Part shown: positions 1 to 58,578 of the stretch, in pieces | Layout: every line of letters begins with the position of its first letter | Numbering within the stretch: the stretch's first letter is position 1 | Assembly: GCA_015493615.1 (NCBI GenBank) | Contig: WGCV01000009.1 | Coordinates: forward strand, 1-58,578 | Origin: Melioribacteraceae bacterium | Lineage (GTDB): Bacteria > Bacteroidota > Ignavibacteria > Ignavibacteriales > Melioribacteraceae | Length of the DNA stretch: 58,578 bases | Reading direction: 5' to 3' | Notes under the pieces: model-generated | What the model was told of the DNA's origin: nothing | The model's database searches: none | Seen by the model: the letters and a program-made list of their open reading frames with translations, nothing else | Made by a program: the position numbers and the translations under genes

Positions 1-109
1 AAACCATTTATTCAATAAAAGTTAAGGTTTCTAATTCAGATACTACTATAACAAAAAACTTGTTTTTAACTGAGCAACAAAAACATCTTGCTGAAATTTT
101 TAATTTTGA

Positions 110-247
110 ATGATTTTTTCTATCTGGGTGTCCCAGTGCACAAAACAGGAGTCTCGGAAAATCCACTACATTGGTGCTAAAGCCGATTCCGCAGCCCGCG
201 AAAAGCAAAAACAACAGTTAGAAAATATATCTAACGCGGTTTTTTAA
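110..247 (+). other. possible tail of a small or degraded gene
   Basis: A 45-codon reading frame ends in a TAA that abuts the left arm of a strong rho-independent terminator. That arrangement suggests that something transcribed on this strand ends here. The last 20 codons encode a helical, Gln/Lys-rich stretch (AREKQKQQLENISN). I do not recognise a family, and the frame could be the remnant 3' end of a gene that begins left of the window or was frame-shifted. The rest of positions 1-245 shows no convincing gene on either strand. Confidence 0.25.
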
Positions 248-284
248 GACCTTGACGATATTTTAATCGTCAAGGTCTTTTTTT
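246..284 (+). terminator. rho-independent terminator
   Basis: A 14-bp perfect stem (AAGACCTTGACGAT pairing with ATCGTCAAGGTCTT), a six-base loop and a T-run follow the stop codon at 245-247. It would end transcription arriving from the left edge. Confidence 0.8.
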
Positions 285-340
285 AACTGCAATAATCCGC
301 CGCAACGGACTGTGGCTCAAATAATTTAGCGTTATGCTTG

Positions 341-371
341 TTTTTCGCAGATTGCAAGCAATCTACGCTAT
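341..371 (-). repeat. dispersed short palindromic repeat, copy 1
   Basis: The stem GATTGC-TT-GCAATC has conserved flanks (GTAGCG on one side, GCGAAAAA on the other). The same element recurs in inverted orientation at about 1336-1370 and 34387-34422, always between genes. It forms a small hairpin; no coding function is seen. Confidence 0.6.
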
Positions 372-493
372 AAAAATCATTTTGGTATTCAAGCATTTAG
401 AGTAAAAAATTTTTTCTTATGACATTTCATGGATTATTTTACTCTGAAAATCACACAAATTTTCTTATCATTGTAACCGTTTTAAAAATAATT

Positions 494-1267
494 ATGACAA
501 AAAATTTAAGACATATCGCTTTTCCCGAAGAACACGGCTCGTGGGGTTTTGTTCTGGAGCCTCTTATCCTTTCCCTTATCGTCGCATATTCGGCGGACGG
601 ACTTTTTCTTGCGCTGGCGTCATTTCTCTTTTTTCTTGCGCACCAGCCGATTAAAATTATTGTAAATCCGAAAAAAAGCCGGAAAATGAAAATTAAAGCC
701 GTTGTCGTTCTCACGGTTTACGTCGCCGCCGCCTTGTATCTTTTGACCTCTGTTTTTGTCGGCAATCCGGTAAACGATTTTTTCCCTTTCATTCTCGCGA
801 TGCTTTTTATGCTGGTTTATCTTTTCTTTGAAATTCTGGGTTTGTCTCGAAAACTTGCGACGGAATTAATCGCCTCTTCTTCGATAGATTTTATTGCCGT
901 TTCAGTTCTTCTTCTCGGAGGAATGAATTCGCAACGCGCATGGGCAATTCTTGCTCTGCTTTTGAACAGAGCGATTCCAACCGTGCTTTTTGTTCACGAA
1001 AGAATAAATTTTGTTCATAAAAGAGGATTAAAACGGATAATTCCTATATCTTCCGCTCTGATAGGATTTTTCATCGCTTTGATCTTCGCTTATTTAAATT
1101 GGATTCCTTGGCTCGGAATTCTCGGAATCTTAATTTTGATTGCCAGAATGATTTACGGACTTACGCCGAAGATGTTGAACCAATCATTAAAAACAGCGGG
1201 CATTTGGGAGTTTGTTTACGGAATTTTATTTGTGGTTATTACGGCGTTTTCATACTACTTGTGGTAA
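494..1267 (+). CDS. YwiC-like multipass membrane protein
   Basis: A polytopic inner-membrane protein of about 257 residues. The N-terminal signature HIAFPEEHGSWGFVLEP matches the start of the YwiC-like family (typically NQHGAWAML in Firmicutes), followed by about eight hydrophobic segments. The function of the family is not firmly established; it is often found near nitrate or anaerobic respiration genes. I chose the ATG at 494 because the conserved motif starts seven residues later. The longer frame from 419 adds 25 residues that look like untranslated sequence. The gene stands alone, flanked by dispersed repeats. Confidence 0.75.
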   Translation: MTKNLRHIAFPEEHGSWGFVLEPLILSLIVAYSADGLFLALASFLFFLAHQPIKIIVNPKKSRKMKIKAVVVLTVYVAAALYLLTSVFVGNPVNDFFPFILAMLFMLVYLFFEILGLSRKLATELIASSSIDFIAVSVLLLGGMNSQRAWAILALLLNRAIPTVLFVHERINFVHKRGLKRIIPISSALIGFFIALIFAYLNWIPWLGILGILILIARMIYGLTPKMLNQSLKTAGIWEFVYGILFVVITAFSYYLW

Positions 1268-1335
1268 AAATCTCACCTTTGTTTATTGCGGTAAGCCGCA
1301 ATTTAATTAAGGATTAAGAATGACAAACATTTTTC

Positions 1336-1370
1336 GTAGCGTAGATTGCTTGCAATCTGCGAAAAAACAG
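1336..1370 (+). repeat. dispersed short palindromic repeat, copy 2
   Basis: Same hairpin as at 341-371 and 34387-34422, reading GTAGCGTAGATTGC then TTGCAATCTGCG. Part of the repeat-filled 379-bp gap between the YwiC-like gene and rpe. Confidence 0.6.
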
Positions 1371-1391
1371 CAGAATCAGCGTCCTATTAAA

Positions 1392-1566
1392 AGAAACCTT
1401 TGCATAACCTAAAATCGTCATATTGAGTCCGCCAATCCGCCAAGGCGGAGGAGGAGTGGAAGCCGTCCGAAATATCTCTGAATTCGGTATAATTACCGGT
1501 TTTGAGATTCTTCTCCCGCTCCGCTTCATTCAGAATGACAAATTTTGGGGTTTTGCAAAACCTTCT
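1392..1566. repeat. MITE-like dispersed element, copy 1
   Basis: About 175 bp bounded by inverted ends (AGAAACCTTTGCATAACC on the left; the reverse of GGTTTTGCAAAACCTTCT on the right). It contains internal modules shared with the copies at 14944-15100, 44314-44487, 45670-45768, 50184-50399 and 54230-54414, for example GAGATTCTTCTCCCG, CAGAATGACAAATTT and CCGTCCGAAATATCTC. It encodes no protein and is a non-autonomous, hairpin-forming repeat. Confidence 0.75.
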
Positions 1567-1603
1567 ATAAATTAAGAAACTTGTAAATTCAACGCAGAAA
1601 CGG

Positions 1604-1642
1604 CTCAGACCTCCAAGGTTTTAAAAACCTTGGAGGTCTGAG
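1604..1642 (-). terminator. bidirectional palindromic terminator of the rpe operon
   Basis: A near-perfect 39-bp palindrome (CTCAGACCTCCAAGGTT and its complement around a short A/T loop) lies five bases past the rpe stop. The core CCTTGGAGG recurs after the M1 peptidase at 36505-36539, so this is a reused terminator-like repeat in this genome. Confidence 0.65.
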
Positions 1643-1646
1643 AAAA

Positions 1647-2333
1647 CTAAGCAAAATCAGATAGAGCTTCTTCGCCGCTCGCTTTTATCGATTTCATAGC
1701 CGAAACAAAATCTCTTTGAGAAAAAATTGCGCTTCCGGCGACAAGCGTATCCGCGCCCGCTTTTACAACGGATTTTGCCGTTTCGACGTTAATTCCTCCG
1801 TCAACTTCGAGTAGCGCGCGGCTTCCGGAATTATCCAAAAGTATGCGCGCCTCCTCAATTTTTCTTAACGAGCGGTTAATAAACTTCTGCCCTCCGAATC
1901 CCGGATTTACGCTCATAACGAGTAGCAAATCCAATTCTTCAATCACATTTTCAATGTTCGCAACCGGCGTGGCGGGATTAAGCGCGACACCGGCTTTAAC
2001 TCCTTTTTCCTTTATCGATTGCAGCGCGCGATGAAGATGAACCGTAGCCTCCTGATGAACGGTAAGAATATCCGCGCCCGCGTCAATAAACGCGTTAATA
2101 TATTTTTCAGGTTCTACAATCATCAAATGAACGTCAAGAGGAATGTCGGTAATTCTTTTAAGCGTTTTTACAATGTTCGGACCGAAAGTAATGTTAGGGA
2201 CAAACCTGCCGTCCATTATATCAACATGAATAAAATCGGCGCCGTTTTCCGAAACCGCTTTAACCTGTTCCTCAAGTTTCAGCAGATCCGCCGATAAAAT
2301 AGAGGGAGCGATATTTATCGTCTTCCCGCTCAT
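1647..2333 (-). CDS. rpe: ribulose-phosphate 3-epimerase
   Basis: Interconverts ribulose 5-phosphate and xylulose 5-phosphate in the cytosolic pentose phosphate pathway. The 228-residue length is typical. Visible family motifs are IAPSILSADLLKLEEQV at the N-terminus, HVDIMDGRFVPNITFGP (metal-binding His and catalytic Asp), LDVHLMI, VMSVNPGFGGQKF and LEVDGGIN, which together outline the TIM barrel. The start codon overlaps the transketolase stop by four bases, so the two enzymes are translationally coupled and supply and use the same pentose phosphates. Confidence 0.97.
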   Translation of the reverse strand: MSGKTINIAPSILSADLLKLEEQVKAVSENGADFIHVDIMDGRFVPNITFGPNIVKTLKRITDIPLDVHLMIVEPEKYINAFIDAGADILTVHQEATVHLHRALQSIKEKGVKAGVALNPATPVANIENVIEELDLLLVMSVNPGFGGQKFINRSLRKIEEARILLDNSGSRALLEVDGGINVETAKSVVKAGADTLVAGSAIFSQRDFVSAMKSIKASGEEALSDFA

Positions 2334-4327
2334 GATTGACTTCCGTTTTTGAATTTTTCGTAACGTTTTTTTACTTGCTCGGCAAGATTATCCGGCGTAA
2401 ATCCGAAAGCTTTTTCCAAGTCCTGATAAGGAGCAGATTCTCCGAATCTGTCGAAACCGAAAACCCAGCCGTCAAGTCCGGTATATTTTTGCCAGCCGAG
2501 AGAAACGCCCGCTTCGACCGCAACGCGGTATCTTATGTTTTTCGGAAGAATAGAATTTTTATATTCCTCGGACTGCGCTTCAAAAAGTTCCATCGAAGGC
2601 ATGCTGACAACGCGAACTTTAAAATTATCCAATTCTTTAGCCGCCGCAATTGCAAGATGAACTTCGGAACCGGTGGCGATTAATATTATTTCAGGCTCTT
2701 CCGAATTTTGGTAAATAACGTAAGCTCCCTTTTTTACATTGGCGATTATTTCATCTTCCGGCAATTCGAGAACCGGAAGTCCTTGCCGCGTTAAAATCAG
2801 CGCCGAAGGACGATTGTTGGCGTCAAGCGCGGCTTTCATTGCGCCGGCTGTTTCCTTTGCGTCTGAGGGACGAAAAACCAGCAAATTCGGAATCAGCCGC
2901 AACGACTGAACGTGTTCGACCGGCTGGTGAGTAGGTCCGTCTTCTCCGACATAAAACGAATCGTGAGTAAGAACGTGCAGAACATGCAAATGCTGCATTG
3001 CCGAAAGGCGGATCGCCGCGCGTTCGTAATCCGCAAAAACAAGGAAGGTCGCCCCAAACGGTTTAAGTCCGCCGTGAAGAGCGATTCCGTTAACAATCGC
3101 CGCCATCGGGAATTCCCTGACGCCGAAGGAAAGATTCCGCCCGCTTCTGTTATTTTTTTTATATTCACCGACTAATTCGGCAAAAGCTTTTGTTGAATTG
3201 GACGGCTCGAGATCGGCGCTTCCTCCGACAAGAGTCTGCATCTGCTCACCGAATTTTGCGAGGGTTTTTCCGAACGCCGCGCGCGTTGCAATTTTATCGG
3301 TTGACGAAAAATCGGGAGTTTCCAAATCATCCGAGATATATTCGCTCGTCGCTTCTTCCCAAAGCTTTTTAAATTCTTCGTCCGATTCAATCTTTTCATT
3401 TACACGATTATTCCAATTATTCACATTTTCGTTAAGTTCGTCAAAATTGTTTCTGAAGTAATTAACAACGTCGTCGGGAAGATAGAAAAACTCATCTTTC
3501 GGCAGACCCAATTTTTCTTTTGTCGCCGCAATTTCTTCCGGAGGAAGGGGAGAGCCGTGAGTCGTGTGATCTCCCTCGCGGGTAGCCGTGCCTTTTGCCA
3601 TAATAGTATGCCCGATAATCAGTGTCGGTTTTTCATTTTGAGACTGAGCTTGTTTTATTGCGTCAATTATCTCATCGTGATTGTGTCCGTCAATTTCAAT
3701 CGTATTCCAGCCGAAACCTTCAAAAACTTCCTTTATATCCGTATCGTCCGCGCGGGAAGTGGGACCGGAAATCTGCGCATTGTTTTTATCATAAAGAGCG
3801 ATAAGTTTGTTTAATCCCCAATGTCCCGCTAACGACGCCGCTCCGAGCGCAACCGGCTCCTGCAAATCGCCGTCGCCTGCAAGAGTAAATGTAAAATGGT
3901 TTACGGCTTCGCCGCCTAATTTTGCACTCAGCATCGTTTCGGCAACCGCCATTCCCACCGCCATTGAAAAGCCCTGCCCGAGCGGACCGGTTGTGGCGTC
4001 AACGCCGTCGGTTAATCCGTATTCGGGATGCCCCGGAGTTATACTGCCGAGCTGCCGGAAGTTTTTCAAATCTTCTACCGAAATAAATCCCTGAAGCGTA
4101 AGAAGCGAATAAAGAAGCATTGATTCGTGTCCTGCGGAAAGGACGAATCTGTCGCGGTTAATCCACAGCGGATTTTTGGGATTGTACTTTAAGAAATGTT
4201 TATAAACGACGTAAGCCATATCCGTTGACGAAAGCGCGCCGCCCGGATGCCCCGAGTTTGCTTTTCTTGTTCCGTCTAAAATCAGCGCTCTGATTACTGA
4301 AGTTGTTTTTTTATCTGATTCGGTCAT
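2330..4327 (-). CDS. tkt: transketolase
   Basis: Thiamine-diphosphate enzyme transferring two-carbon units between ketose and aldose phosphates. Its 665 residues match the usual full-length bacterial form. Motifs in order: ANSGHPGGALSSTDMAY near residue 20, the ThDP/metal signature GDGDLQEP with a later NNAQ, the transition to the Pyr domain at GSADLEPSN, TFLVFADYERAAIRLSAM, HDSFYVGEDGPTHQPVEH and a C-terminal domain. It is first of a two-gene operon with rpe. Upstream on the minus strand, about 60 bp away, begins the accessory island, so this gene marks its left border. Confidence 0.97.
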   Translation of the reverse strand: MTESDKKTTSVIRALILDGTRKANSGHPGGALSSTDMAYVVYKHFLKYNPKNPLWINRDRFVLSAGHESMLLYSLLTLQGFISVEDLKNFRQLGSITPGHPEYGLTDGVDATTGPLGQGFSMAVGMAVAETMLSAKLGGEAVNHFTFTLAGDGDLQEPVALGAASLAGHWGLNKLIALYDKNNAQISGPTSRADDTDIKEVFEGFGWNTIEIDGHNHDEIIDAIKQAQSQNEKPTLIIGHTIMAKGTATREGDHTTHGSPLPPEEIAATKEKLGLPKDEFFYLPDDVVNYFRNNFDELNENVNNWNNRVNEKIESDEEFKKLWEEATSEYISDDLETPDFSSTDKIATRAAFGKTLAKFGEQMQTLVGGSADLEPSNSTKAFAELVGEYKKNNRSGRNLSFGVREFPMAAIVNGIALHGGLKPFGATFLVFADYERAAIRLSAMQHLHVLHVLTHDSFYVGEDGPTHQPVEHVQSLRLIPNLLVFRPSDAKETAGAMKAALDANNRPSALILTRQGLPVLELPEDEIIANVKKGAYVIYQNSEEPEIILIATGSEVHLAIAAAKELDNFKVRVVSMPSMELFEAQSEEYKNSILPKNIRYRVAVEAGVSLGWQKYTGLDGWVFGFDRFGESAPYQDLEKAFGFTPDNLAEQVKKRYEKFKNGSQS

Positions 4328-4470
4328 ATTTTATACCCTGAAAATGTTTGAAAAATTATTATTCTTTTCTCAAAAGTAAAATTTAACGCTAATAAATCCT
4401 AATTGAAATTTCAGAACCCCGCTTGAGCGTTTTATTTTTCGGAAATCGTTGATCGGATTGGCGGTTTTGG

Positions 4471-4536
4471 GGATGATTGGTTTTGGGGATGATTGGTTTT
4501 TGGGATGATTGGTTTTTGGGATGATTGGATGATTCA
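4471..4536. repeat. 16-bp minisatellite
   Basis: Four consecutive units of GGATGATTGGTTTTKG, the last one diverging into GGATGATTGGATGATTC. The minus strand is open across it and would encode an NHPK/NQS-type repeat, but no flanking coding signal supports a gene. It sits between tkt and the first attC-like site. Confidence 0.8.
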
Positions 4537-4565
4537 ACTTTTGCTTTACTATTATTTTTCCTTTG

Positions 4566-4653
4566 GTATAACGGCCTGCCGATAAACGCTTTGAATATTT
4601 TCAAGTTGCGAAAAACTGGATGTATTTTTGGTCAGGTTGATTGGTAGTTATGC
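4566..4653 (-). other. attC-like site 1
   Basis: Read on the minus strand it begins GCATAAC (4653-4647), six bases after the stop of the Mrr-like gene, and ends GTTATAC (4572-4566). The inner boxes CCTGACC and GGCAGGCC can pair. This matches the R''...R' layout of integron attC sites (RYYYAAC...GTTRRRY) with about one mismatch per end. It is the weakest palindrome of the seven but is placed exactly as expected, as the last site of the array. Confidence 0.5.
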
Positions 4654-4658
4654 CTCCT

Positions 4659-5672
4659 CTATTCTCTCTGTAATCCATTCAACCAATTTTTGTCTAATTT
4701 TATTATTCTAAAGGGTAGATTCTCATCTCTTACAAAAAGAAAAATTTTACCGAAAAATCTATTTTTAATTTCTAAACCAGTTCGATAATCAAAACTCTCT
4801 TCACTCCATAACTCTATAATTCTTTTCGGAAGATGAAAATAAAAATTATAAATCTCTTGAATGCTTAATATCCACTGTTCTCTATTATTCTCGTTATAAT
4901 GAAATTTTGCTACTAAATTGTTATTCTCTCTTATGAAGTTAATGTTTTCTGGGTTTTTCATTGTTATGAAAATTAAATCACCCGTTTCAAGAAGACCTAT
5001 TAATATATTTTCTTCAAAATTTAAAAATTCATTATAAATTCTAGATAAAACATTATCTCCTGATCTAATAAATTGTTGCCCTTCTTGATTATCATATCCT
5101 TTTAGAAAGGAGGTTATATTATCAATATTTTCATTTATTTGGACAATAAAGTCGTCTGTTATCTCGTTAAATAGTCGAGCAATGGTTTCAGGCAAGATCC
5201 AATTTAAAGAAATTAATGGAATTTTATTGTTGACAGCAAATTCTATTGCTGGCTTAGAAAAACCATTTACTGAAGCTACACCAACTTGATATATATACCG
5301 GGGTCTATTATCTATAGCAAGGTTTCCACGTCTATTATTTTGCCTTTGAGCAAGTTGAGCTTTTGTTACTATTTCGAATTCATTAATATCATATCTTAAT
5401 CCTAAAGCATTTCTTACAACTGATAATCCTACTCTATGAGTATATGCTTTGCATTCAAATAGTAATCGATATGGATATGAAAAGGGCATTTGAATTGGTG
5501 GTGCCATAAGAACATCAGCATCGTGAGAAGATCCTTTTCCATTTATAAATTTTAACCCACGAGAATTATAGATTAACAATCTATCTGAAGGAACATTTGT
5601 AAAACCACTATTTAATAATAATTTCCTTATAATAAATTCTAATAGGTTACCTTTCAATTTTGAAGCATTCAT
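4659..5672 (-). CDS. Mrr-like PD-(D/E)XK nuclease-domain protein (cassette gene)
   Basis: A 337-residue protein with the order expected of a Mrr/restriction-endonuclease fold: helix LKGNLLEFIIRKLLLNSGF, then DADVLMAPP, then LLFECKAY (the D...ECK catalytic signature), then GFSKPAIEFAVNNKIPLISL, which resembles the Mrr strand-helix after the active site. The C-terminal half is unassigned. It probably cleaves DNA as a restriction or defence nuclease; this is inference. An open frame extends to 5765, but the ATG at 5672 has a good ribosome site (AAGGAAATTCA) and starts below attC-like site 2, so the longer frame is read-through of that site. Codon use is AT-rich compared with tkt. Confidence 0.7.
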   Translation of the reverse strand: MNASKLKGNLLEFIIRKLLLNSGFTNVPSDRLLIYNSRGLKFINGKGSSHDADVLMAPPIQMPFSYPYRLLFECKAYTHRVGLSVVRNALGLRYDINEFEIVTKAQLAQRQNNRRGNLAIDNRPRYIYQVGVASVNGFSKPAIEFAVNNKIPLISLNWILPETIARLFNEITDDFIVQINENIDNITSFLKGYDNQEGQQFIRSGDNVLSRIYNEFLNFEENILIGLLETGDLIFITMKNPENINFIRENNNLVAKFHYNENNREQWILSIQEIYNFYFHLPKRIIELWSEESFDYRTGLEIKNRFFGKIFLFVRDENLPFRIIKLDKNWLNGLQRE

Positions 5673-5701
5673 TGAATTTCCTTCATTTTTTATATTAAGA
5701 C

Positions 5702-5804
5702 GCATAACGGCTTGCACATCACCAGATTTGCCACGCTCAAATAAACTTCCAAAATTTAGATTCATCGTCCGCGTAGCAAATTCTGGTGCATGAGCTTGTT
5801 ATAA
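5702..5804 (-). other. attC-like site 2
   Basis: On the minus strand: TTATAAC right after the TGA of the small membrane protein, then GCACCAGAATTTGCTACGC, a short spacer, GCGTGGCAAATCTGGTG, and GTTATGC at 5708-5702. The two halves fold onto each other with a few unpaired bases in the arm, as in attC hairpins. It is one of the clearest members of the set. Confidence 0.7.
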
Positions 5805-5805
5805 G

Positions 5806-6288
5806 TCACTGTGCTGACTTTCCAGAGTCAGCTTCATTCTTTGACTTCTCCCATTCTTGCTTAAGTAATTTCTGCACATTAGATTCTAGATTTATAAGTT
5901 TCTTGATAATTGCATTTTTATCAACATCAGTATCCAGCTCATTTACGATTTCTTGCAAATCTTTCAAAATATCTTGATCTAGTTTATGTTTGGGGTTGTC
6001 ACTGGGATTGGTTCGTAACTTAATATGAACTTTAAGCTCTATTATGCGTGGTTTGTTGCTCACATTGTTATCATTAACCTGTTCATATACTAATTTGGAA
6101 AATTCGGCACAAGTATTTCTAAGTTCGCTTCGCCACTTAGCACGCTCTTCGGTGATAGTCTTAATTACTAAATTTTTATTGTTGTTTTTTAATGCAATAA
6201 AAGCCGTAAAGAAAACACCGGCGAACGCTATTAACGCTATTATTATTTCTTTGTATTCCACAATATTTCTCAATATGCAATATATCAC
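5806..6288 (-). CDS. small membrane-anchored coiled-coil protein (cassette gene)
   Basis: 160 residues with one N-terminal membrane segment (about residues 13-33, IIIALIAFAGVFFTAFIAL) followed by a charged helical domain containing ITEERAKWRSELR and a long C-terminal helix rich in Lys, Asp and Asn. I recognise no catalytic motif. Single-span proteins with an ER.KW...LR motif are common unknowns in cassette arrays and defence islands. The start is GTG at 6288; no better ATG is available without losing the membrane helix. The TGA stop abuts attC-like site 2. The partner and role are unknown. Confidence 0.6.
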   Translation of the reverse strand: MIYCILRNIVEYKEIIIALIAFAGVFFTAFIALKNNNKNLVIKTITEERAKWRSELRNTCAEFSKLVYEQVNDNNVSNKPRIIELKVHIKLRTNPSDNPKHKLDQDILKDLQEIVNELDTDVDKNAIIKKLINLESNVQKLLKQEWEKSKNEADSGKSAQ

Positions 6289-6616
6289 GATGCTCTCAGT
6301 AACTTATAACTTTAAAGAATTCTATCCGGAAATGGACAAAAAGACATATGATACTGACAATATATAATCCATTTACAGACCTGTCCCGTTTATTTTCGCG
6401 GGATAAATGCGAAACCATTTCCGCCGTAAGTTTAATGGGATTTAATACGGTTTCTAATCCGTTATTTAATACTATTTCCATCAAATAAAACAGATTATTT
6501 TTCCTTAAATGTGTTTCAGTTTTTCCAATTCCAAATCGACAAAAGCGAAATAAACCGGAAAGAGAAGCGACAAAAAGAGAAATAATTTTCACCCTCGTCA
6601 GTGAGTATTCTGTTTC

Positions 6617-6991
6617 AAAATATTTTAATTCGGCGACGCCCATTAAAAACCTCATATTTGTGAAATAAATTAGAGAATTTTCACCCTTAAATCAAGAGGT
6701 TTTTAGGGAAATTTTCTTTTTTTATGTTTGTTGTTTATTGTATAATTTTGCTTTGTTTCGCGTTTTCCTTACCTCGCCCCTCTTCTGCCGTGTCGGTCGC
6801 TTCCTTTTTATAAAAGAAAGAAATAATTAGAATTGCTTAAATTCTTAATAGGAGATTCTTCATCCCGTAATATGCGGGATTCAAAATGACAAAACGAGGT
6901 GGATAAATGGTTTAATGGACAATTAGACAAACTGACTTTTACTCTCCGTTTCACGTCTTGCGTCTTGCGTTCCCCGTCTTACGTTTTTCCG
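6617..6991. repeat. 375-bp direct repeat, left copy
   Basis: It aligns without gaps to 12706-13080 in the same orientation, with roughly two dozen substitutions. It includes CATTAAAAACCTCATATTTG, the module GAGATTCTTCATCCCG...CAAAATGACAAA shared with the MITE family, and a GTCTTGCGTCTTGCGTT run also seen near 41200 and 58070. A 119-codon minus-strand frame (6296-6655) starts inside it but has no recognisable domain. The stretch 6289-7042 otherwise shows no supported gene. Confidence 0.9.
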
Positions 6992-7042
6992 GCTTGCAGT
7001 TAATTTATCAAGGAATGATACTTGACGGCAGAGACAATTATA

Positions 7043-7095
7043 CCTCAACAAAGTTTATCCGCCGGCTTCGAGATGAACCCTTTATTACGTTATGT
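7043..7095 (-). other. attC-like site 3 (short)
   Basis: On the minus strand ACATAAC follows the toxin TAA by one base, then a 53-bp imperfect palindrome (GTTCATC against GATAAAC around GAAGCCGGCG), ending GTTGAGG. It is clearly homologous to site 5 at 9001-9058: both carry CGTAATAAAGG, TTCATCTCGAAGC and TGTTGAG. Confidence 0.55.
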
Positions 7096-7096
7096 G

Positions 7097-7405
7097 TTAA
7101 TTACTTTTTGATTTAACTATAAATTCCTTATCTAATAACTTGTGACCTTCGAAAATAGTCAACACCTCAATTGAATTTTTCTTGACTAAATAAACAATTC
7201 TATAATTTTTATAAATTAATTCTCTGATTTTGTCAAAAGAAAGTTCTGGGACAACTCTACCTTTTTTAGGAAAAAGTACAAGAGCTTCAACAAGAGAAAT
7301 TAGTTTGTCGGTAAATTTAATCGCTGCAGTAGGATTGTCTTGAGAAATGTAATCTTCAATTTCTTGAATATTGAAAAGAGCTTCTTTTGTCCATTTAATC
7401 TTCAT
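7097..7405 (-). CDS. ParE/RelE-family toxin
   Basis: A 102-residue type II toxin of the ParE/RelE fold: KIKWTKEALFNIQEIEDYISQDNPTAA at the N-terminus, FPKKGRVVPEL, then IRELIYKNYRIVYLV and a final strand IEVLTIFEGHKLL. RelE members cut mRNA on the ribosome and ParE members poison gyrase; sequence alone does not separate the two here. The start overlaps the antitoxin stop by four bases. Toxin-antitoxin pairs of this type are frequent stabilising cassettes in integrons. Confidence 0.9.
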   Translation of the reverse strand: MKIKWTKEALFNIQEIEDYISQDNPTAAIKFTDKLISLVEALVLFPKKGRVVPELSFDKIRELIYKNYRIVYLVKKNSIEVLTIFEGHKLLDKEFIVKSKSN

Positions 7406-7692
7406 AATGTTTTTGTAGCTCTATGTTTGTTTAACTGATCTTTTAATTGATTTGTAGTAAGAAGATTACCTTTTTCAGAATCAGATAATCCACGTGAAAT
7501 AGCATCTATAAATAATTTGGTTTCTCTAAGTTTATCAAATTCTTTTGGGGAGATTAAAACTCCGGCTGGTTTTCCATTTTGAGTAATAATAAGAGAATTT
7601 TTATTAACTTGAATATCCTTAAGGTATTTTGCTAGACTAGCTTTAAATTGACCAACTGGGATTATATCATTAGATATTGAAATATTTTTCAT
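7402..7692 (-). CDS. Phd/YefM-family antitoxin
   Basis: 96 residues. The N-terminal half (IIPVGQFKASLAKYLKDIQ...LIITQNGKPAGVLISPKEFDKL) is the classic Phd/YefM DNA-binding dimer domain. The C-terminal part (EKGNLLTTNQLKDQL) should wrap the toxin. It would neutralise the ParE/RelE toxin and repress the pair. It is the first gene of the two, in the usual antitoxin-first order, and its start lies about 80 bp from the end of attC-like site 4. Confidence 0.9.
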   Translation of the reverse strand: MKNISISNDIIPVGQFKASLAKYLKDIQVNKNSLIITQNGKPAGVLISPKEFDKLRETKLFIDAISRGLSDSEKGNLLTTNQLKDQLNKHRATKTL

Positions 7693-7770
7693 TTTAGAAC
7701 CTTATAATAATGACGTAAAAACATACAAAATATAGCTCTATATTATGACATTATCAATGCTAAATTTGAC

Positions 7771-7904
7771 ACCTAACGGCGTTGTGTTTAACCCGCCGCC
7801 GAATATTAAAACGTCAAGTTAAAAAAACACTAAATTCGCTTTCCCTCGCAATACCAAATAAAACCGCACCGCCTTTCGCGGTCGGGTGCAAAAGCTGGTT
7901 GAAC
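7771..7904 (-). other. attC-like site 4
   Basis: The best match to the integron consensus. The minus strand starts GTTCAAC (7904-7898, exact RYYYAAC) and ends GTTAGGT (7777-7771, exact GTTRRRY). Inside, CAGCTTTTGCACCCGACCGC faces GGCGGCGGGTTAAACAC, an imperfect palindrome with unpaired bases. The gene it should belong to would lie between 7905 and about 9000, where an IS91/integrase remnant now sits. Confidence 0.75.
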
Positions 7905-7921
7905 TAAGCCGCAAAGCGGCA
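7898..7921 (+). repeat. 24-bp inverted repeat, left end of the mobile remnant
   Basis: This 24-mer matches the reverse complement of 8984-9007 with two differences (core CGCAAAGCGGCA). The pair encloses the integrase/IS91 remnant. The outermost seven bases double as the ends of attC-like sites 4 and 5. Confidence 0.6.
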
Positions 7922-8030
7922 GAGCTAACTACGAAGCGACAAGATAGATATTACCCGCATTACAACAAATGTAAATTATATATTTCCGAGTTAAATTACA
8001 ATTGACATTCATAAAAATCGGAGGTATATA

Positions 8031-8148
8031 ATGAACACAGAAATAATCAATAGAATGAAAGAAGATATGCAGTACTCTAATTTATTCTTGCGGATTAAGA
8101 TTACACGAAGAAACATCGCTAAGCGTCGAACAAGTTGAAAGTAAACGT
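8031..8148 (+). pseudogene. tyrosine recombinase remnant (frameshifted, internally deleted)
   Basis: The start codon and MNTEIINRMKEDMQ match the N-terminus of site-specific integrases that accompany IS91-family transposases. The next recognisable piece, in another frame, is YSCGLRLHEETSLSVEQV (about 8085-8138), the catalytic-domain strand with the first Arg of the R...H-R-Y set. Roughly 100 residues between them are missing, and the His/Arg/Tyr part is replaced by the IS91 fragment. The ORF stops at 8138. It is non-functional as a recombinase. Confidence 0.65.
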
Positions 8149-8610
8149 ATGGTAAAAGGCGAAAAAGCTCTTAAATATCTTGCTCAATATGTTTTTCGTA
8201 TTGCCATTAGTAACGGTAGAATTATTACAATGGAAAAAGGTAAAGTTACCTTTAAGCATAAAGATTCTAAAACAAAACTATGGAAATTTACAACGCTTAA
8301 TGCAGAGGAATTTATCCGTAGATTTTTACAGCATGTTTTACCAAGCGGGTTTGTTAAAGTTAGATACTACGGTTTGTTTGCAGTTAAAAACAGAACGCTT
8401 CTTGAAAAAACAAATGAAATGCTCGGCTGTAAAGAAAAAAGGAAAAAAATTGATACCAAGTCAAAGAAGACTAAAGTTTTCAAGTGTCCCGTCTGCAAAA
8501 AGGAAATGGTAATTGTTTTATCAATACCAAGACCGGCGCGTAATTGGAATAAAGCTCCGCCTAGAACAAAAATTTCTTCCGGTAGTCCGTTTATTAACCA
8601 ATGCGCCTAA
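8149..8610 (+). pseudogene. IS91-family transposase, C-terminal fragment
   Basis: 153 codons containing KALKYLAQYVFRIAISNGRI, VTFKHKDSKTKLW, AEEFIRRFLQHVLPSGF and VRYYGLF. These are the hallmark C-terminal blocks of the IS91 (Y2, HUH-type) transposase. A normal protein is about 370-400 residues, and the part with the HUH motif and the N-terminal zinc-binding region is absent. It is the only supported plus-strand gene piece in the island, and it reads opposite to the cassettes. It evidently entered one cassette and then decayed. Confidence 0.85.
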
Positions 8611-8784
8611 TAACTTTTTTTAAGGTATATGGTGAATTATGTAGGGTAATTGAAGATTTTCTGTTTTTTGTTAAAAAATATTAGTGTCGGAATTGATAAG
8701 AAAAACTTGAATACAGTTTTTTTTAATTTATAATGCATGAACCTACTTAAAAAAAGTGATTATTTACAAATTCAATAATTTATA

Positions 8785-8887
8785 AACCGCTGAAGCGGTT
8801 ACTGATTTCTCTATGTTATTGCTAACCCACGACTTAAGTCGTGGGCTAATAGAATGCTTATTATACATTGCAACCGTTTCAACGGTT
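8785..8887. repeat. cluster of three hairpin repeats
   Basis: Three palindromes lie in a row: AACCGCTGAAGCGGTT (8785-8800), the perfect CCCACGACTTAAGTCGTGGG (8826-8845) and AACCGTTTCAACGGTT (8872-8887). They resemble REP-type hairpins mobilised in trans by RAYT/IS200-like transposases; no such gene is in the window. Related hairpins recur at 50.4-50.95 kb. The rest of 8611-8983 shows no gene. Confidence 0.8.
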
Positions 8888-8983
8888 TTTAGACCTTTCT
8901 TTAGTAAACTCATGCATTGCTTCTTCTATAGAAACACAAAACAACTCTAAAACTTTCCATTGAAATTACAAAGGTACACGGCG

Positions 8984-9007
8984 TGCCGCTTTGCGTCTTA
9001 GCTCAAC
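8984..9007 (-). repeat. 24-bp inverted repeat, right end of the mobile remnant
   Basis: Partner of 7898-7921 (22 of 24 positions identical in inverted orientation). See that entry. Confidence 0.6.
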
Positions 9008-9058
9008 ACCGGATTATCTCTCGGCAAGCTTCGAGATGAATCCTTTATTACGTTATAC
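9001..9058 (-). other. attC-like site 5 (short)
   Basis: Minus strand: GTATAAC (9058-9052), then GGATTCATCTCG facing CGAGAGATAATCC around GAAGCTTGC, then GTTGAGC (9007-9001), an exact GTTRRRY. It lies four bases after the stop of the 9063-9815 gene. Homologous to site 3. Confidence 0.65.
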
Positions 9059-9062
9059 AATT

Positions 9063-9815
9063 TTATTGTATGATAAACCGTTTTGATAATATGTCTATTT
9101 TTATAGTTTTTTCAATTTTATCTGAATCCATAAAATTAGATAGTGCTATTGATATTCTACTATTATTCGCATCTAATTTATTTTTAAATAAATTATATTC
9201 ACCTTTTTTTATTATAAACTCATCATTATCAAAGTCGATATACAACCAAAAAAGGTAATCAAATACAGTATTTGAATTAATTGTTACATTTCCTCCTTCT
9301 GATGTAGTCGCTTTTATTTCATAATATCTACCTTCATTATCAATTGCATCAAATTTTCGGGTTTTGCTTTTATTTAAGTTAAATAAATATCTCACAATGG
9401 ATTCTGAAAACAACTGTGGTGTATTAGGTGAATTACCATTGAATATTTTTTGATGAAGATTTCTTAAATCTTTAAATGCAATATAATATTCGATGAGTTC
9501 TTCTTCGGCTAAATTAAATATTGTAAACTCCAATACTTTATTAGGATGAATTTTATTATAATTATCAATCTCTGAAGCATATGGTTGTGTTAATACAATT
9601 TGAAAACCTTCTTCTGAACCTTTTGTTGATATTCTAAATACCCCATCAAAACATATTTTATTATCAATTGTTTTAATGTTCATATATTTGCTGGTAGCTT
9701 TTAACAAACCAAGCTCTTTTGCTTTTTCCATTGGTATATTCCAAGCGTTGAAAGATTTTTTCATCGCTCTACTTTGTATTTGCTTATTAAATCTAATTTT
9801 TGATTCTTTTTTCAT
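9063..9815 (-). CDS. PD-(D/E)XK-like protein, possible restriction endonuclease (cassette gene)
   Basis: About 250 residues. The C-terminal half contains KFDAIDNEGRYYEIKATT followed by VTINSNTVFDYLFWLYID. The D...EIK spacing and the following strands are those of small type II restriction enzymes of the PD-(D/E)XK class. The N-terminal SRAMKKSFNAWNIPMEKAKELGLL resembles the opening of some type II enzymes. No methyltransferase accompanies it, so a solitary nuclease or defence role is inference. A TTG at 9833 would add six residues; the ATG at 9815 is preferred. AT-rich. Confidence 0.55.
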   Translation of the reverse strand: MKKESKIRFNKQIQSRAMKKSFNAWNIPMEKAKELGLLKATSKYMNIKTIDNKICFDGVFRISTKGSEEGFQIVLTQPYASEIDNYNKIHPNKVLEFTIFNLAEEELIEYYIAFKDLRNLHQKIFNGNSPNTPQLFSESIVRYLFNLNKSKTRKFDAIDNEGRYYEIKATTSEGGNVTINSNTVFDYLFWLYIDFDNDEFIIKKGEYNLFKNKLDANNSRISIALSNFMDSDKIEKTIKIDILSKRFIIQ

Positions 9816-9836
9816 ATCTAACACTTTAATCAAATT

Positions 9837-10059
9837 GTATAACGGCGTTGCAAGTAACTTGCCGCCCCAAAAGGAGATGACAAATTAGCAACGAATTTAT
9901 TTTTTATAAGCCGTGCTTAATTTTCGTTTACGTAAGCACGGCGACCAAATTTACACTGCACAGTTCCAAATCTAACAGCAAACCAGAATGAGTAAACCAA
10001 ACTTAAACTAAGCAGAAAACCCGCACGAGTAAGGCGGTCAAGTTATTTGCGGGTTATGT
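9837..10059 (-). other. attC-like site 6 (long)
   Basis: Minus strand: ACATAAC (10059-10053), then GCAAATAACTTGACCGCC, a long loop of about 150 bp holding its own hairpin (CGTGCTTACGTAAACG...AAGCACGGC), GGCGGCAAGTTACTTGC, and GTTATAC (9843-9837). The outer arms pair over about 25 bp with a few bulged bases. The site overlaps the last five codons of the antitoxin gene at 10043. Confidence 0.75.
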
Positions 10060-10288
10060 TCCCATGGTATTTAGAACTTCTGCTATCTTGAATATAGTTG
10101 ATTATTTCATCTGTTTTTAAATTTAGCTTTATACCTTTAACATCTAAAGGCGATTTATTTTCAGTAATAGCTTTAATTTCAAAGGTTGTCCCATCTTTTC
10201 TTTTGATAATGACTTTACCTTCTTTTTTTGCTTTATTTAATAACATAGATAATTTTTGTCTAGCTTCGCTATATGTGTATGTATTCAT
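10043..10288 (-). CDS. Phd/YefM-type antitoxin of the PIN toxin
   Basis: 81 residues from the ATG at 10288, which has a good ribosome site (CGAGGTTTGAG). An upstream ATG at 10327 lies inside the toxin gene. The motifs YTYSEARQKLSMLLNKAKKEGKVIIKRKDGTTFEI are those of a Phd/YefM N-terminal domain. It should bind and inhibit the PIN toxin. It is encoded after the toxin with one base between them, the reverse of the usual vapBC order. Its last codons (ITRK) come from attC-like site 6, so the C-terminus was probably set by cassette formation. Confidence 0.8.
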   Translation of the reverse strand: MNTYTYSEARQKLSMLLNKAKKEGKVIIKRKDGTTFEIKAITENKSPLDVKGIKLNLKTDEIINYIQDSRSSKYHGNITRK

Positions 10289-10289
10289 C

Positions 10290-10682
10290 TCAAACCTCGA
10301 TAGTAATAATTTTATTTTGTTTAGCAACGCTAATAAGTCCTTTGTCTAAGCTTATGAGTTTACTTTTGTATTGTTTTGCAGAAACAATAAAGTAAGCATC
10401 ATAAGCATAAATGTTGTATTTAAAAGCGATATCCAGAGCTTTATTCAAATCAATCTCAACGAATCTTATTTTTATCTGAGAATAATATTCAATAGCTTCT
10501 TTGGCTTGTTCTAATGAAATTCTATTTTTTTTGAACATAGCAGAAAATGCATTAGCAATTTCCCAGTGAAGTGAGATAGGAGCGATTAGTTCTTCTCCTT
10601 TTGTAGCTCTGATTAGCTTTGCTTTATGCACTTCATTAGTAATAACAGAAATAATAACCGAAGTATCAACAACTAAACTCAT
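10290..10682 (-). CDS. PIN-domain ribonuclease toxin (VapC-like)
   Basis: 130 residues with the four acidic positions of a PIN nuclease: VVDTSV (Asp6), HWEIANA (Glu about 41), YDAYFIVSAKQY (Asp about 95) and SLDKGLISVAK. VapC-type toxins cleave tRNA or rRNA using Mg ions. It is the first gene of the cassette, reading away from attC-like site 7. The toxin-first order means that antitoxin supply depends on read-through of the toxin frame. Confidence 0.9.
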   Translation of the reverse strand: MSLVVDTSVIISVITNEVHKAKLIRATKGEELIAPISLHWEIANAFSAMFKKNRISLEQAKEAIEYYSQIKIRFVEIDLNKALDIAFKYNIYAYDAYFIVSAKQYKSKLISLDKGLISVAKQNKIITIEV

Positions 10683-10758
10683 TACGTGCTCCTATGTTAC
10701 GTACAATTGTACAACAACATATTGAAAATTTACTTGAGTGTCAAGAACATTAACGGTA

Positions 10759-10949
10759 ACATAACGGCGTTGCTTTTCACCCGTCCGCCCTACACAACTA
10801 TGCCGGACTGAAAAACTACAGCCTAAAATTATTAAAAAATTTATCTTACTGAACTACTGTTAAACAACAATTTATCACGACAACGTAAACCCAAAAACCA
10901 CCACAAAACCCGCATCGTTTTCGCGGTCGGGTGGAAAAGCTGGTTATAC
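10759..10949 (-). other. attC-like site 7 (long)
   Basis: Minus strand: GTATAAC (10949-10943), GCTTTTCCACCCGACCGCG, a loop of about 130 bp, GGGCGGACGGGTGAAAAGC, then GTTATGT (10765-10759). The arms pair over about 20 bp. The internal arm GCTTTTCCACCCGACCGCG is nearly identical to that of site 4. It lies 19 bp past the stop of the T9SS-sorted gene. Confidence 0.75.
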
Positions 10950-10968
10950 AACGCTTTTTCATTTGATA

Positions 10969-12423
10969 CTATTTTAATAGAACTAATTTTTTAGTTTCTG
11001 AAATATCACCACTTTGTAATCTATAAAAATACACACCACTTGGTAATTTCGAGGCATTAAACTCTATGCTATAATTTCCAATTGCTTCTTCCTTGTTGAC
11101 TAAGTTTGCTACCATGTTACCGAGAATGTCATAAACTTTAAGACTAACAAAACTACGTTCCGAAATTGAATATTTTATCGTTGTAGTTGGATTAAATGGA
11201 TTAGGGTAGTTCTGTTGTAAAATGAATTCAGTTGGAATTATATTAGTTTGTTCTTTTACAGCCGTAATCCCAGGTATAGAATATTTCCAAATTCTTGCAC
11301 CTTCATCACTTTGGAATAGAACAGCAGCTGTATCAATATTACCAGCAAGTATGAGGTTGTTTTTATTATCCCATCCAGCAAGAGCAAAATAGGAACTGAC
11401 ACCACCATAGCTTGTTGATCTCGTATTTCTAATTGCAAAAAGACTGTCGCCATTATCAGAATAAGCAATCGCAAATGGATCATAATATCCTTCCCTAACT
11501 TGACCAGGTTTATCAGTAGCTCCATAAATCAAACATCCCCCGTTAGGGAGATTTAATACTCCCCAAACTACTTGTAGTGTGAAAAAATTTGATGTACCTT
11601 TCCACATTTTTGTCCAGATTGGATTACCATTACTTGTATCTATTTTTGATATTTCCCAACCTTCAAAACTGGTACTGTCATTAACTTGATAAAATTTTGT
11701 CGCTCCAAAATAAACTCCGTCATCACACTTAACGAGGTGTGGATCCAAGCGGTCAAGCAGTTCCTTAGTCCAAATTAAATTACCGTATAAATCATATTTA
11801 TATATGTCGCTAACCATATTAGTAAAATCACCTTGTCCATACCGATTTCGAGAAGTATAAAGATATCCATTGAGCACAAAACAATTATAGACCCAGCTCA
11901 TTTGTCCGTCAAAGATTTGGAAAGATCTAATAAAATTAAAATTTTCGGCGTAAGCATAAATCCACATTTGTGTTTGAGTTGAGTCAGAACATAAAATATA
12001 ATAGTTCTCATCATAAGTATTTTGTGAAATAAAATCAATCCGTAAACCAGCCGATACTACTTCAGGCAATGATTTGGTATTAACAATATTACCTGAATAA
12101 TCAAGAAAGATAAGAGATGTCCATGAAGAATCATTTATCATTATTTCGTTTCCATACTTGTACATACGTGTAGTGAAAGGTAGTTGCCAAATTTTATTGC
12201 CCTGTTCGTCAAAATTAATTACACTACCCCATTCTAAAAAATCAGTTGGGGAAATTCGCCTTTGGTGCTGTAAACTAATAAAAAAAGAATTATCTTGAGC
12301 AGCAAGAAATGAAAATACAGACATGGGATCCCCCATGTCCTTAGTCCATAACAAATTTTGGGCTTGATTAAACGAAGGAAACAATAAAAGTATTAATATA
12401 ATAATTATTAAAAAGTTTTTCAT
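10969..12423 (-). CDS. secreted protein with T9SS sorting domain
   Basis: 484 residues: a signal peptide (about residues 1-21, FLIIIILILLLFPSFNQAQ), a beta-rich middle with repeated W-x-K and DxxGN strands suggesting a propeller-like fold, and a C-terminal type A sorting domain with LQQNYPNPFNPTTTIKYSI, VYDILGNMV, LPSGVYFYRL and a Lys-rich tail. It is exported by Sec, then cleaved and released or anchored by the type IX secretion system. The ligand is unknown. Its stop is directly followed by attC-like site 7, so it formally sits as the first cassette of the array, although a 1.5-kb secreted-protein gene is unusual there. Confidence 0.8.
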   Translation of the reverse strand: MKNFLIIIILILLLFPSFNQAQNLLWTKDMGDPMSVFSFLAAQDNSFFISLQHQRRISPTDFLEWGSVINFDEQGNKIWQLPFTTRMYKYGNEIMINDSSWTSLIFLDYSGNIVNTKSLPEVVSAGLRIDFISQNTYDENYYILCSDSTQTQMWIYAYAENFNFIRSFQIFDGQMSWVYNCFVLNGYLYTSRNRYGQGDFTNMVSDIYKYDLYGNLIWTKELLDRLDPHLVKCDDGVYFGATKFYQVNDSTSFEGWEISKIDTSNGNPIWTKMWKGTSNFFTLQVVWGVLNLPNGGCLIYGATDKPGQVREGYYDPFAIAYSDNGDSLFAIRNTRSTSYGGVSSYFALAGWDNKNNLILAGNIDTAAVLFQSDEGARIWKYSIPGITAVKEQTNIIPTEFILQQNYPNPFNPTTTIKYSISERSFVSLKVYDILGNMVANLVNKEEAIGNYSIEFNASKLPSGVYFYRLQSGDISETKKLVLLK

Positions 12424-12705
12424 TTTATACCTATAAATTTTATTATGTGATAATTTTAATATTTTTGTGATCTGATTAATTTTAACTTAGTTGTATAACT
12501 ATATATTAACCCGACGGAAACCAACCTTTGAAAGTTTGTTAGCCCGACAACCTTGTCTTGCTAACATTCCATTCTTTTTTATTGTTTTCGTCATAAGTTA
12601 TTTAATTTTAATTAATTACAATTTATTTTGTTCCAGATAGAAGTTTGTTAGCAAGAATCATCATTCCGCATAGCAAATAACTACTTCATTCCGTCTAACG
12701 GACTT
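12424..12705. other. noncoding stretch upstream of the T9SS gene
   Basis: An AT-rich 282-bp region without a supported gene. It holds a hairpin, GTTAGC...GCTAAC, at about 12537-12564, and ends with CCGTCTAACGG at about 12690-12700, a lone attC-end-like heptamer (GTCTAAC) for which I could not find a partner. No integrase gene or attI-like site is evident. Confidence 0.4.
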
Positions 12706-13080
12706 AAAATGTTTTAATTCGGCGACGCCCATTAAAAACCTCATATTTGTGAAATAAATTAGAGAATTTTCACACTTAAATCAAGCGGTTTTTAGGGAAA
12801 TTTACTTTTTTTATCTTTGTTGTTTATTGTATGATTTTGCTTTGTTTTGCGTTTTCCTTACCTCGTCCATCTTCCGCCGTGTCGGTCGCTTCCTTTTTGT
12901 AAAAGAAAGAAATAATTAGAATTGCTTAAATTCTCGATAGGAGATTCTTCATCCCGTAATATGCGGAATTCAAAATGACAAAACGAGGTGGATAAATGGT
13001 TTAATGGACAATTGTATAAACTGACTTTTACTCTCCGTTTCACGTCTTACGTCTTGCGTTTTTCGTCTTGCGTCTTTCCG
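12706..13080. repeat. 375-bp direct repeat, right copy
   Basis: Ungapped partner of 6617-6991. Together the copies bracket about 6.1 kb holding five of the seven attC-like sites. Homologous recombination between them would delete or excise that block. The stretch 13081-13253 to motA shows only AT-rich leader sequence. Confidence 0.9.
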
Positions 13081-13253
13081 TCAAAGAAAAAACAAAATCT
13101 AAAAAAACTTTTTAATTAAATATTTTTATATTAGATTCGATAATTAAAGAGAATTGAAGCAATTATTTGTTTTTACGGAATTGATGGGTTGTTTTATTAA
13201 AAGTTCATCGAATATGCACTTAATTTTTTTATTAATATAAAAAAGAACTTATT

Positions 13254-14057
13254 ATGAAATCACTTGCTTTAGACACCGTAGTAGGAATCATACTCGGTTT
13301 TGCGCTCTTCTTTTACGCAATCTTTTCCAGCACATCCAACTATATGATGTTTCTTGATTTACCCAGTTTCTTAATGGTAATCGGCGGAACTTTTGCCGCC
13401 ACGATGATTGCTTTCCGCGCGCGATATGTTTTAACGTCGTTTAAGGAGCTTTTCGCCATTCTGATTCCTCAGAACATTAATCCCAAAACGCTTTACGGAG
13501 AAATTGAAAATATTATCAATTGGGCGAGAATTGCAAAACAAAAAGGAATGAAAGAGTTGGAAACGCATATCAGAAGCGTAAAAACAAAAGACCCCTTTAT
13601 TAAATACGCGGGAGATTTGTTAATAACCGGATACAGAGGAGACGAGCTTCGTTCGATGCTGACCAACTTTACCGAAACCACATTCGAGCGGAATATGGTA
13701 AGTTCTTACATCCTGAAAACAATGGCGAGTTTTGCTCCCGCTTTCGGTATGCTCGGCACCGTAATCGGATTAATTATTATGCTCGAAAAAATGGGGGACG
13801 ATCCTTCACAGCTCGGGAAAGGACTCGCCTTTGCTCTTATTACTACGCTTTACGGAATTCTTTTCGCGCAGCTGCTTCTAAAGCCGGCGGCTGAAAAATC
13901 GAAACAGAAGCAGGAAATTCTCCGCTTCCGGAATTTGCTTGTAACCGAAGGATTGGTTATGCTCGGCGAGAACAAGGATTCCATGACAATACAGGATATG
14001 ATGAACAGCTTCCTCGATCCGGAATATCATTTTTCCGTTATTAACAGGGAACGGTAA
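13254..14057 (+). CDS. motA: flagellar motor stator protein MotA
   Basis: A 267-residue inner-membrane stator subunit. Two N-terminal membrane helices (VVGIILGFALFFYAIF; FLMVIGGTFAATMIAF), a cytoplasmic loop with the charged torque helix region (ITGYRGDELRSMLTNFTE), then two more helices including AFGMLGTVIGLIIMLEKM and GLAFALITTLYGILFAQLL. With MotB it forms the proton or sodium channel that drives flagellar rotation. The stop shares one base with the motB start. No other flagellar genes are in the window. Confidence 0.93.
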   Translation: MKSLALDTVVGIILGFALFFYAIFSSTSNYMMFLDLPSFLMVIGGTFAATMIAFRARYVLTSFKELFAILIPQNINPKTLYGEIENIINWARIAKQKGMKELETHIRSVKTKDPFIKYAGDLLITGYRGDELRSMLTNFTETTFERNMVSSYILKTMASFAPAFGMLGTVIGLIIMLEKMGDDPSQLGKGLAFALITTLYGILFAQLLLKPAAEKSKQKQEILRFRNLLVTEGLVMLGENKDSMTIQDMMNSFLDPEYHFSVINRER

Positions 14058-14917
14058 TGAGTCCGATTCTTCATATCGATAAAGACGCGCTTGAAAGTCT
14101 CGTAGCCAAAAAAGTAGAAGAAAAAGTTAAAGATAAAGTTAAGGAAGAGAGACAAAAAAGAGTTCTTGAGGAGAGAAAAAGAGAAGCGCTTGAAAAAGAG
14201 CTTTCCAAGAAAAACAGTCAGCTGCGTCATGCATCCGAGCCGAAGTTTTTTTATAAAACAAAGCTTAACTTAGATACGGGCGGCGGCGACGAATGGATGA
14301 TGACATATTCGGATGTTATTACGTTGATGCTCACTCTTTTTGTTCTGTTGTTTTCATTATCCAAAATAGATATATCCAAATTTGAACAGGTTAAGCAATC
14401 GATAGATAAGGATTTAATTAAAACCGAGCAGGTAAGCACAACGTCATTTACCGTTCTGAAAAATAAAATGACTTCCATTTTCGACGAATATCATATCAGG
14501 GATCAGGTGGGAGTAAAACTCGGTCAGAAAGGATTAAAGATTCGTCTTTCAAACAACTCGATGTTTGATCTCGGTTCGGCAAAAATTAAACCGCAAATGC
14601 TTCCCATTTTGAAAAAAGTCGCCGAATCAATAAAAAATTCGGGATTCAAAGATTACGTTATCGAGGTTGACGGACATACGGATAACATTCCCGTGCGCAA
14701 TTCCAAGATCTATCCTTCCAATTGGGAGCTTTCTGCAAACAGAGCGACAAATGTTGTGAAATACTTTATATCTCTCGGAATTCCTCCAAGCAGATTAAGA
14801 GCCGCCGGTTACGCCGATTCCCGACCTCTTGTTCCCAATACCGACGCACAAGGAAATCCGATTCCCGAAAACCAGGCAAAGAATCGCCGAGTTGAAATTC
14901 TGGTGGAAAGAATGTAG
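14057..14917 (+). CDS. motB: flagellar motor protein MotB (OmpA-like peptidoglycan-binding)
   Basis: 286 residues. An unusually charged cytoplasmic N-terminus (KVEEKVKDKVKEERQKRVLE, about residues 15-55) precedes DEWMMTYSDVITLMLTLFVLLFSLS, which contains the conserved Asp that carries the ion in the single membrane helix. The C-terminal OmpA/MotB domain shows VEVDGHTDNIPV, NWELSANRATNVVKYFISLGI and AAGYADSRP...NRRVEILVER, which bind peptidoglycan. Translationally coupled to motA. Confidence 0.93.
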   Translation: MSPILHIDKDALESLVAKKVEEKVKDKVKEERQKRVLEERKREALEKELSKKNSQLRHASEPKFFYKTKLNLDTGGGDEWMMTYSDVITLMLTLFVLLFSLSKIDISKFEQVKQSIDKDLIKTEQVSTTSFTVLKNKMTSIFDEYHIRDQVGVKLGQKGLKIRLSNNSMFDLGSAKIKPQMLPILKKVAESIKNSGFKDYVIEVDGHTDNIPVRNSKIYPSNWELSANRATNVVKYFISLGIPPSRLRAAGYADSRPLVPNTDAQGNPIPENQAKNRRVEILVERM

Positions 14918-14943
14918 AACTTTTTGAATAGGTTAATATTAGA

Positions 14944-15100
14944 AGAAGACTTTGCAGAACCTAATTTATATGTCATTCTGATCCCGCCTTGGCGGGAGAA
15001 GAATCTCAAAACCGGTAATTATACCGAATTTAGAGATATTTCGGACGGCTTACACCGTCCTCAATATGACAAATTTAGGTTAAGCAAAGGTCTCTAGAAG
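14944..15100. repeat. MITE-like dispersed element, copy 2
   Basis: About 157 bp with ends AGAAGACTTTGCAGAACC and GGTTAAGCAAAGGTCTCT and the shared core GAATCTCAAAACCGGTAAT, ATATTTCGGACGGCTTAC. Inverted relative to copy 1. Occupies the gap between motB and dgt. Confidence 0.75.
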
Positions 15101-15158
15101 TTAGAATATAGAATTAGCGATGCAATAAACGAAGCACAAAACGAAAGAATAAAAAACG

Positions 15159-16445
15159 ATGAAAAGAAAAAATCTTTTTTACAATGATTTTGATTATGAA
15201 AGAACGGAAACAAGCAAACGCACCGAAGATTACCGCACTCCCTTTCAAATCGACAGAGACAGAGTTATTCATTCTTCCGAATTCAGAAGATTGCAGGGGA
15301 AAACGCAGGTTTTCCTTTCGGGCGAATATGATTACTACCGTACGCGTCTGACTCATTCGATTGAAGTTGCGCAGGTAGGGCGTTCAATTTGCGCTTATCT
15401 CAACACGCACAAAAATACTCCATTCAATAACGAATATTTTATTGACGAAGATTTGGTCGAAGCCGCCTGCCTGGCGCACGATTTGGGACATCCTCCGTTC
15501 GGGCACGCCGGGGAAAGAATACTGAACGAGCTGATGAAAAACTTCGGCGGTTTTGAAGGAAACGCCCAGACGCTTCGTTTAATTACGGAAATTTTTTACA
15601 GAACCGGAGATCATCGACGAGGAATGAAGCCGACCCGCGCTTTTGTGGACTCGATTTTAAAATATAAAATTCCTTATTCCAATTTTGAAAATCCCGAAAA
15701 TCACTTTATTTACGATAATCAGAAAAAATATATCGATTTCATTTTCGCGGAAAAAGAAGTTGATCCGAGATTGCTGGAAAACAGCAGGCTGAATGATTTC
15801 AGAAGCATCGAGTGCCAGATTATGGATTGGGCGGACGATACTTCCTACGCTATAAACGATATTGCCGACAGTATTGCCGGAAAGTTTATGACAATCAAAA
15901 ATATCGAAAAATGGGCGCAAGATAACTCCGACGAACTCGGACTCGGATTGCTTGAACTGAATGCAATCGAGAAAATTATCGTATGGATTAGAGACGGCGT
16001 ATTTAAATCGAAACTCGGCTCTGAAATCGGCGATTTTATTCATGCCATTACAATCCGCGAGCGTAAAACGTTTATGGACGAAAAAACTAACCGATATAAA
16101 TATGAACTGATAATCGACCGCGACATTCAGAAATTAGCCGATTTGTATAAGAAAATTTCCGTTGATATTGTATTCCGTTCGCCGCAGATTTTCCAGATGG
16201 AATTTAAAGGCAACCACATTCTTCGCTCGATATATAACGCGCTAAGCGATAATTACATTGAACAAGTTAAAGCTCCGCGGCTTCTGCCGGAATTTACCGA
16301 TTCGCTGCTTCGTTCAAAACCAACACGGGAACTTAGGGCGCGAGTTATATGCGATTACATTGCCGGAATGACGGATAATTACGCCGGAAGAACTTTTAAG
16401 CGGCTGTACGATCCTGACTTTATTTCATTTTCGGATTTTATTTAA
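15159..16445 (+). CDS. dgt: deoxyguanosinetriphosphate triphosphohydrolase-like HD protein
   Basis: Hydrolyses dGTP (or dNTPs) to deoxynucleoside and triphosphate. 428 residues with the family N-terminus RTPFQIDRDRVIHSSEFRRLQGKTQVF, RLTHSIEVAQVGRSI (first His), and ACLAHDLGHPPFGHAGERIL, the HD pair that holds the catalytic metal, then QIMDWADDTSYAINDI, the final Asp motif. It stands 13 bp ahead of the sirtuin gene, suggesting co-transcription. The exact nucleotide specificity cannot be read from sequence. Confidence 0.93.
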   Translation: MKRKNLFYNDFDYERTETSKRTEDYRTPFQIDRDRVIHSSEFRRLQGKTQVFLSGEYDYYRTRLTHSIEVAQVGRSICAYLNTHKNTPFNNEYFIDEDLVEAACLAHDLGHPPFGHAGERILNELMKNFGGFEGNAQTLRLITEIFYRTGDHRRGMKPTRAFVDSILKYKIPYSNFENPENHFIYDNQKKYIDFIFAEKEVDPRLLENSRLNDFRSIECQIMDWADDTSYAINDIADSIAGKFMTIKNIEKWAQDNSDELGLGLLELNAIEKIIVWIRDGVFKSKLGSEIGDFIHAITIRERKTFMDEKTNRYKYELIIDRDIQKLADLYKKISVDIVFRSPQIFQMEFKGNHILRSIYNALSDNYIEQVKAPRLLPEFTDSLLRSKPTRELRARVICDYIAGMTDNYAGRTFKRLYDPDFISFSDFI

Positions 16446-16458
16446 CGGAGAAATCCAC

Positions 16459-17229
16459 ATGCACTTTTCCGCTTTTTCAAAGATTGATTCGGCTGCCGAA
16501 ATAATTTGTGAAGCAAAACATGTTACCGCTTTTACCGGAGCCGGAATCTCGGTTGAAAGCGGAATTCCTCCATTCAGAGGACCGGAAGGTTTATGGAGTA
16601 AATATGATCCTATTGTTCTAGATATTTCATATTTCCGGATGCACCCGGAAAAATCGTGGAGCGTTATTAAAGAAATTTTTTACGATTTCTTCGGGAAAGC
16701 CGAGCCTAACAACGCACATTTTGCCCTCGCAAATATGGAAAAAAACGGCTTGTTAAATGCTGTAATTACTCAAAATATTGACGCTCTTCATCAAAAAGCC
16801 GGAAGCAAAACCGTATTTGAGTTTCACGGAACTTCCGAATATCTTACATGTCTCGATTGCGGAAAAAAATTCCTTCCGAAAGAGATTTCCCTTGAAAAAC
16901 TCCCTCCCCGCTGTTCCCAATGCGGAGGTTTATTAAAACCGGACTTTATCTTTTTCGGCGAGCAAATTCCGCCGGAAGCGCATGCGAAGTCATTCCGCGA
17001 GGCGGAAATCGCGGATGTTTTTGTCGTTGTGGGAACAACCGGAGAAATAATGCCGGCGTCTTTAATTCCTCGCGAAGCCAAAGAGCGCGGCGCCGTAATT
17101 ATTGAAGTTAACACCGAAAAATCAAAATACACAAATTCTATTACCGATATTTTTCTTCAGGGAAAAGCGGGTAAAGTTTTAAAAGAACTTTCCGAAAAAG
17201 TTATGAAAAATCAAAGGGATGGAAAATGA
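16459..17229 (+). CDS. cobB: Sir2-family NAD-dependent protein deacylase
   Basis: 256 residues. Rossmann motif AFTGAGISVESGIPPFRGPEGLW, TQNIDALHQKAGS, catalytic His123 in FEFHGTSEYLTC, a four-Cys zinc site (CLDCGKKF...CSQCGG), GEQIP, and the NAD-binding VVVGTTGEIMPASLIP and EVNTEKSKYT. It removes acyl groups from lysines using NAD. The EVNTE form is typical of class U/III bacterial enzymes; whether it prefers acetyl or succinyl groups is not resolved. The stop overlaps the hemerythrin start by four bases. Confidence 0.92.
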   Translation: MHFSAFSKIDSAAEIICEAKHVTAFTGAGISVESGIPPFRGPEGLWSKYDPIVLDISYFRMHPEKSWSVIKEIFYDFFGKAEPNNAHFALANMEKNGLLNAVITQNIDALHQKAGSKTVFEFHGTSEYLTCLDCGKKFLPKEISLEKLPPRCSQCGGLLKPDFIFFGEQIPPEAHAKSFREAEIADVFVVVGTTGEIMPASLIPREAKERGAVIIEVNTEKSKYTNSITDIFLQGKAGKVLKELSEKVMKNQRDGK

Positions 17230-17630
17230 ATAATATCGAATGGAAAAAAGAGTACGAACTCGGCGTCGAGGAAATCGACAACCAGCATAAAAAATTAGTC
17301 GGAATTGTTAACGAGTTCCTTGAAGCGCAGGCAAACCACAGCGAGGAAAAAGTAATCGGTCCTGTAATAAAGGAGCTTGTCGATTATACGAAAGTTCACT
17401 TTGAATCGGAAGAACTTCACATGAAAAAGCATCGCTATCCTCTGCTAATCCAACACAAACAGGAACACAAAGCGCTGATTGCGAGAATTGTTAAAATATT
17501 AAAAGATTTGGGAAGCGGAAACCGGGACGTCGCCGACGATATTTTCCAGCTTCTTAAAAATTGGCTTTTAAATCATATTTTGGATAAAGACCGCCAATAC
17601 GGTAATTTTCTTAAAAACGGAAAAGTTTAA
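17226..17630 (+). CDS. bacteriohemerythrin
   Basis: 134 residues. A single hemerythrin domain with all expected di-iron ligands: EIDNQHKKL (His), KVHFESEELHMKKH (His, Glu), LIQHKQEHKAL (two His) and WLLNHILDKDRQY (His, Asp). It binds oxygen reversibly and would serve as oxygen buffer or sensor partner in a microaerophile. Translationally coupled to the sirtuin gene, which is an uncommon pairing. Confidence 0.92.
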   Translation: MNNIEWKKEYELGVEEIDNQHKKLVGIVNEFLEAQANHSEEKVIGPVIKELVDYTKVHFESEELHMKKHRYPLLIQHKQEHKALIARIVKILKDLGSGNRDVADDIFQLLKNWLLNHILDKDRQYGNFLKNGKV

Positions 17631-17862
17631 TTTTTCTCTGCAAACCAAATTCCGTTCAAAACATGTTGCCCGATTTATTATTCCGGTGAGACGCGGCGCG
17701 CAAAATCAAAACGAGCGGCAGAAAATTTACCCGTTTTGAATACGGTTTTTCCCGCTGTCTTTCACAATTTTATTTTTGCTCGCCTTTTGAAATATATTCT
17801 TTTGGTTAGAGAAAAATATTTTTACAAGTTAGAATTTCGGTTTTTAATTAAGTGAGAAAAGT

Positions 17863-18912
17863 ATTTCTTTTACGGATAAAAAAAATAATGCGATAGTCGA
17901 ACGTCTTATCGGTCTTTGGGCGTTTAACGAAGCGGCTTTCGGCGGAATTCTGCACGGGCTGCATCTTCCCGTTACGGGACTTTTCATCGGCGGATTATCC
18001 GTGGTAATTATCTCTCTGATCGGATATTACTCAAACGACAGGAAAATGCTTGTTAAAGGAATGCTGATTGCCGCAACGGTAAAATTTATTGTTGCGCCTT
18101 ATACTCCGCTTAACGCTTATCTTGCGCTTTTTATTCAGGGCGGACTCGGCTGGGCGCTTTTCTCCGGAAAAATAAATTATAAAACAGCGGCTTTTTCCCT
18201 TGCCCTTGTTACGCTGCTGATTTCTTCGCTCCAGAGAATCATAGTCTATACGATAGTTTTCGGTTTGACGTTGTGGGATTCGATTAATTTATTTTACGAT
18301 TTTGTCGTCAAACAGCTTTATCTTCAGAATACTTTCTTAGGCGAAATAAATTTCAGCTGGTTCATCGTTGTTTTTTATATTTTTCTGCACCTTATTGCCG
18401 GAATTTTAATTGGGGTTTTCTCGGCGGGACTTCCGTATAAATTAAATAAAGCGCAGAGGGAAAGGTTTATTCTGCAACAAAAAGCGCTCAATCCGGACGG
18501 GGCGACAAAGAGAAGCCGAAAACGAAAAAGCTTCCTTCGAAAACCTTCCGTTGTTATTATTCTGCTAATTTCAATCGCTATGATAATTATTTCCTACTTA
18601 TATCCGGAAGTGGGAAAATCGGAAACTAAAAAAATCATGATTATGCTGATACGTTTTATTTCGATTCTTATTATCTGGTATCTGCTGTTGCTTCCTATTG
18701 TTACAAAAGCGCTGAAAAAACAGCTCGGCAAAACCAAAATTAAATACGGAAGGGAAATTGAGAATATTATTACCGGCTTTCCGGATATCAAAAATATTGT
18801 TTTTGAAAGCTGGAGAATGACCAAACAGGAGAAAGGAATTAAAAAACTCGGAAACTTTTTCTTTTATATTATCGCTTTTATAATTTTTGCGGAATCAGAA
18901 AATGAAAACTGA
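17863..18912 (+). CDS. polytopic membrane protein of unknown function, start uncertain
   Basis: About 349 residues, eight or so hydrophobic helices with a charged central loop (LNPDGATKRSRKRKS). The first canonical start is GTG at 18001, but the frame upstream reads as clear protein (FTDKKNNAIVERLIGLWAFN, then GGILHGLHLPVTGLFIGG) back to a stop at 17845-17847. No ATG, GTG or TTG occurs in frame there, so either an ATT at 17863 (GTGAG just upstream) is used or a frameshift exists near the run of eight A residues at 17878-17885. The gene overlaps the next by 11 bp, which links it to the THEP1-like NTPase. No family recognised. Confidence 0.6.
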   Translation: MSFTDKKNNAIVERLIGLWAFNEAAFGGILHGLHLPVTGLFIGGLSVVIISLIGYYSNDRKMLVKGMLIAATVKFIVAPYTPLNAYLALFIQGGLGWALFSGKINYKTAAFSLALVTLLISSLQRIIVYTIVFGLTLWDSINLFYDFVVKQLYLQNTFLGEINFSWFIVVFYIFLHLIAGILIGVFSAGLPYKLNKAQRERFILQQKALNPDGATKRSRKRKSFLRKPSVVIILLISIAMIIISYLYPEVGKSETKKIMIMLIRFISILIIWYLLLLPIVTKALKKQLGKTKIKYGREIENIITGFPDIKNIVFESWRMTKQEKGIKKLGNFFFYIIAFIIFAESENEN

Positions 18913-19393
18913 TTCAATATTTATTTTAACCGGAAAAATACGCTCGGGAAAAACAACAGCCGTTGCCGAATGGAGTAAAATGAAAAACGCGGGCGGAGTT
19001 CTGCAGCCGGTTATTAACGGAGAGAGGTTTTTTATCGATTTATTTTCGGGAAAGAAAATTAAAATGAATGCGGAAAATAACGAAGAGAGTATTTCAATCG
19101 GCGAATATGTTTTTTCCGCTTCGGCGTTTTCACAGGCGCGCAATGTTTTGAGCGACTCCTTTTACTCCGGCGCAGAATGGATAATCGCGGATGAGTTCGG
19201 AAAACTGGAGATGAAAGATTCCGGACTTGAACCTGCCGTAAGCGAACTTTTGTTAAAAGTTAAAAACACACGGGAGAAGAAACTCTTGATAATCATAAGG
19301 GATTATCTCGTTAATGACTTTTTAGATAAACAAAATTTATCTCGCGCCGATGTTTTCATTATTAACTCTCCCGAAAAACTTTTTTATATTTAA
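18902..19393 (+). CDS. THEP1-like P-loop nucleoside triphosphatase
   Basis: 163 residues. A Walker A motif close to the N-terminus (LTGKIRSGKTTAVAEW), an intermediate GGVLQPVI segment typical of the THEP1/NTPase family, and a Walker B-like WIIADEFGKLEM. THEP1 proteins hydrolyse NTPs or phosphorylate nucleotides; the physiological role is poorly defined. ATG at 18902 is preferred over TTG at 18887. Overlap with the upstream membrane protein suggests a two-component unit, perhaps an NTPase serving a membrane partner (inference). Confidence 0.7.
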   Translation: MKTDSIFILTGKIRSGKTTAVAEWSKMKNAGGVLQPVINGERFFIDLFSGKKIKMNAENNEESISIGEYVFSASAFSQARNVLSDSFYSGAEWIIADEFGKLEMKDSGLEPAVSELLLKVKNTREKKLLIIIRDYLVNDFLDKQNLSRADVFIINSPEKLFYI

Positions 19394-19433
19394 AACTTGT
19401 AAATGAATTTCTTTTTGTTAATTAAAGTGGCGT

Positions 19434-20903
19434 ATGACTAACAACGATTTAATCAAAGTACTAATATTATTGGGCGGCATCAATGTGTTGATAGTCTTAG
19501 CCTATTTAATGAAGAAGATAAAAGGGATGCCCGGTTCAATCCCGAGAAAATTTTTACACATTACGGCAATTTTCATAGCCGGCTACAGTTTTGTTTACAT
19601 TTCCGATTCGGCTTATCTGTTGGCTCTCGGCGTACTGATTTTATTGGGTAATTACGTAATGTACAAAAAGGAAATGTTTGAAAAAAACAAAACCGGAGAA
19701 AAAAATCTCGGTATTTTCTTTGTGCCGATTTCCTATCTTATTTTGGTTCTTACAATGAACGGACACCGCGAACTCGCAATGTTCTCAATGTTTATTATGG
19801 CTTTCGCCGACGCCGGCGCAGCGTTAGTCGGAGAGTTTTTTCCCCTTGCGCCTTACGCTTTGGGAAGCTCCCGTAAGACAATATCCGGATCGCTTACATT
19901 TGCTTTTGTTACGCTCCTTCTTTTGAATTTATCTCTCTTTTTTACTGTTGACGGAAAAATTTTCATGTCCGTCGAGCCTGTTTTCAAAATTTGGATTTTT
20001 CTTTTATTTACAACATTAATTTTAACGGTTGCCGAAGCCCTTTCCACAAAGGGATTTGACAATATTATTGTACCCCTTTTAAGCGCTTACTTTTTTATTC
20101 TCTTTTTTACGCATCCTTTTTCGGTTTTCCCCGAAGATCTGTTTTACGGAACTCTTCTTGCCGGCGCGCTTCTTTATTTTTCGTTTAAATATAAGTTTCT
20201 TACTCCCGACGGAGCGTACGCCGCTTTTGTTTTAGGCGCCGTTATTTTCGGTTTCGGCGGATTAAAATGGAGCGTTCCTCTATTAACATTTTTTATCCTC
20301 TCCTCGCTTCTTTCAAAAATTAAAAAGAATAACTACTCGGACGCTTTCGAAAAAGGAGATAACCGGGACGCGCTTCAGGTTATGGCAAACGGAGGATTGC
20401 CCGCCATTTTGCTCGGAATTAATTTACTCTATCCCGATGCAATCTGGTTTGTGCTTTATTTAACTTCCCTTGCCGTTTCGATGGCGGACACTTGGGCAAC
20501 CGAAATCGGCAACATTAAGCAACGGCATACTTTCTGGATACTTAACTTAAAACCTGTCTCACAGGGCGTTTCCGGAGGAATAAGTCTCGGCGGAACTATC
20601 GGCGGAATTACAGGCGCGGCTGTTTTAACGCTTTCCGGCATTGCGTGGATACGCTATTATCCTTTGCTGATTTTTTCCCTTGTGGCTACGGCGGGCGCCG
20701 TCGGGATGTTTATCGACAGTATCCTCGGCGCTACTCTGCAAAGAAAAAACAGATGTCCGGTTTGCGGAAAGGAAACCGAAAAAAAAGCTCACTGCGGGAA
20801 ACCCACACAATTTTCTTCCGGCATAAAATTTATAAATAACGATATGGTTAATTTTCTTTCCGCCCTTATTGTTGTCGTAATTACTTATTTTATATTAAGG
20901 TAA
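19434..20903 (+). CDS. fused prenol kinase / prenyl-phosphate kinase (VTE5-VTE6-like)
   Basis: 489 residues, about 14 membrane helices. The N-terminal half (about 1-215) has PRKFLHITA, MFIMAFADAGAALVGE and SRKTISGSLTF, which are the motifs of the dolichol/phytol kinase (SEC59/VTE5/CTP-transferase-like) family. The C-terminal half (about 225-489) is a DUF92/TMEM19 domain: LTPDGAYAAFVLGA, VMANGGLPAIL, SMADTWATEIG, PVSQGVSGGISLGGT and GATLQ. The plant DUF92 protein VTE6 makes phytyl-diphosphate from the product of VTE5, so the fusion would carry out both steps. A role in prenol salvage for the menaquinone made downstream is inference. A CPVCGKE...HCG Cys motif near residue 440 is a small extra. 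Four bases separate it from the TPR gene. Confidence 0.8.
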   Translation: MTNNDLIKVLILLGGINVLIVLAYLMKKIKGMPGSIPRKFLHITAIFIAGYSFVYISDSAYLLALGVLILLGNYVMYKKEMFEKNKTGEKNLGIFFVPISYLILVLTMNGHRELAMFSMFIMAFADAGAALVGEFFPLAPYALGSSRKTISGSLTFAFVTLLLLNLSLFFTVDGKIFMSVEPVFKIWIFLLFTTLILTVAEALSTKGFDNIIVPLLSAYFFILFFTHPFSVFPEDLFYGTLLAGALLYFSFKYKFLTPDGAYAAFVLGAVIFGFGGLKWSVPLLTFFILSSLLSKIKKNNYSDAFEKGDNRDALQVMANGGLPAILLGINLLYPDAIWFVLYLTSLAVSMADTWATEIGNIKQRHTFWILNLKPVSQGVSGGISLGGTIGGITGAAVLTLSGIAWIRYYPLLIFSLVATAGAVGMFIDSILGATLQRKNRCPVCGKETEKKAHCGKPTQFSSGIKFINNDMVNFLSALIVVVITYFILR

Positions 20904-20907
20904 AAAA

Positions 20908-23877
20908 GTGAAAAAAACGTTTCTTCTGATAATATTTTTATCTTCCCTTATTTTCGCTCAAACGGAACCGGAACTCCTTTCTTCGGCTCTTAAATTATAT
21001 TCCGAAGGGAAGTACCTCGAAACGGCGGAAATACTGGGGAAAATCAATCCCGACAAGTTTTCGGAGAACGAAGACAAAGCCGCCTACTACTACTTTGCGG
21101 GTAAATCTTTTATAGAATTAAAAGAAACAAACGCGGCGATTTTTTCCCTTCGCTTTCTGATTGAAAATCTAAAATCTTCTTCTCTCCGGGAAGACGCTCT
21201 TTACGATTTGGGAAAATACTTTTACGAAATTCAAGATTTTGAAGAAGCGCTCGGTACATTCAAAACATTAACCGACGACTATTCCTACGGAAGATTTTAC
21301 GGCTCCGCGCTTTTCTGGGCGGGACAATCCGCGGCTCAACTCGATTACTTTGAAGAAGCTCGCGATTATTATCTTGACGCAATTTCAATGAGCGCGACAA
21401 ATGATTTTTTAGTCGAATCGATTTATTCCGTCGCAAAACTTTTTGAGAAGAACAAAAAATATGAAGACGCCATTTCATATTACGACGAACTTCTTTCTTA
21501 TTACAGCTCGTCAAAGTTCGCCCCTTTTGCCCAGCTTAGAATAGGTAAATGTTATTTTAATCTCGGGGATTATGACAACGCGATTCTCGAACTTACCGAG
21601 CCGCGCTTAAAAAAACTTCCCCGCGAAATGCGGCTTCAAGCGCGCTACTATGTCGCCAACTCCTATTTCAGAATGGAAGAATACGACAAAGCGCTGGATA
21701 TTTATCACGACCTGCTGAAAAAATTTCCCGGCGAAAAAGAGTCTAATCAAATTAGATTTAACGAAGCGTGGATTAATTTTCAGAGCGGAATGTTTGAGGA
21801 ATCTTACCGGATTTTCAATCTGCTTTCCAAACTTGCTCAGGGAAAAATAGCGGAGGAATCTCTCTACTGGTCAGCCGAAGCCAAACGCTACAACGGCGAA
21901 ATCGATTTGGCCGAATTAATTTACAAACGCTTTCTTAAGCTTTATCCTAATTCTTCCTTCGCAAACAATGTAAAGTTTAATCTTGCGGTAATCGAATTTG
22001 AGCGAAAAAACATCGACAAAGCGAAAAAATATCTTGTTGAAGCAATTACCGGAAACGACAAAGAAGCTCGCGCCAAAAGCCATCTCTTGCTGGCTCAGAT
22101 TTTTATGGAGCGGAAAAATTTTAAACTCGCTCAAGACCATTTCCGCAAAGCGGCGGAAGCTATCGACGTCTCGAAGAAAACTCATTTTGCCGGAATGCTC
22201 GGATTGGGCGTAGCGGATTTTTACCTTAACGATCTTAGCGGTGCGAGAAAACTTTTAACCGATTTGTTCACCGTTGATAAAAATTTTGAAAAGGATCGCG
22301 TTAATTTCTATCTTGCCGAAACTCATTTTGCGCTTGGCGATTATCATTCCGCCCTTGAACATTATAAATATGTGGACGATAAAAACCCCGAACTCGGAGC
22401 GTTGAATATCTTCGGGAAAGCTTACTGTTACTTCAATCTGAAAAACTATTCCGACGCGGCATACTACTTTAACCGCTTCATTTCCAAATTTCCCAAATCC
22501 GATTTGAAAGCCGAAGCGATGCTGCGGCTCGGCGACAGTTATTACGGAACCAAGAATTTTTCGGACGCGGTTGATTTATACGACAAAGTTTTTTCTTCCC
22601 GCTTAAAAAAGAAAGCGGATTCTTTCGCCTACTACCAGTACGGGAAAACTTTGCTGAAAGTTAAACGGTTTTCCAACGCGGTTGCCGTTCTGAGAAAACT
22701 GCAGAAAAAATTTCCGGCTTCAAATTACGCAGACAAAGCTCAATACTTAATCGGCTGGACCTTCTTTAAGCAAAGAGCTTATTCGCAAGCGGTAAGAGAG
22801 TACAAAGCCGTACTCGAACAATATCCGAAATCAAAGCTGCGTCCCGTAATTTATTATTCTCTCGGGGACGCTTTCTACAATATGCGAAATTATTCGACAG
22901 CTGTTTCATACTACAAACGACTGCTTGATAATTACTCCGACACTAAATTTATTTTCGATGCGATTAACGGAATTCAATATTCCTACACCGCTCTCGGCGC
23001 TCCGGACAAAGCCGCAAAAATTATTGACGAATATATTTTAAGAAACCCCTATTCAAAATACGGCGATAAAATATTAATTAAGAAAGGGGAAATCTTTTTC
23101 AACGCAAATATGTTTACCAAAGCCAAGCTGGCTTTCAAAGAATTCATCGCGACTTATCCCAACAGCACGCTTGTTCCTTCGGCGTATTATTGGATTGGGA
23201 AAAGCGCTCTTAAATTAAATCAGTTTGCAGACGCCGAATTTAATTTACGAAGAGTAGTTGACGATTACCCGAACTCCGAAAGCGGTATTGCGGCGGCGGC
23301 GGATTTGGCAAAATTATATCTCGATAAAAAGGAAGACACAAAAGCGATTGAAGTTCTCGACGCCGTATTAAATAAAGCCGACAAATCGGATAAGTTTGCC
23401 GAACTTATTTATTATAAAGGACTTGCCGAAATTGATTTGGGCAGAATTAAAGAAGTTTACAATACTTACAATTCGCTGATTTCCAACTATCCGGAAACAA
23501 TTTTTGCAGATAAAGCAAAAATCGAATTGGGAATTCTTGAACTTTCAAGGAATTCATTCCTTACAGCCGAACGGGTATTTTCGGAAATCGGAAAAAGAAG
23601 AAAAGACGACGTTGGCGCGAAAGCCCAATATTTATACGGCGAAACTCTATTCACCGAAGGAAAATTCGATCAGGCGGTTTCTGCATTTGTAAGAGTAAAA
23701 ACCGTTTTCGGCTCTTTCAAAGATTGGGTTGTAAAATCGGAACTGAGAATCGCGGACGCTTATGTTAAACTGCACAACAAAAGGAAAGCGAAAAAATTGT
23801 ACCGTAAAATTTACTTGCGGCATAAATATGACGATTACGGCAGAGAAGCAAAAGCCAAACTGAGGAGGTTAAGATGA
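20908..23877 (+). CDS. 989-residue tetratricopeptide-repeat envelope protein
   Basis: Signal peptide (FLLIIFLSSLIFAQT, cleaved near residue 18) followed by about 25 TPR units across the whole length, many with the pattern A.Y..G......G.Y..A...Y....YP.S. Examples: YFAGKSFIELKETNAAIFSL, YLIGWTFFKQRAYSQAVREY, YWIGKSALKLNQFADAEFNL. It is predicted periplasmic or attached to the outer membrane. Similar YbgF/BamD-type TPR proteins act as scaffolds for Tol/TonB or barrel assembly, which fits its place just before a barrel and ExbB/ExbD/TonB genes. Start GTG at 20908; the stop overlaps the next start by four bases. Confidence 0.85.
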   Translation: MKKTFLLIIFLSSLIFAQTEPELLSSALKLYSEGKYLETAEILGKINPDKFSENEDKAAYYYFAGKSFIELKETNAAIFSLRFLIENLKSSSLREDALYDLGKYFYEIQDFEEALGTFKTLTDDYSYGRFYGSALFWAGQSAAQLDYFEEARDYYLDAISMSATNDFLVESIYSVAKLFEKNKKYEDAISYYDELLSYYSSSKFAPFAQLRIGKCYFNLGDYDNAILELTEPRLKKLPREMRLQARYYVANSYFRMEEYDKALDIYHDLLKKFPGEKESNQIRFNEAWINFQSGMFEESYRIFNLLSKLAQGKIAEESLYWSAEAKRYNGEIDLAELIYKRFLKLYPNSSFANNVKFNLAVIEFERKNIDKAKKYLVEAITGNDKEARAKSHLLLAQIFMERKNFKLAQDHFRKAAEAIDVSKKTHFAGMLGLGVADFYLNDLSGARKLLTDLFTVDKNFEKDRVNFYLAETHFALGDYHSALEHYKYVDDKNPELGALNIFGKAYCYFNLKNYSDAAYYFNRFISKFPKSDLKAEAMLRLGDSYYGTKNFSDAVDLYDKVFSSRLKKKADSFAYYQYGKTLLKVKRFSNAVAVLRKLQKKFPASNYADKAQYLIGWTFFKQRAYSQAVREYKAVLEQYPKSKLRPVIYYSLGDAFYNMRNYSTAVSYYKRLLDNYSDTKFIFDAINGIQYSYTALGAPDKAAKIIDEYILRNPYSKYGDKILIKKGEIFFNANMFTKAKLAFKEFIATYPNSTLVPSAYYWIGKSALKLNQFADAEFNLRRVVDDYPNSESGIAAAADLAKLYLDKKEDTKAIEVLDAVLNKADKSDKFAELIYYKGLAEIDLGRIKEVYNTYNSLISNYPETIFADKAKIELGILELSRNSFLTAERVFSEIGKRRKDDVGAKAQYLYGETLFTEGKFDQAVSAFVRVKTVFGSFKDWVVKSELRIADAYVKLHNKRKAKKLYRKIYLRHKYDDYGREAKAKLRRLR

Positions 23878-25445
23878 AAAAGATTTTTGCCGTTGTTTTA
23901 ATTCTTACTTCTTTAAATTTTGCTCAAGGCGTTGATTTACCCGACTTTGTCGTTTCGGGAACCGAAAACGTTACTCTCCCCGTTATAAAGAAGAAGAAGC
24001 CAAAACTTGTTCTGCCGCTGGGAAACGCCTTTTTTATGCACAAGTTTTCTCCGGAAGATTTCAGCGTTTCATATATTGCAGAATCCGACACAAACTACAT
24101 ACGCCCTTTTAAGCGTAACAAAAATTACAGACAGTACGCTAAAATAACTTCGGGGTTTAATGTGCTTCCCGCCGCAAATGTTTTCTGGGGATTTCCTTTG
24201 AAGAACGGGTATCTCGATTTTAAGTTCAATGGGGAAAACAGACTTAATTATATTCCTTTTGCGGGACGTACAAACTTTACCGGCGGCGTTAATTTAAAGC
24301 TGTACACAAATTATAATGCCGAGAAATTACCGCGAAGTTTTTTTGATATTAACGCAAACGGCAATTTCTCAGATTACAGATTTTACGGTTCGATTACCCC
24401 GAGTCTGAGACGAAAAGTTTCTTTCGGAAATGCCGGAGTTACATTTCATCATTTCACAGGCGACAAACTTAATCTTACGGCAGGCGTTTCGGGAGAAGAC
24501 TTCCGTCTGCTCAAAGAAAACTTTACCGAGCAAAACGTCAGGGCGTCTATCGGGATTAAGAAAAAATTCAGCGCATTTACATTAATCGGAAAAGGGCGTT
24601 TTATCAATCAGAAATTAAAACACAATAATTATAAAGTTTATAATTTTGCCGAGCTTCTCCTTGCCGGTCAATTCAATCCGTACGATAATTTTGCGGTAAG
24701 CGTCGGCGCGGACGTTGCGCACAGCGGAGGAAGAAATTCATTTGCCCCTTACCTGAAAGGGAAAGTAACGCTTGCCGAGAATCTCGTTTTCACCGGAAGT
24801 TGGTCTTCCAACACGGACTTTTATACCAACGGCGATATCGTAAAACTTAATCCTTATTATTCTCTTTCGGCTTTTACAAATATTTTCAGCGTTGTTTATA
24901 ATAAAATCTATTTTAACTTTTTCTACGGATTCCGCGATTACTTCGATGTTTCTTTCGGTTTCGGTTTTCAAAAAACAGACGGATTTCTTTACTTTGAATC
25001 AGCGGCGGATAACATTTATTTTATTCCGAAAACGCTCGACGCCGTTAACGGATTCATCTCCAATCTCGCCGTTAATTTCTACTTCAGCCGGTTTGGTTAT
25101 TTGTCCGGCGTGTTAAATATCGACAGAGAAGTTAACGCCGCGAACACGTTAATGCCTTACTCGCCGATTTTTAAAGGGAAACTGCTTTACAATTACAAAA
25201 CGCCGTTCTCGTTTTTGTTAACTTTCGGGACGGAGTTTTATTCCCGTTCTTATACTAATTTAAAAAACAGTTCCTCTGTTCCTCCTTATATAAATTTGTT
25301 CCTTTCTTCCGATTATAAATTGGCAAAAAATCTTAAATTGATTTTTACAATTAATAATATTTTAAATCGCGATAATTATCTTTACCGCGGATATAAAGAG
25401 ATGCCGATGGATTTGCAAGCCGGCATTGAATATTTTTGGAGATAA
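23874..25445 (+). CDS. outer-membrane beta-barrel protein (TonB-dependent receptor-like)
   Basis: 523 residues. Signal peptide (FAVVLILTSLNFAQG), then a short segment LPDFVVSGTENVTLPV reminiscent of a TonB box, and about 20 alternating amphipathic strands ending ...LQAGIEYFW with a terminal aromatic residue, the outer-membrane insertion signal. It lacks a recognisable plug domain and is shorter than a full TonB-dependent receptor. Being co-encoded with ExbB/ExbD/TonB, it may be their dedicated client. Ligand unknown. Confidence 0.7.
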   Translation: MKKIFAVVLILTSLNFAQGVDLPDFVVSGTENVTLPVIKKKKPKLVLPLGNAFFMHKFSPEDFSVSYIAESDTNYIRPFKRNKNYRQYAKITSGFNVLPAANVFWGFPLKNGYLDFKFNGENRLNYIPFAGRTNFTGGVNLKLYTNYNAEKLPRSFFDINANGNFSDYRFYGSITPSLRRKVSFGNAGVTFHHFTGDKLNLTAGVSGEDFRLLKENFTEQNVRASIGIKKKFSAFTLIGKGRFINQKLKHNNYKVYNFAELLLAGQFNPYDNFAVSVGADVAHSGGRNSFAPYLKGKVTLAENLVFTGSWSSNTDFYTNGDIVKLNPYYSLSAFTNIFSVVYNKIYFNFFYGFRDYFDVSFGFGFQKTDGFLYFESAADNIYFIPKTLDAVNGFISNLAVNFYFSRFGYLSGVLNIDREVNAANTLMPYSPIFKGKLLYNYKTPFSFLLTFGTEFYSRSYTNLKNSSSVPPYINLFLSSDYKLAKNLKLIFTINNILNRDNYLYRGYKEMPMDLQAGIEYFWR

Positions 25446-25451
25446 CAAACG

Positions 25452-26936
25452 ATGATGGACGGTAAAACTTTTTATAATCTTTTCTCTGAAAAGCTCGGTT
25501 TCGACGAGTCCGCCGCCGACTTTGTTTACAATGCGTTTTTATCAGAACTTCAAAACAGACTTGAATCCGGCAAAACAATCGAGATAGAAGGCGTGGGATT
25601 TTTTAAAAGAAAAGATGCGGATTCCCTTATTTTCGTAAGCGTAGAAGGGAACGAAGAAAAACTTTATGAAGAAATCAATCTTCCCGCCATTCAGGAAAAT
25701 GAATTTGAACTGAACGAGAATGTTTTTGCCGTTGGAGGAAACAGTCCGATTTTGCCGGCGGAAGAAGCCGCCGATTCCGATAAAATCAGCTCTATCGAAA
25801 AAACTTTAAACTCGCTTTCGGAACAAATCGATTCCTTTAACATCATTGATGATTTTGATCCTATTGAATACTCGCAAAGCAAAAATGAAACGGAAGAAAC
25901 CGACGACAGTTGGCACGAAGAACTAAAAGAAGAACTTCTCTCCGAAGATTTATTTGACGACGAAGAAGGTATTGATGAAAATACTAAACCGGAATTAAAC
26001 AGCGAAGAGAATACGGAAGAAGAATCGGGAGAAGAAGATTCCGAAATTGTAGAAGAATTAAACGCCGAAATTAACGACGCCCCGGACGCGGAGGAAGAGA
26101 ATGAAATTCCGTCCGAAGAAGAGAAAAATGAAGAGGAGGTAAGCTCCGGAGAGGAAAAAGAAAATTTGAAAAACGATGTAATAGAACAGGAAGATTTGGA
26201 TAAAGTTTTCGGCGATGTCGAAGATTCCGGCTCGGAAGAAAAAGAGGAAACACCCGGTAAGGATAAAGAAGAAAAGAAAAAAAGATTTAAGTTTTTCGGG
26301 AAGAAAAAAGATAAAAAAGAGAATAAGAAAGATAAAAGCAAAAAGACGGACGACCCGGAAAAAACGGAAACCGGCGAGTCCGAAGAAAAGAGGAAACTCT
26401 CCAAAAAACTGATAATTTTAATCGCAGTTTTTGCCGTTGTAACTCTCGCCGGAGTTTATTTCTTTTTCTTTACGGGAGGCGACGAAGAAGAGCGCGGCGA
26501 AGGAGAAAAAACGGAAGTCGTTGATTCTGCAAAAGCCGAACGAACCCCGATTACTCCCGAAGAGCTGGGCGAAACAAAAGATAAAACCGGCAAGATAGAA
26601 GTGGACGTTCATCATCCGGAAAAAACAAAAACGGAAAGTTCTTACGATGTTGTTGACCCGCGTTTGATTAAAAAATTTCCCAACGAGAAAAAGCTTACGA
26701 ACAAAATCTATTTTGCAAACGGCAAGTATATGGTGCAGCTTTCTTCGTGGCGGGATAGCGAACGCGCTTCGCAGATTGTAAATAAACTTTACGAAAACGG
26801 TTTTAACGCTTTTGTCGTTAAAGCGTATCTGCCGCAGCTCGGCGGAACTTGGTACAGAGTAAGAATCGGATTTTTTGATACGCTGAAAGAAGCTAAAGAT
26901 TTTCTAAGAAAACGCGAGTATTTGTATGTTCGCTGA
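25452..26936 (+). CDS. HU-like domain plus SPOR domain transmembrane protein
   Basis: 494 residues with a clear modular order. Residues 1-60 form an HU/IHF-like domain (FYNLFSEKLGFDESAADFV, IEIEGVGFFKRK). Residues 90-280 are a very acidic Glu/Asp-rich linker, then a basic KKKD/KENKKDKSKK stretch, one membrane helix (about 318-340, LIILIAVFAVVTLAGVYFFF) and a C-terminal SPOR domain (about 418-494, YMVQLSSWRDSERASQIVNKL...WYRVRIGFFDTLKEA). SPOR binds denuded septal peptidoglycan. The HU part would be cytoplasmic, so the protein could link DNA to the division site (inference). The 3' end overlaps exbB by 11 bp. Confidence 0.8.
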   Translation: MMDGKTFYNLFSEKLGFDESAADFVYNAFLSELQNRLESGKTIEIEGVGFFKRKDADSLIFVSVEGNEEKLYEEINLPAIQENEFELNENVFAVGGNSPILPAEEAADSDKISSIEKTLNSLSEQIDSFNIIDDFDPIEYSQSKNETEETDDSWHEELKEELLSEDLFDDEEGIDENTKPELNSEENTEEESGEEDSEIVEELNAEINDAPDAEEENEIPSEEEKNEEEVSSGEEKENLKNDVIEQEDLDKVFGDVEDSGSEEKEETPGKDKEEKKKRFKFFGKKKDKKENKKDKSKKTDDPEKTETGESEEKRKLSKKLIILIAVFAVVTLAGVYFFFFTGGDEEERGEGEKTEVVDSAKAERTPITPEELGETKDKTGKIEVDVHHPEKTKTESSYDVVDPRLIKKFPNEKKLTNKIYFANGKYMVQLSSWRDSERASQIVNKLYENGFNAFVVKAYLPQLGGTWYRVRIGFFDTLKEAKDFLRKREYLYVR

Positions 26937-27558
26937 GATGACGCTTTTTACCCTTTTGCTGAAAGGGGGCTGGATGCTTTTATTTATTTTAATCGCCTCC
27001 GTAATTGCTTTGGCAATTATAGTTGAACGGTATGTAACATATAAAAAAATAAAAGAGAACTCTAAAACATTTACCTCGGAAGTTTATGAATTTATTCAAA
27101 GGGGCGATATTTCCGGAACGGTAAGAATTTGCGAAACAAGTAAGTCGCACCTTGCCAATGTTGTTTTAAGCGGATTAAAAAAAATTAATCTCTCGCACGA
27201 AAGGATTTCGGAATCAATCGAAAACGCCGGAAAGAAAGAAGTTTTTAATCTTGAAAAAGGTCTTTCGACGCTTGCCACTATTTCCGGGGTAGCTCCTTTG
27301 CTCGGTTTTCTCGGAACGGTAACCGGAATGATTCAGGCGTTTATGCAGATTCAGGAATTACAGGGCGTTGTTAACCCAAGCGATTTAGCCGGAGGAATTT
27401 GGGAAGCGTTAATTACAACGGCGTTCGGGCTTGCAGTCGGAATTATTGCGCTTGCCGCTTACAATTACTTTGTTACCGAAGTAAAAAAAATTGTCCTCGA
27501 AATGGAAACATTCACAAACGATATTTTGGATTTGATTTCAGAAAGTAAAAAGTCATGA
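26926..27558 (+). CDS. exbB: ExbB/TolQ-type proton channel subunit
   Basis: 210 residues. Three membrane helices in the expected order: GGWMLLFILIASVIALAIIVER at the N-terminus, LSTLATISGVAPLLGFLGTVTGMIQAF, and GIWEALITTAFGLAVGIIALAAYNY. Together with ExbD it uses the proton gradient to energise TonB. It starts inside the 3' end of the HU-SPOR gene and its own 3' end overlaps exbD by four bases. Confidence 0.92.
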   Translation: MFAEMTLFTLLLKGGWMLLFILIASVIALAIIVERYVTYKKIKENSKTFTSEVYEFIQRGDISGTVRICETSKSHLANVVLSGLKKINLSHERISESIENAGKKEVFNLEKGLSTLATISGVAPLLGFLGTVTGMIQAFMQIQELQGVVNPSDLAGGIWEALITTAFGLAVGIIALAAYNYFVTEVKKIVLEMETFTNDILDLISESKKS

Positions 27559-27953
27559 AGTTTGAAGTATCGAAAAAACCGATTGCCGCATTCAGTTTTT
27601 CTTCGCTTACAGATATTGTTTTGCTTCTTCTTATTTTTTTTCTGCTAACTTCACAATTCGTTATCAACAACGGGGTTCAGGTTCATCTGCCCAAAACCGA
27701 AAACGAGTCCAAATCGTCAACCTCGCCTCTTGTCGTTTCGATTACAAAAACAGCTGAAATTTATTTTATGGGAAAGAAAACCACGCTTGCGGAGCTTCCC
27801 GCATCGATTGAGAAAAAAATAAAAAGAAAAAAGGACGAAAACATTTTAATCCAAGCGGATAAAGACGTTAGTCTTGACGCCGTAATTAAAGTAATTGACA
27901 TCGCCAAAGGGCTGGGCGTCGATAAGTTTACAATTCAAACCGAAAAAGAATAA
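27555..27953 (+). CDS. exbD: ExbD/TolR-type subunit
   Basis: 132 residues. Single N-terminal membrane helix FSSLTDIVLLLLIFFLLTSQF with the conserved Asp that takes part in proton passage, followed by the periplasmic domain (VHLPKTENES, VVSITKTAEIYFMGK, ILIQADKDVSLDAVIKVIDIAKGLGV). Partner of ExbB, six bases ahead of tonB. Confidence 0.92.
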   Translation: MKFEVSKKPIAAFSFSSLTDIVLLLLIFFLLTSQFVINNGVQVHLPKTENESKSSTSPLVVSITKTAEIYFMGKKTTLAELPASIEKKIKRKKDENILIQADKDVSLDAVIKVIDIAKGLGVDKFTIQTEKE

Positions 27954-27959
27954 CCAGCG

Positions 27960-28547
27960 ATGAAAAAGAAGCCGCTTCTTTTTTCCATAATCGTTCATCT
28001 TATTTTAATTTTAACGGCTTTGTTTATTGTCGTTAATCACTCGATGCAAAATCCGAACTGGGTCTTTGTTGAGTTCGGCAGTTTCAGCAATTCTTCAAAA
28101 AAAGAAAACGGAGAATTAAATAATAAATCGAAAAGAAGGGAAAACTTTCCGACCTCGAAAAATAACGGAGAAGGGAATTATTTTTCCGAATACAAAGCCG
28201 ACAAAGATTCAATCGTTTCAGATAAATTGGAAAAGGATTCGGTGTTTGCAAAATACGGTAACGGAAAATTTGAGATTGACTTTCAGGGAAAAAGAGAGCG
28301 GACGATTTACAGCTACACAATTCCGACTTATCCTGCCGGCGCCGAAAAAGAAGTGGATTTGGTTTTTCAGGTTACTATCGCTCCCGACGGAACGGTGGAA
28401 AATGTTTTCCCTTTAACAAAAGGGGACGCCCGACTTGAAGTGGCTTCGATTAACGCGCTGAACAAATGGCGTTTTGAGCCGCTTCCCAAAAGAATGCCGC
28501 AAATAAATCAAAAAGTTGTCGTTGTTTTTCCTTACAGATTAAGATAA
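27960..28547 (+). CDS. tonB: TonB-family energy transducer
   Basis: 195 residues. N-terminal membrane anchor (LLFSIIVHLILILTALFIVV), a Ser/Lys/Asn-rich linker and a C-terminal TonB domain (VDLVFQVTIAPDGTVENVFPL...ASINALNKWRFEPLP). The long Pro-Lys repeat that usually spans the periplasm is absent, and the linker is only about 80 residues. Last gene of the TPR-barrel-HU/SPOR-ExbB-ExbD run. Confidence 0.88.
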   Translation: MKKKPLLFSIIVHLILILTALFIVVNHSMQNPNWVFVEFGSFSNSSKKENGELNNKSKRRENFPTSKNNGEGNYFSEYKADKDSIVSDKLEKDSVFAKYGNGKFEIDFQGKRERTIYSYTIPTYPAGAEKEVDLVFQVTIAPDGTVENVFPLTKGDARLEVASINALNKWRFEPLPKRMPQINQKVVVVFPYRLR

Positions 28548-28588
28548 CCCCCTTTTCGTTTGCCCATAAACGCGTTTAAGTGTAAAAC

Positions 28589-29044
28589 CTAAAGCTCCCT
28601 CTCGATTTTTTCCGGTTTAAGAGGAATTGAAGATGTGGTTAAATCCCGAAGAGTAATATCGAGAAGGACTTCATCCAGCGTCTGCTGAAGAAATTCCCAA
28701 AGTTTTCTTACTTTGCAATTCTTGGTGTGAATACATGTTTCGCTTAAACCGGAGAATTTTTTACAAGTGTCCTCCTCGTAAAGTTTTCCCCCGAGAGTTT
28801 TAAGCACATTGCCGATGTTAATTTCTTCCGGCGGACGGGCAAGGGAATATCCGCCCAAGTGCCCGCGTTCGCTAACGAGAAAACCTCCGAGACGAAGTTC
28901 CCTTAAAATTTTCGCTATCGTATGCTCCGGTATATTTTCTTTCCGGCTGATTTCGGGAATAGTTAAACTTTTGTTCTTGTCAAACGCGTCGCAAAAATTC
29001 ATCAGGCAGCGTAAACCGTATTCTTCAGCTGAACTGAATTTCAT
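28589..29044 (-). CDS. Rrf2-family Fe-S cluster regulator
   Basis: 151 residues. The N-terminal winged helix (EYGLRCLMNFCDAF, SRKENIPEHTIAKILRELRLGGFLVSERGHLGGYSLARPPEEI) is typical of Rrf2. Then comes a Cys triad, TCKKFSGLSETCIHTKNC, in the place where IscR and NsrR bind a cluster. It is the last gene of the suf operon and most likely reports cluster status back to it (inference). The end of the coding region faces tonB with about 40 bp between them. Confidence 0.9.
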   Translation of the reverse strand: MKFSSAEEYGLRCLMNFCDAFDKNKSLTIPEISRKENIPEHTIAKILRELRLGGFLVSERGHLGGYSLARPPEEINIGNVLKTLGGKLYEEDTCKKFSGLSETCIHTKNCKVRKLWEFLQQTLDEVLLDITLRDLTTSSIPLKPEKIEREL

Positions 29045-29045
29045 T

Positions 29046-29366
29046 TTACATATACCCCAAAAGTAATTTGGCTTCGTCGCTCATCATATCGATATTCCAC
29101 GGCGGATCCCAAACAAGCTCAAGCGAAACGCCCCTTAAACTCGGAAGCGCCATTAAACGCTCCTTAACCTGCATCGGCAGCGTTTCCGCAACCGGGCAGT
29201 TGGGCGCAGTGAGCGTCATTTTAACATAAACGATTCCGTCGTCGTCAACGTCTATTTCATATACCATTCCCAAATCAAAAATATTAACGGGAATTTCAGG
29301 ATCGTAAATAGTTTTTAATTCCTCGATTACTTCGTTTTCAATTTTCTGCTTATCTACTTTTTCCAT
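29046..29366 (-). CDS. sufT: SUF-associated MIP18/DUF59 protein (SufT)
   Basis: 106 residues with the family motifs YDPEIPVNIFDLGMVYEIDV, MTLTAPNCPVAE (the single conserved Cys) and VSLELVWDPPWNIDMMS. DUF59/SufT proteins help to mature Fe-S proteins. It lies between sufS and the Rrf2 gene with gaps of six bases and one base. Confidence 0.92.
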   Translation of the reverse strand: MEKVDKQKIENEVIEELKTIYDPEIPVNIFDLGMVYEIDVDDDGIVYVKMTLTAPNCPVAETLPMQVKERLMALPSLRGVSLELVWDPPWNIDMMSDEAKLLLGYM

Positions 29367-29372
29367 TTTATC

Positions 29373-30611
29373 CTATTTCAACATTTTTAAGATTTTATCA
29401 AACTGCTCAAAAAAGTTTTTTAATTCTTCCTTTGTATTGTAAAACGCAAGGGAAATCCGGGTTGTTCCCGAAACATTAAAATGCCTCATCGTGGGCTGCG
29501 TACAATGATGTCCCGTGCGAACGTCAATGTTTTTGGTATCAAGCAGCGTTCCGATGTCGTAATGATGAACGCCGTCAACCACAAAGGAAAAAATCGGCGC
29601 TCTGTTTTCGGCATGTCCCAAGACTTTAACATTCTTAAAATTACTAAAACCTTCCAGACCGAATGAAGTTAACTCATCTTCATGGGCTTTCATTTTATCA
29701 AAATCAAGAGCTGTAAAATATTCAATTGCAGCGCCGAGTCCCAAAGCGCCTGAGATATTCGGAGTGCCCGCCTCGAACTTGTAAGGAAGTTCATTAAATG
29801 TCGATTTTTCAAACGTTACCTGATCAATCATTTCTCCGCCGCCCTGATAAGGTGGAAGCTCTTCCAACAAGTCTTTCCGTCCGTATAAAACTCCGATTCC
29901 CGTCGGGCCAAAAACCTTATGACCGGAAAACGCATAAAAATCGCATCCCAGATTTTGAACATCAACCTTAACATGCGAAACAGCCTGCGCTCCGTCAATC
30001 AGAGTTAAGATGTTGTGTTTCTTGGCTATTTCAATCACAGACTTAACATCGTTAATCGTTCCAAGCGTATTGGAGACATGAACAACTGAAATCAGCGCGG
30101 TTTTCTCGGAAATTAAATTTTCAAGCTCGTTAATTTTTAATTCCCCGTTTTCGTCAAACGGAAGAACCTTAAGCGTAATCTTTTTTCCAGTGCAGGTTAT
30201 TTGCCAAGGAACAATATTGGAATGATGCTCCATCTCGGAAACAATTATTTCATCTCCCTCCTTTAATTTACCGGAGCGGCATAATATTTCAGCCGCAAGG
30301 TTAATTGATTCGGTCGTTCCGCGAGTAAAAATAATTTCGGCGGTTGATTCGGCATTGATGAATTTTTGTACCGTCTCTCTCGCTTGTTCGTAAGAATCTG
30401 TAGCTCTGGAACTTAGTTTATATACTCCGCGATGAACATTTGCATTTTCGCTTTTGTAATAATCTGAAATCCTTTCGATTACTTTTAACGGTTTTTGAGT
30501 TGTAGCTCCGTTATCAAAATAGGTAATAGGTTTTCCGTTTTCCTTTGTAAGCAGAACCGGGAAATCTTTTCGAATCTTTTCAATATTAAAATCAATTTCC
30601 GGCTTTTCCAT
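29373..30611 (-). CDS. sufS: cysteine desulfurase SufS
   Basis: 412 residues, a PLP enzyme that takes sulfur from cysteine. TYFDNGATTQKP, ANVHRGVYKLSSRATD, EMEHHSNIVPWQ, LTLIDGAQAVSHVKVD, FSGHKVFGPTGIGVLYG (PLP-binding Lys) and TGHHCTQPTMRHF (active-site Cys) are all present. This is the group II (SufS/CsdA) type. No SufE or SufU sulfur acceptor gene is in the operon. Confidence 0.96.
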   Translation of the reverse strand: MEKPEIDFNIEKIRKDFPVLLTKENGKPITYFDNGATTQKPLKVIERISDYYKSENANVHRGVYKLSSRATDSYEQARETVQKFINAESTAEIIFTRGTTESINLAAEILCRSGKLKEGDEIIVSEMEHHSNIVPWQITCTGKKITLKVLPFDENGELKINELENLISEKTALISVVHVSNTLGTINDVKSVIEIAKKHNILTLIDGAQAVSHVKVDVQNLGCDFYAFSGHKVFGPTGIGVLYGRKDLLEELPPYQGGGEMIDQVTFEKSTFNELPYKFEAGTPNISGALGLGAAIEYFTALDFDKMKAHEDELTSFGLEGFSNFKNVKVLGHAENRAPIFSFVVDGVHHYDIGTLLDTKNIDVRTGHHCTQPTMRHFNVSGTTRISLAFYNTKEELKNFFEQFDKILKMLK

Positions 30612-30613
30612 TT

Positions 30614-31936
30614 TTATTCCTCAATCGTCTTAAAAATTCTATTGTTAATGTTTTCCTTTACAACATCGAGTTTAATAGGCTCCAGGAAGTCGTTTGCAAA
30701 TGCTTTAATAAGCATGGACCTTGCGGCTTCAGACGAGATGCCTCTTGAAATTATGTAGAACAAAGCTTCTTTATCCAATTGTCCGACGGTTGCGCCGTGA
30801 GTACACTTAACATCGTCGGCGTAAATTTCGAGCTGCGGTTTTGTGTCTATTCTCGCCTTATCGGAAAGAAGAATTGTTTTATTCGACTGGAAGGCGTTTG
30901 TTTTCTGCGAATCCTTCCGCACGAGAATTCTCCCGCCGAAAACCGCTTTCGCTTCATCTTCCAAAATTCCTTTGTAGATTTCATTACTGAAACAATTGGG
31001 CTTGGCGTGATCTATGAACGTGTGGTTGTCAATATGACGCTTCTCTTTTGCGATATAAAAACCGTAAAAATGGGCTTCGATATTTTCACCGTCAAGCTCA
31101 GCGTTAAGATTATTCCGCGCCAGTTTTCCGCTTTGAGTTAAAACAAAATGGTTCAGAAGCGCGCTATCTTTCAGCCGCATCTTGGTTGTCCCGATTCTGT
31201 ACGACTCGTTGTTTTCCGCTTGTACTTCAAGGAAAGTTATGCGCGAGTTCTTATCGCCGAATATTTCCGTGATGGAATTCGTAAAGTACATTTCGGCGGC
31301 GGAAGATGAATAATCGGTAAAAATATTTACTTCGGAGTTTTCTTCGGCAATAACCAAGTTGCGCGGAGAAATCATTTTTCCGCCGGCGTTATCTGCAATA
31401 AAAACCGCTTCGACCGGAAGTTCAAGAATTACATTTTTCGGAATGTAAACGAAAAGTCCGTCCGAAGTAAACGCTTCGTTCAGCAGTTCAAATGCGTTTT
31501 GATTGACTAGCGTTTTACCGTAATACTTTTTAACGATGTCCGGAATTTCCTCGGATGCTTTTTTTAGACTTCCGATAAAAACATTCTCCGGAAGATTTTT
31601 TATGTCGGAAAATTGTTCGCTGAAAAATCCGTTAACAAAAACAACTTTATGAGCTTCCAATCCGGAATAAAATTCGGCGTTTATTTTTCCTTCAAGAGTT
31701 TTTTCCGAAAAATCGTTTTTCGTCGCAGGTACAAATCCCGCTTTTAAAATCGGAGATACATTCGTAAATCTCCAATCTTCATCTTTTATGGTGGGAAAAC
31801 TTATCTTTTCCAACTTCCCGAGCGCGGCTTCCGACTCTGCGGCAAAAAGGGAATTATACGAACTGTTCATCCGCTTAACCCAATCGGCGTAAAGTCCGAA
31901 ATACTTAAAATCTGTTTTCAATTCATTTTTCATCAT
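30614..31936 (-). CDS. sufD: Fe-S assembly protein SufD
   Basis: About 440 residues. N-terminal helical region (WVKRMNSSYNSLF), then the right-handed beta-helix shared with SufB and the C-terminal block VKCTHGATVGQLDKEALFYIISRGISSEAARSMLIKAFANDFLEPI, which includes the conserved His. It forms the SufBC2D scaffold. The start is taken as one of the two consecutive ATGs at 31936/31933, following GTGAGG; the frame also opens at 31960 inside sufC. Confidence 0.94.
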   Translation of the reverse strand: MMKNELKTDFKYFGLYADWVKRMNSSYNSLFAAESEAALGKLEKISFPTIKDEDWRFTNVSPILKAGFVPATKNDFSEKTLEGKINAEFYSGLEAHKVVFVNGFFSEQFSDIKNLPENVFIGSLKKASEEIPDIVKKYYGKTLVNQNAFELLNEAFTSDGLFVYIPKNVILELPVEAVFIADNAGGKMISPRNLVIAEENSEVNIFTDYSSSAAEMYFTNSITEIFGDKNSRITFLEVQAENNESYRIGTTKMRLKDSALLNHFVLTQSGKLARNNLNAELDGENIEAHFYGFYIAKEKRHIDNHTFIDHAKPNCFSNEIYKGILEDEAKAVFGGRILVRKDSQKTNAFQSNKTILLSDKARIDTKPQLEIYADDVKCTHGATVGQLDKEALFYIISRGISSEAARSMLIKAFANDFLEPIKLDVVKENINNRIFKTIEE

Positions 31937-31940
31937 ATCC

Positions 31941-32699
31941 TCACACTGCTTCAACTTCATCGGTTTTTAACCAGTCGTAGCCTTTTTCCTCAAGCTCCAA
32001 AGCCAACTCTTTTCCGCCCGATTTAATTATTTTGCCTTTATAAAGAACATGCACAAAGTCGGGAACGATGTAATCAAGCAGGCGTTGATAATGAGTTACA
32101 ACAATTGTGGCGTTTTCAGGAGAACGAAAATGATTAACGCCCTTCGATACAATTTTCAGCGCGTCAATGTCTAACCCGGAGTCTGTTTCATCAAGAATTG
32201 CAAGTTTCGGATTAAGCATCAAAAGCTGCAAAATTTCATTCCGTTTTTTTTCTCCACCGGAAAATCCTTCGTTAACCGCGCGACTGATGAGTTTGTTATC
32301 CATATCAAGGAGAGCCGCTTTTTCGCGAATCAAAGCAAGAAATTCTTTGGCGCTTATTTCCGGTTCGTTTCTGTATTTTCTTATTGAGTCGATTGCCGTT
32401 TTCAAAAATGTTGAATTAGTTACGCCGGGAATTTCCACGGGATATTGAAACGCAAGAAAAATTCCTTCGCAAGCTCTTTCTTCCGGCGCTAATTCCAGCA
32501 AATTTTTGCCGTTGAAAATCACTTCGCCTTCGGTTACTTCGTAAGCTTCATTTCCCGCAAGAACATTTGCCAGCGTACTTTTTCCGGAACCGTTCGGTCC
32601 CATAATTGCGTGAACTTCCCCTGCGTTAACCTGCAGATTCAATCCTTTTAAGATTTCGTTACCCGCAACTTTAGCATGTAAATTTTTAATTGTAATCAT
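31941..32699 (-). CDS. sufC: Fe-S assembly ATPase SufC
   Basis: About 252 residues, ABC-type ATPase. Walker [17 protein letters not shown], SufC signature [17 protein letters not shown], Walker [19 protein letters not shown] and the H-loop [12 protein letters not shown]. It powers the SufBCD scaffold. The ATG at 32699 has a good ribosome site (AAGGAAAT); an ATG six codons upstream is less likely. Confidence 0.96.
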
Positions 32700-32764
32700 T
32701 TTATTTCCTTTTTTCATTTTTCATTCTTAATTATTCATTCTTAATCCGCCTTAGCGGAAATAAA

Positions 32765-34207
32765 TTATCCAACGCTTCCTTCCAAACTGATTTCCAGCAG
32801 CTTTTGAGCTTCAACGGCAAACTCCATCGGAAGCACGCGGAATACTTCTTTACAGAATCCGTTCACTATCATATTTACGGCGTCTTCGGTCGGGATTCCG
32901 CGCTGGTTAAGATAAAAAATTTGATCTTCGCTAACCTTGGAAGTTGTCGCTTCATGTTCAACCGTCGAAGAATTGTTATCAACCTCTATATATGGAAAAG
33001 TGTGCGCTCCGCATTTATCGCTCATCAGCATTGAATCGCACTGGGAAAAATTCCGCGCGCCTTCGGCGCTTTTGTGAACTTTAACCAATCCGCGGTAGCT
33101 GTTATCGCTGAATCCCGCCGAAATACCTTTTGAAACAATTGTGCTTCTCGTATTTTTTCCGATATGAATCATCTTGGTTCCGGTGTCAGCCTGCTGATAA
33201 TTATTTGTTACTGCAATAGAATAAAATTCGCCGATTGAATTATCCCCTTTCAGAACACAGCTTGGGTATTTCCATGTTACCGCAGAGCCTGTTTCTACCT
33301 GCGTCCATGAAATTTTTGCATTGGTTTCGCAAAGTCCGCGCTTGGTTACAAAATTGTAAATCCCGCCTTTACCATCCTTATCTCCCGGATACCAGTTTTG
33401 GACGGTGGAATATTTAATTTCGGCGTTATCCATTGCGATTAACTCTACAACGGCGGCATGCAGCTGATTTTCATCCCGCTGCGGCGCGGTGCAGCCTTCG
33501 AGGTAACTTACATAACCGCCTTCGTCGGCAACAATCAAAGTTCTCTCGAACTGTCCGGTTTCCGCCGCGTTAATTCTGAAGTAAGTCGATAATTCCATCG
33601 GGCAGCGCACGCCTTTCGGAATGTAAACAAACGAGCCGTCGCTGAAAACAGCAGCGTTCAAAGCCGCATAAAAATTATCCGTATATGGAACGACCGAGCC
33701 GAGATATTTTTTCACCAAGTCGGGATGTTCTCTGACGGCTTCGGAAATCGAGCTGAAAATAACTCCTTTTTCCTTTAATGTTTCCTTAAACGTGGTGGCA
33801 ACGGAAACGGAATCGAAAACCGCGTCAACGGCTACGTTGGCAAGGAGTTTCTGTTCTTCAAGGGGAATCCCGAGTTTCTCAAATGTTGCGAGGAGTTCCG
33901 GGTCAACTTCGTCAAGACTGTTAAGTTTCGGTTTCTGTTTTGGCGCTGAAAAATAGCGGATATCCTGAAAATCAGGGCTTTCGTATTTTACTTTTGCCCA
34001 CGTCGGTTCCTTAAGCGTAAGCCAATGTTTATACGCTTTTAAACGCCATTCCAAAAGCCATTCCGGTTCTTGCTTAATTTCCGAGATTTTTCTTATGATA
34101 TCTTCATTCAATCCTTTCGGAAAAGCGTCTTCTTCTATTTCGGTAACAAAACCCCATTTATATTCGGAGTTGGTAACATTTTCAATTGTTTTATTTTCTT
34201 CGCTCAT
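32765..34207 (-). CDS. sufB: Fe-S scaffold protein SufB
   Basis: 480 residues. Characteristic blocks are [89 protein letters not shown] (scaffold Cys) and [21 protein letters not shown]. It is the first gene of sufB-C-D-S-T-rrf2. A 65-bp gap before sufC holds an A/T-rich stretch with no clear terminator. Confidence 0.97.
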
Positions 34208-34386
34208 TATTTTGCCTTATTATCTTTATCTAGTATTTAAATATACCTATTCTGGATATTTTTTTCAAGATTGTTTTTTCTTAATTTCTTCTGTAAAATT
34301 TTGGAAAATATTGTGCGAAATGAATTGAACGTAAAATTATCATTAGAAAAAATTTTTCGCTCAAAAACTCGAATATCAATTTTTTT

Positions 34387-34422
34387 GTAGCGCGGATTGC
34401 TTGCAATCTGCGAAAAAACAGC
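34387..34422 (+). repeat. dispersed short palindromic repeat, copy 3
   Basis: Same hairpin element as 341-371 and 1336-1370, here between sufB and trpB2, immediately beside the trpB2 terminator. Confidence 0.6.
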
Positions 34423-34451
34423 AAAAAAAGCCCCGGCAATTCACCGGGGCT
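34423..34451 (-). terminator. trpB2 terminator
   Basis: Minus strand: AGCCCCGG, loop TGAATTG, CCGGGGCT, then a T-run (TTTTTTT). Ends the trpB2 transcript about 40 bp past its stop. Confidence 0.85.
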
Positions 34452-34490
34452 ACAGAAACAATAACAACTAACTATCTAACAAATAACAAA

Positions 34491-35852
34491 CTATTTTTTA
34501 ATTTGAGGCAAATCGGCAAAGTATCTTAAAATTGTCTCTTCGGGAAGCTGATAATCTTCAAGATTTCCCGCGATATACTGCTCGTAAGCGCCAAGGTCCA
34601 AAAATCCGTGACCGGAAAGATTAAAGATAATCGTCTTTGCTTCGCCGGTTTCTTTACACTTAAGCGCTTCGTCCATTGCGGCTTTTACCGCGTGGGCGCT
34701 TTCAGGCGCGGGTAGAATTCCTTCGGCATTGATAAAATCACGCGCGGCATCAAAAACCTCAAGTTGATGATAGCTTCTCGCTTCAATCATTCCTTCCTCG
34801 TGCAGCTTTGAAACCGTTGGCGCCATACCGTGATAGCGAAGTCCGCCGGCGTGAATTTTAGGTGGAATAAAATTATGCCCGAGCGTAAACATTTTCAGCA
34901 GCGGAGTAAAACCTGCGGTATCGCCGAAATCGTAAGTGAATTTTCCTTTGGTAAGCGTAGGACATGAAGCCGGCTCAACGGCGATAACCTGCAAATCTTT
35001 TTTGGCGCCGCTCAACTTATCCCGCAAAAACGGGAAAGACAAACCGGCAAAGTTACTCCCGCCTCCCGCGCTTGCTATTACTATGTCGGGATATTCTCCC
35101 ACCTTTTCTAACTGCAGCCGCGCTTCCTCGCCTATTACCGATTGGTGAGTCATCACATGATTAAGAACGCTTCCGAGCGAATAGTTCGTTTTATCGTCCT
35201 GCACTGCAAGTTCGATTGCTTCGCTGATTGCGATTCCCAAAGAGCCGGGAGAATCGGGATCTTGTTCCAGTATTTGTCTTCCCGAATTTGTCAGCGGCGA
35301 GGGACTCGGATCAACTTTCGCTCCGTGGAGCATCATCATGGTTTTACGATACGGCTTCTGGTAATAGCTTACCTTTACCATAAAAATCTGCAGCTCCAAT
35401 CCGAAATGTTGCGCGGCAATCGAAAGCGCGCTTCCCCACTGTCCGGCGCCGGTTTCGGTTACAAGCCGTTTAATTCCAGCCCTTTTGTTATAGTAAGCTT
35501 GAGCAATTGCCGTGTTGGTTTTATGACTTCCGGCAGGATTTACCCCTTCGTATTTGTAGTATATTTTTGCTGGAGTATCCAAAAACTTTTCGAGATTAAA
35601 CGCGCGAAAAACAGGCGTCGGGCGGCTGATTGAGTAAATTTCCCGCACTTCTTCAGGGATATCAATAAACCTTTCCTGACTCATTTCCTGTTCTATTAAT
35701 TCCATCGGGAAAATAGCGGATAAATCATCTGGCGAAATCGGCTCCTGCGTTGCGGGATTTAACGGCATCGCCAGCGGCGAAGGGAGATCAGGCAAAATGT
35801 TGTAGTATTGCTTCGGCATTTCTTTTGCGGATAAATAAATTTTGTTGTCCAT
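34491..35852 (-). CDS. trpB: tryptophan synthase beta subunit, TrpB2 type
   Basis: About 453 residues. Joins indole and serine to make tryptophan with PLP. Visible blocks are [51 protein letters not shown] (PLP Lys), [33 protein letters not shown] and [13 protein letters not shown]. The long insert form without a trpA partner is TrpB2, thought to salvage indole. The start is ATG 35852 with AAGGAG just upstream; the open frame to 35906 runs through the attenuator hairpin. Controlled by the leader at 35884-36055. No other trp gene is nearby. Confidence 0.93.
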
Positions 35853-35883
35853 TTGTAACTCCTTTTTGATTTTAGTAAAAATA

Positions 35884-35960
35884 AAAAAGCCGTGTTCTTC
35901 TGACACGGCTTTAAAATGAAAAAGCCGTGAATCGTCTTCCGACTATCCACGGCTCTGTTA
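35884..35960 (-). promoter_or_regulatory. trp attenuator hairpins
   Basis: Minus strand, 5' to 3'. Segment 1 is AGCCGTG (35954-35948), segment 2 CACGGCT (35929-35923), segment 3 AGCCGTG (35910-35904) and segment 4 CACGGCTTTTTT (from 35894). Pairings 1:2, 2:3 and 3:4 are all possible, and 3:4 followed by T-rich sequence is a terminator. GGATAGTCGGAAG (35948-35936), inside the 1:2 hairpin, can instead pair with CTTCCGCTATCC at the end of the leader ORF (35992-35981). A ribosome stalled at the Trp codons would leave that sequence free, break 1:2, allow the 2:3 antiterminator and let trpB2 be transcribed. Confidence 0.85.
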
Positions 35961-35977
35961 AAAATTATTTATTAACT

Positions 35978-36055
35978 TTAGGATAGCGGAAGCATACTGT
36001 TCCACCACCACCAAGTAGTAATATTGTTTGCGTTATTTTTTCTTTCAAAATTCAT
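35978..36055 (-). CDS. trpL: trp leader peptide with four consecutive Trp codons
   Basis: A 25-residue ORF too short for standard gene calling: ATG at 36055, codons 15-18 are all TGG (36013-36002; peptide context TTWWWWNSM), TAA at 35980-35978. It precedes the attenuator hairpins and trpB2, as expected of a charged-tRNA-Trp sensor. The codons after the Trp run (CTT CCG CTA TCC) double as the RNA segment that pairs with the protector hairpin. No strong ribosome site is seen, which is common in Bacteroidota. Confidence 0.85.
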   Translation of the reverse strand: MNFERKNNANNITTWWWWNSMLPLS

Positions 36056-36504
36056 GTTGCAATGTTAAATATATTTTTTCACTTATCAAAATATTTTTTT
36101 TTCTAATTCTATTTTCCTATCGCGGTAAACCGCAATTAAATTAAGAATTAAGGATGGAGCTACCACAGCAGACAAGATTAGGATTAGTGAAAATGCCGGC
36201 TATGAGATTCTTCATTTCATCGGCTGTTATTTGTGATATTCAGACGGCGTCCTCCAGAATGACAATACTATGATTGGATTTTTATCTCTTACTCCGCTAT
36301 AGCGGGTTACGTTTTGCGACTTATTTACATCTAACCTCTTTCCTCTAACATCTTCCCCCTTGTCTGATTTTTAATTACTTGAAAATTCTTAATATAAAAA
36401 ACGCGTGTCCCGCTCTTTTTGCGGGAAGGATTTAAATTGTAATACTACAGATAACTATTTTACATGAAAAATTTTTCTTCTTTGCAATTGGTAAGATTAT
36501 CTTA
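36056..36504. other. intergenic repeats upstream of trpL and downstream of the M1 peptidase
   Basis: No gene is supported. The stretch holds a small palindrome (CGCGGTAAACCGC near 36121), a degenerate MITE-like segment around 36200-36275 (GAGATTCTTCATTTC...CCAGAATGACAATA) and CGCTATAGCGGG near 36293. The trp promoter should lie within the first 100 bp, but I could not fix a motif with confidence. Confidence 0.5.
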
Positions 36505-36539
36505 AAAAACCTTGGAGGTTTTCAAAACCTCCAAGGTTT
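36505..36539 (-). terminator. palindromic terminator after the M1 peptidase
   Basis: AACCTTGGAGGTTTTCAAAA pairs with its downstream complement, followed by T-rich sequence on both strands. It ends ten bases before the peptidase stop and shares the CCTTGGAGG core with 1604-1642. Confidence 0.65.
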
Positions 36540-36549
36540 ATAAAGAAAA

Positions 36550-38451
36550 TTACTTCTTTGTTTCCCAAGTGTTGTTTGTTTTATCCACATCGGGAATTAA
36601 ATTATTTCCAAGCTCGACTTTCGTGATTGTCGCCGGAGCGTTAATCGTGAAAGTTGCGCTATTTTTATTCTTCCACGTTTTAATCGAGTAATTAAACTCC
36701 TTGCTTGTTCCATCTGCAAAATCAACCTTAAACCAAATTCTTGTTGGAATTTTACCGACCTTTTTTATGGTTACAAATCCTTTGTCGCCGTTTTGCTTTA
36801 CGCTTTCGACCGCCAAATCGGGAACTCCGAACTCATAGAACCACGGATTCCAGAACCAAGCCAAATCTTCATTTGCCGAAGAATTAAAGCTGGTAAAGAA
36901 GTCTGTCGGAATCGGATGTTTACCGTTCCACGCGTTTATGTAATTTAACAGAGCTTCTTTAAATTTTTCCCGTCCCATCATTTTCATTAGCTCCATGTAG
37001 GCGCAGCCGGGACGGCGGTAAAATGTAATCCGCGGAAATCCTCCCTTTACGGAAAACGAAGGAACCATCAGTGGAACATCAAGCATGTAGCCTGAACCGT
37101 CTTCGTAAGATTTTACCATACGCTGCCAATATTTAAATTTAACGTCCTTCTGGTAACGCTCGGTTACTTCGCGTGTAAAAAATGTAGCCCAGCCTTCGTC
37201 CATCCAGGCGTAAGTTCTTTCATTCGTTCCCATGAAGAAAGGAAAATATGTGTGAGAAATTTCATGGAAAATCAGTCCGACAAAACTCGGATAGCTTTTA
37301 GGCGCGCCATCGTTAGCCATCATCGGGGTTTCCATTCCGCCTCCTCCGCGGCTTCCGACCGAAGTCATTTCCGGATATGGAAACGGATAACCGGGAAGTT
37401 CGTGCGACAAATAATAAATTGATTCCGCTCCAATCTGTGCTGCGTCTTCAAAATGAGGCGTTCCCGGATTGTACGCCGCTTGAACGAACGTGGTTTTCAC
37501 TCCGGATGCTGTGGAATCGGTAACTACCGCTCTTCCGTCCCAAAGGTAGCTGTCGCTGATTGCAAATGAAAAATCGGGAACGTGTTTCGCTTTAAAGTTC
37601 CAAGTTAACTTCTCTTTATCTAGAGTAACATTCCCGCTTTTTCTATCTTCTTCGGTAATAATTCTAATTACTTTTTCCGATTTTTTCGCTTCGTTATATT
37701 TTTTTACAATTTCCGGCTGAAGCACTTCCTTGGGATTTTGCAAAACTCCCGTCGCCCACATAACCGTATTTTTCGGCAGAGTAATATTCACATCGTAATC
37801 AGAAAAATCGTTGTAAAATTCCACAATACCCTGGTAATCAATTTTATCCCAACCGAGAATATCATCGTACACAGCCATTTGCGGATACCAATAGGCGATA
37901 AACATATCTCCGTTGCCTTTGTTACCCATTCTCATCGGATGCTTCTGCGGGATAATAAAGGACCAGCCGACTTCCAATTCCGCCTTGTTTTTTGGTAAAA
38001 GAGCAGATTTTAATTTAATAAACATATTCGTCGAGCCGCGCCTTACAGATTTGCTTGTATCGGAAACATCATATTTTTCACCGTTAATTTTAATGTATTT
38101 AATACTTACCGGCGGCAAAAAGCCCGATGTTCCGAAATAAAAATCGCGCGTGGCTCCTTTTTTCAAAAAGTCGGGGTAAAGGCGCATAACCAAATTTTTC
38201 AGTGTATCGGGAGAATCATTAAAATAAGCAATGCTTTCATCTCCGGAAAGAACTGATTTTTCAACGTCAACAGAAGCATTGATTTTATAAATCGAATGAT
38301 TCTGCCAATAGTTTTTTCCGGGGACGCCGTCTAAAGTCCGGACTCCTTTTTTTATTGATTCTTTCACTTCGCGGGGAACAAAAATCGATTCCTGCGCAAA
38401 AAGCGATTGTGAGAAAATAAAAACAAGAAACAATAGAGATAATTTTTTCAT
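36550..38451 (-). CDS. secreted M1-family zinc metallopeptidase
   Basis: 633 residues. Signal peptide (LSLLFLVFIFSQSLFAQ). The gluzincin active site FHEISHTYFPF (zinc-binding His396, catalytic Glu397, His400) is followed by NERTYAWMDEGWATFF, whose Glu is the third ligand. The aminopeptidase-type GXMEN motif is replaced by GSRGGGGMETPM. Beta-rich N-terminal domain and C-terminal FWNPWFYEFGVPDL. It probably trims peptides outside the cytoplasm for nutrition. Last gene of the SDR-phosphoesterase-peptidase run, nine bases from its neighbour. Confidence 0.9.
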   Translation of the reverse strand: MKKLSLLFLVFIFSQSLFAQESIFVPREVKESIKKGVRTLDGVPGKNYWQNHSIYKINASVDVEKSVLSGDESIAYFNDSPDTLKNLVMRLYPDFLKKGATRDFYFGTSGFLPPVSIKYIKINGEKYDVSDTSKSVRRGSTNMFIKLKSALLPKNKAELEVGWSFIIPQKHPMRMGNKGNGDMFIAYWYPQMAVYDDILGWDKIDYQGIVEFYNDFSDYDVNITLPKNTVMWATGVLQNPKEVLQPEIVKKYNEAKKSEKVIRIITEEDRKSGNVTLDKEKLTWNFKAKHVPDFSFAISDSYLWDGRAVVTDSTASGVKTTFVQAAYNPGTPHFEDAAQIGAESIYYLSHELPGYPFPYPEMTSVGSRGGGGMETPMMANDGAPKSYPSFVGLIFHEISHTYFPFFMGTNERTYAWMDEGWATFFTREVTERYQKDVKFKYWQRMVKSYEDGSGYMLDVPLMVPSFSVKGGFPRITFYRRPGCAYMELMKMMGREKFKEALLNYINAWNGKHPIPTDFFTSFNSSANEDLAWFWNPWFYEFGVPDLAVESVKQNGDKGFVTIKKVGKIPTRIWFKVDFADGTSKEFNYSIKTWKNKNSATFTINAPATITKVELGNNLIPDVDKTNNTWETKK

Positions 38452-38460
38452 TTCAACCTC

Positions 38461-40209
38461 TTAATTAATTTGTCCAAATAATAATTTGTAATCCGTTAGC
38501 TTTCCTTTTTCGGCATATTTTTCGGGAATTATTTTCCAGTTGCCGAAAAACGGCGGAGTAACTTTTCCGGTTTTCTCAATCCATTTCATCATCAAAAACC
38601 TTAAATCCCTGTCGGTTGATTTAACAATCCGGCTTGATAAACTGTCGTGAGGAATTCCGGCTCCGCGAACCAAATGTCCGCCTCCGCCGTTTCCCCGATA
38701 AGAATTAACTGCAACAGTATAATATTTATTCATATCAAAGGGTTTGCCGTCAGAAAGGGAAATGATATTAATACGGTGATTTTCCGGCTTGGTAACATCA
38801 ACGCTGTATTTAATACCTGCGGCTGAAGCAAAATTATAAAACGGCGCATAGAGTCTCGGTCTATTATTTCTTTCCGAGATTTCCATTTTACCGGAATCGT
38901 TATATTTAAATCTCAGAAGATGATCTTCCGGCGATTTCATTTTGTTAAACCAAATAGAAGCGCTGTATTCCAAAAATCCTTTAATCTCGCTTCCCTTTAG
39001 TTTCATTGTGTATAAAAAGTTTTCATAGTGATAAAGTTTAAACATATCGCGGACATAAATTTTACCTTTTTTGATTTTCGCGCGCATCGAAAGAGGAGAA
39101 GCAAAGGAGAGTTGCGCCCCGCTAATTTTGAGTTGAAGCCGGTGAACCAAATCAACAAACTTGGACTCGCCGAACAATGCGTCTTTGCTCGATATCGTTT
39201 CGGTAAATTCTCCGATTGGTTTATTTACCCAAGTTTTAATTTTATTAAACTGTTTGGAAAAGCGTTTCATAAATCCCGCGTCCGGTTTGTAGTTTTTTGA
39301 TTCAACCAATTTTGATTTTATTTCCTTCTTCCAACCGGATTTTGTTTTAGTAAGATAAACATCCGCAACGCCAAAAACCAACGCCGCATGCGTTCCGCCT
39401 ATTATCTTTACGCTGTCGCCCGCGCTGTTTTTAACAGAAAAATTCCAGCCGTGATGATCGTGTCCGACAAAAACAATATCAAATCCGGGAACTTGTTCGG
39501 CAACAAGCCGACTGGCGTTTTCATTAAGATAAAGTTTTTTAGCGCCGTTGTAGTAAGGGTCAACGCCCGAATGGAAAAGTCCGATAAGTAAATCGGGATG
39601 TTCTTTTTTCTGAATAATCGGCGCCCATTTTTTTGCGGTTTCAACCATATCGGCAAAGTAAATGTTTGTCCATAAAATTTTAGGCAGCCAGTTCGGAATT
39701 CCCGGTGTTATCATTCCGAGAACCGCAATTTTAACGCCGTTTTTTTCCGTTACCCAATAAGGCTGAAAATATGGTTTTCCGTTATCTTCACGAATAGCGT
39801 TTGCGGCAAGCCAAGGAAAATCAAGCTCTTTTCTAAATTTGTCATAAACTTTGTGTCCGGTTTCAATATCGTGATTCCCGACCGTTCCTACATCATATTT
39901 CATGTAATTCATCACTTCGGCATAAAGATGTTTTCCTGTTGTATCGATGTAATTGTAGTAGTAAACATCGGGCGTTCCCTGAAGCAAGTCGCCATCGCTG
40001 AAAAGCAATACGCTTTGAGATTTATCCGCGCGCTGCTCTTTAACATAAGTTAAAATTTGCGCCAGGGAATGATTGTCCGGCTGGTTTTCCATAAAATCAT
40101 ACGGGAAAATAGAGCCGTGAGTATCGGTAGTTTCAATTATTTTAAGATGAATGTTTTGAGCAAAAAGCGCCGATGAAACTATCAGCAACAGAACGATTAA
40201 TTTTTTCAT
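38461..40209 (-). CDS. periplasmic 5'-nucleotidase / 2',3'-cyclic phosphodiesterase family
   Basis: 582 residues. Signal peptide (LIVLLLIVSSALFAQN). The calcineurin-like domain has ETTDTHGSIFPYDF, LFSDGDLLQGTP, GTVGNHDIETG, GLFHSGVDP and VFVGHDHHG, all metal-binding motifs. The C-terminal 5'-nucleotidase domain has LSFASPLSMRAKIKKGKIYVRDMFKLYHYEN and YYTVAVNSYRGNGGGGHL, with aromatic residues for base stacking. It dephosphorylates extracellular nucleotides for phosphate or nucleoside scavenging. Confidence 0.92.
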   Translation of the reverse strand: MKKLIVLLLIVSSALFAQNIHLKIIETTDTHGSIFPYDFMENQPDNHSLAQILTYVKEQRADKSQSVLLFSDGDLLQGTPDVYYYNYIDTTGKHLYAEVMNYMKYDVGTVGNHDIETGHKVYDKFRKELDFPWLAANAIREDNGKPYFQPYWVTEKNGVKIAVLGMITPGIPNWLPKILWTNIYFADMVETAKKWAPIIQKKEHPDLLIGLFHSGVDPYYNGAKKLYLNENASRLVAEQVPGFDIVFVGHDHHGWNFSVKNSAGDSVKIIGGTHAALVFGVADVYLTKTKSGWKKEIKSKLVESKNYKPDAGFMKRFSKQFNKIKTWVNKPIGEFTETISSKDALFGESKFVDLVHRLQLKISGAQLSFASPLSMRAKIKKGKIYVRDMFKLYHYENFLYTMKLKGSEIKGFLEYSASIWFNKMKSPEDHLLRFKYNDSGKMEISERNNRPRLYAPFYNFASAAGIKYSVDVTKPENHRINIISLSDGKPFDMNKYYTVAVNSYRGNGGGGHLVRGAGIPHDSLSSRIVKSTDRDLRFLMMKWIEKTGKVTPPFFGNWKIIPEKYAEKGKLTDYKLLFGQIN

Positions 40210-40237
40210 TTTTATAATTCCTTTTTTCTATTTCAAT

Positions 40238-41038
40238 TTATTTAATATCCAACATTCTCAAAGTTAAATTCCATAACTCTTCCTGCAGTTCCTTATCATA
40301 AGAGATCTTGGAAGAAGCAACCGGTTTTTTATCCACAAAATATTTACCCGTTATATTTTCAACTTCTTCAGACGCGGCAAGATAGAGGGATGTTTCACTT
40401 CCGTTGGAAACCGGAGCGCCGCCGATTCCCCAACCCTTGCGCAGAAGCTTGGTGTTTATCACTCCCGGATGAAGCGCGTTTACGGTTACTCCGCTTCCGG
40501 CGATTACACGCGATAACTTGTAAGTAAACATAATATTGCAAAGCTTGGAAACCGCATAAGCTTCCTCGCCGCTGTAATATTTTTCGCCGTTCAAATTTTC
40601 AAAATCCAATTTTGCCCAAGCGTGAGCCATGGAACTTACATTTATTATTCTTCCTCTTCTTTGCTTAATTAACGCATTTGTGAGATTAAGCGTAAGCAGA
40701 ACATGACTCAGATAATTTATTTGAAAAGTCGCCTCAAATCCGTCTTTTGTAATTTCTCTATCGTAGAAAAAAACTCCCGCATTGTTAATTAAAACTTCTA
40801 AGTCAGTGTGCTTTTTTAAGATTAATTTTGAGGCAGCTTCCACTTCATTTAAATCGGAAAAATCGGCGGGAATAAAATCCAACTTTGCATTGGGATTTTT
40901 TGATTTGATTTTATCAGCGGCTTCTGCGCAGCGCTTTTCGTTTCTTCCGTGAAGCAAAACAAAATAGCCCATTGCCGCAAGCTTCTCCGCTGTTGCAAAA
41001 CCAATTCCGTCAGTTGAGCCGGTAACTAACGCTTTCAT
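40238..41038 (-). CDS. short-chain dehydrogenase/reductase
   Basis: 266 residues. NAD(P) motif TGSTDGIGFATAEKL, HGRNEKR (Arg after the second strand suggests NADPH), NNAGVF, IINVSSMAHAW (catalytic Ser) and YAVSKLCN (Tyr-Lys pair), followed by NALHPGVINTKL. It resembles the retinol-dehydrogenase-like classical SDR group; the substrate is unknown. First gene of the run with the phosphoesterase, 28 bp apart. Confidence 0.9.
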   Translation of the reverse strand: MKALVTGSTDGIGFATAEKLAAMGYFVLLHGRNEKRCAEAADKIKSKNPNAKLDFIPADFSDLNEVEAASKLILKKHTDLEVLINNAGVFFYDREITKDGFEATFQINYLSHVLLTLNLTNALIKQRRGRIINVSSMAHAWAKLDFENLNGEKYYSGEEAYAVSKLCNIMFTYKLSRVIAGSGVTVNALHPGVINTKLLRKGWGIGGAPVSNGSETSLYLAASEEVENITGKYFVDKKPVASSKISYDKELQEELWNLTLRMLDIK

Positions 41039-41408
41039 TAATAATCTCCTAACTGAAAAACAAATTTATGAAAAATCGGAATTACAAAGTATTATCAAGA
41101 GAGATTATTTTGTCTATTGGACCGATTGCCAAAGCAATTTAATTCTATTTGTTTCGCATTTCGGTGTAAACTATAATCCGGCAACTTCGGAGTTTGGACC
41201 GTCTTGCGTCTGACGTCTTTCGTTTTTCTCTTACCTCTAACTGTTTGCTGTTATCTTGTTTTATTTTTTTTAACATAAATTGTAAAACAAGAGTATAAAT
41301 TTGCCAACGCTCACAAATTATTATTCGCTTTAAAAATCCTATTGAATTATCCCAATACAATTCTTACTTTATTCTTCATTTTATTTACAATATTAACAAA
41401 GGTCATCT

Positions 41409-44303
41409 ATGAAAAAACTATTATTGATACTGCTTTTTGCAGGCGCAACTTTTTTTGCTCAGGAAACAAAAGTTACGGAAACTCTCCAAACAAAACTTCT
41501 TTCCGTTGCTGAAAAACAAACCGTAAAAGTTTGGATTTACTTTACCGATAAAGGCGACAATACCGATTACTATTTTTCTCATCCGGAAAAAGTCGTTTCA
41601 AAAAAATCTTTGGCGCGCAGAGCTATGCGAATGAAATCAAAGTCTTTAATTGATTTCCGCGATATTCCAGTTTATAATCAATATGTTCGCGATTTAACCA
41701 AACTCGGAATTAAAATTCACCAACGATCGCGATGGTTTAACTCCGTCAGCGCCTACGCCGATTATGATGAAATTATCGCTGCGGAAAAACTTCCTTTTGT
41801 AAAAAAAATAGATTTGGTTCGTTCATTTAAAACAGACGATAAAGTTAGAAAAAGCAATTCGTTAAAACGCTACAAAACATCTCCCAAATCAACAACAGAT
41901 TTTGATTACGGCGCTTCCTATACGCAGGTTGAGCAGCTTAATGTTCCCGCCGTTCACAATATGGGAATTCACGGAGAGGGAATTACAATTTGTTCAATGG
42001 ATGCCGGATTTAATAATCTTGCGCATGAAGCCTTTGCAAATATGAATATTATTGCAATGTGGGATTTCGTAAATAACGACGGCAATGTAGGAGACGAAGG
42101 GGATATGGGAGAAGGTTCGCACGGTACGGAAACTTTATCCACTATCGGCGGATTCAAAGAAGGTTCGTTAATCGGTCCGGCTTTCGCCGCTTCATTTCTC
42201 CTTGCCAAAACCGAAAATACCGATTCCGAAACTCCCGCCGAGGAAGATAATTGGATTGCCGCTGCCGAGTGGGCGGATTCAATCGGCGTTGACGTTACAA
42301 CCACTTCGCTCGGTTACATAGGAATGGACCCCGGTTACCCCGGATATACTTGGCAGGATATGGACGGCAATACGGCAACAATTACTATCGGAGCCGACTT
42401 AGCCGTAAAACGCGGTATAGTTGTTGTTAACTCCGCCGGCAACGAAGGAGATAACGATTCCCATAATACGCTCGGCGCTCCCGCAGATGGCGACAGTGTT
42501 ATTGCCGTCGGCGCTGTTGACGCATCAGGTTCAAGAGTTTATTTTAGCAGCGTCGGACCAACGGTTGACGGAAGAATTAAACCGGATATTATGGCAATGG
42601 GGAGCGGCGTTGCGGTTGCTTCGCCTTCGAGCGCGACAGGTTACACTTCTTCAAGCGGAACATCATTCAGTTGCCCGCTGGCTGCAGGCGTTGCGGCTCT
42701 TGTTCTTTCGGCTAATCCTACTTTAACGCCAATGCAGGTTCGGGACGCATTGCGGGAAACCGCTTCGCGGCATAATAATCCCGATAATAAATACGGATGG
42801 GGAATTGTTGACGCGCTTGCCGCAGTTAATTATTTCCGGGTGCAAATAGAACACACTCCTCTTACCGATACCGAAGATGAAAACCGCGAGAATATTATTA
42901 CGGCAACTTTAACTTCCAATATGGCTATTGACGAATCTTCAATTTTTGTTCTTTTTTCGACGGATAATTTTCATAGCGCCGATTCTCTCCTTTTAACGCC
43001 GACCGGAAATGAAAATGAATATTCGGCGACGCTTCCGAGTATGAGTAATGTAACCGTCGATTACTACATAAAAGCCGCAAATGCTTCAGGCGTAACTTCT
43101 TATCTGCCTTTAAACGCTCCGGTAGAATTTTTTAGTTTTACAATCGGACCCGATACCATTCCGCCTACGGTTAATTTTCATCCGATTACCGCGGTTTCCA
43201 CTGCCGATTTTCCCGTTAAAATTTCTCTCGAAGCCAGCGATAACCAAGGCATAGGTAATGTAATTGTTTCTTATAATTTAAACGGCGGCGAAGATAATTC
43301 GTTTAATTTAACCAATATGAACGATGGAACTTTCGCAGGATATTTTCCCATAGATTCAAACGAAGTTGTAATCGGCGATATTATCAATTATAAGATTTCC
43401 GTTTCCGATATTGCATCCACGCCCAATACAACTCTACTTCCCTCGGACGGAACTTATTATCAATGTGAAGTCTCAGCTTATCAGGCTATTGCAAATAATT
43501 TTGACGACAACGACGGAAACTTCAGTTCAACAAACGATTGGCAGATTGGCGTTCCGGCAAATCCTCCCGGCGCGCACTCGGCTCCCAACGTTTGGGGAAC
43601 GGTACTAAACGGAGAATACACAAGCGGCGTTCTTTCGCAATTACAAACTCCTCAATATAAAGTTTTCGGCGACAATCCTAAATTGACTTTCTGGCACTGG
43701 TATGACGCCGAAGAAGGTTACGACGGCGGAAACGTAAAAATTTCCGTTAACGGCGGTAGCTTCCAACTGATTACGCCTGTCGGCGGTTATGACGGAACTC
43801 TTTCTTCCAACTGGGGAAACCCGATTGGCGGAGAAGACGCTTTTACCGGAAGTTCGTCAAGTTGGAAAGAAGTTGACTTCGACCTTTCCGATGTTGCCGG
43901 AAACGGGGACGAAGTTGTTTTCCGTTTTGATTTCGGAGCGGATGAATCCATTACAAAAACCGGCTGGTTTATTGATGATTTTTCATTAACAGATATCGGT
44001 CTTCCTGTTGTCGGCGTGGACGACGAACCGACCGCTCCCGTTACGTTCGGTTTATCGCAAAATTATCCTAATCCTTTTAACCCGAGTACGGTAATCAGTT
44101 ACCGGCTCGCACAAAACGGAATTACAAGATTAACCGTTTTCAACACTTTAGGTCAGCAAGTAACTCAACTTGTAAAAGGATTCCAAACCAAAGGAAAATA
44201 CCGCGTTGAATTTAACGGGGAAAATTTACCGAGCGGAGTTTACATTTACAGACTCCGGAGCGGCAGTTTTTCCGCAACAAGAAAAATGATTCTGATGAAG
44301 TAA
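41409..44303 (+). CDS. T9SS-sorted subtilisin-like serine protease (S8)
   Basis: 964 residues. Signal peptide (LLLILLFAGATFFAQ), an N-terminal propeptide-like region, then the catalytic triad Asp198 (ICSMDAGFNN), His238 (GSHGTETLSTIGG) and Ser419 (GTSFSCPLAAGVAALVL), with the oxyanion region VVVNSAGNEG. After about residue 490 come beta-sandwich domains, and the C-terminal T9SS type A domain has LSQNYPNPFNPSTVISYRL and LPSGVYIYRLRSG. A secreted or cell-surface protease of the extracellular protein degradation system. Standalone gene, followed by a MITE copy and a terminator. Confidence 0.94.
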   Translation: MKKLLLILLFAGATFFAQETKVTETLQTKLLSVAEKQTVKVWIYFTDKGDNTDYYFSHPEKVVSKKSLARRAMRMKSKSLIDFRDIPVYNQYVRDLTKLGIKIHQRSRWFNSVSAYADYDEIIAAEKLPFVKKIDLVRSFKTDDKVRKSNSLKRYKTSPKSTTDFDYGASYTQVEQLNVPAVHNMGIHGEGITICSMDAGFNNLAHEAFANMNIIAMWDFVNNDGNVGDEGDMGEGSHGTETLSTIGGFKEGSLIGPAFAASFLLAKTENTDSETPAEEDNWIAAAEWADSIGVDVTTTSLGYIGMDPGYPGYTWQDMDGNTATITIGADLAVKRGIVVVNSAGNEGDNDSHNTLGAPADGDSVIAVGAVDASGSRVYFSSVGPTVDGRIKPDIMAMGSGVAVASPSSATGYTSSSGTSFSCPLAAGVAALVLSANPTLTPMQVRDALRETASRHNNPDNKYGWGIVDALAAVNYFRVQIEHTPLTDTEDENRENIITATLTSNMAIDESSIFVLFSTDNFHSADSLLLTPTGNENEYSATLPSMSNVTVDYYIKAANASGVTSYLPLNAPVEFFSFTIGPDTIPPTVNFHPITAVSTADFPVKISLEASDNQGIGNVIVSYNLNGGEDNSFNLTNMNDGTFAGYFPIDSNEVVIGDIINYKISVSDIASTPNTTLLPSDGTYYQCEVSAYQAIANNFDDNDGNFSSTNDWQIGVPANPPGAHSAPNVWGTVLNGEYTSGVLSQLQTPQYKVFGDNPKLTFWHWYDAEEGYDGGNVKISVNGGSFQLITPVGGYDGTLSSNWGNPIGGEDAFTGSSSSWKEVDFDLSDVAGNGDEVVFRFDFGADESITKTGWFIDDFSLTDIGLPVVGVDDEPTAPVTFGLSQNYPNPFNPSTVISYRLAQNGITRLTVFNTLGQQVTQLVKGFQTKGKYRVEFNGENLPSGVYIYRLRSGSFSATRKMILMK

Positions 44304-44313
44304 AAAATATTAC

Positions 44314-44487
44314 AAGAAACTTTTGCATAACCTAAAATTATCATATTGAGTCCGCCAATCCGCTAAGGCGGAGGAGTGGAATCCGTCCGAAATATCTCAA
44401 AATTCGGTACTATTGCCGGTTTTGAGATTCTTCTCCCGCCAAGGCGGGATCAGAATGACAAATTTCGGGGTTATGCAAAGCCTTCTA
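44314..44487. repeat. MITE-like dispersed element, copy 3
   Basis: About 174 bp with ends AGAAACTTTTGCATAACC and GGTTATGCAAAGCCTTCT, closely matching copy 1 in the same orientation. It lies right after the protease stop. Confidence 0.8.
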
Positions 44488-44502
44488 CAATATATTTTTT
44501 AA

Positions 44503-44548
44503 TAAAAAACCTCTGTAGTTTAATCTAACTCGGAGGTTTTTTATTTTG
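44503..44548 (+). terminator. rho-independent terminator
   Basis: AAAAAACCTC, an 18-base loop region with GTAGTTTAATCTAACT, then GAGGTTTTTT and more T. Probably ends the protease transcript read through the MITE copy. Confidence 0.6.
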
Positions 44549-44694
44549 ATAAATATCACATCTTTCCGCAGATAAATCTGTTAAATTGATTTTGTGCATT
44601 TCTTACAAAATAAGTATTATAGGAATACAATTTTAATGAGGAACAAAATTACGGTTAAGACGTTTAATTATCTAAATAAAAGAAAGAGGGAAAC

Positions 44695-45114
44695 ATGAGA
44701 TTAAGTGAACTTGATAGAAGCAATTACTTCAGAGCAATGCTTTTATTAAGCGGAAAAGACAGAAAAATCAGTAAATCGGAACAAAATTTTATTGATACTT
44801 TAGGCGAAAAATTAGGATTTGAAAAATCGTTTACAAAGTCTGCCGTTAACACATTTTTCAGCAACGAACACATTCCCAACGAACCGCCGAGGTTTTCCAA
44901 TCGGGAAATAGCGGAAAGCTTTATCAGAGACGGAATAAAATTAATAATCGAAGATCCAAAAATTAATCAGGACGAAGTAGATTGGATTTCAAACGTTGCA
45001 AGAGTAAATGGTATAAACGAGAATTGGATTTTTGATTTAATCGAAAAAGAAAGATTATCGCAAGTATATGAAAACGTCCCTATTAAATTGGAAGTTGAAA
45101 GTTTCTTAGAGTAA
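44695..45114 (+). CDS. TerB-like helical protein of unknown function
   Basis: 139 residues, all-alpha. It shows the repeat pattern of TerB-type folds: [23 protein letters not shown] and IREDPK-like [23 protein letters not shown], each with Asp/Glu positions at the loop. A good ribosome site, AGAGGGAAAC, precedes the ATG. Two bases separate it from the macrodomain gene. The link to ADP-ribose metabolism is contextual only. Confidence 0.55.
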
Positions 45115-45116
45115 AT

Positions 45117-45671
45117 ATGAATGACATTTCCGAAAGAATTTTAATAGTTCAAGGAGATATAACAAAAGAAAAAGTTGACGCCGTTGTTAATGCCGCTAAC
45201 AGAACGCTTCTCGGCGGAGGCGGCGTTGACGGAGCTATTCACAGAGCTGCAGGTCCCGGACTTTTGGAAGAGTGCAAAACGCTTAACGGCTGCAAGACAG
45301 GGGAAGCAAAAATCACAAAAGCTTACAATCTTCCCGCCGAGTTTGTTATTCACGCGGTCGGACCTGTTTGGCGCGGCGGTAATAAAAAAGAAGATGAACT
45401 GTTAAGCTCGGCATATTTTAACTCCCTCAAAATTGCCTCGGATAAAAAACTTGAATCTATTGCTTTTCCTTCAATCAGTACTGGAGTTTACGGTTTCCCT
45501 TTTGAAAGAGCCTGCCGGATTGCGCTAAATATTATTTTTAATTTCTTAAAAAATAACAAGTTTCCTGAAAAAGTTAAATTAGTTGCGTTCAGTAAAAACG
45601 ACTATGAAACTTATCTCAAAATTTTTAAAGTCTATGAAAAAACTATCGCGAAAAAAGCGCTATTTATTTAG
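45117..45671 (+). CDS. macrodomain protein, O-acetyl-ADP-ribose deacetylase type
   Basis: 184 residues. Motifs [63 protein letters not shown] and [13 protein letters not shown] define the MacroD-type ADP-ribose pocket; Asn and Asp for hydrolysis are in place. Hydrolyses O-acetyl-ADP-ribose or mono-ADP-ribose esters. O-acetyl-ADP-ribose is the product of sirtuins such as the one at 16459, but the genes are far apart. Confidence 0.93.
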
Positions 45672-45768
45672 AAACCTTTGCATAACCTAAAATTATCATA
45701 TTGAGTCCGCCAATCCGCCAAGGCGGAGGATCAGAATGACATATAAATTAGGTTTTGCAAAGCCTTCT
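45670..45768. repeat. MITE-like dispersed element, copy 4 (short form)
   Basis: 99 bp with the same termini as copy 3 (AGAAACCTTTGCATAACC; GGTTTTGCAAAGCCTTCT) and an internal deletion. The first base overlaps the end of the macrodomain gene stop region. Confidence 0.8.
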
Positions 45769-45866
45769 TTTAATTTTTAATTGCGGCACGCCGCGATAGG
45801 TTTATCTCCAAAACGGAATTATTCACAATATTTACTTATTTTTGTATAAAATAAATCGGAGTTACG

Positions 45867-47207
45867 ATGAGTAAAATAGAAAAAGTCATTAAAAGAACAG
45901 GAACTATTGTACCTTTTAAAAAAGAGCGAATTTCCAATGCTATTTACAGAGCGGCTGTTTCCGTAGGGGGAAGAGATAAGGAAACCGCTGATAAATTAGC
46001 AGATATCGTTGTTGATGCTCTCGAACATCAGATTAAAGAAGGTGAAATTCCCCATATAGAACAAATTCAGGATGTTGTAGAAAAAGTTCTGATTGAACAG
46101 GGACATGCTAAAGTAGCGAAAGAGTACATACTTTACCGTGAAGAAAGAAACAAAGCCCGCGCGGCGGAATCCCGCTATGCTTCGGCTCCGAATGAAAATA
46201 TTCCTTGGGCTAAAATCTGGCATGTTTTGGATTGGGCTGTCGATAAAAAGCTTAACAGAGTTGACCTTCTTAACGAAAGAATAGAAAAAGAGGGTTTCGC
46301 CAGAATAGTTCATGAATCTGAAAAAGCATACGAAAATGAAATTGACACTGCCGTAGAGCAAATTGTTGAAAAAATAAATACTCTAAAAATGGTAATGGTA
46401 AGCGGTCCTTCTTCATCGGGAAAAACAACTACCACTATAAAAATTGAGCAGAGACTTGAAAAATACGGATACAAATTTGTAGCTCTTAACGTTGATAATT
46501 ACTTTTTCGATTTGGAACTTCATCCGAAGGACGAGTTTGGGGATTACGATTTTGAAACTCCACAAGCTCTCGATTTGGATTTAATTAACGAGCATCTCGA
46601 AAAACTGAGCAATGGGGAGGAAGTTTGGCTTCCTTATTACGATTTTAAAACAGAAAAACGCCACTTAAACCGTACAAAAATGCAGCTCAGCGGAAATGAA
46701 ATAATCCTGATTGACAGTCTCCACGGCTTGTATCCCAAATTCAGCGAAAATATTCCGGATGAAAAGAAATTCCGGCTTTATCTCGAACCTCTTCTGCAGA
46801 TGAAAGGAGAAAACGGAAAATATATCAGATGGACGGATATTCGTCTGATTCGCCGCATGCTGCGCGATTCGGTTCAAAGGGCGTACAATCCCCGCCAAAC
46901 CCTCGAACATTGGCACTACGTCCGCTCCAGCGAGCTTAGGAATATAATTCCCAACCAATCTAAAGCCGATTTTATTGTTAACACATCAATGCCTTACGAA
47001 CTTCCTCTCTACGCGCACAGAATGAAAGAGCTTTTCCGTGAATGGGTAAATGAATTTAAGAACAATCCTCTTAAACTTGACGCTTACGAAAGAGCCGTCC
47101 GTGTTTCGGAGATGCTGGAAACAATTACTCCGGTTTCGGATGAATCCTCAATACCTAAAGATTCTCTATTACGGGAGTTCATAGGAGGAAGCGTTTTTAA
47201 ATATTAG
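45867..47207 (+). CDS. ATP-cone domain fused to uridine kinase-like P-loop kinase
   Basis: 446 residues. Residues 1-95 form an ATP-cone domain (KRTGTIVPFKKERISNAIYRA, EIPHIEQIQDVVEKVL, VAKEYILYREER), the nucleotide-sensing module otherwise known from ribonucleotide reductase and NrdR. Residues 170-446 form a kinase: Walker A MVSGPSSSGKTTTTIKI, LNVDNYFFDLELHP, DFETPQALDLDLINEHL, LIDSLHGLYP, and HYVRSSELRNIIP. The substrate is probably uridine or a related nucleoside, but it is not certain. The N-terminal cone suggests ATP/dATP control of activity (inference). Confidence 0.82.
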   Translation: MSKIEKVIKRTGTIVPFKKERISNAIYRAAVSVGGRDKETADKLADIVVDALEHQIKEGEIPHIEQIQDVVEKVLIEQGHAKVAKEYILYREERNKARAAESRYASAPNENIPWAKIWHVLDWAVDKKLNRVDLLNERIEKEGFARIVHESEKAYENEIDTAVEQIVEKINTLKMVMVSGPSSSGKTTTTIKIEQRLEKYGYKFVALNVDNYFFDLELHPKDEFGDYDFETPQALDLDLINEHLEKLSNGEEVWLPYYDFKTEKRHLNRTKMQLSGNEIILIDSLHGLYPKFSENIPDEKKFRLYLEPLLQMKGENGKYIRWTDIRLIRRMLRDSVQRAYNPRQTLEHWHYVRSSELRNIIPNQSKADFIVNTSMPYELPLYAHRMKELFREWVNEFKNNPLKLDAYERAVRVSEMLETITPVSDESSIPKDSLLREFIGGSVFKY

Positions 47208-47640
47208 AAATCTTGGAATACGGTACTGAATATCGATTCTTTTTTTTAAGGCGATGTAGAAAAATTTGTAAAAGTTAAAATGTATGATTGCCTGAAAAGA
47301 AACCAATATTCATTAAGCTGACAAAGATTGCTTATTTATCCAATCATCCATTTATCCTCAAAGATAGAACACGGATAACGCTGATTTTTTATGATTTACG
47401 CGGATATGAATTTTTATTGGAAGACAAAAATACTTATTGTCCATCCATTTTTTATTCAGCTTCTTTATACGGAAGTTTTGCGTAATCTCATCTTGTCATT
47501 GCGAACTCCGATGTTTTTTATCGGAGTGTGGCAATCTCCCATATTTTAGCAGATTACTTTGGGATAAAACTTCTTGTAAAGACATAATTTTAATTTTTTA
47601 GAGGTTATGCAAAGACTTCTATGCTTTTACTCCATTATCA
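47208..47640. repeat. decayed intergenic repeats
   Basis: No gene is supported. It contains a stretch common as intergenic debris (ACACGGATAACGCTGATTTT, about 47370-47390), a GTCATTGCGAACTCCGATG...GGAGTGTGGCAATCTCCC repeat (about 47496-47540), and a MITE end (GGTTATGCAAAGACTTCT, about 47603-47620). A 65-codon frame at 47288 overlaps this debris and was not called. Confidence 0.5.
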
Positions 47641-47900
47641 TGTTTTGTGATTTTATCCACAATCTTAATTAATAATCTTTATAGTATTATATATTTAAAA
47701 GAAAATAGAAACAATAATAAGAGTGTTAATATGTGGATAACCCCAGTTTGTTGCTTTTTTATTATGGAAACTTAGATTTTTACCGTTCTCTAAATGTTGA
47801 CAACTTTCCGGTAAGTTTAAGTTATACAGTGTTTTCCGATTAGTGGAAGTTATGCACATTTTAAAATCCGATTATCAACAAGTTATTAACACTCATTTCC
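47641..47900. other. DnaA-box cluster, candidate replication origin or DnaA-binding region
   Basis: Three exact TTWTNCACA boxes occur: TTATCCACA at 47653-47661 (+), the same at 47740-47732 (-), and TTATGCACA at 47850-47858 (+). One-mismatch boxes follow at 47872-47880 (TTATCAACA) and 47883-47891 (TTATTAACA). An A/T-only-like stretch (about 47662-47720) lies between the first two boxes, as in an unwinding element. Noncoding. dnaA is not in the window. Confidence 0.45.
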
Positions 47901-48004
47901 TTTGTTATCTGCAACCTGAAACTAATAAACAAAAAATTTTTTGAACCATTTTATAATGTAATCGTCAAGATTATATTTGAAATTAAAAATTTGCGGAGAA
48001 ACAG

Positions 48005-50185
48005 TTGTTCGGAAAAATTATATGTTCGGTTGTTCTGTTAACTTCCTTATTGTCGGCTCAATCGATAAACGGAAAAAATCTTATTGCAAGAAAATTACCT
48101 GAAAATAAAACAATCAATATTGACGGAGAAATAGAGCCGGTTTGGGCTGCAGCTGATTCCGTTTCCGATTTTGTTCAGTTTCGTCCGAATTACGGATTAG
48201 CGCCTACCGAAAAAACAACCGCAAAAGTTCTGGTATCTAAAGACGCGCTTTATGTTTTAATGATTGCGTATGATAAAAGCGGAATGACAGATTACAAAAA
48301 CGGCATTCAAGAAGACAATACAAGCGACAGAGTTTCTATTTCGCTTGATACTTTTAACGATAAAAAAACGGCTTATAAGTTTGCGGTTTCTTCAACCGGT
48401 TGGAGAATTGACGCGCGGATTCTCGACGACGGACGCCGCCGCGATTATAATTGGGACGGTATTTGGTTTGCCGATGCCAAGCGCTACTCTTGGGGTTATG
48501 TAGTAGAAATGAAAATTCCATTCAAATCTATTCAATACAAATTGGGAGCAAAATCGTGGGGATTGGATTTTGACCGCTGGATTCCCAATAAAACGGAAGA
48601 CATTTATTGGGTTAAATATTCACGGCATGAAGGAATGCGTGTTTCCAATTTCGGTAAACTGATTTTTGAAAAAGATGTATCTCCAAAAGTGAGGGGCTTA
48701 AATCTTGAACTTTATCCCGTTGCTTTGGCAAAAACGGAAATGCTGGATAACGGCAAATATAAAACTACTCCACATGTTGGAATGGATTTTTTCTATAATC
48801 CTTCCGCGCAGCTTACGATGATGCTTTCATTAAACCCCGATTTTGCTCAAATAGAAGCCGATCCGTTTAAGTTTAACATTTCAAGATATGAAACATACTA
48901 TTCCGAGCGCCGCCCTTTTTTTATTGAAGGAAATGAAATTTTTTCTCCGGAAGGAAGAAACAGTTTTGAAGCAATGACCCTTTTTTACAGCCGGAGAATA
49001 GGAGAAAAACTACCGGACGGTTCCAACGTTCCTTTAAATCTCGGAGCAAAAGTTTTCGGAAGAATTGACGATTTGGAATACGGATCTCTTATAGCTTTAA
49101 CCGGAAATAAGAACTATTCAATTAACGGGAGCGATTACAGCGTTCCGGCTGCGGTTTTCGGAGTAGCGAGAATTAAAAAGCAGATTTACGATAATTCCAC
49201 CGTCGGAGCGATGTTTGTGGGAAAACGGGATAACGAAGGAAATCAGAACGGAGTTTTCGATTTGGACGGATCAATTCGCGGAAGCGATTGGCAAATCGGG
49301 TATCAGGCGGCAAGGTCGTTTACCGACAGTACGGGAGATTACGCATTTGCCGCCGGAATAACAAAATTCGCAAAAAGATGGGGTACGATGATAAAAGCAA
49401 ATTATGTCGGAAGTAATTTCGATGTAAATCAAATAGGTTACGTTCCTTGGATAGGCACGTCAAAAATCATTGGGGTAGTAGGACCGAGATGGTTTTTTGA
49501 AGATAGTCCTCTGCGCGAACTGATAATCTACGGCGGCGGTTATCTGCATAATGAAAAAATTGACGCTTATACCGACAGAGGATTACTGATTGGAGGAAAT
49601 CTTGATTTTAGAAAAATGTGGGGAATTAGCTTTGATATAAATTACGGAAAATCTAAAGATAATGATGTAATTTATAATTCATTTCAAATCAGTTCCAATA
49701 TTTGGGTGCACTCCTCTTCGATTTGGAGTTTTTATACTTTTTCTTCCTTTTCAAAAACATATAATTTTTACCGAGATTATCTCGGAACATTTGCTTCGGT
49801 AAGCGGGGGAGGAAGCTATCTTATTTCTCCTTTTCTGACTGTTGGGACATCCGTTAATATTTGGATAGAAGGAAAGCCGGACGGCTCGCTGGAAGATTTA
49901 ACACTTAATACCCGCCCTTATGTTACATTAACTCCTGTTAATGATATGCGAATCAGAATTTTTACCGACAATTTATATATAAAGTCGAGCGATAAGCTGG
50001 AAAGACTTTTCGTCGGATTTTACTTTGCCTATAATTTCTCCCCAAAAAGTTGGGTTTACTTTACCTATAATGAATTGCGCGACAGAACGCCCGAGTTTGA
50101 CAATGCTGGAAATCAACTCGCAGAAAAACTTCATGTAACGGGAAGAGACGCCACGTTTAAGGTTAAGTATTTGTATTACTTTTAG
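48005..50185 (+). CDS. DUF5916 outer-membrane protein with CBM9-like N-terminus
   Basis: 726 residues. Signal peptide (IICSVVLLTSLLSAQ). The N-terminal CBM9-like sandwich has INIDGEIEPVWAAADSV, ALYVLMIAYD, VSISLDTFNDKKTAYKF and WGYVVEMKIPFKSIQY. The DUF5916 barrel has FDRWIPNKTEDIYWVKY, NPDFAQIEADPFKFNISRYE, ERRPFFIEGNEIF and FYSRRIG and ends in FKVKYLYYF, with a terminal aromatic residue. The start is TTG at 48005 with GGAGAAACA ahead. Such proteins are common Bacteroidota surface proteins of unknown substrate. Confidence 0.85.
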   Translation: MFGKIICSVVLLTSLLSAQSINGKNLIARKLPENKTINIDGEIEPVWAAADSVSDFVQFRPNYGLAPTEKTTAKVLVSKDALYVLMIAYDKSGMTDYKNGIQEDNTSDRVSISLDTFNDKKTAYKFAVSSTGWRIDARILDDGRRRDYNWDGIWFADAKRYSWGYVVEMKIPFKSIQYKLGAKSWGLDFDRWIPNKTEDIYWVKYSRHEGMRVSNFGKLIFEKDVSPKVRGLNLELYPVALAKTEMLDNGKYKTTPHVGMDFFYNPSAQLTMMLSLNPDFAQIEADPFKFNISRYETYYSERRPFFIEGNEIFSPEGRNSFEAMTLFYSRRIGEKLPDGSNVPLNLGAKVFGRIDDLEYGSLIALTGNKNYSINGSDYSVPAAVFGVARIKKQIYDNSTVGAMFVGKRDNEGNQNGVFDLDGSIRGSDWQIGYQAARSFTDSTGDYAFAAGITKFAKRWGTMIKANYVGSNFDVNQIGYVPWIGTSKIIGVVGPRWFFEDSPLRELIIYGGGYLHNEKIDAYTDRGLLIGGNLDFRKMWGISFDINYGKSKDNDVIYNSFQISSNIWVHSSSIWSFYTFSSFSKTYNFYRDYLGTFASVSGGGSYLISPFLTVGTSVNIWIEGKPDGSLEDLTLNTRPYVTLTPVNDMRIRIFTDNLYIKSSDKLERLFVGFYFAYNFSPKSWVYFTYNELRDRTPEFDNAGNQLAEKLHVTGRDATFKVKYLYYF

Positions 50186-50399
50186 AAACCTTTGAAAAAA
50201 TATTTTTGTCATATTAAGTCCGCCAAGCATTGCATTTAATTTAACCCCTTATCAGTAAAATTCGTGCTATTTGTGGCAGACTATTTTTTCCAAATACTCT
50301 AAAGTCTCTTGTTGATAATGACTTCAGATGTTGTTTTTTTGTTCAACTTTTTCTCATTTTCTTTCCGGCTTGTTCAGATTAGGTTATGCAAAGTCTTCT
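50184..50399. repeat. MITE-like dispersed element, copy 5 (rearranged)
   Basis: It begins AGAAACCTTTG right at the DUF5916 stop, with GTCATATTAAGTCCGCC, and ends GGTTATGCAAAGTCTTCT. The middle is unlike the other copies, so another sequence has inserted or replaced it. Confidence 0.55.
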
Positions 50400-50434
50400 G
50401 ATATTTACACAGATGATATGATTTTGTACTTGCT

Positions 50435-50945
50435 CCGTAGGAGCGATACAATAAATACAATGATTATCTCGTAAGCATTGAAGTGCCGCTCCTACGGAGC
50501 TAATAGATAATGGCGCGCTTTATTTATTACAAAGGTAACACTCCTACGGAGTTACTTCTCTTTGAAATAATGTGACGAACAACCTCTTAGATATGTTGAT
50601 GCGATACGTAATCCGACCAGGCGGAGTAAGAGTTAAAATCTAATTTTCCTAATATTGGTATTCTTAAAGTCGCCGAGATAATATCGCTATTAAGAACTGA
50701 TGAAATGAAAAACATCCGAACTTGTCCCGACTGCCTTTCGTTGGGAATTACCCCGCCGACATTCGTTAGTAAAATCCTTTAAGAGATTATTTTTTTCAGC
50801 TTATCTCCCTTTTTGGTTACCGGCTTGTCCAGGTTGGGAAAAAAATAATTCCGATTAACCTACTGATTCATCAGTGGGTTAAAAGAGAACCAAAGTTGAA
50901 CTTCATTTCTTTTACGGGCTAATCCCATTGCTGAAGCAATGGGTT
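50435..50945. repeat. REP-like hairpin cluster
   Basis: A 926-bp gap without a supported gene. It holds CTCCGTAGGAGCG at about 50440 facing CGCTCCTACGGAGC at about 50498, ACTCCTACGGAGT at about 50550, AACCTACTGATTCATCAGTGGGTT (50857-50880) and CCCATTGCTGAAGCAATGGG (50924-50943). These are the same style of hairpins as at 8785-8887. MITE-like debris (CGTAATCCGACCAGGCGG) lies between them. Confidence 0.7.
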
Positions 50946-51112
50946 ACACTCTTAAGTTTACAACATTGTTCGCCAATGCGGAATCATAATGACATATTAC
51001 AGGAATAAGAGAGGGATTTAGTAAAATCCAACTTTAATTTCATTCTCAACCTAAATCTCAATAATTCCCTCTCTTTTTGTATATTTAACTTTTGTAAAAA
51101 ATAATATTACGG

Positions 51113-52501
51113 ATGCTTGAAAAAAGAAAAACTCTTAACGGTTCGCAAATTTCGGAATGGCTTTCCGCCAATTTAGAACCGGATGATTTTTACAAAAGCT
51201 ACATCTTTCCTTCCGAGAAAATCAACTCGAAAGCGCTAATCCGTTACGGCAAAAGAAACGGCGCTAAATCTCTTTATTGGAGAAAACCGTCGGAAAACTT
51301 TGCTTTTTTTTCCATTGGCAATATTAAAGAATTTACCTCGTCAGAAAGTGAAAAAATTATTAATGAAATAAATTCCGTAAGAGTAAATTTCAAAAGCAAT
51401 ATTAAAGATTTTTCCGAAAATAACTTCCCTTACATTGTCGGCGGAGTAAAATTTAACGGAAAATTGTACTCTGAAATTTGGGGAGATTTTAATTTTAACA
51501 ATTGGTTTATACCGCGGATTTCTTTCATATTAATTAACGGGTTTCACTTTATTGAAATTAACGCGCTGCCGGGCGAAAGTTTTTCCGACATAAAAGATGA
51601 AGTAAACGAATTAATCGGCATTGCGTTTTTACTGCCTGACGAAGAATCCGGCGAGGAAGGAATTAAGCCGAAAATTAAGAAGAACGGTAATCACGACAAG
51701 ATTATTTGGGATAAAAAAATTACCGAAGCGTTACGTTTAATCATAAATAACGAGCTTGATAAAATTGTAGTTTCCCGTTTTGTAAATCATACCTTAAGCG
51801 CTTCTCCAGATTACCATAACATTCTTTCGGAGCTTTCTGCCGCTTTTCCTTTCTGCATAATTTTCGGATTTAACAGCGGGAACTCTTTTTTCTTCGGCGC
51901 GACGCCGGAGACGCTTTTCTCGGTAAACAATTCCGAGTTGGAAACTGACGCGTTAGCCGGCTCTATTTCTCGCGGAAAAAATATTTATGAGGACGATACT
52001 CTTGCCAACGAACTGCTCGCAAGCGACAAAAATTTAAGGGAGCATAAAAAGGTTGTTGATTTTCTTATCTCAAGATTGGAAAAACACACTTCCTCAATAA
52101 TGTATAAAGATACTCCTAAAATTAGAAAGCTGAGAAATATTCAGCATCTCTGGACGCCTATCCGCGCAAAGCTGAAAAACAATGTAAATCTACTCTCGAT
52201 ACTTTACGATATTCATCCGACGCCGGCTGTGTGCGGTTCACCGCAGAACATTGCTTATGAGCATATTCCGTTAATCGAAAATTTTGAACGCGGTTTGTTT
52301 ACGGGAGTAATCGGGTGGTTTAATTTTTCGGATGTCGGAGATTTTAGCGTTGCAATCAGAAGCGGATTAATTAAAGGAAACGAGCTAAACGCTTACGCCG
52401 GATGCGGAATAGTAAACGGCTCGGACGCAGACGAAGAGTTTGGTGAAACAAAATTAAAATTACAACCTGTCTTATCATTATTTGAAGAAGATGAATATTA
52501 A
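51113..52501 (+). CDS. menF: isochorismate synthase MenF
   Basis: 462 residues. Converts chorismate to isochorismate, the first step of menaquinone synthesis. The C-terminal chorismate-binding domain has KIVVSRFVNHTL, FGATPETLFSV, TDALAGSISRGK, LRNIQHLWTPI, HPTPAVCGSPQNIAYEHI and RGLFTGVIGWF...AIRSGLI...AYAGCGIVNGSDADEEF. First gene of menF-D-H-B-A-C, overlapping menD by 11 bp. Confidence 0.94.
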   Translation: MLEKRKTLNGSQISEWLSANLEPDDFYKSYIFPSEKINSKALIRYGKRNGAKSLYWRKPSENFAFFSIGNIKEFTSSESEKIINEINSVRVNFKSNIKDFSENNFPYIVGGVKFNGKLYSEIWGDFNFNNWFIPRISFILINGFHFIEINALPGESFSDIKDEVNELIGIAFLLPDEESGEEGIKPKIKKNGNHDKIIWDKKITEALRLIINNELDKIVVSRFVNHTLSASPDYHNILSELSAAFPFCIIFGFNSGNSFFFGATPETLFSVNNSELETDALAGSISRGKNIYEDDTLANELLASDKNLREHKKVVDFLISRLEKHTSSIMYKDTPKIRKLRNIQHLWTPIRAKLKNNVNLLSILYDIHPTPAVCGSPQNIAYEHIPLIENFERGLFTGVIGWFNFSDVGDFSVAIRSGLIKGNELNAYAGCGIVNGSDADEEFGETKLKLQPVLSLFEEDEY

Positions 52502-54224
52502 TAAAAACTTTGCTTGGACGACTATCTTTGTAAAACGCCTTGAAAAATTAGGAGTCCGGGATGTTTGCATTTCTCCAGGTTCGCGCAATACTCCGCTGAC
52601 ATTGGCTTTTGCGGCAACCAGAAAAATAAAACAGCATATATTTATTGATGAGCGCGCATCGGCATTTTTTGCTTTGGGAATTGCAAAAGCAACGGGAAGA
52701 CCGGTTGCAATAGAAACGACATCGGGAACGGCAACAGCCGAAATTTACCCTGCGATTGTTGAAGCGTATCTTACAAGAGTTCCGCTAGTTGTTTGCACGG
52801 CAGACAGACCGGAATATCTGAGAAACACCGGAGCAAACCAGACTATTAATCAGGATAATCTTTATAAAAATCACATCAGGTTTTTTTATGATTTCCGGCT
52901 TCCCAAACTGAGCAAGTCGCGGCTGCAAACGCTTATGCGCATTACCGATAAAGCTTTTTTTATTTCGTCGGAAAAAGACCGCGGTCCGGTTCATCTTAAT
53001 TTTCCTTTTGAAAAACCGCTTGAGCCGAGCATAAAGGATTCTGAAATAGGAGAAGAATTATTTAACGAAATTATCAATTCTGCTGTTATAAATTCCACAA
53101 AGAAGAATAATAAAATAAACAAAAATTTTATTGAAGAAATTTTGAATACTCGCAAACTGCTGATTTTATTGGGCGCCATGGAAAACCGGAAAGAGGAAAA
53201 ATCGGTTATTAGTCTTGCAGAAAAATTAAAATCTCCCGTTATTGCCGACGGCGTTTCTTCAGCGAGATTTTTAACGAAGAATGAAAATGTAATTTCAACG
53301 GCTGCTTCGGTTTTTAAAAGCGGTGTTCCGGAAAAGTTCGAGCCTGAACTTATTATTCAATTCGGTAAAGCGCCGACAACAAACTCCCTTCTTTCTTTTT
53401 TTGAAACCACCTCGGCAAAGAAGATTCTAATTAATGAATTCGGGGATGCGCACGATCCTTCGCGAAGTTTTTCAAAGTTAATTAAAACGAGCGTTACGGA
53501 TTTTACCAATGAATTAACCGCTGCAATTAAAGAGAGAAAAATAAAACGGGATGCCGGATATTTATCTTTATTGAAAAAAACGGAAGAGAATGTCAGCAAT
53601 TTTAAGCGGGAGTTTCTACTCGGAACAAAAGAATCATTTGAAGGAAAAATTATCGCCGGTCTGTTTGAGGCGCTTCCGGATAAAGCAAATTTGTTTATCG
53701 GCAACAGCGCTCCGCCGAGAGACGCCGATGTTTTTTCAGGAAAGATGAATAAAGAAATAAAGATTTTTTCAAATCGCGGCGCAAGCGGAATTGACGGAAT
53801 AATTTCAACGGCGGAGGGAGTTTCGGCAAAATCAAAAGAGCCGACATTTCTTCTTATCGGTGATGTTTCTTTTCTGTATGATATTTCCTCGCTCGGAAGT
53901 CTATCCGGAAAAGGAACGGATTTAACAATAGTTTTGCTTAATAATAACGGCGGCGGAATTTTTACGATGCTTCCGATTTATAACGAGAAAAAATATTTTA
54001 ATAAATATTTCAAAACGCCAACAAATACCGACTTCAAAAAAATTGCGGAAGCTTTCGGATGCGGATATTTTAATGTGGAAAATATTTCTGACTTAAAATC
54101 AACGCTTGCTCAATCGGTTAAAAAAGGAGGCGTAAATGTTTTGGAATTAAAAACCGACGCCGATTACTCAAAGGATTGCCGCGAAAAATATTACTCAAAA
54201 GTTTCTGAAATCTTAAATGATTAA
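52491..54224 (+). CDS. menD: SEPHCHC synthase MenD
   Basis: About 577 residues. ThDP enzyme joining isochorismate and 2-oxoglutarate. CISPGSRNTPLTLAFA, ERASAFFALGIAKATGRPVA, TSGTATAEIYPAIVEAYL, VVCTADRPEYLRNTGANQTI, then C-terminal NRGASGIDGIISTAEGV and the cofactor motif IGDVSFLYDISSL...VLLNNNGGGIF. The start is taken at ATG 52491; a TTG at 52482 is also open. A MITE copy separates it from menH. Confidence 0.95.
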   Translation: MNINKNFAWTTIFVKRLEKLGVRDVCISPGSRNTPLTLAFAATRKIKQHIFIDERASAFFALGIAKATGRPVAIETTSGTATAEIYPAIVEAYLTRVPLVVCTADRPEYLRNTGANQTINQDNLYKNHIRFFYDFRLPKLSKSRLQTLMRITDKAFFISSEKDRGPVHLNFPFEKPLEPSIKDSEIGEELFNEIINSAVINSTKKNNKINKNFIEEILNTRKLLILLGAMENRKEEKSVISLAEKLKSPVIADGVSSARFLTKNENVISTAASVFKSGVPEKFEPELIIQFGKAPTTNSLLSFFETTSAKKILINEFGDAHDPSRSFSKLIKTSVTDFTNELTAAIKERKIKRDAGYLSLLKKTEENVSNFKREFLLGTKESFEGKIIAGLFEALPDKANLFIGNSAPPRDADVFSGKMNKEIKIFSNRGASGIDGIISTAEGVSAKSKEPTFLLIGDVSFLYDISSLGSLSGKGTDLTIVLLNNNGGGIFTMLPIYNEKKYFNKYFKTPTNTDFKKIAEAFGCGYFNVENISDLKSTLAQSVKKGGVNVLELKTDADYSKDCREKYYSKVSEILND

Positions 54225-54229
54225 AGAAA

Positions 54230-54414
54230 AAGTTTTGCAAAACCCCGAAATATGTTACTCCAACAAAAAGCAGTCGGGGTAAATTCTGAATGGAGCGAAG
54301 CGAAATGAAGAATCTCAAAACCGGTAATCATACCGAGTTTAGAGATATTTCGGACGGCTTACAACCTTCGCCGTGGCGAACTCAATATGACAAATTTAGG
54401 TTATGCAAAGGACT
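54230..54414. repeat. MITE-like dispersed element, copy 6, inside the men operon
   Basis: About 185 bp with end motif AGTTTTGCAAAACC on the left and GGTTATGCAAAGG on the right, and a central core (GAATCTCAAAACCGGTAAT; ATATTTCGGACGGCTTAC) shared with copy 2. It lies between menD and menH and is open through into menH, so the longer menH frame is artefactual. Confidence 0.75.
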
Positions 54415-54427
54415 TAAAGAAGTAAAG

Positions 54428-55273
54428 GTGAAAATCGATAAATCAGAATTTAATGTAATTACAGAAGAAAATAAAAAAGGCAAAACTCCTCTTCTTTTTC
54501 TTCACGGATTTACAGGCTCGGCGGCGGACTGGACTTTTCTTTTTGAAGCTGTTTCCTCTGATGTTTTTCCCATAGCGCTTGATTTACCCGGACATGGAAA
54601 ATCTTTGAATCTGGAAGATAAATTTTATAATCTGGAAAATCTGAATATCGTCATTAATGCAATAGCCGAAAAACTTAATTTTAATAAGTTTATTCTTGCA
54701 GGTTATTCAATGGGCGGAAGAGCCGCGTACCGTTATGCGGTTAATTTTCCGGAGAAATTATCAGGTCTGATAATAGAAAGCGCAACGCCCGGATTAGCCG
54801 AAAAGGAATTTAAGGAAGAACGATTTAAGGCGGACAAAGAACTTGCGGAAAAAATAAATAAAAACGGAATGGAATGGTTTGTTGATTATTGGTTTTCACA
54901 ATCGATATTCAGCAGTATGAAAAATTTACCTGAAGAAAAATTTGAAAGTGTGAAGCAAAAAAGATTGAAAAATAATCCGGAAGAATTAGCTAAAGCTCTA
55001 ATTGGCGGAAGTCAGGGAAAGGTTGAGCATGTTTGGAATAAATTAAATAAAATCAAAATTCCCCTTCTTTTGATTGATGGAGAAGATGATAAAAAATACA
55101 GATTTCTTGATACGCTTGTTTTGAAGGAAGTTCATACGGGAAGAAGAGTTACGGTAAAAGGGGCGGGGCATAATATCCACTTAGAAAAACCTGAAGAATT
55201 TATTATTTTAGTTAATCAGTTTATAGAGAAAGTAATTAAAGGAAATGAAAATGAGCGAATGGAAAACGGCTAA
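54428..55273 (+). CDS. menH: SHCHC synthase MenH (alpha/beta hydrolase)
   Basis: About 281 residues. Serine hydrolase fold: [29 protein letters not shown], nucleophile elbow [14 protein letters not shown] (Ser), IDGEDDKKY (Asp region), [14 protein letters not shown] (His). It eliminates pyruvate from the MenD product. An open frame runs back to 54290 through the MITE copy, but the family-like part starts at [12 protein letters not shown], so GTG 54428 is chosen. The stop overlaps menB by 23 bp. Confidence 0.88.
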
Positions 55274-56081
55274 AGAATATTCCGATATCACATATAAAAA
55301 AATGGGAGGAATTGCGCGCATAGCGTTTAATCGTCCCGAAGTAAGAAACGCATTCCGACCGGATACCGTTCTGCAGCTTCATGAAGCTCTGCGGGACGCG
55401 CATGAAGATCCGGAAATCGGAGTGATTTTACTTACCGGCGAAGGTCCCGCCAAAGATGGAAAGTATGCTTTCTGTTCGGGCGGCGATCAGAAGGTTCGCG
55501 GCGATAAAGGTTATGTCGGAACCGACGGAGTTCCGCGTCTGAATATTTTAGATGTGCAGAAGTTAATCCGCAGTATGCCGAAACCCGTTATTGCGCTTGT
55601 CGCAGGTTACGCAATCGGCGGCGGACATGTTCTTCACGTCGTTTGTGATTTAACCATTGCGGCTGATAATGCAATTTTCGGTCAGACAGGACCGAAGGTT
55701 GGAAGTTTTGACGGCGGTTTTGGCGCGAGCTATTTGGCAAGAATAGTGGGACAGAAAAAGGCGCGCGAAATATGGTATCTCTGCCGCCAGTATAACGCGG
55801 ATGAAGCTCTGGAAATGGGCTTGGTAAACAAGGTTGTTCCCGTTGATGAACTTGAATCCGAAGGAATTAAATGGGCAAATGAAATTTTGCAGCACAGTCC
55901 TTTGTCGATTCGCCTTCTTAAATCGGCGTTTAACGCAGAGCTTGACGGACAGTCGGGAATTCAGGAACTTGCCGGAAACGCCACGCTTCTTTATTACATG
56001 AGCGAAGAAGCTCAGGAAGGACGCAACGCATACAACGAAAAGAGAAAACCAGATTTCTCAAAATTTCCGAGAGTTCCGTAG
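55251..56081 (+). CDS. menB: 1,4-dihydroxy-2-naphthoyl-CoA synthase MenB
   Basis: 276 residues from ATG 55251, which has AAAGGA seven bases upstream. Crotonase-fold ring closure enzyme: [75 protein letters not shown] (oxyanion and catalytic region), then the C-terminal [14 protein letters not shown]. The stop shares one base with the menA start. Acts in the cytosol. Confidence 0.96.
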
Positions 56082-56980
56082 TGTCGGAAACTTATGTGAA
56101 TAATATTTCAAAATTTAATCTTTGGGTAACCGCCAGCCGCCCTAAAACTTTGCCGGCGGCGGTAACGCCTGTTATAGTCGGAAGCGCGATTGCCGGCTTT
56201 GAGCATAAGTTTAATCTTGTTCCTGCGGCGTTTGCTTTGGTGATTTCGCTCTTAATTCAAATAGCTACAAACTTTGTGAACGATCTTTATGATTATTTAA
56301 AAGGAACGGACAAACCTGACAGAGTAGGACCGCAAAGACTTCTTACTTCCGGACTTATTTCGCCTAAGGAAATGAAGTCGGCAATTTACTTTACTTTCGG
56401 CTTGGCTTTTCTTCTCGGTTTATATCTTGTTTGGCTCGGAGGATGGATTGTTTTGTTAATCGGAGTTTTATCAATAGCTGCGGGCATCGGATACACGGCG
56501 GGACCTTTTCCCTTTGCGTATAACGGTCTTGGCGATATTTTCGTTTTTATTTTTTTCGGGATTGTGGCGACAGTGGGAACATATTTTGTTCAGGCGCTTT
56601 CCTTTTCTCCTCTTGCTTTGTGGGCTTCTGTGCCTGTCGGACTTCTGATAACAAACATTCTTGTAGTTAATAATTATCGAGATGCGGATGAAGATAAAGA
56701 GGCAAATAAAAAAACTCTTGCAGTGAGATTCGGGAAAAGTTTTGCGCGCAGTCAGTATCTATTGTCGATAGTCGTTTCTTACGCCGTGTTGTTTGTAATC
56801 TATTTTGAATATAAAACAACCGCTTGGGTTTTTCTTCCGTTTTTCGCTCTGCCGCTATCCGTCAAACTTATTAAAATGATTTACACCCTTACCGGAAGTC
56901 CGCTAAATAAAACGCTTGCGTTGACGGGTATTTTTTCAACAATTTACGGACTGCTATTTGCGGTCGGTCTGTTATTGTAA
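56081..56980 (+). CDS. menA: 1,4-dihydroxy-2-naphthoate polyprenyltransferase MenA
   Basis: 299 residues with about nine membrane helices. It attaches the polyprenyl chain to dihydroxynaphthoate at the membrane. UbiA-family signatures: ASRPKTLPAAVTPVIVG, the Asp-rich NFVNDLYDYLKGTDKPDRVGPQRLL and the second Asp motif NNYRDADEDKEANKKTLAVRFG. Start is GTG 56081. Confidence 0.95.
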   Translation: MSETYVNNISKFNLWVTASRPKTLPAAVTPVIVGSAIAGFEHKFNLVPAAFALVISLLIQIATNFVNDLYDYLKGTDKPDRVGPQRLLTSGLISPKEMKSAIYFTFGLAFLLGLYLVWLGGWIVLLIGVLSIAAGIGYTAGPFPFAYNGLGDIFVFIFFGIVATVGTYFVQALSFSPLALWASVPVGLLITNILVVNNYRDADEDKEANKKTLAVRFGKSFARSQYLLSIVVSYAVLFVIYFEYKTTAWVFLPFFALPLSVKLIKMIYTLTGSPLNKTLALTGIFSTIYGLLFAVGLLL

Positions 56981-57003
56981 AAAAGTTCACGTAAATTAAA
57001 CCG

Positions 57004-58053
57004 ATGAAAATCAAACGGATAATAGTAAAGCCAAAACAATATAATTTTGTTAAGCCGGTTTTTACTTCCCAAGGCAAGCTGGAACTCCGCGAGATTATTT
57101 CCGTAAAGTTTTTAAATGAAAAAGGAGACTGCGGAACAGGCGGAGCGTACCCTCTTCCACCTTTTACGGAAGATGTAAAATCAATTATAGGGGAAGCAAA
57201 AAATACCGCAACTCGTTTGGAAGAAACCGGTTTTGATTCATTCGAAGAGTTTTCGGATTATCTCTTATCCTCAGAAAAAATCCATCCGACTCTCCTTTTT
57301 GCTTTTGAATCGGCGTTCATTAATTTGTTGATTGAAGCCGATGAAATTTCTGAACCACAATTCATTAAAAGAATAAGAAGCGCGCCGATAAAATTAAACG
57401 CGTTAATTTCCGAGAGAGACACAAGCAAGTTTTTTCAATCGGCGGAAAAAGCCGTTCAGAGAGGTTTTAATACGCTAAAAATCAAACTCGGGTTTTCCGC
57501 GTTTGAGAACGAGTTAATCAGAATAGGATTTTTAAATAATTTGTCCGATGACATAAATCTTCGTTTGGATATAAACGGCGCTTGGAATTTTGAGGAAGCT
57601 CAAAAAAAGATTGAGAGATTGATGCAGTTTAATTTGGAATATGTTGAAGACCCGACAAGCAGTTTTGAGGATAATTTAAAGCTCGCGAAATTATTCCCGG
57701 GAAATGTAGCTTTTGATCAAACGGCAAAGAGCGTCGAAGAAGTAAAATTAATTGCGGAAAACAAATCTGCGCTGATATTAAAACCCGCATTTTTCGGTTC
57801 CTTGCATCGCTCCTTAGAAACAATAGATTTGTTTAATAAGAAAGGAGCAAAACTGATTATTTCATCAGCTTTTGAAGACGCAACCGGAAGGGAAATAAAC
57901 TACGCGCTCGCTTCTCTGCTGCCTGCGGATGTAACGCACGGATTGAACACTCAAAATTTTTTGATTGAAGATAATGCGGATCCGTATGAAAAAAACGGCA
58001 ACCGGATTTTATTTTCAAGAGAGATTTTTCTTAGAAAAGGAAAGTGTAGATAA
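57004..58053 (+). CDS. menC: o-succinylbenzoate synthase MenC
   Basis: 349 residues, enolase superfamily dehydratase. N-terminal capping domain then barrel: FNTLKIKLGF (catalytic Lys), LRLDINGAWNFEEA (metal Asp), LEYVEDPTSSFED (metal Glu), VAFDQTAKSVEE (metal Asp), LILKPAFFGSLHRS (second Lys). Last men gene in the window. menE, needed to activate its product to the CoA form, is not present to the end of the window. Confidence 0.93.
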   Translation: MKIKRIIVKPKQYNFVKPVFTSQGKLELREIISVKFLNEKGDCGTGGAYPLPPFTEDVKSIIGEAKNTATRLEETGFDSFEEFSDYLLSSEKIHPTLLFAFESAFINLLIEADEISEPQFIKRIRSAPIKLNALISERDTSKFFQSAEKAVQRGFNTLKIKLGFSAFENELIRIGFLNNLSDDINLRLDINGAWNFEEAQKKIERLMQFNLEYVEDPTSSFEDNLKLAKLFPGNVAFDQTAKSVEEVKLIAENKSALILKPAFFGSLHRSLETIDLFNKKGAKLIISSAFEDATGREINYALASLLPADVTHGLNTQNFLIEDNADPYEKNGNRILFSREIFLRKGKCR

Positions 58054-58116
58054 GCGGGGGAAAAACGTGAGACGCAAGACGTAAAACAGAAGATTTACTA
58101 TACGCAAAATGGTTAA

Positions 58117-58578
58117 AAAAACCTTCGAGGTTTTTAATAATCTGTAAATATAGAAGAAATTGTTTGTTGTTTTAGAATAGCAAATTTATAAATAAGTCAG
58201 TTAAACCTTGAAGGTTTCCACCTTCGTGGCGAACGATATATGACAATTTTAGGTATTGTAAAAGTTTCTAAAAACGTATTTTAAAAAACCTTCAAGGTTT
58301 TTAATAATCTGTAAATATAGAAGAAGTTGTTTGTTGTTTTAAAATAACAAATTGGTAAAAAAGTCGGTTAAACCTTGAAGGTTTCCATCTTCGTAGCGAA
58401 CGATATATGACAATTTTAGGTATTGTAAAAGTTTCTAAAAACATATTTTAAAAAACCTTCAAGGTTTTTAATAATCTGTAAATATAGAAGAAGTTGTTTG
58501 TTGTTTTAGAATAGCAAATTTATAAATAAGTCAGTTAAACCTTGAAGGTTTCCACCTTCGTGGCGAACGATATATGAC
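58117..58578. repeat. 166-168-bp tandem repeat, cut by the window edge
   Basis: At least 2.7 units. The hairpin AAAAAACCTTCAAGGTTTTT starts near 58117, 58283 and 58449. Each unit also contains GTTTGTTGTTTTAGAATAGC, AACCTTGAAGGTTTCCACC and CGAACGATATATGACAATTT, then GGTATTGTAAAAGTTTCT, which resembles the MITE end. The second and third units are more like each other. No gene is seen. Confidence 0.85.

Follow-up and report, generated by a model that had tools for sequence, protein, structure and literature searches.

The window, a stretch of 58,578 nucleotides, comprises positions 1 to 58,578 of contig WGCV01000009.1 from a Melioribacteraceae bacterium (assembly GCA_015493615.1) and carries on its minus strand a gene for a TrpB-like PLP enzyme of 453 amino acids (34491..35852; NCBIfam profiles). 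The protein is a TrpB2, with 730 bits against NF009057 (cut-off 366) and 674 bits against TIGR01415 (cut-off 519), and the ordinary trpB profile TIGR00263 stays below its cut-off. The gene is preceded by the ribosome-binding sequence GGAG (35859..35862) and starts at 35852, 32 nt past the lower limit (35884) of the region described in an earlier note on this DNA. It appears to be monocistronic, because a terminator-like hairpin (34429..34451; pattern scan, 10 pairs, 7 GC) follows it and the next open reading frame (ORF), starting at 34207, is sufB-like by eye.

Upstream of trpB2, on the same strand, lies a leader ORF of 25 codons, MNFERKNNANNITTWWWWNSMLPLS, which runs from its ATG at 36055 to 35978 and has its TAA stop at 35980-35978. 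The run of four consecutive Trp codons (TGG) that the earlier note had reported is present at 36013-36002; this run, TGGTGGTGGTGG, constitutes region I, the 5' arm of a protector hairpin I:II (35978..36014; -15.2 kcal/mol) formed between the Trp codons and the last part of the leader ORF, a pairing also contained in the minimum free energy (MFE) fold of the window. Region II, CTTCCGCTATCC, occupies the end of the leader ORF (35981..35992), and its partner, GGATAGTCGGAAG, lies in the 5' arm of the next hairpin (35936..35948). The resulting antiterminator II:III has 12 bp, one bulged U and an energy of -19.3 kcal/mol, as anticipated from the letters in the earlier note. The alternating segments AGCCGTG and CACGGCT were likewise each found twice between 35955 and 35886. 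They make up a first hairpin A:B (III:IV; 35922..35955; -21.0 kcal/mol), most likely the main terminator and followed by the U-run CUUUUUCAUUUU (35913..35924), and a second tandem terminator C:D (35886..35912; 10 pairs, 5 GC; -14.0 kcal/mol), followed by TTTATTTTTA. The 5' arm of this second terminator, segment C, can also pair with the first, and the B:C pairing CACGGCUUU/AAAGCCGUG (35904..35929; -10.4 kcal/mol) is a predicted second antiterminator once region II occupies A. The U-run of the first hairpin and the pairing of the Trp codons with the leader end had not been mentioned in the earlier note. The 185-nt leader as a whole folds at -55 kcal/mol (z = -5.6), and none of 200 shuffles was as stable.

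Relatives were examined in 164 genomes of the order, 84 of which have a TrpB2-like match at E <= 1e-60. DNA upstream of trpB2 was inspected for 82 of these and was cut off in two (L002, L028), leaving 80 readable regions. The same leader, protector, antiterminator and first terminator occur in 36 of the 80, including L004, which was added by hand after its split Trp codons had been missed by the automated Trp pattern; the Trp codons are split in L012 as well. By our own count, Trp-rich leaders of other kinds, for which no U-run hairpin was seen, stand in 15 regions, and 28 lack a short ORF matching the Trp patterns used; one (L118) is a remnant without leader. A covariance model of the 36 leaders (R1) returned 38 elements at E < 1e-8 in the 164 genomes, 36 of them its own training set; the two held-out matches lie before a TrpB2 match in G115 and on a contig that ends before the gene in G123. 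A class-wide search of 294 genomes with R1 newly recognised only G435 (6e-11) and G401 (1e-4), both elements preceding ORFs with a TrpB2 look, and in the genome of the window R1 has one match and none further at E <= 0.05. A second model (R2) was trained on 8 leaders, all from families f2 and f3, with the family of the window excluded; among its 45 hits in 30 selected sources (180 kb) the window ranks first, at E 2.3e-13. The attenuator element is therefore real and conserved, and the complete Trp-codon attenuator directly before a stand-alone trpB2 that the earlier note had described is upheld by its presence in 36 of the 80 readable regions and by the R2 match. Ten of the weak R1 hits, located outside trpB2 (L215, L217-L225; E 3e-5 to 0.0022), were inspected and treated as chance terminators; eight lack a short ORF with at least 2 Trp, and L219 and L222 have ORFs with scattered Trp. 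Two other weak hits fall on the trpE leader L226 (G026, E 0.0017) and on the L118 remnant (G152, E 0.029). A possible promoter consensus TAnnTTTG sought upstream of the leader was seen in 16 of the 36 and is absent in the window.

When the 36 leaders were folded with RNAalifold and no structure was given, two hairpins emerged: that of the Trp codons with the leader end, and the first of the AGCCGTG/CACGGCT hairpins. Of their 20 pairs, 6 have both-side changes. The protector has at least 6 bp in all 36 leaders (mean 12), and two of its pairs changed on both sides in 14 and 13 sequences. Own partners in the protector average -16.9 kcal/mol against -14.4 when permuted (0 of 20000 permutations as good), and shuffling the downstream part 200 times gave an equally stable fold at most 10 times in 24 leaders and more than 10 times in the other 12. 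In the II:III alignment, where a group with a bulged U falls out of register and scores as partly unpaired, 86.5% of cells are paired against 28.9-51.5% when the strands are slid. Both-side-changed cells number 31 against 10.8 in shuffles (0 of 500 as high) and pairs with both-side changes 6 against 3.7 (12 of 500), with no excess of further pair types (15 against 15.0; 366 of 500 shuffles as high). Own II:III partners reach -18.1 kcal/mol against -14.1 for permuted ones (0 of 20000 as low); these permutation and shuffle controls ignore relatedness, and the compensatory changes in II:III recur in separate lineages. The letters read GTTTCGCTATC/GATAGTGAAAC in L010, CTTCGCTGTC/GATAGTGAAG in L130, CATCC/GGATG in L004 and GTTTCACCATC/GATGGTGAGAC in the held-out L234. 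The pairing also persists in three held-out elements, G115 (with new letters), G401 and G123, for which 1, 1 and 10 of 500 shuffles, respectively, scored as low. The covariation supports a conserved protector and antiterminator, as judged from these alignments. For B:C, partner swaps detected no covariation, with 3776 of 20000 permutations as good in leaders with a second terminator (type I) and an uninformative outcome in those whose C complements the ribosome-binding region (type II), so part of its retention may follow from A and C being copies. The pairing is kept at z below -3 in 31 of the 32 leaders of the two types, and conservation and complementarity make a B:C antiterminator plausible.

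The module behind the classical attenuator is the unusual part of the element and takes three forms. Type I, a second terminator, was assigned to 16 of the 36 leaders, the window included; type II, in which C complements the trpB2 ribosome-binding region GGAGGUUCAC-AUG, to another 16, L122 being degenerate; and type III, without added module, to 4. Pairing of C with the ribosome-binding region gives -10 to -17 kcal/mol in 15 of the 16 type II leaders and -1 to -7.5 kcal/mol in all 20 of types I and III, and against shuffled C it falls below z = -3 in 8 of the 16 and in none of the 20. Unlike in the type II relatives, C in the window has no complementarity to the trpB2 GGAG. In a tree of 45 TrpB2 rows, 29 rows of the attenuator family, one of which has lost its leader, stand on one side of a branch (100/99), with type III inside the type II group and the lost-leader case, L118, inside type III. 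In L118 (G152) the leader and region II are, by eye, gone and a GCCGTG/CACGGCT hairpin with U-run stays. The tree was rooted at its midpoint and the types were assigned by us, so the order of module events is inferred.

The position of region II relative to a translating ribosome was evaluated with a ribosome assumed to reach 16 nt beyond the P-site codon and with region II sought only between the last Trp codon and 16 nt past the stop. A ribosome at the first Trp codon leaves at least 75% of region II free in 36/36 leaders, and one at the last Trp codon does so in 31/36; a ribosome at the stop codon leaves at most 25% of it free in 36/36. When the whole leader was searched, the best partner had its 3' end at a distance of -5 to +13 nt from the stop end in 36/36, and in 20 leaders the best pairing included some Trp-codon bases; in five leaders (L007, L112, L113, L114, L122) the stop lies upstream of region II, still within reach of the ribosome. 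In the window with a ribosome on the Trp codons, the OFF fold has -40.2 kcal/mol and the ON fold, with II:III forced, -34.6 kcal/mol, 5.6 apart. As long as B has not been made, a stalled ribosome lets II:III form 57 to 100% of its pairs; once B is made, A:B beats II:III at equilibrium in all but 6 of the 36 leaders; the exceptions, with II:III at least 30% formed when the ribosome sits on either the first or the last Trp codon, are L004, L006, L114, L115, L116 and L123. Because the OFF fold with A:B is the equilibrium winner even when the ribosome is stalled, the switch has to be kinetic. At the point just before B is made, and with no ribosome present, the protector is favoured at equilibrium in 19 leaders, the window not among them, and II:III in 17, the window included, so that termination without translation is uncertain and the behaviour of the untranslated leader is the least certain step of the mechanism.

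Taken with these calculations, the comparison indicates that trpB2 transcription is very probably set by the charging of tRNA-Trp, through a ribosome-mediated transcription attenuator of classical design to which a second control hairpin has been added. When Trp is short, the ribosome would stall on the TGG run and the protector would melt; the leader ORF end, set free, would capture the 5' arm of the first terminator while its 3' arm is still unmade, and the 3' arm (B) would then pair with the next segment (C), preventing the second terminator and allowing trpB2 to be transcribed. A ribosome on the stop codon would mask region II, so that both terminators could form, and in the absence of translation the protector would be expected to form and transcription to end too. 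The leader, protector, antiterminator, first terminator and geometry find support in the sequence comparison; the kinetics, the untranslated state and the action of B:C we infer. As a Trp-codon attenuator adjoins the gene and relatives carry compensatory changes, the enzyme most likely responds, as the earlier note had proposed, to tryptophan, by way of Trp-tRNA charging.

The roles given to the hairpins in the earlier note differ from these. There A:B was a mere protector and C:D, its 3:4 hairpin ending in a T-run, the sole terminator; stalling would free an upstream segment that breaks the protector and would not mask segment 1, a design said to be slightly different from that of E. coli. 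On such a scheme the gene would be ON without a ribosome. All the pairings that this scheme uses exist in the window, region II prefers A over the Trp codons at equilibrium before B is made in the 17 leaders given above, and the pattern scan lists C:D (35912-35886) as terminator-like (6 found in 2.4 kb, 2.8 expected) and omits A:B, its rules wanting a simple stem. The scheme is nevertheless improbable, because the Trp-codon protector is present in 36/36 leaders, with both-side changes, and because A:B is followed in 36/36 by a U-run (5-7 T within 8 nt behind CACGG) and is the only terminator-like hairpin seen in four relatives that keep the leader (L012, L014, L116, L119). For the last two reasons A:B is most likely the terminator of the family. 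With the Trp codons as a protector arm and A:B as terminator, the numbering of regions coincides with the E. coli scheme, and the window fits the classical I:II / II:III / III:IV order, which leaves the proposed departure from the E. coli design unsupported; C:D, terminator-like in the scan, is then an extra module. An early view that the untranslated state is ON was set aside, since the Trp-codon protector spoke against it, although the equilibrium values of 17 of the 36 leaders leave room for it. A milder departure keeps the classical attenuator and regards C:D as an ordinary duplicated back-up terminator, with the B:C complementarity an idle by-product. The partner swaps without covariation and the AGCCGTG common to A and C agree with this possibility, which we consider real and yet the less probable one, since in type II leaders such as L115, L120, L121 and L123 C stands without D by eye and about 9 nt complementary to B are kept, since A, B and C have changed together in L003 and L234, and since B:C replaces C:D unasked in the MFE fold of the window when II:III is forced. 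The 2:3 pairing of the earlier note corresponds to B:C, a plausible antiterminator for which the swaps showed no covariation.

Two further explanations concern the leader peptide itself. TnaC is of the nascent-peptide arrest type, and a sensor of that kind would read free tryptophan and not depend on stalling at codons; a short W-rich peptide near a Trp-related gene would suit it, as would the similar peptide ends of other trpB2 leaders in the order, e.g. TWPWRR. The peptides of the family vary in sequence, length, number of Trp (2-4) and stop position while the RNA pairing is conserved, and such a sensor is very unlikely here. Least credible, to a degree that leaves it hardly any weight, is the coincidence of two ordinary tandem terminators behind an unrelated gene with a chance ORF of TGG repeats. 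Tandem terminators and TGG repeats can each arise by chance and the region is AT-rich, but the parts are conserved jointly before trpB2 in 36 of the 80 readable regions, and R1 recognises 38 elements at E < 1e-8 in the 164 genomes (36 in the training set), with compensatory changes; short of a systematic artefact, the comparison excludes chance.

The attenuator with a Trp-codon leader preferred here resembles the E. coli trp attenuator, as laid out in the available part of PMC1183508 (regions I:II / II:III / III:IV), in having consecutive Trp codons in region I of a leader peptide, a protector I:II, an antiterminator II:III and a terminator III:IV with U-run, and a stop codon placed so that the ribosome can cover region II. 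Trp-codon leader, protector, competing antiterminator, U-run terminator and ribosome geometry, five features of the E. coli type, are present as modelled. The window differs in sequence and organism group, in its added module (a second terminator, or a complement of the ribosome-binding site in relatives) and in the control of a stand-alone trpB2 and not of a trp operon. No Rfam family matched over the element in the window at gathering score, nor did a search of 301 bases at E up to 10 give one, and among 14 loci searched at E up to 1 no match over the element reached its gathering score, the best sub-threshold match being Leu_leader in L004 (34.9 bits against 50, E 0.0016). The trpB ncRNA motif RF04312 (gathering 59) gave 19.3 bits in the window and 37 bits (E 0.14) in L014. 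The Bacteroid-trp family RF01692, listed as cis-regulatory and not as a switch in the available part of PMC2864571, gave 20.6 bits in the window against a gathering score of 49, and a search of 198 genomes with it found no match in G000. Seventeen RF01692 hits, 13 of them printed, come from a phylum-level sampling by the search tool and so from the same phylum; the 13 have a WWW leader whose end with the stop codon complements the terminator by our own reading of these 13/17 hits (in the three tested, 8, 9 and 11 of 500 shuffles reached as low an energy), and a long downstream ORF, trpE-like by eye, follows in 9 of the 13, none being found in 4. They have one terminator seen, unlike the two of the window.

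Closer at hand are eight trpE operons of the order (L226-L233, from G026, G010, G012, G034, G040, G039, G022 and G018; gene names by eye). Each of the eight fetched shows a W-rich leader together with a U-run hairpin, which suggests that Trp attenuation is the habit of this group. Their leaders have other sequences, mostly CCCTTCT-like, and a single terminator; R2 recognises three at E 9e-6 to 2e-4, four at 0.017-0.036 and one at 0.22, and pairing of leader end and terminator beats shuffles in three (0, 0 and 1 of 500; the others 29-67 of 500). Among the candidate attenuators described for trp operons of actinobacteria is one for a C. diphtheriae gene labelled trpB2; this candidate attenuator of trpB2A with Trp leader peptide, antiterminator and terminator resembles that of the window, and the gene lies, unlike here, with trpA in one of two biosynthetic operons, according to the part of PMC1262725 available. 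In the open-licence literature searched, a coverage outside which most subscription papers lie, no description of this attenuator was found. The element is a classical attenuator of a family not recognised by Rfam, with an unusual added module.

Other Trp leaders were seen before trpB2 genes within and beyond the order. Those of 15 loci (L019, L134, L136; L020, L149, L156, L158, L161; L022, L144, L146, L153, L155; L137, L159) end in WWLSC, WWP...GL or WWPR, WPWRR and similar, and their Trp codons adjoin small inverted repeats with no U-run by eye; these short leaders may work by another route. Among more distant named TrpB2 loci, 75 had sufficient DNA in front of the gene. A short WW/WxW ORF is present in 18 of the 75, in many cases evidently by chance, and in four a U-run hairpin follows the Trp ORF by eye (L049, an unnamed bacterium; L065, Neomarinimicrobiota; L105, Bacteroidota; L077, Caldithrix). 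The Trp leaders and terminators of these four are unrelated in sequence, and 0, 0, 16 and 15 of 500 shuffles pair leader end and terminator as well in L049, L065, L105 and L077, respectively. L049 apparently has two tandem terminators, and masking is less clear in L049 and L065, because their pairing segments end 15 and 19 nt before the stop end. In L128 and L132 (G126, G128) the leader ORF begins a few bases past a tRNA-Lys gene on the same strand, with which it may therefore share a transcript. In L214 (G435) the element (E 6e-11) stands before a TrpB2-like ORF, no ATG, GTG or TTG start was read between the last in-frame stop and the Trp codons, and the pairing, held out, is no better than shuffles (135 of 500 as low); the locus may be degenerate, use an unusual start or contain a sequence error.

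The genome of the window is 96.8% complete and has a single TrpB-like match; profile searches, which covered TrpB, trpA, IGPS, PF04715 and trpD, returned no second TrpB, no trpA (E <= 0.001), no IGPS and no PF04715 (trpE), and for trpD a sub-cut-off match only (34.5 bits against 199). A lone TrpB2, defined as one without trpA or IGPS over cut-off, occurs in 11 of a 58-genome set; of the 10 with readable upstream DNA, 5 have this attenuator, 3 another Trp-rich leader and 2 none. Conversely, 15 genomes of the set have the attenuator, with trpA and IGPS over cut-off in 9, neither in 5 (G000, G001, G002, which is 77% complete, G016 and G031) and IGPS only in G030, so TrpB2 is under this switch in genomes with a full pathway as well as in genomes that lack it. 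The function of stand-alone TrpB2 is debated: according to the available part of PMC1854888, a serine deaminase hypothesis has been reported, deaminase activity was poor in tests of TrpB2, and for P. horikoshii, where no other trp gene is present, TrpB2 was suggested to have a selective function that was still to be identified. A lone TrpB2 under Trp control, in a genome where the other searched trp genes were not found, favours indole salvage and suggests that the window TrpB2 makes tryptophan from salvaged indole, as it would do when Trp is scarce.

An attenuated lone TrpB2 is genomic evidence for a role of this enzyme in Trp supply. A broader proposal, for and against which we see even chances, is that one Trp leader switch was rewired within a single TrpB2 clade, from tandem terminators to a hybrid that hides the ribosome-binding site, with loss of the module and then of the leader, and that the role of TrpB2 in pathway-poor genomes is to make Trp from indole and not to deaminate serine. 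If this is true, the released segment in the derived form pairs with a terminator arm or hides the ribosome-binding site of trpB2, and one leader peptide would govern transcription and translation together. The three output forms constitute a natural series on how an attenuator changes.
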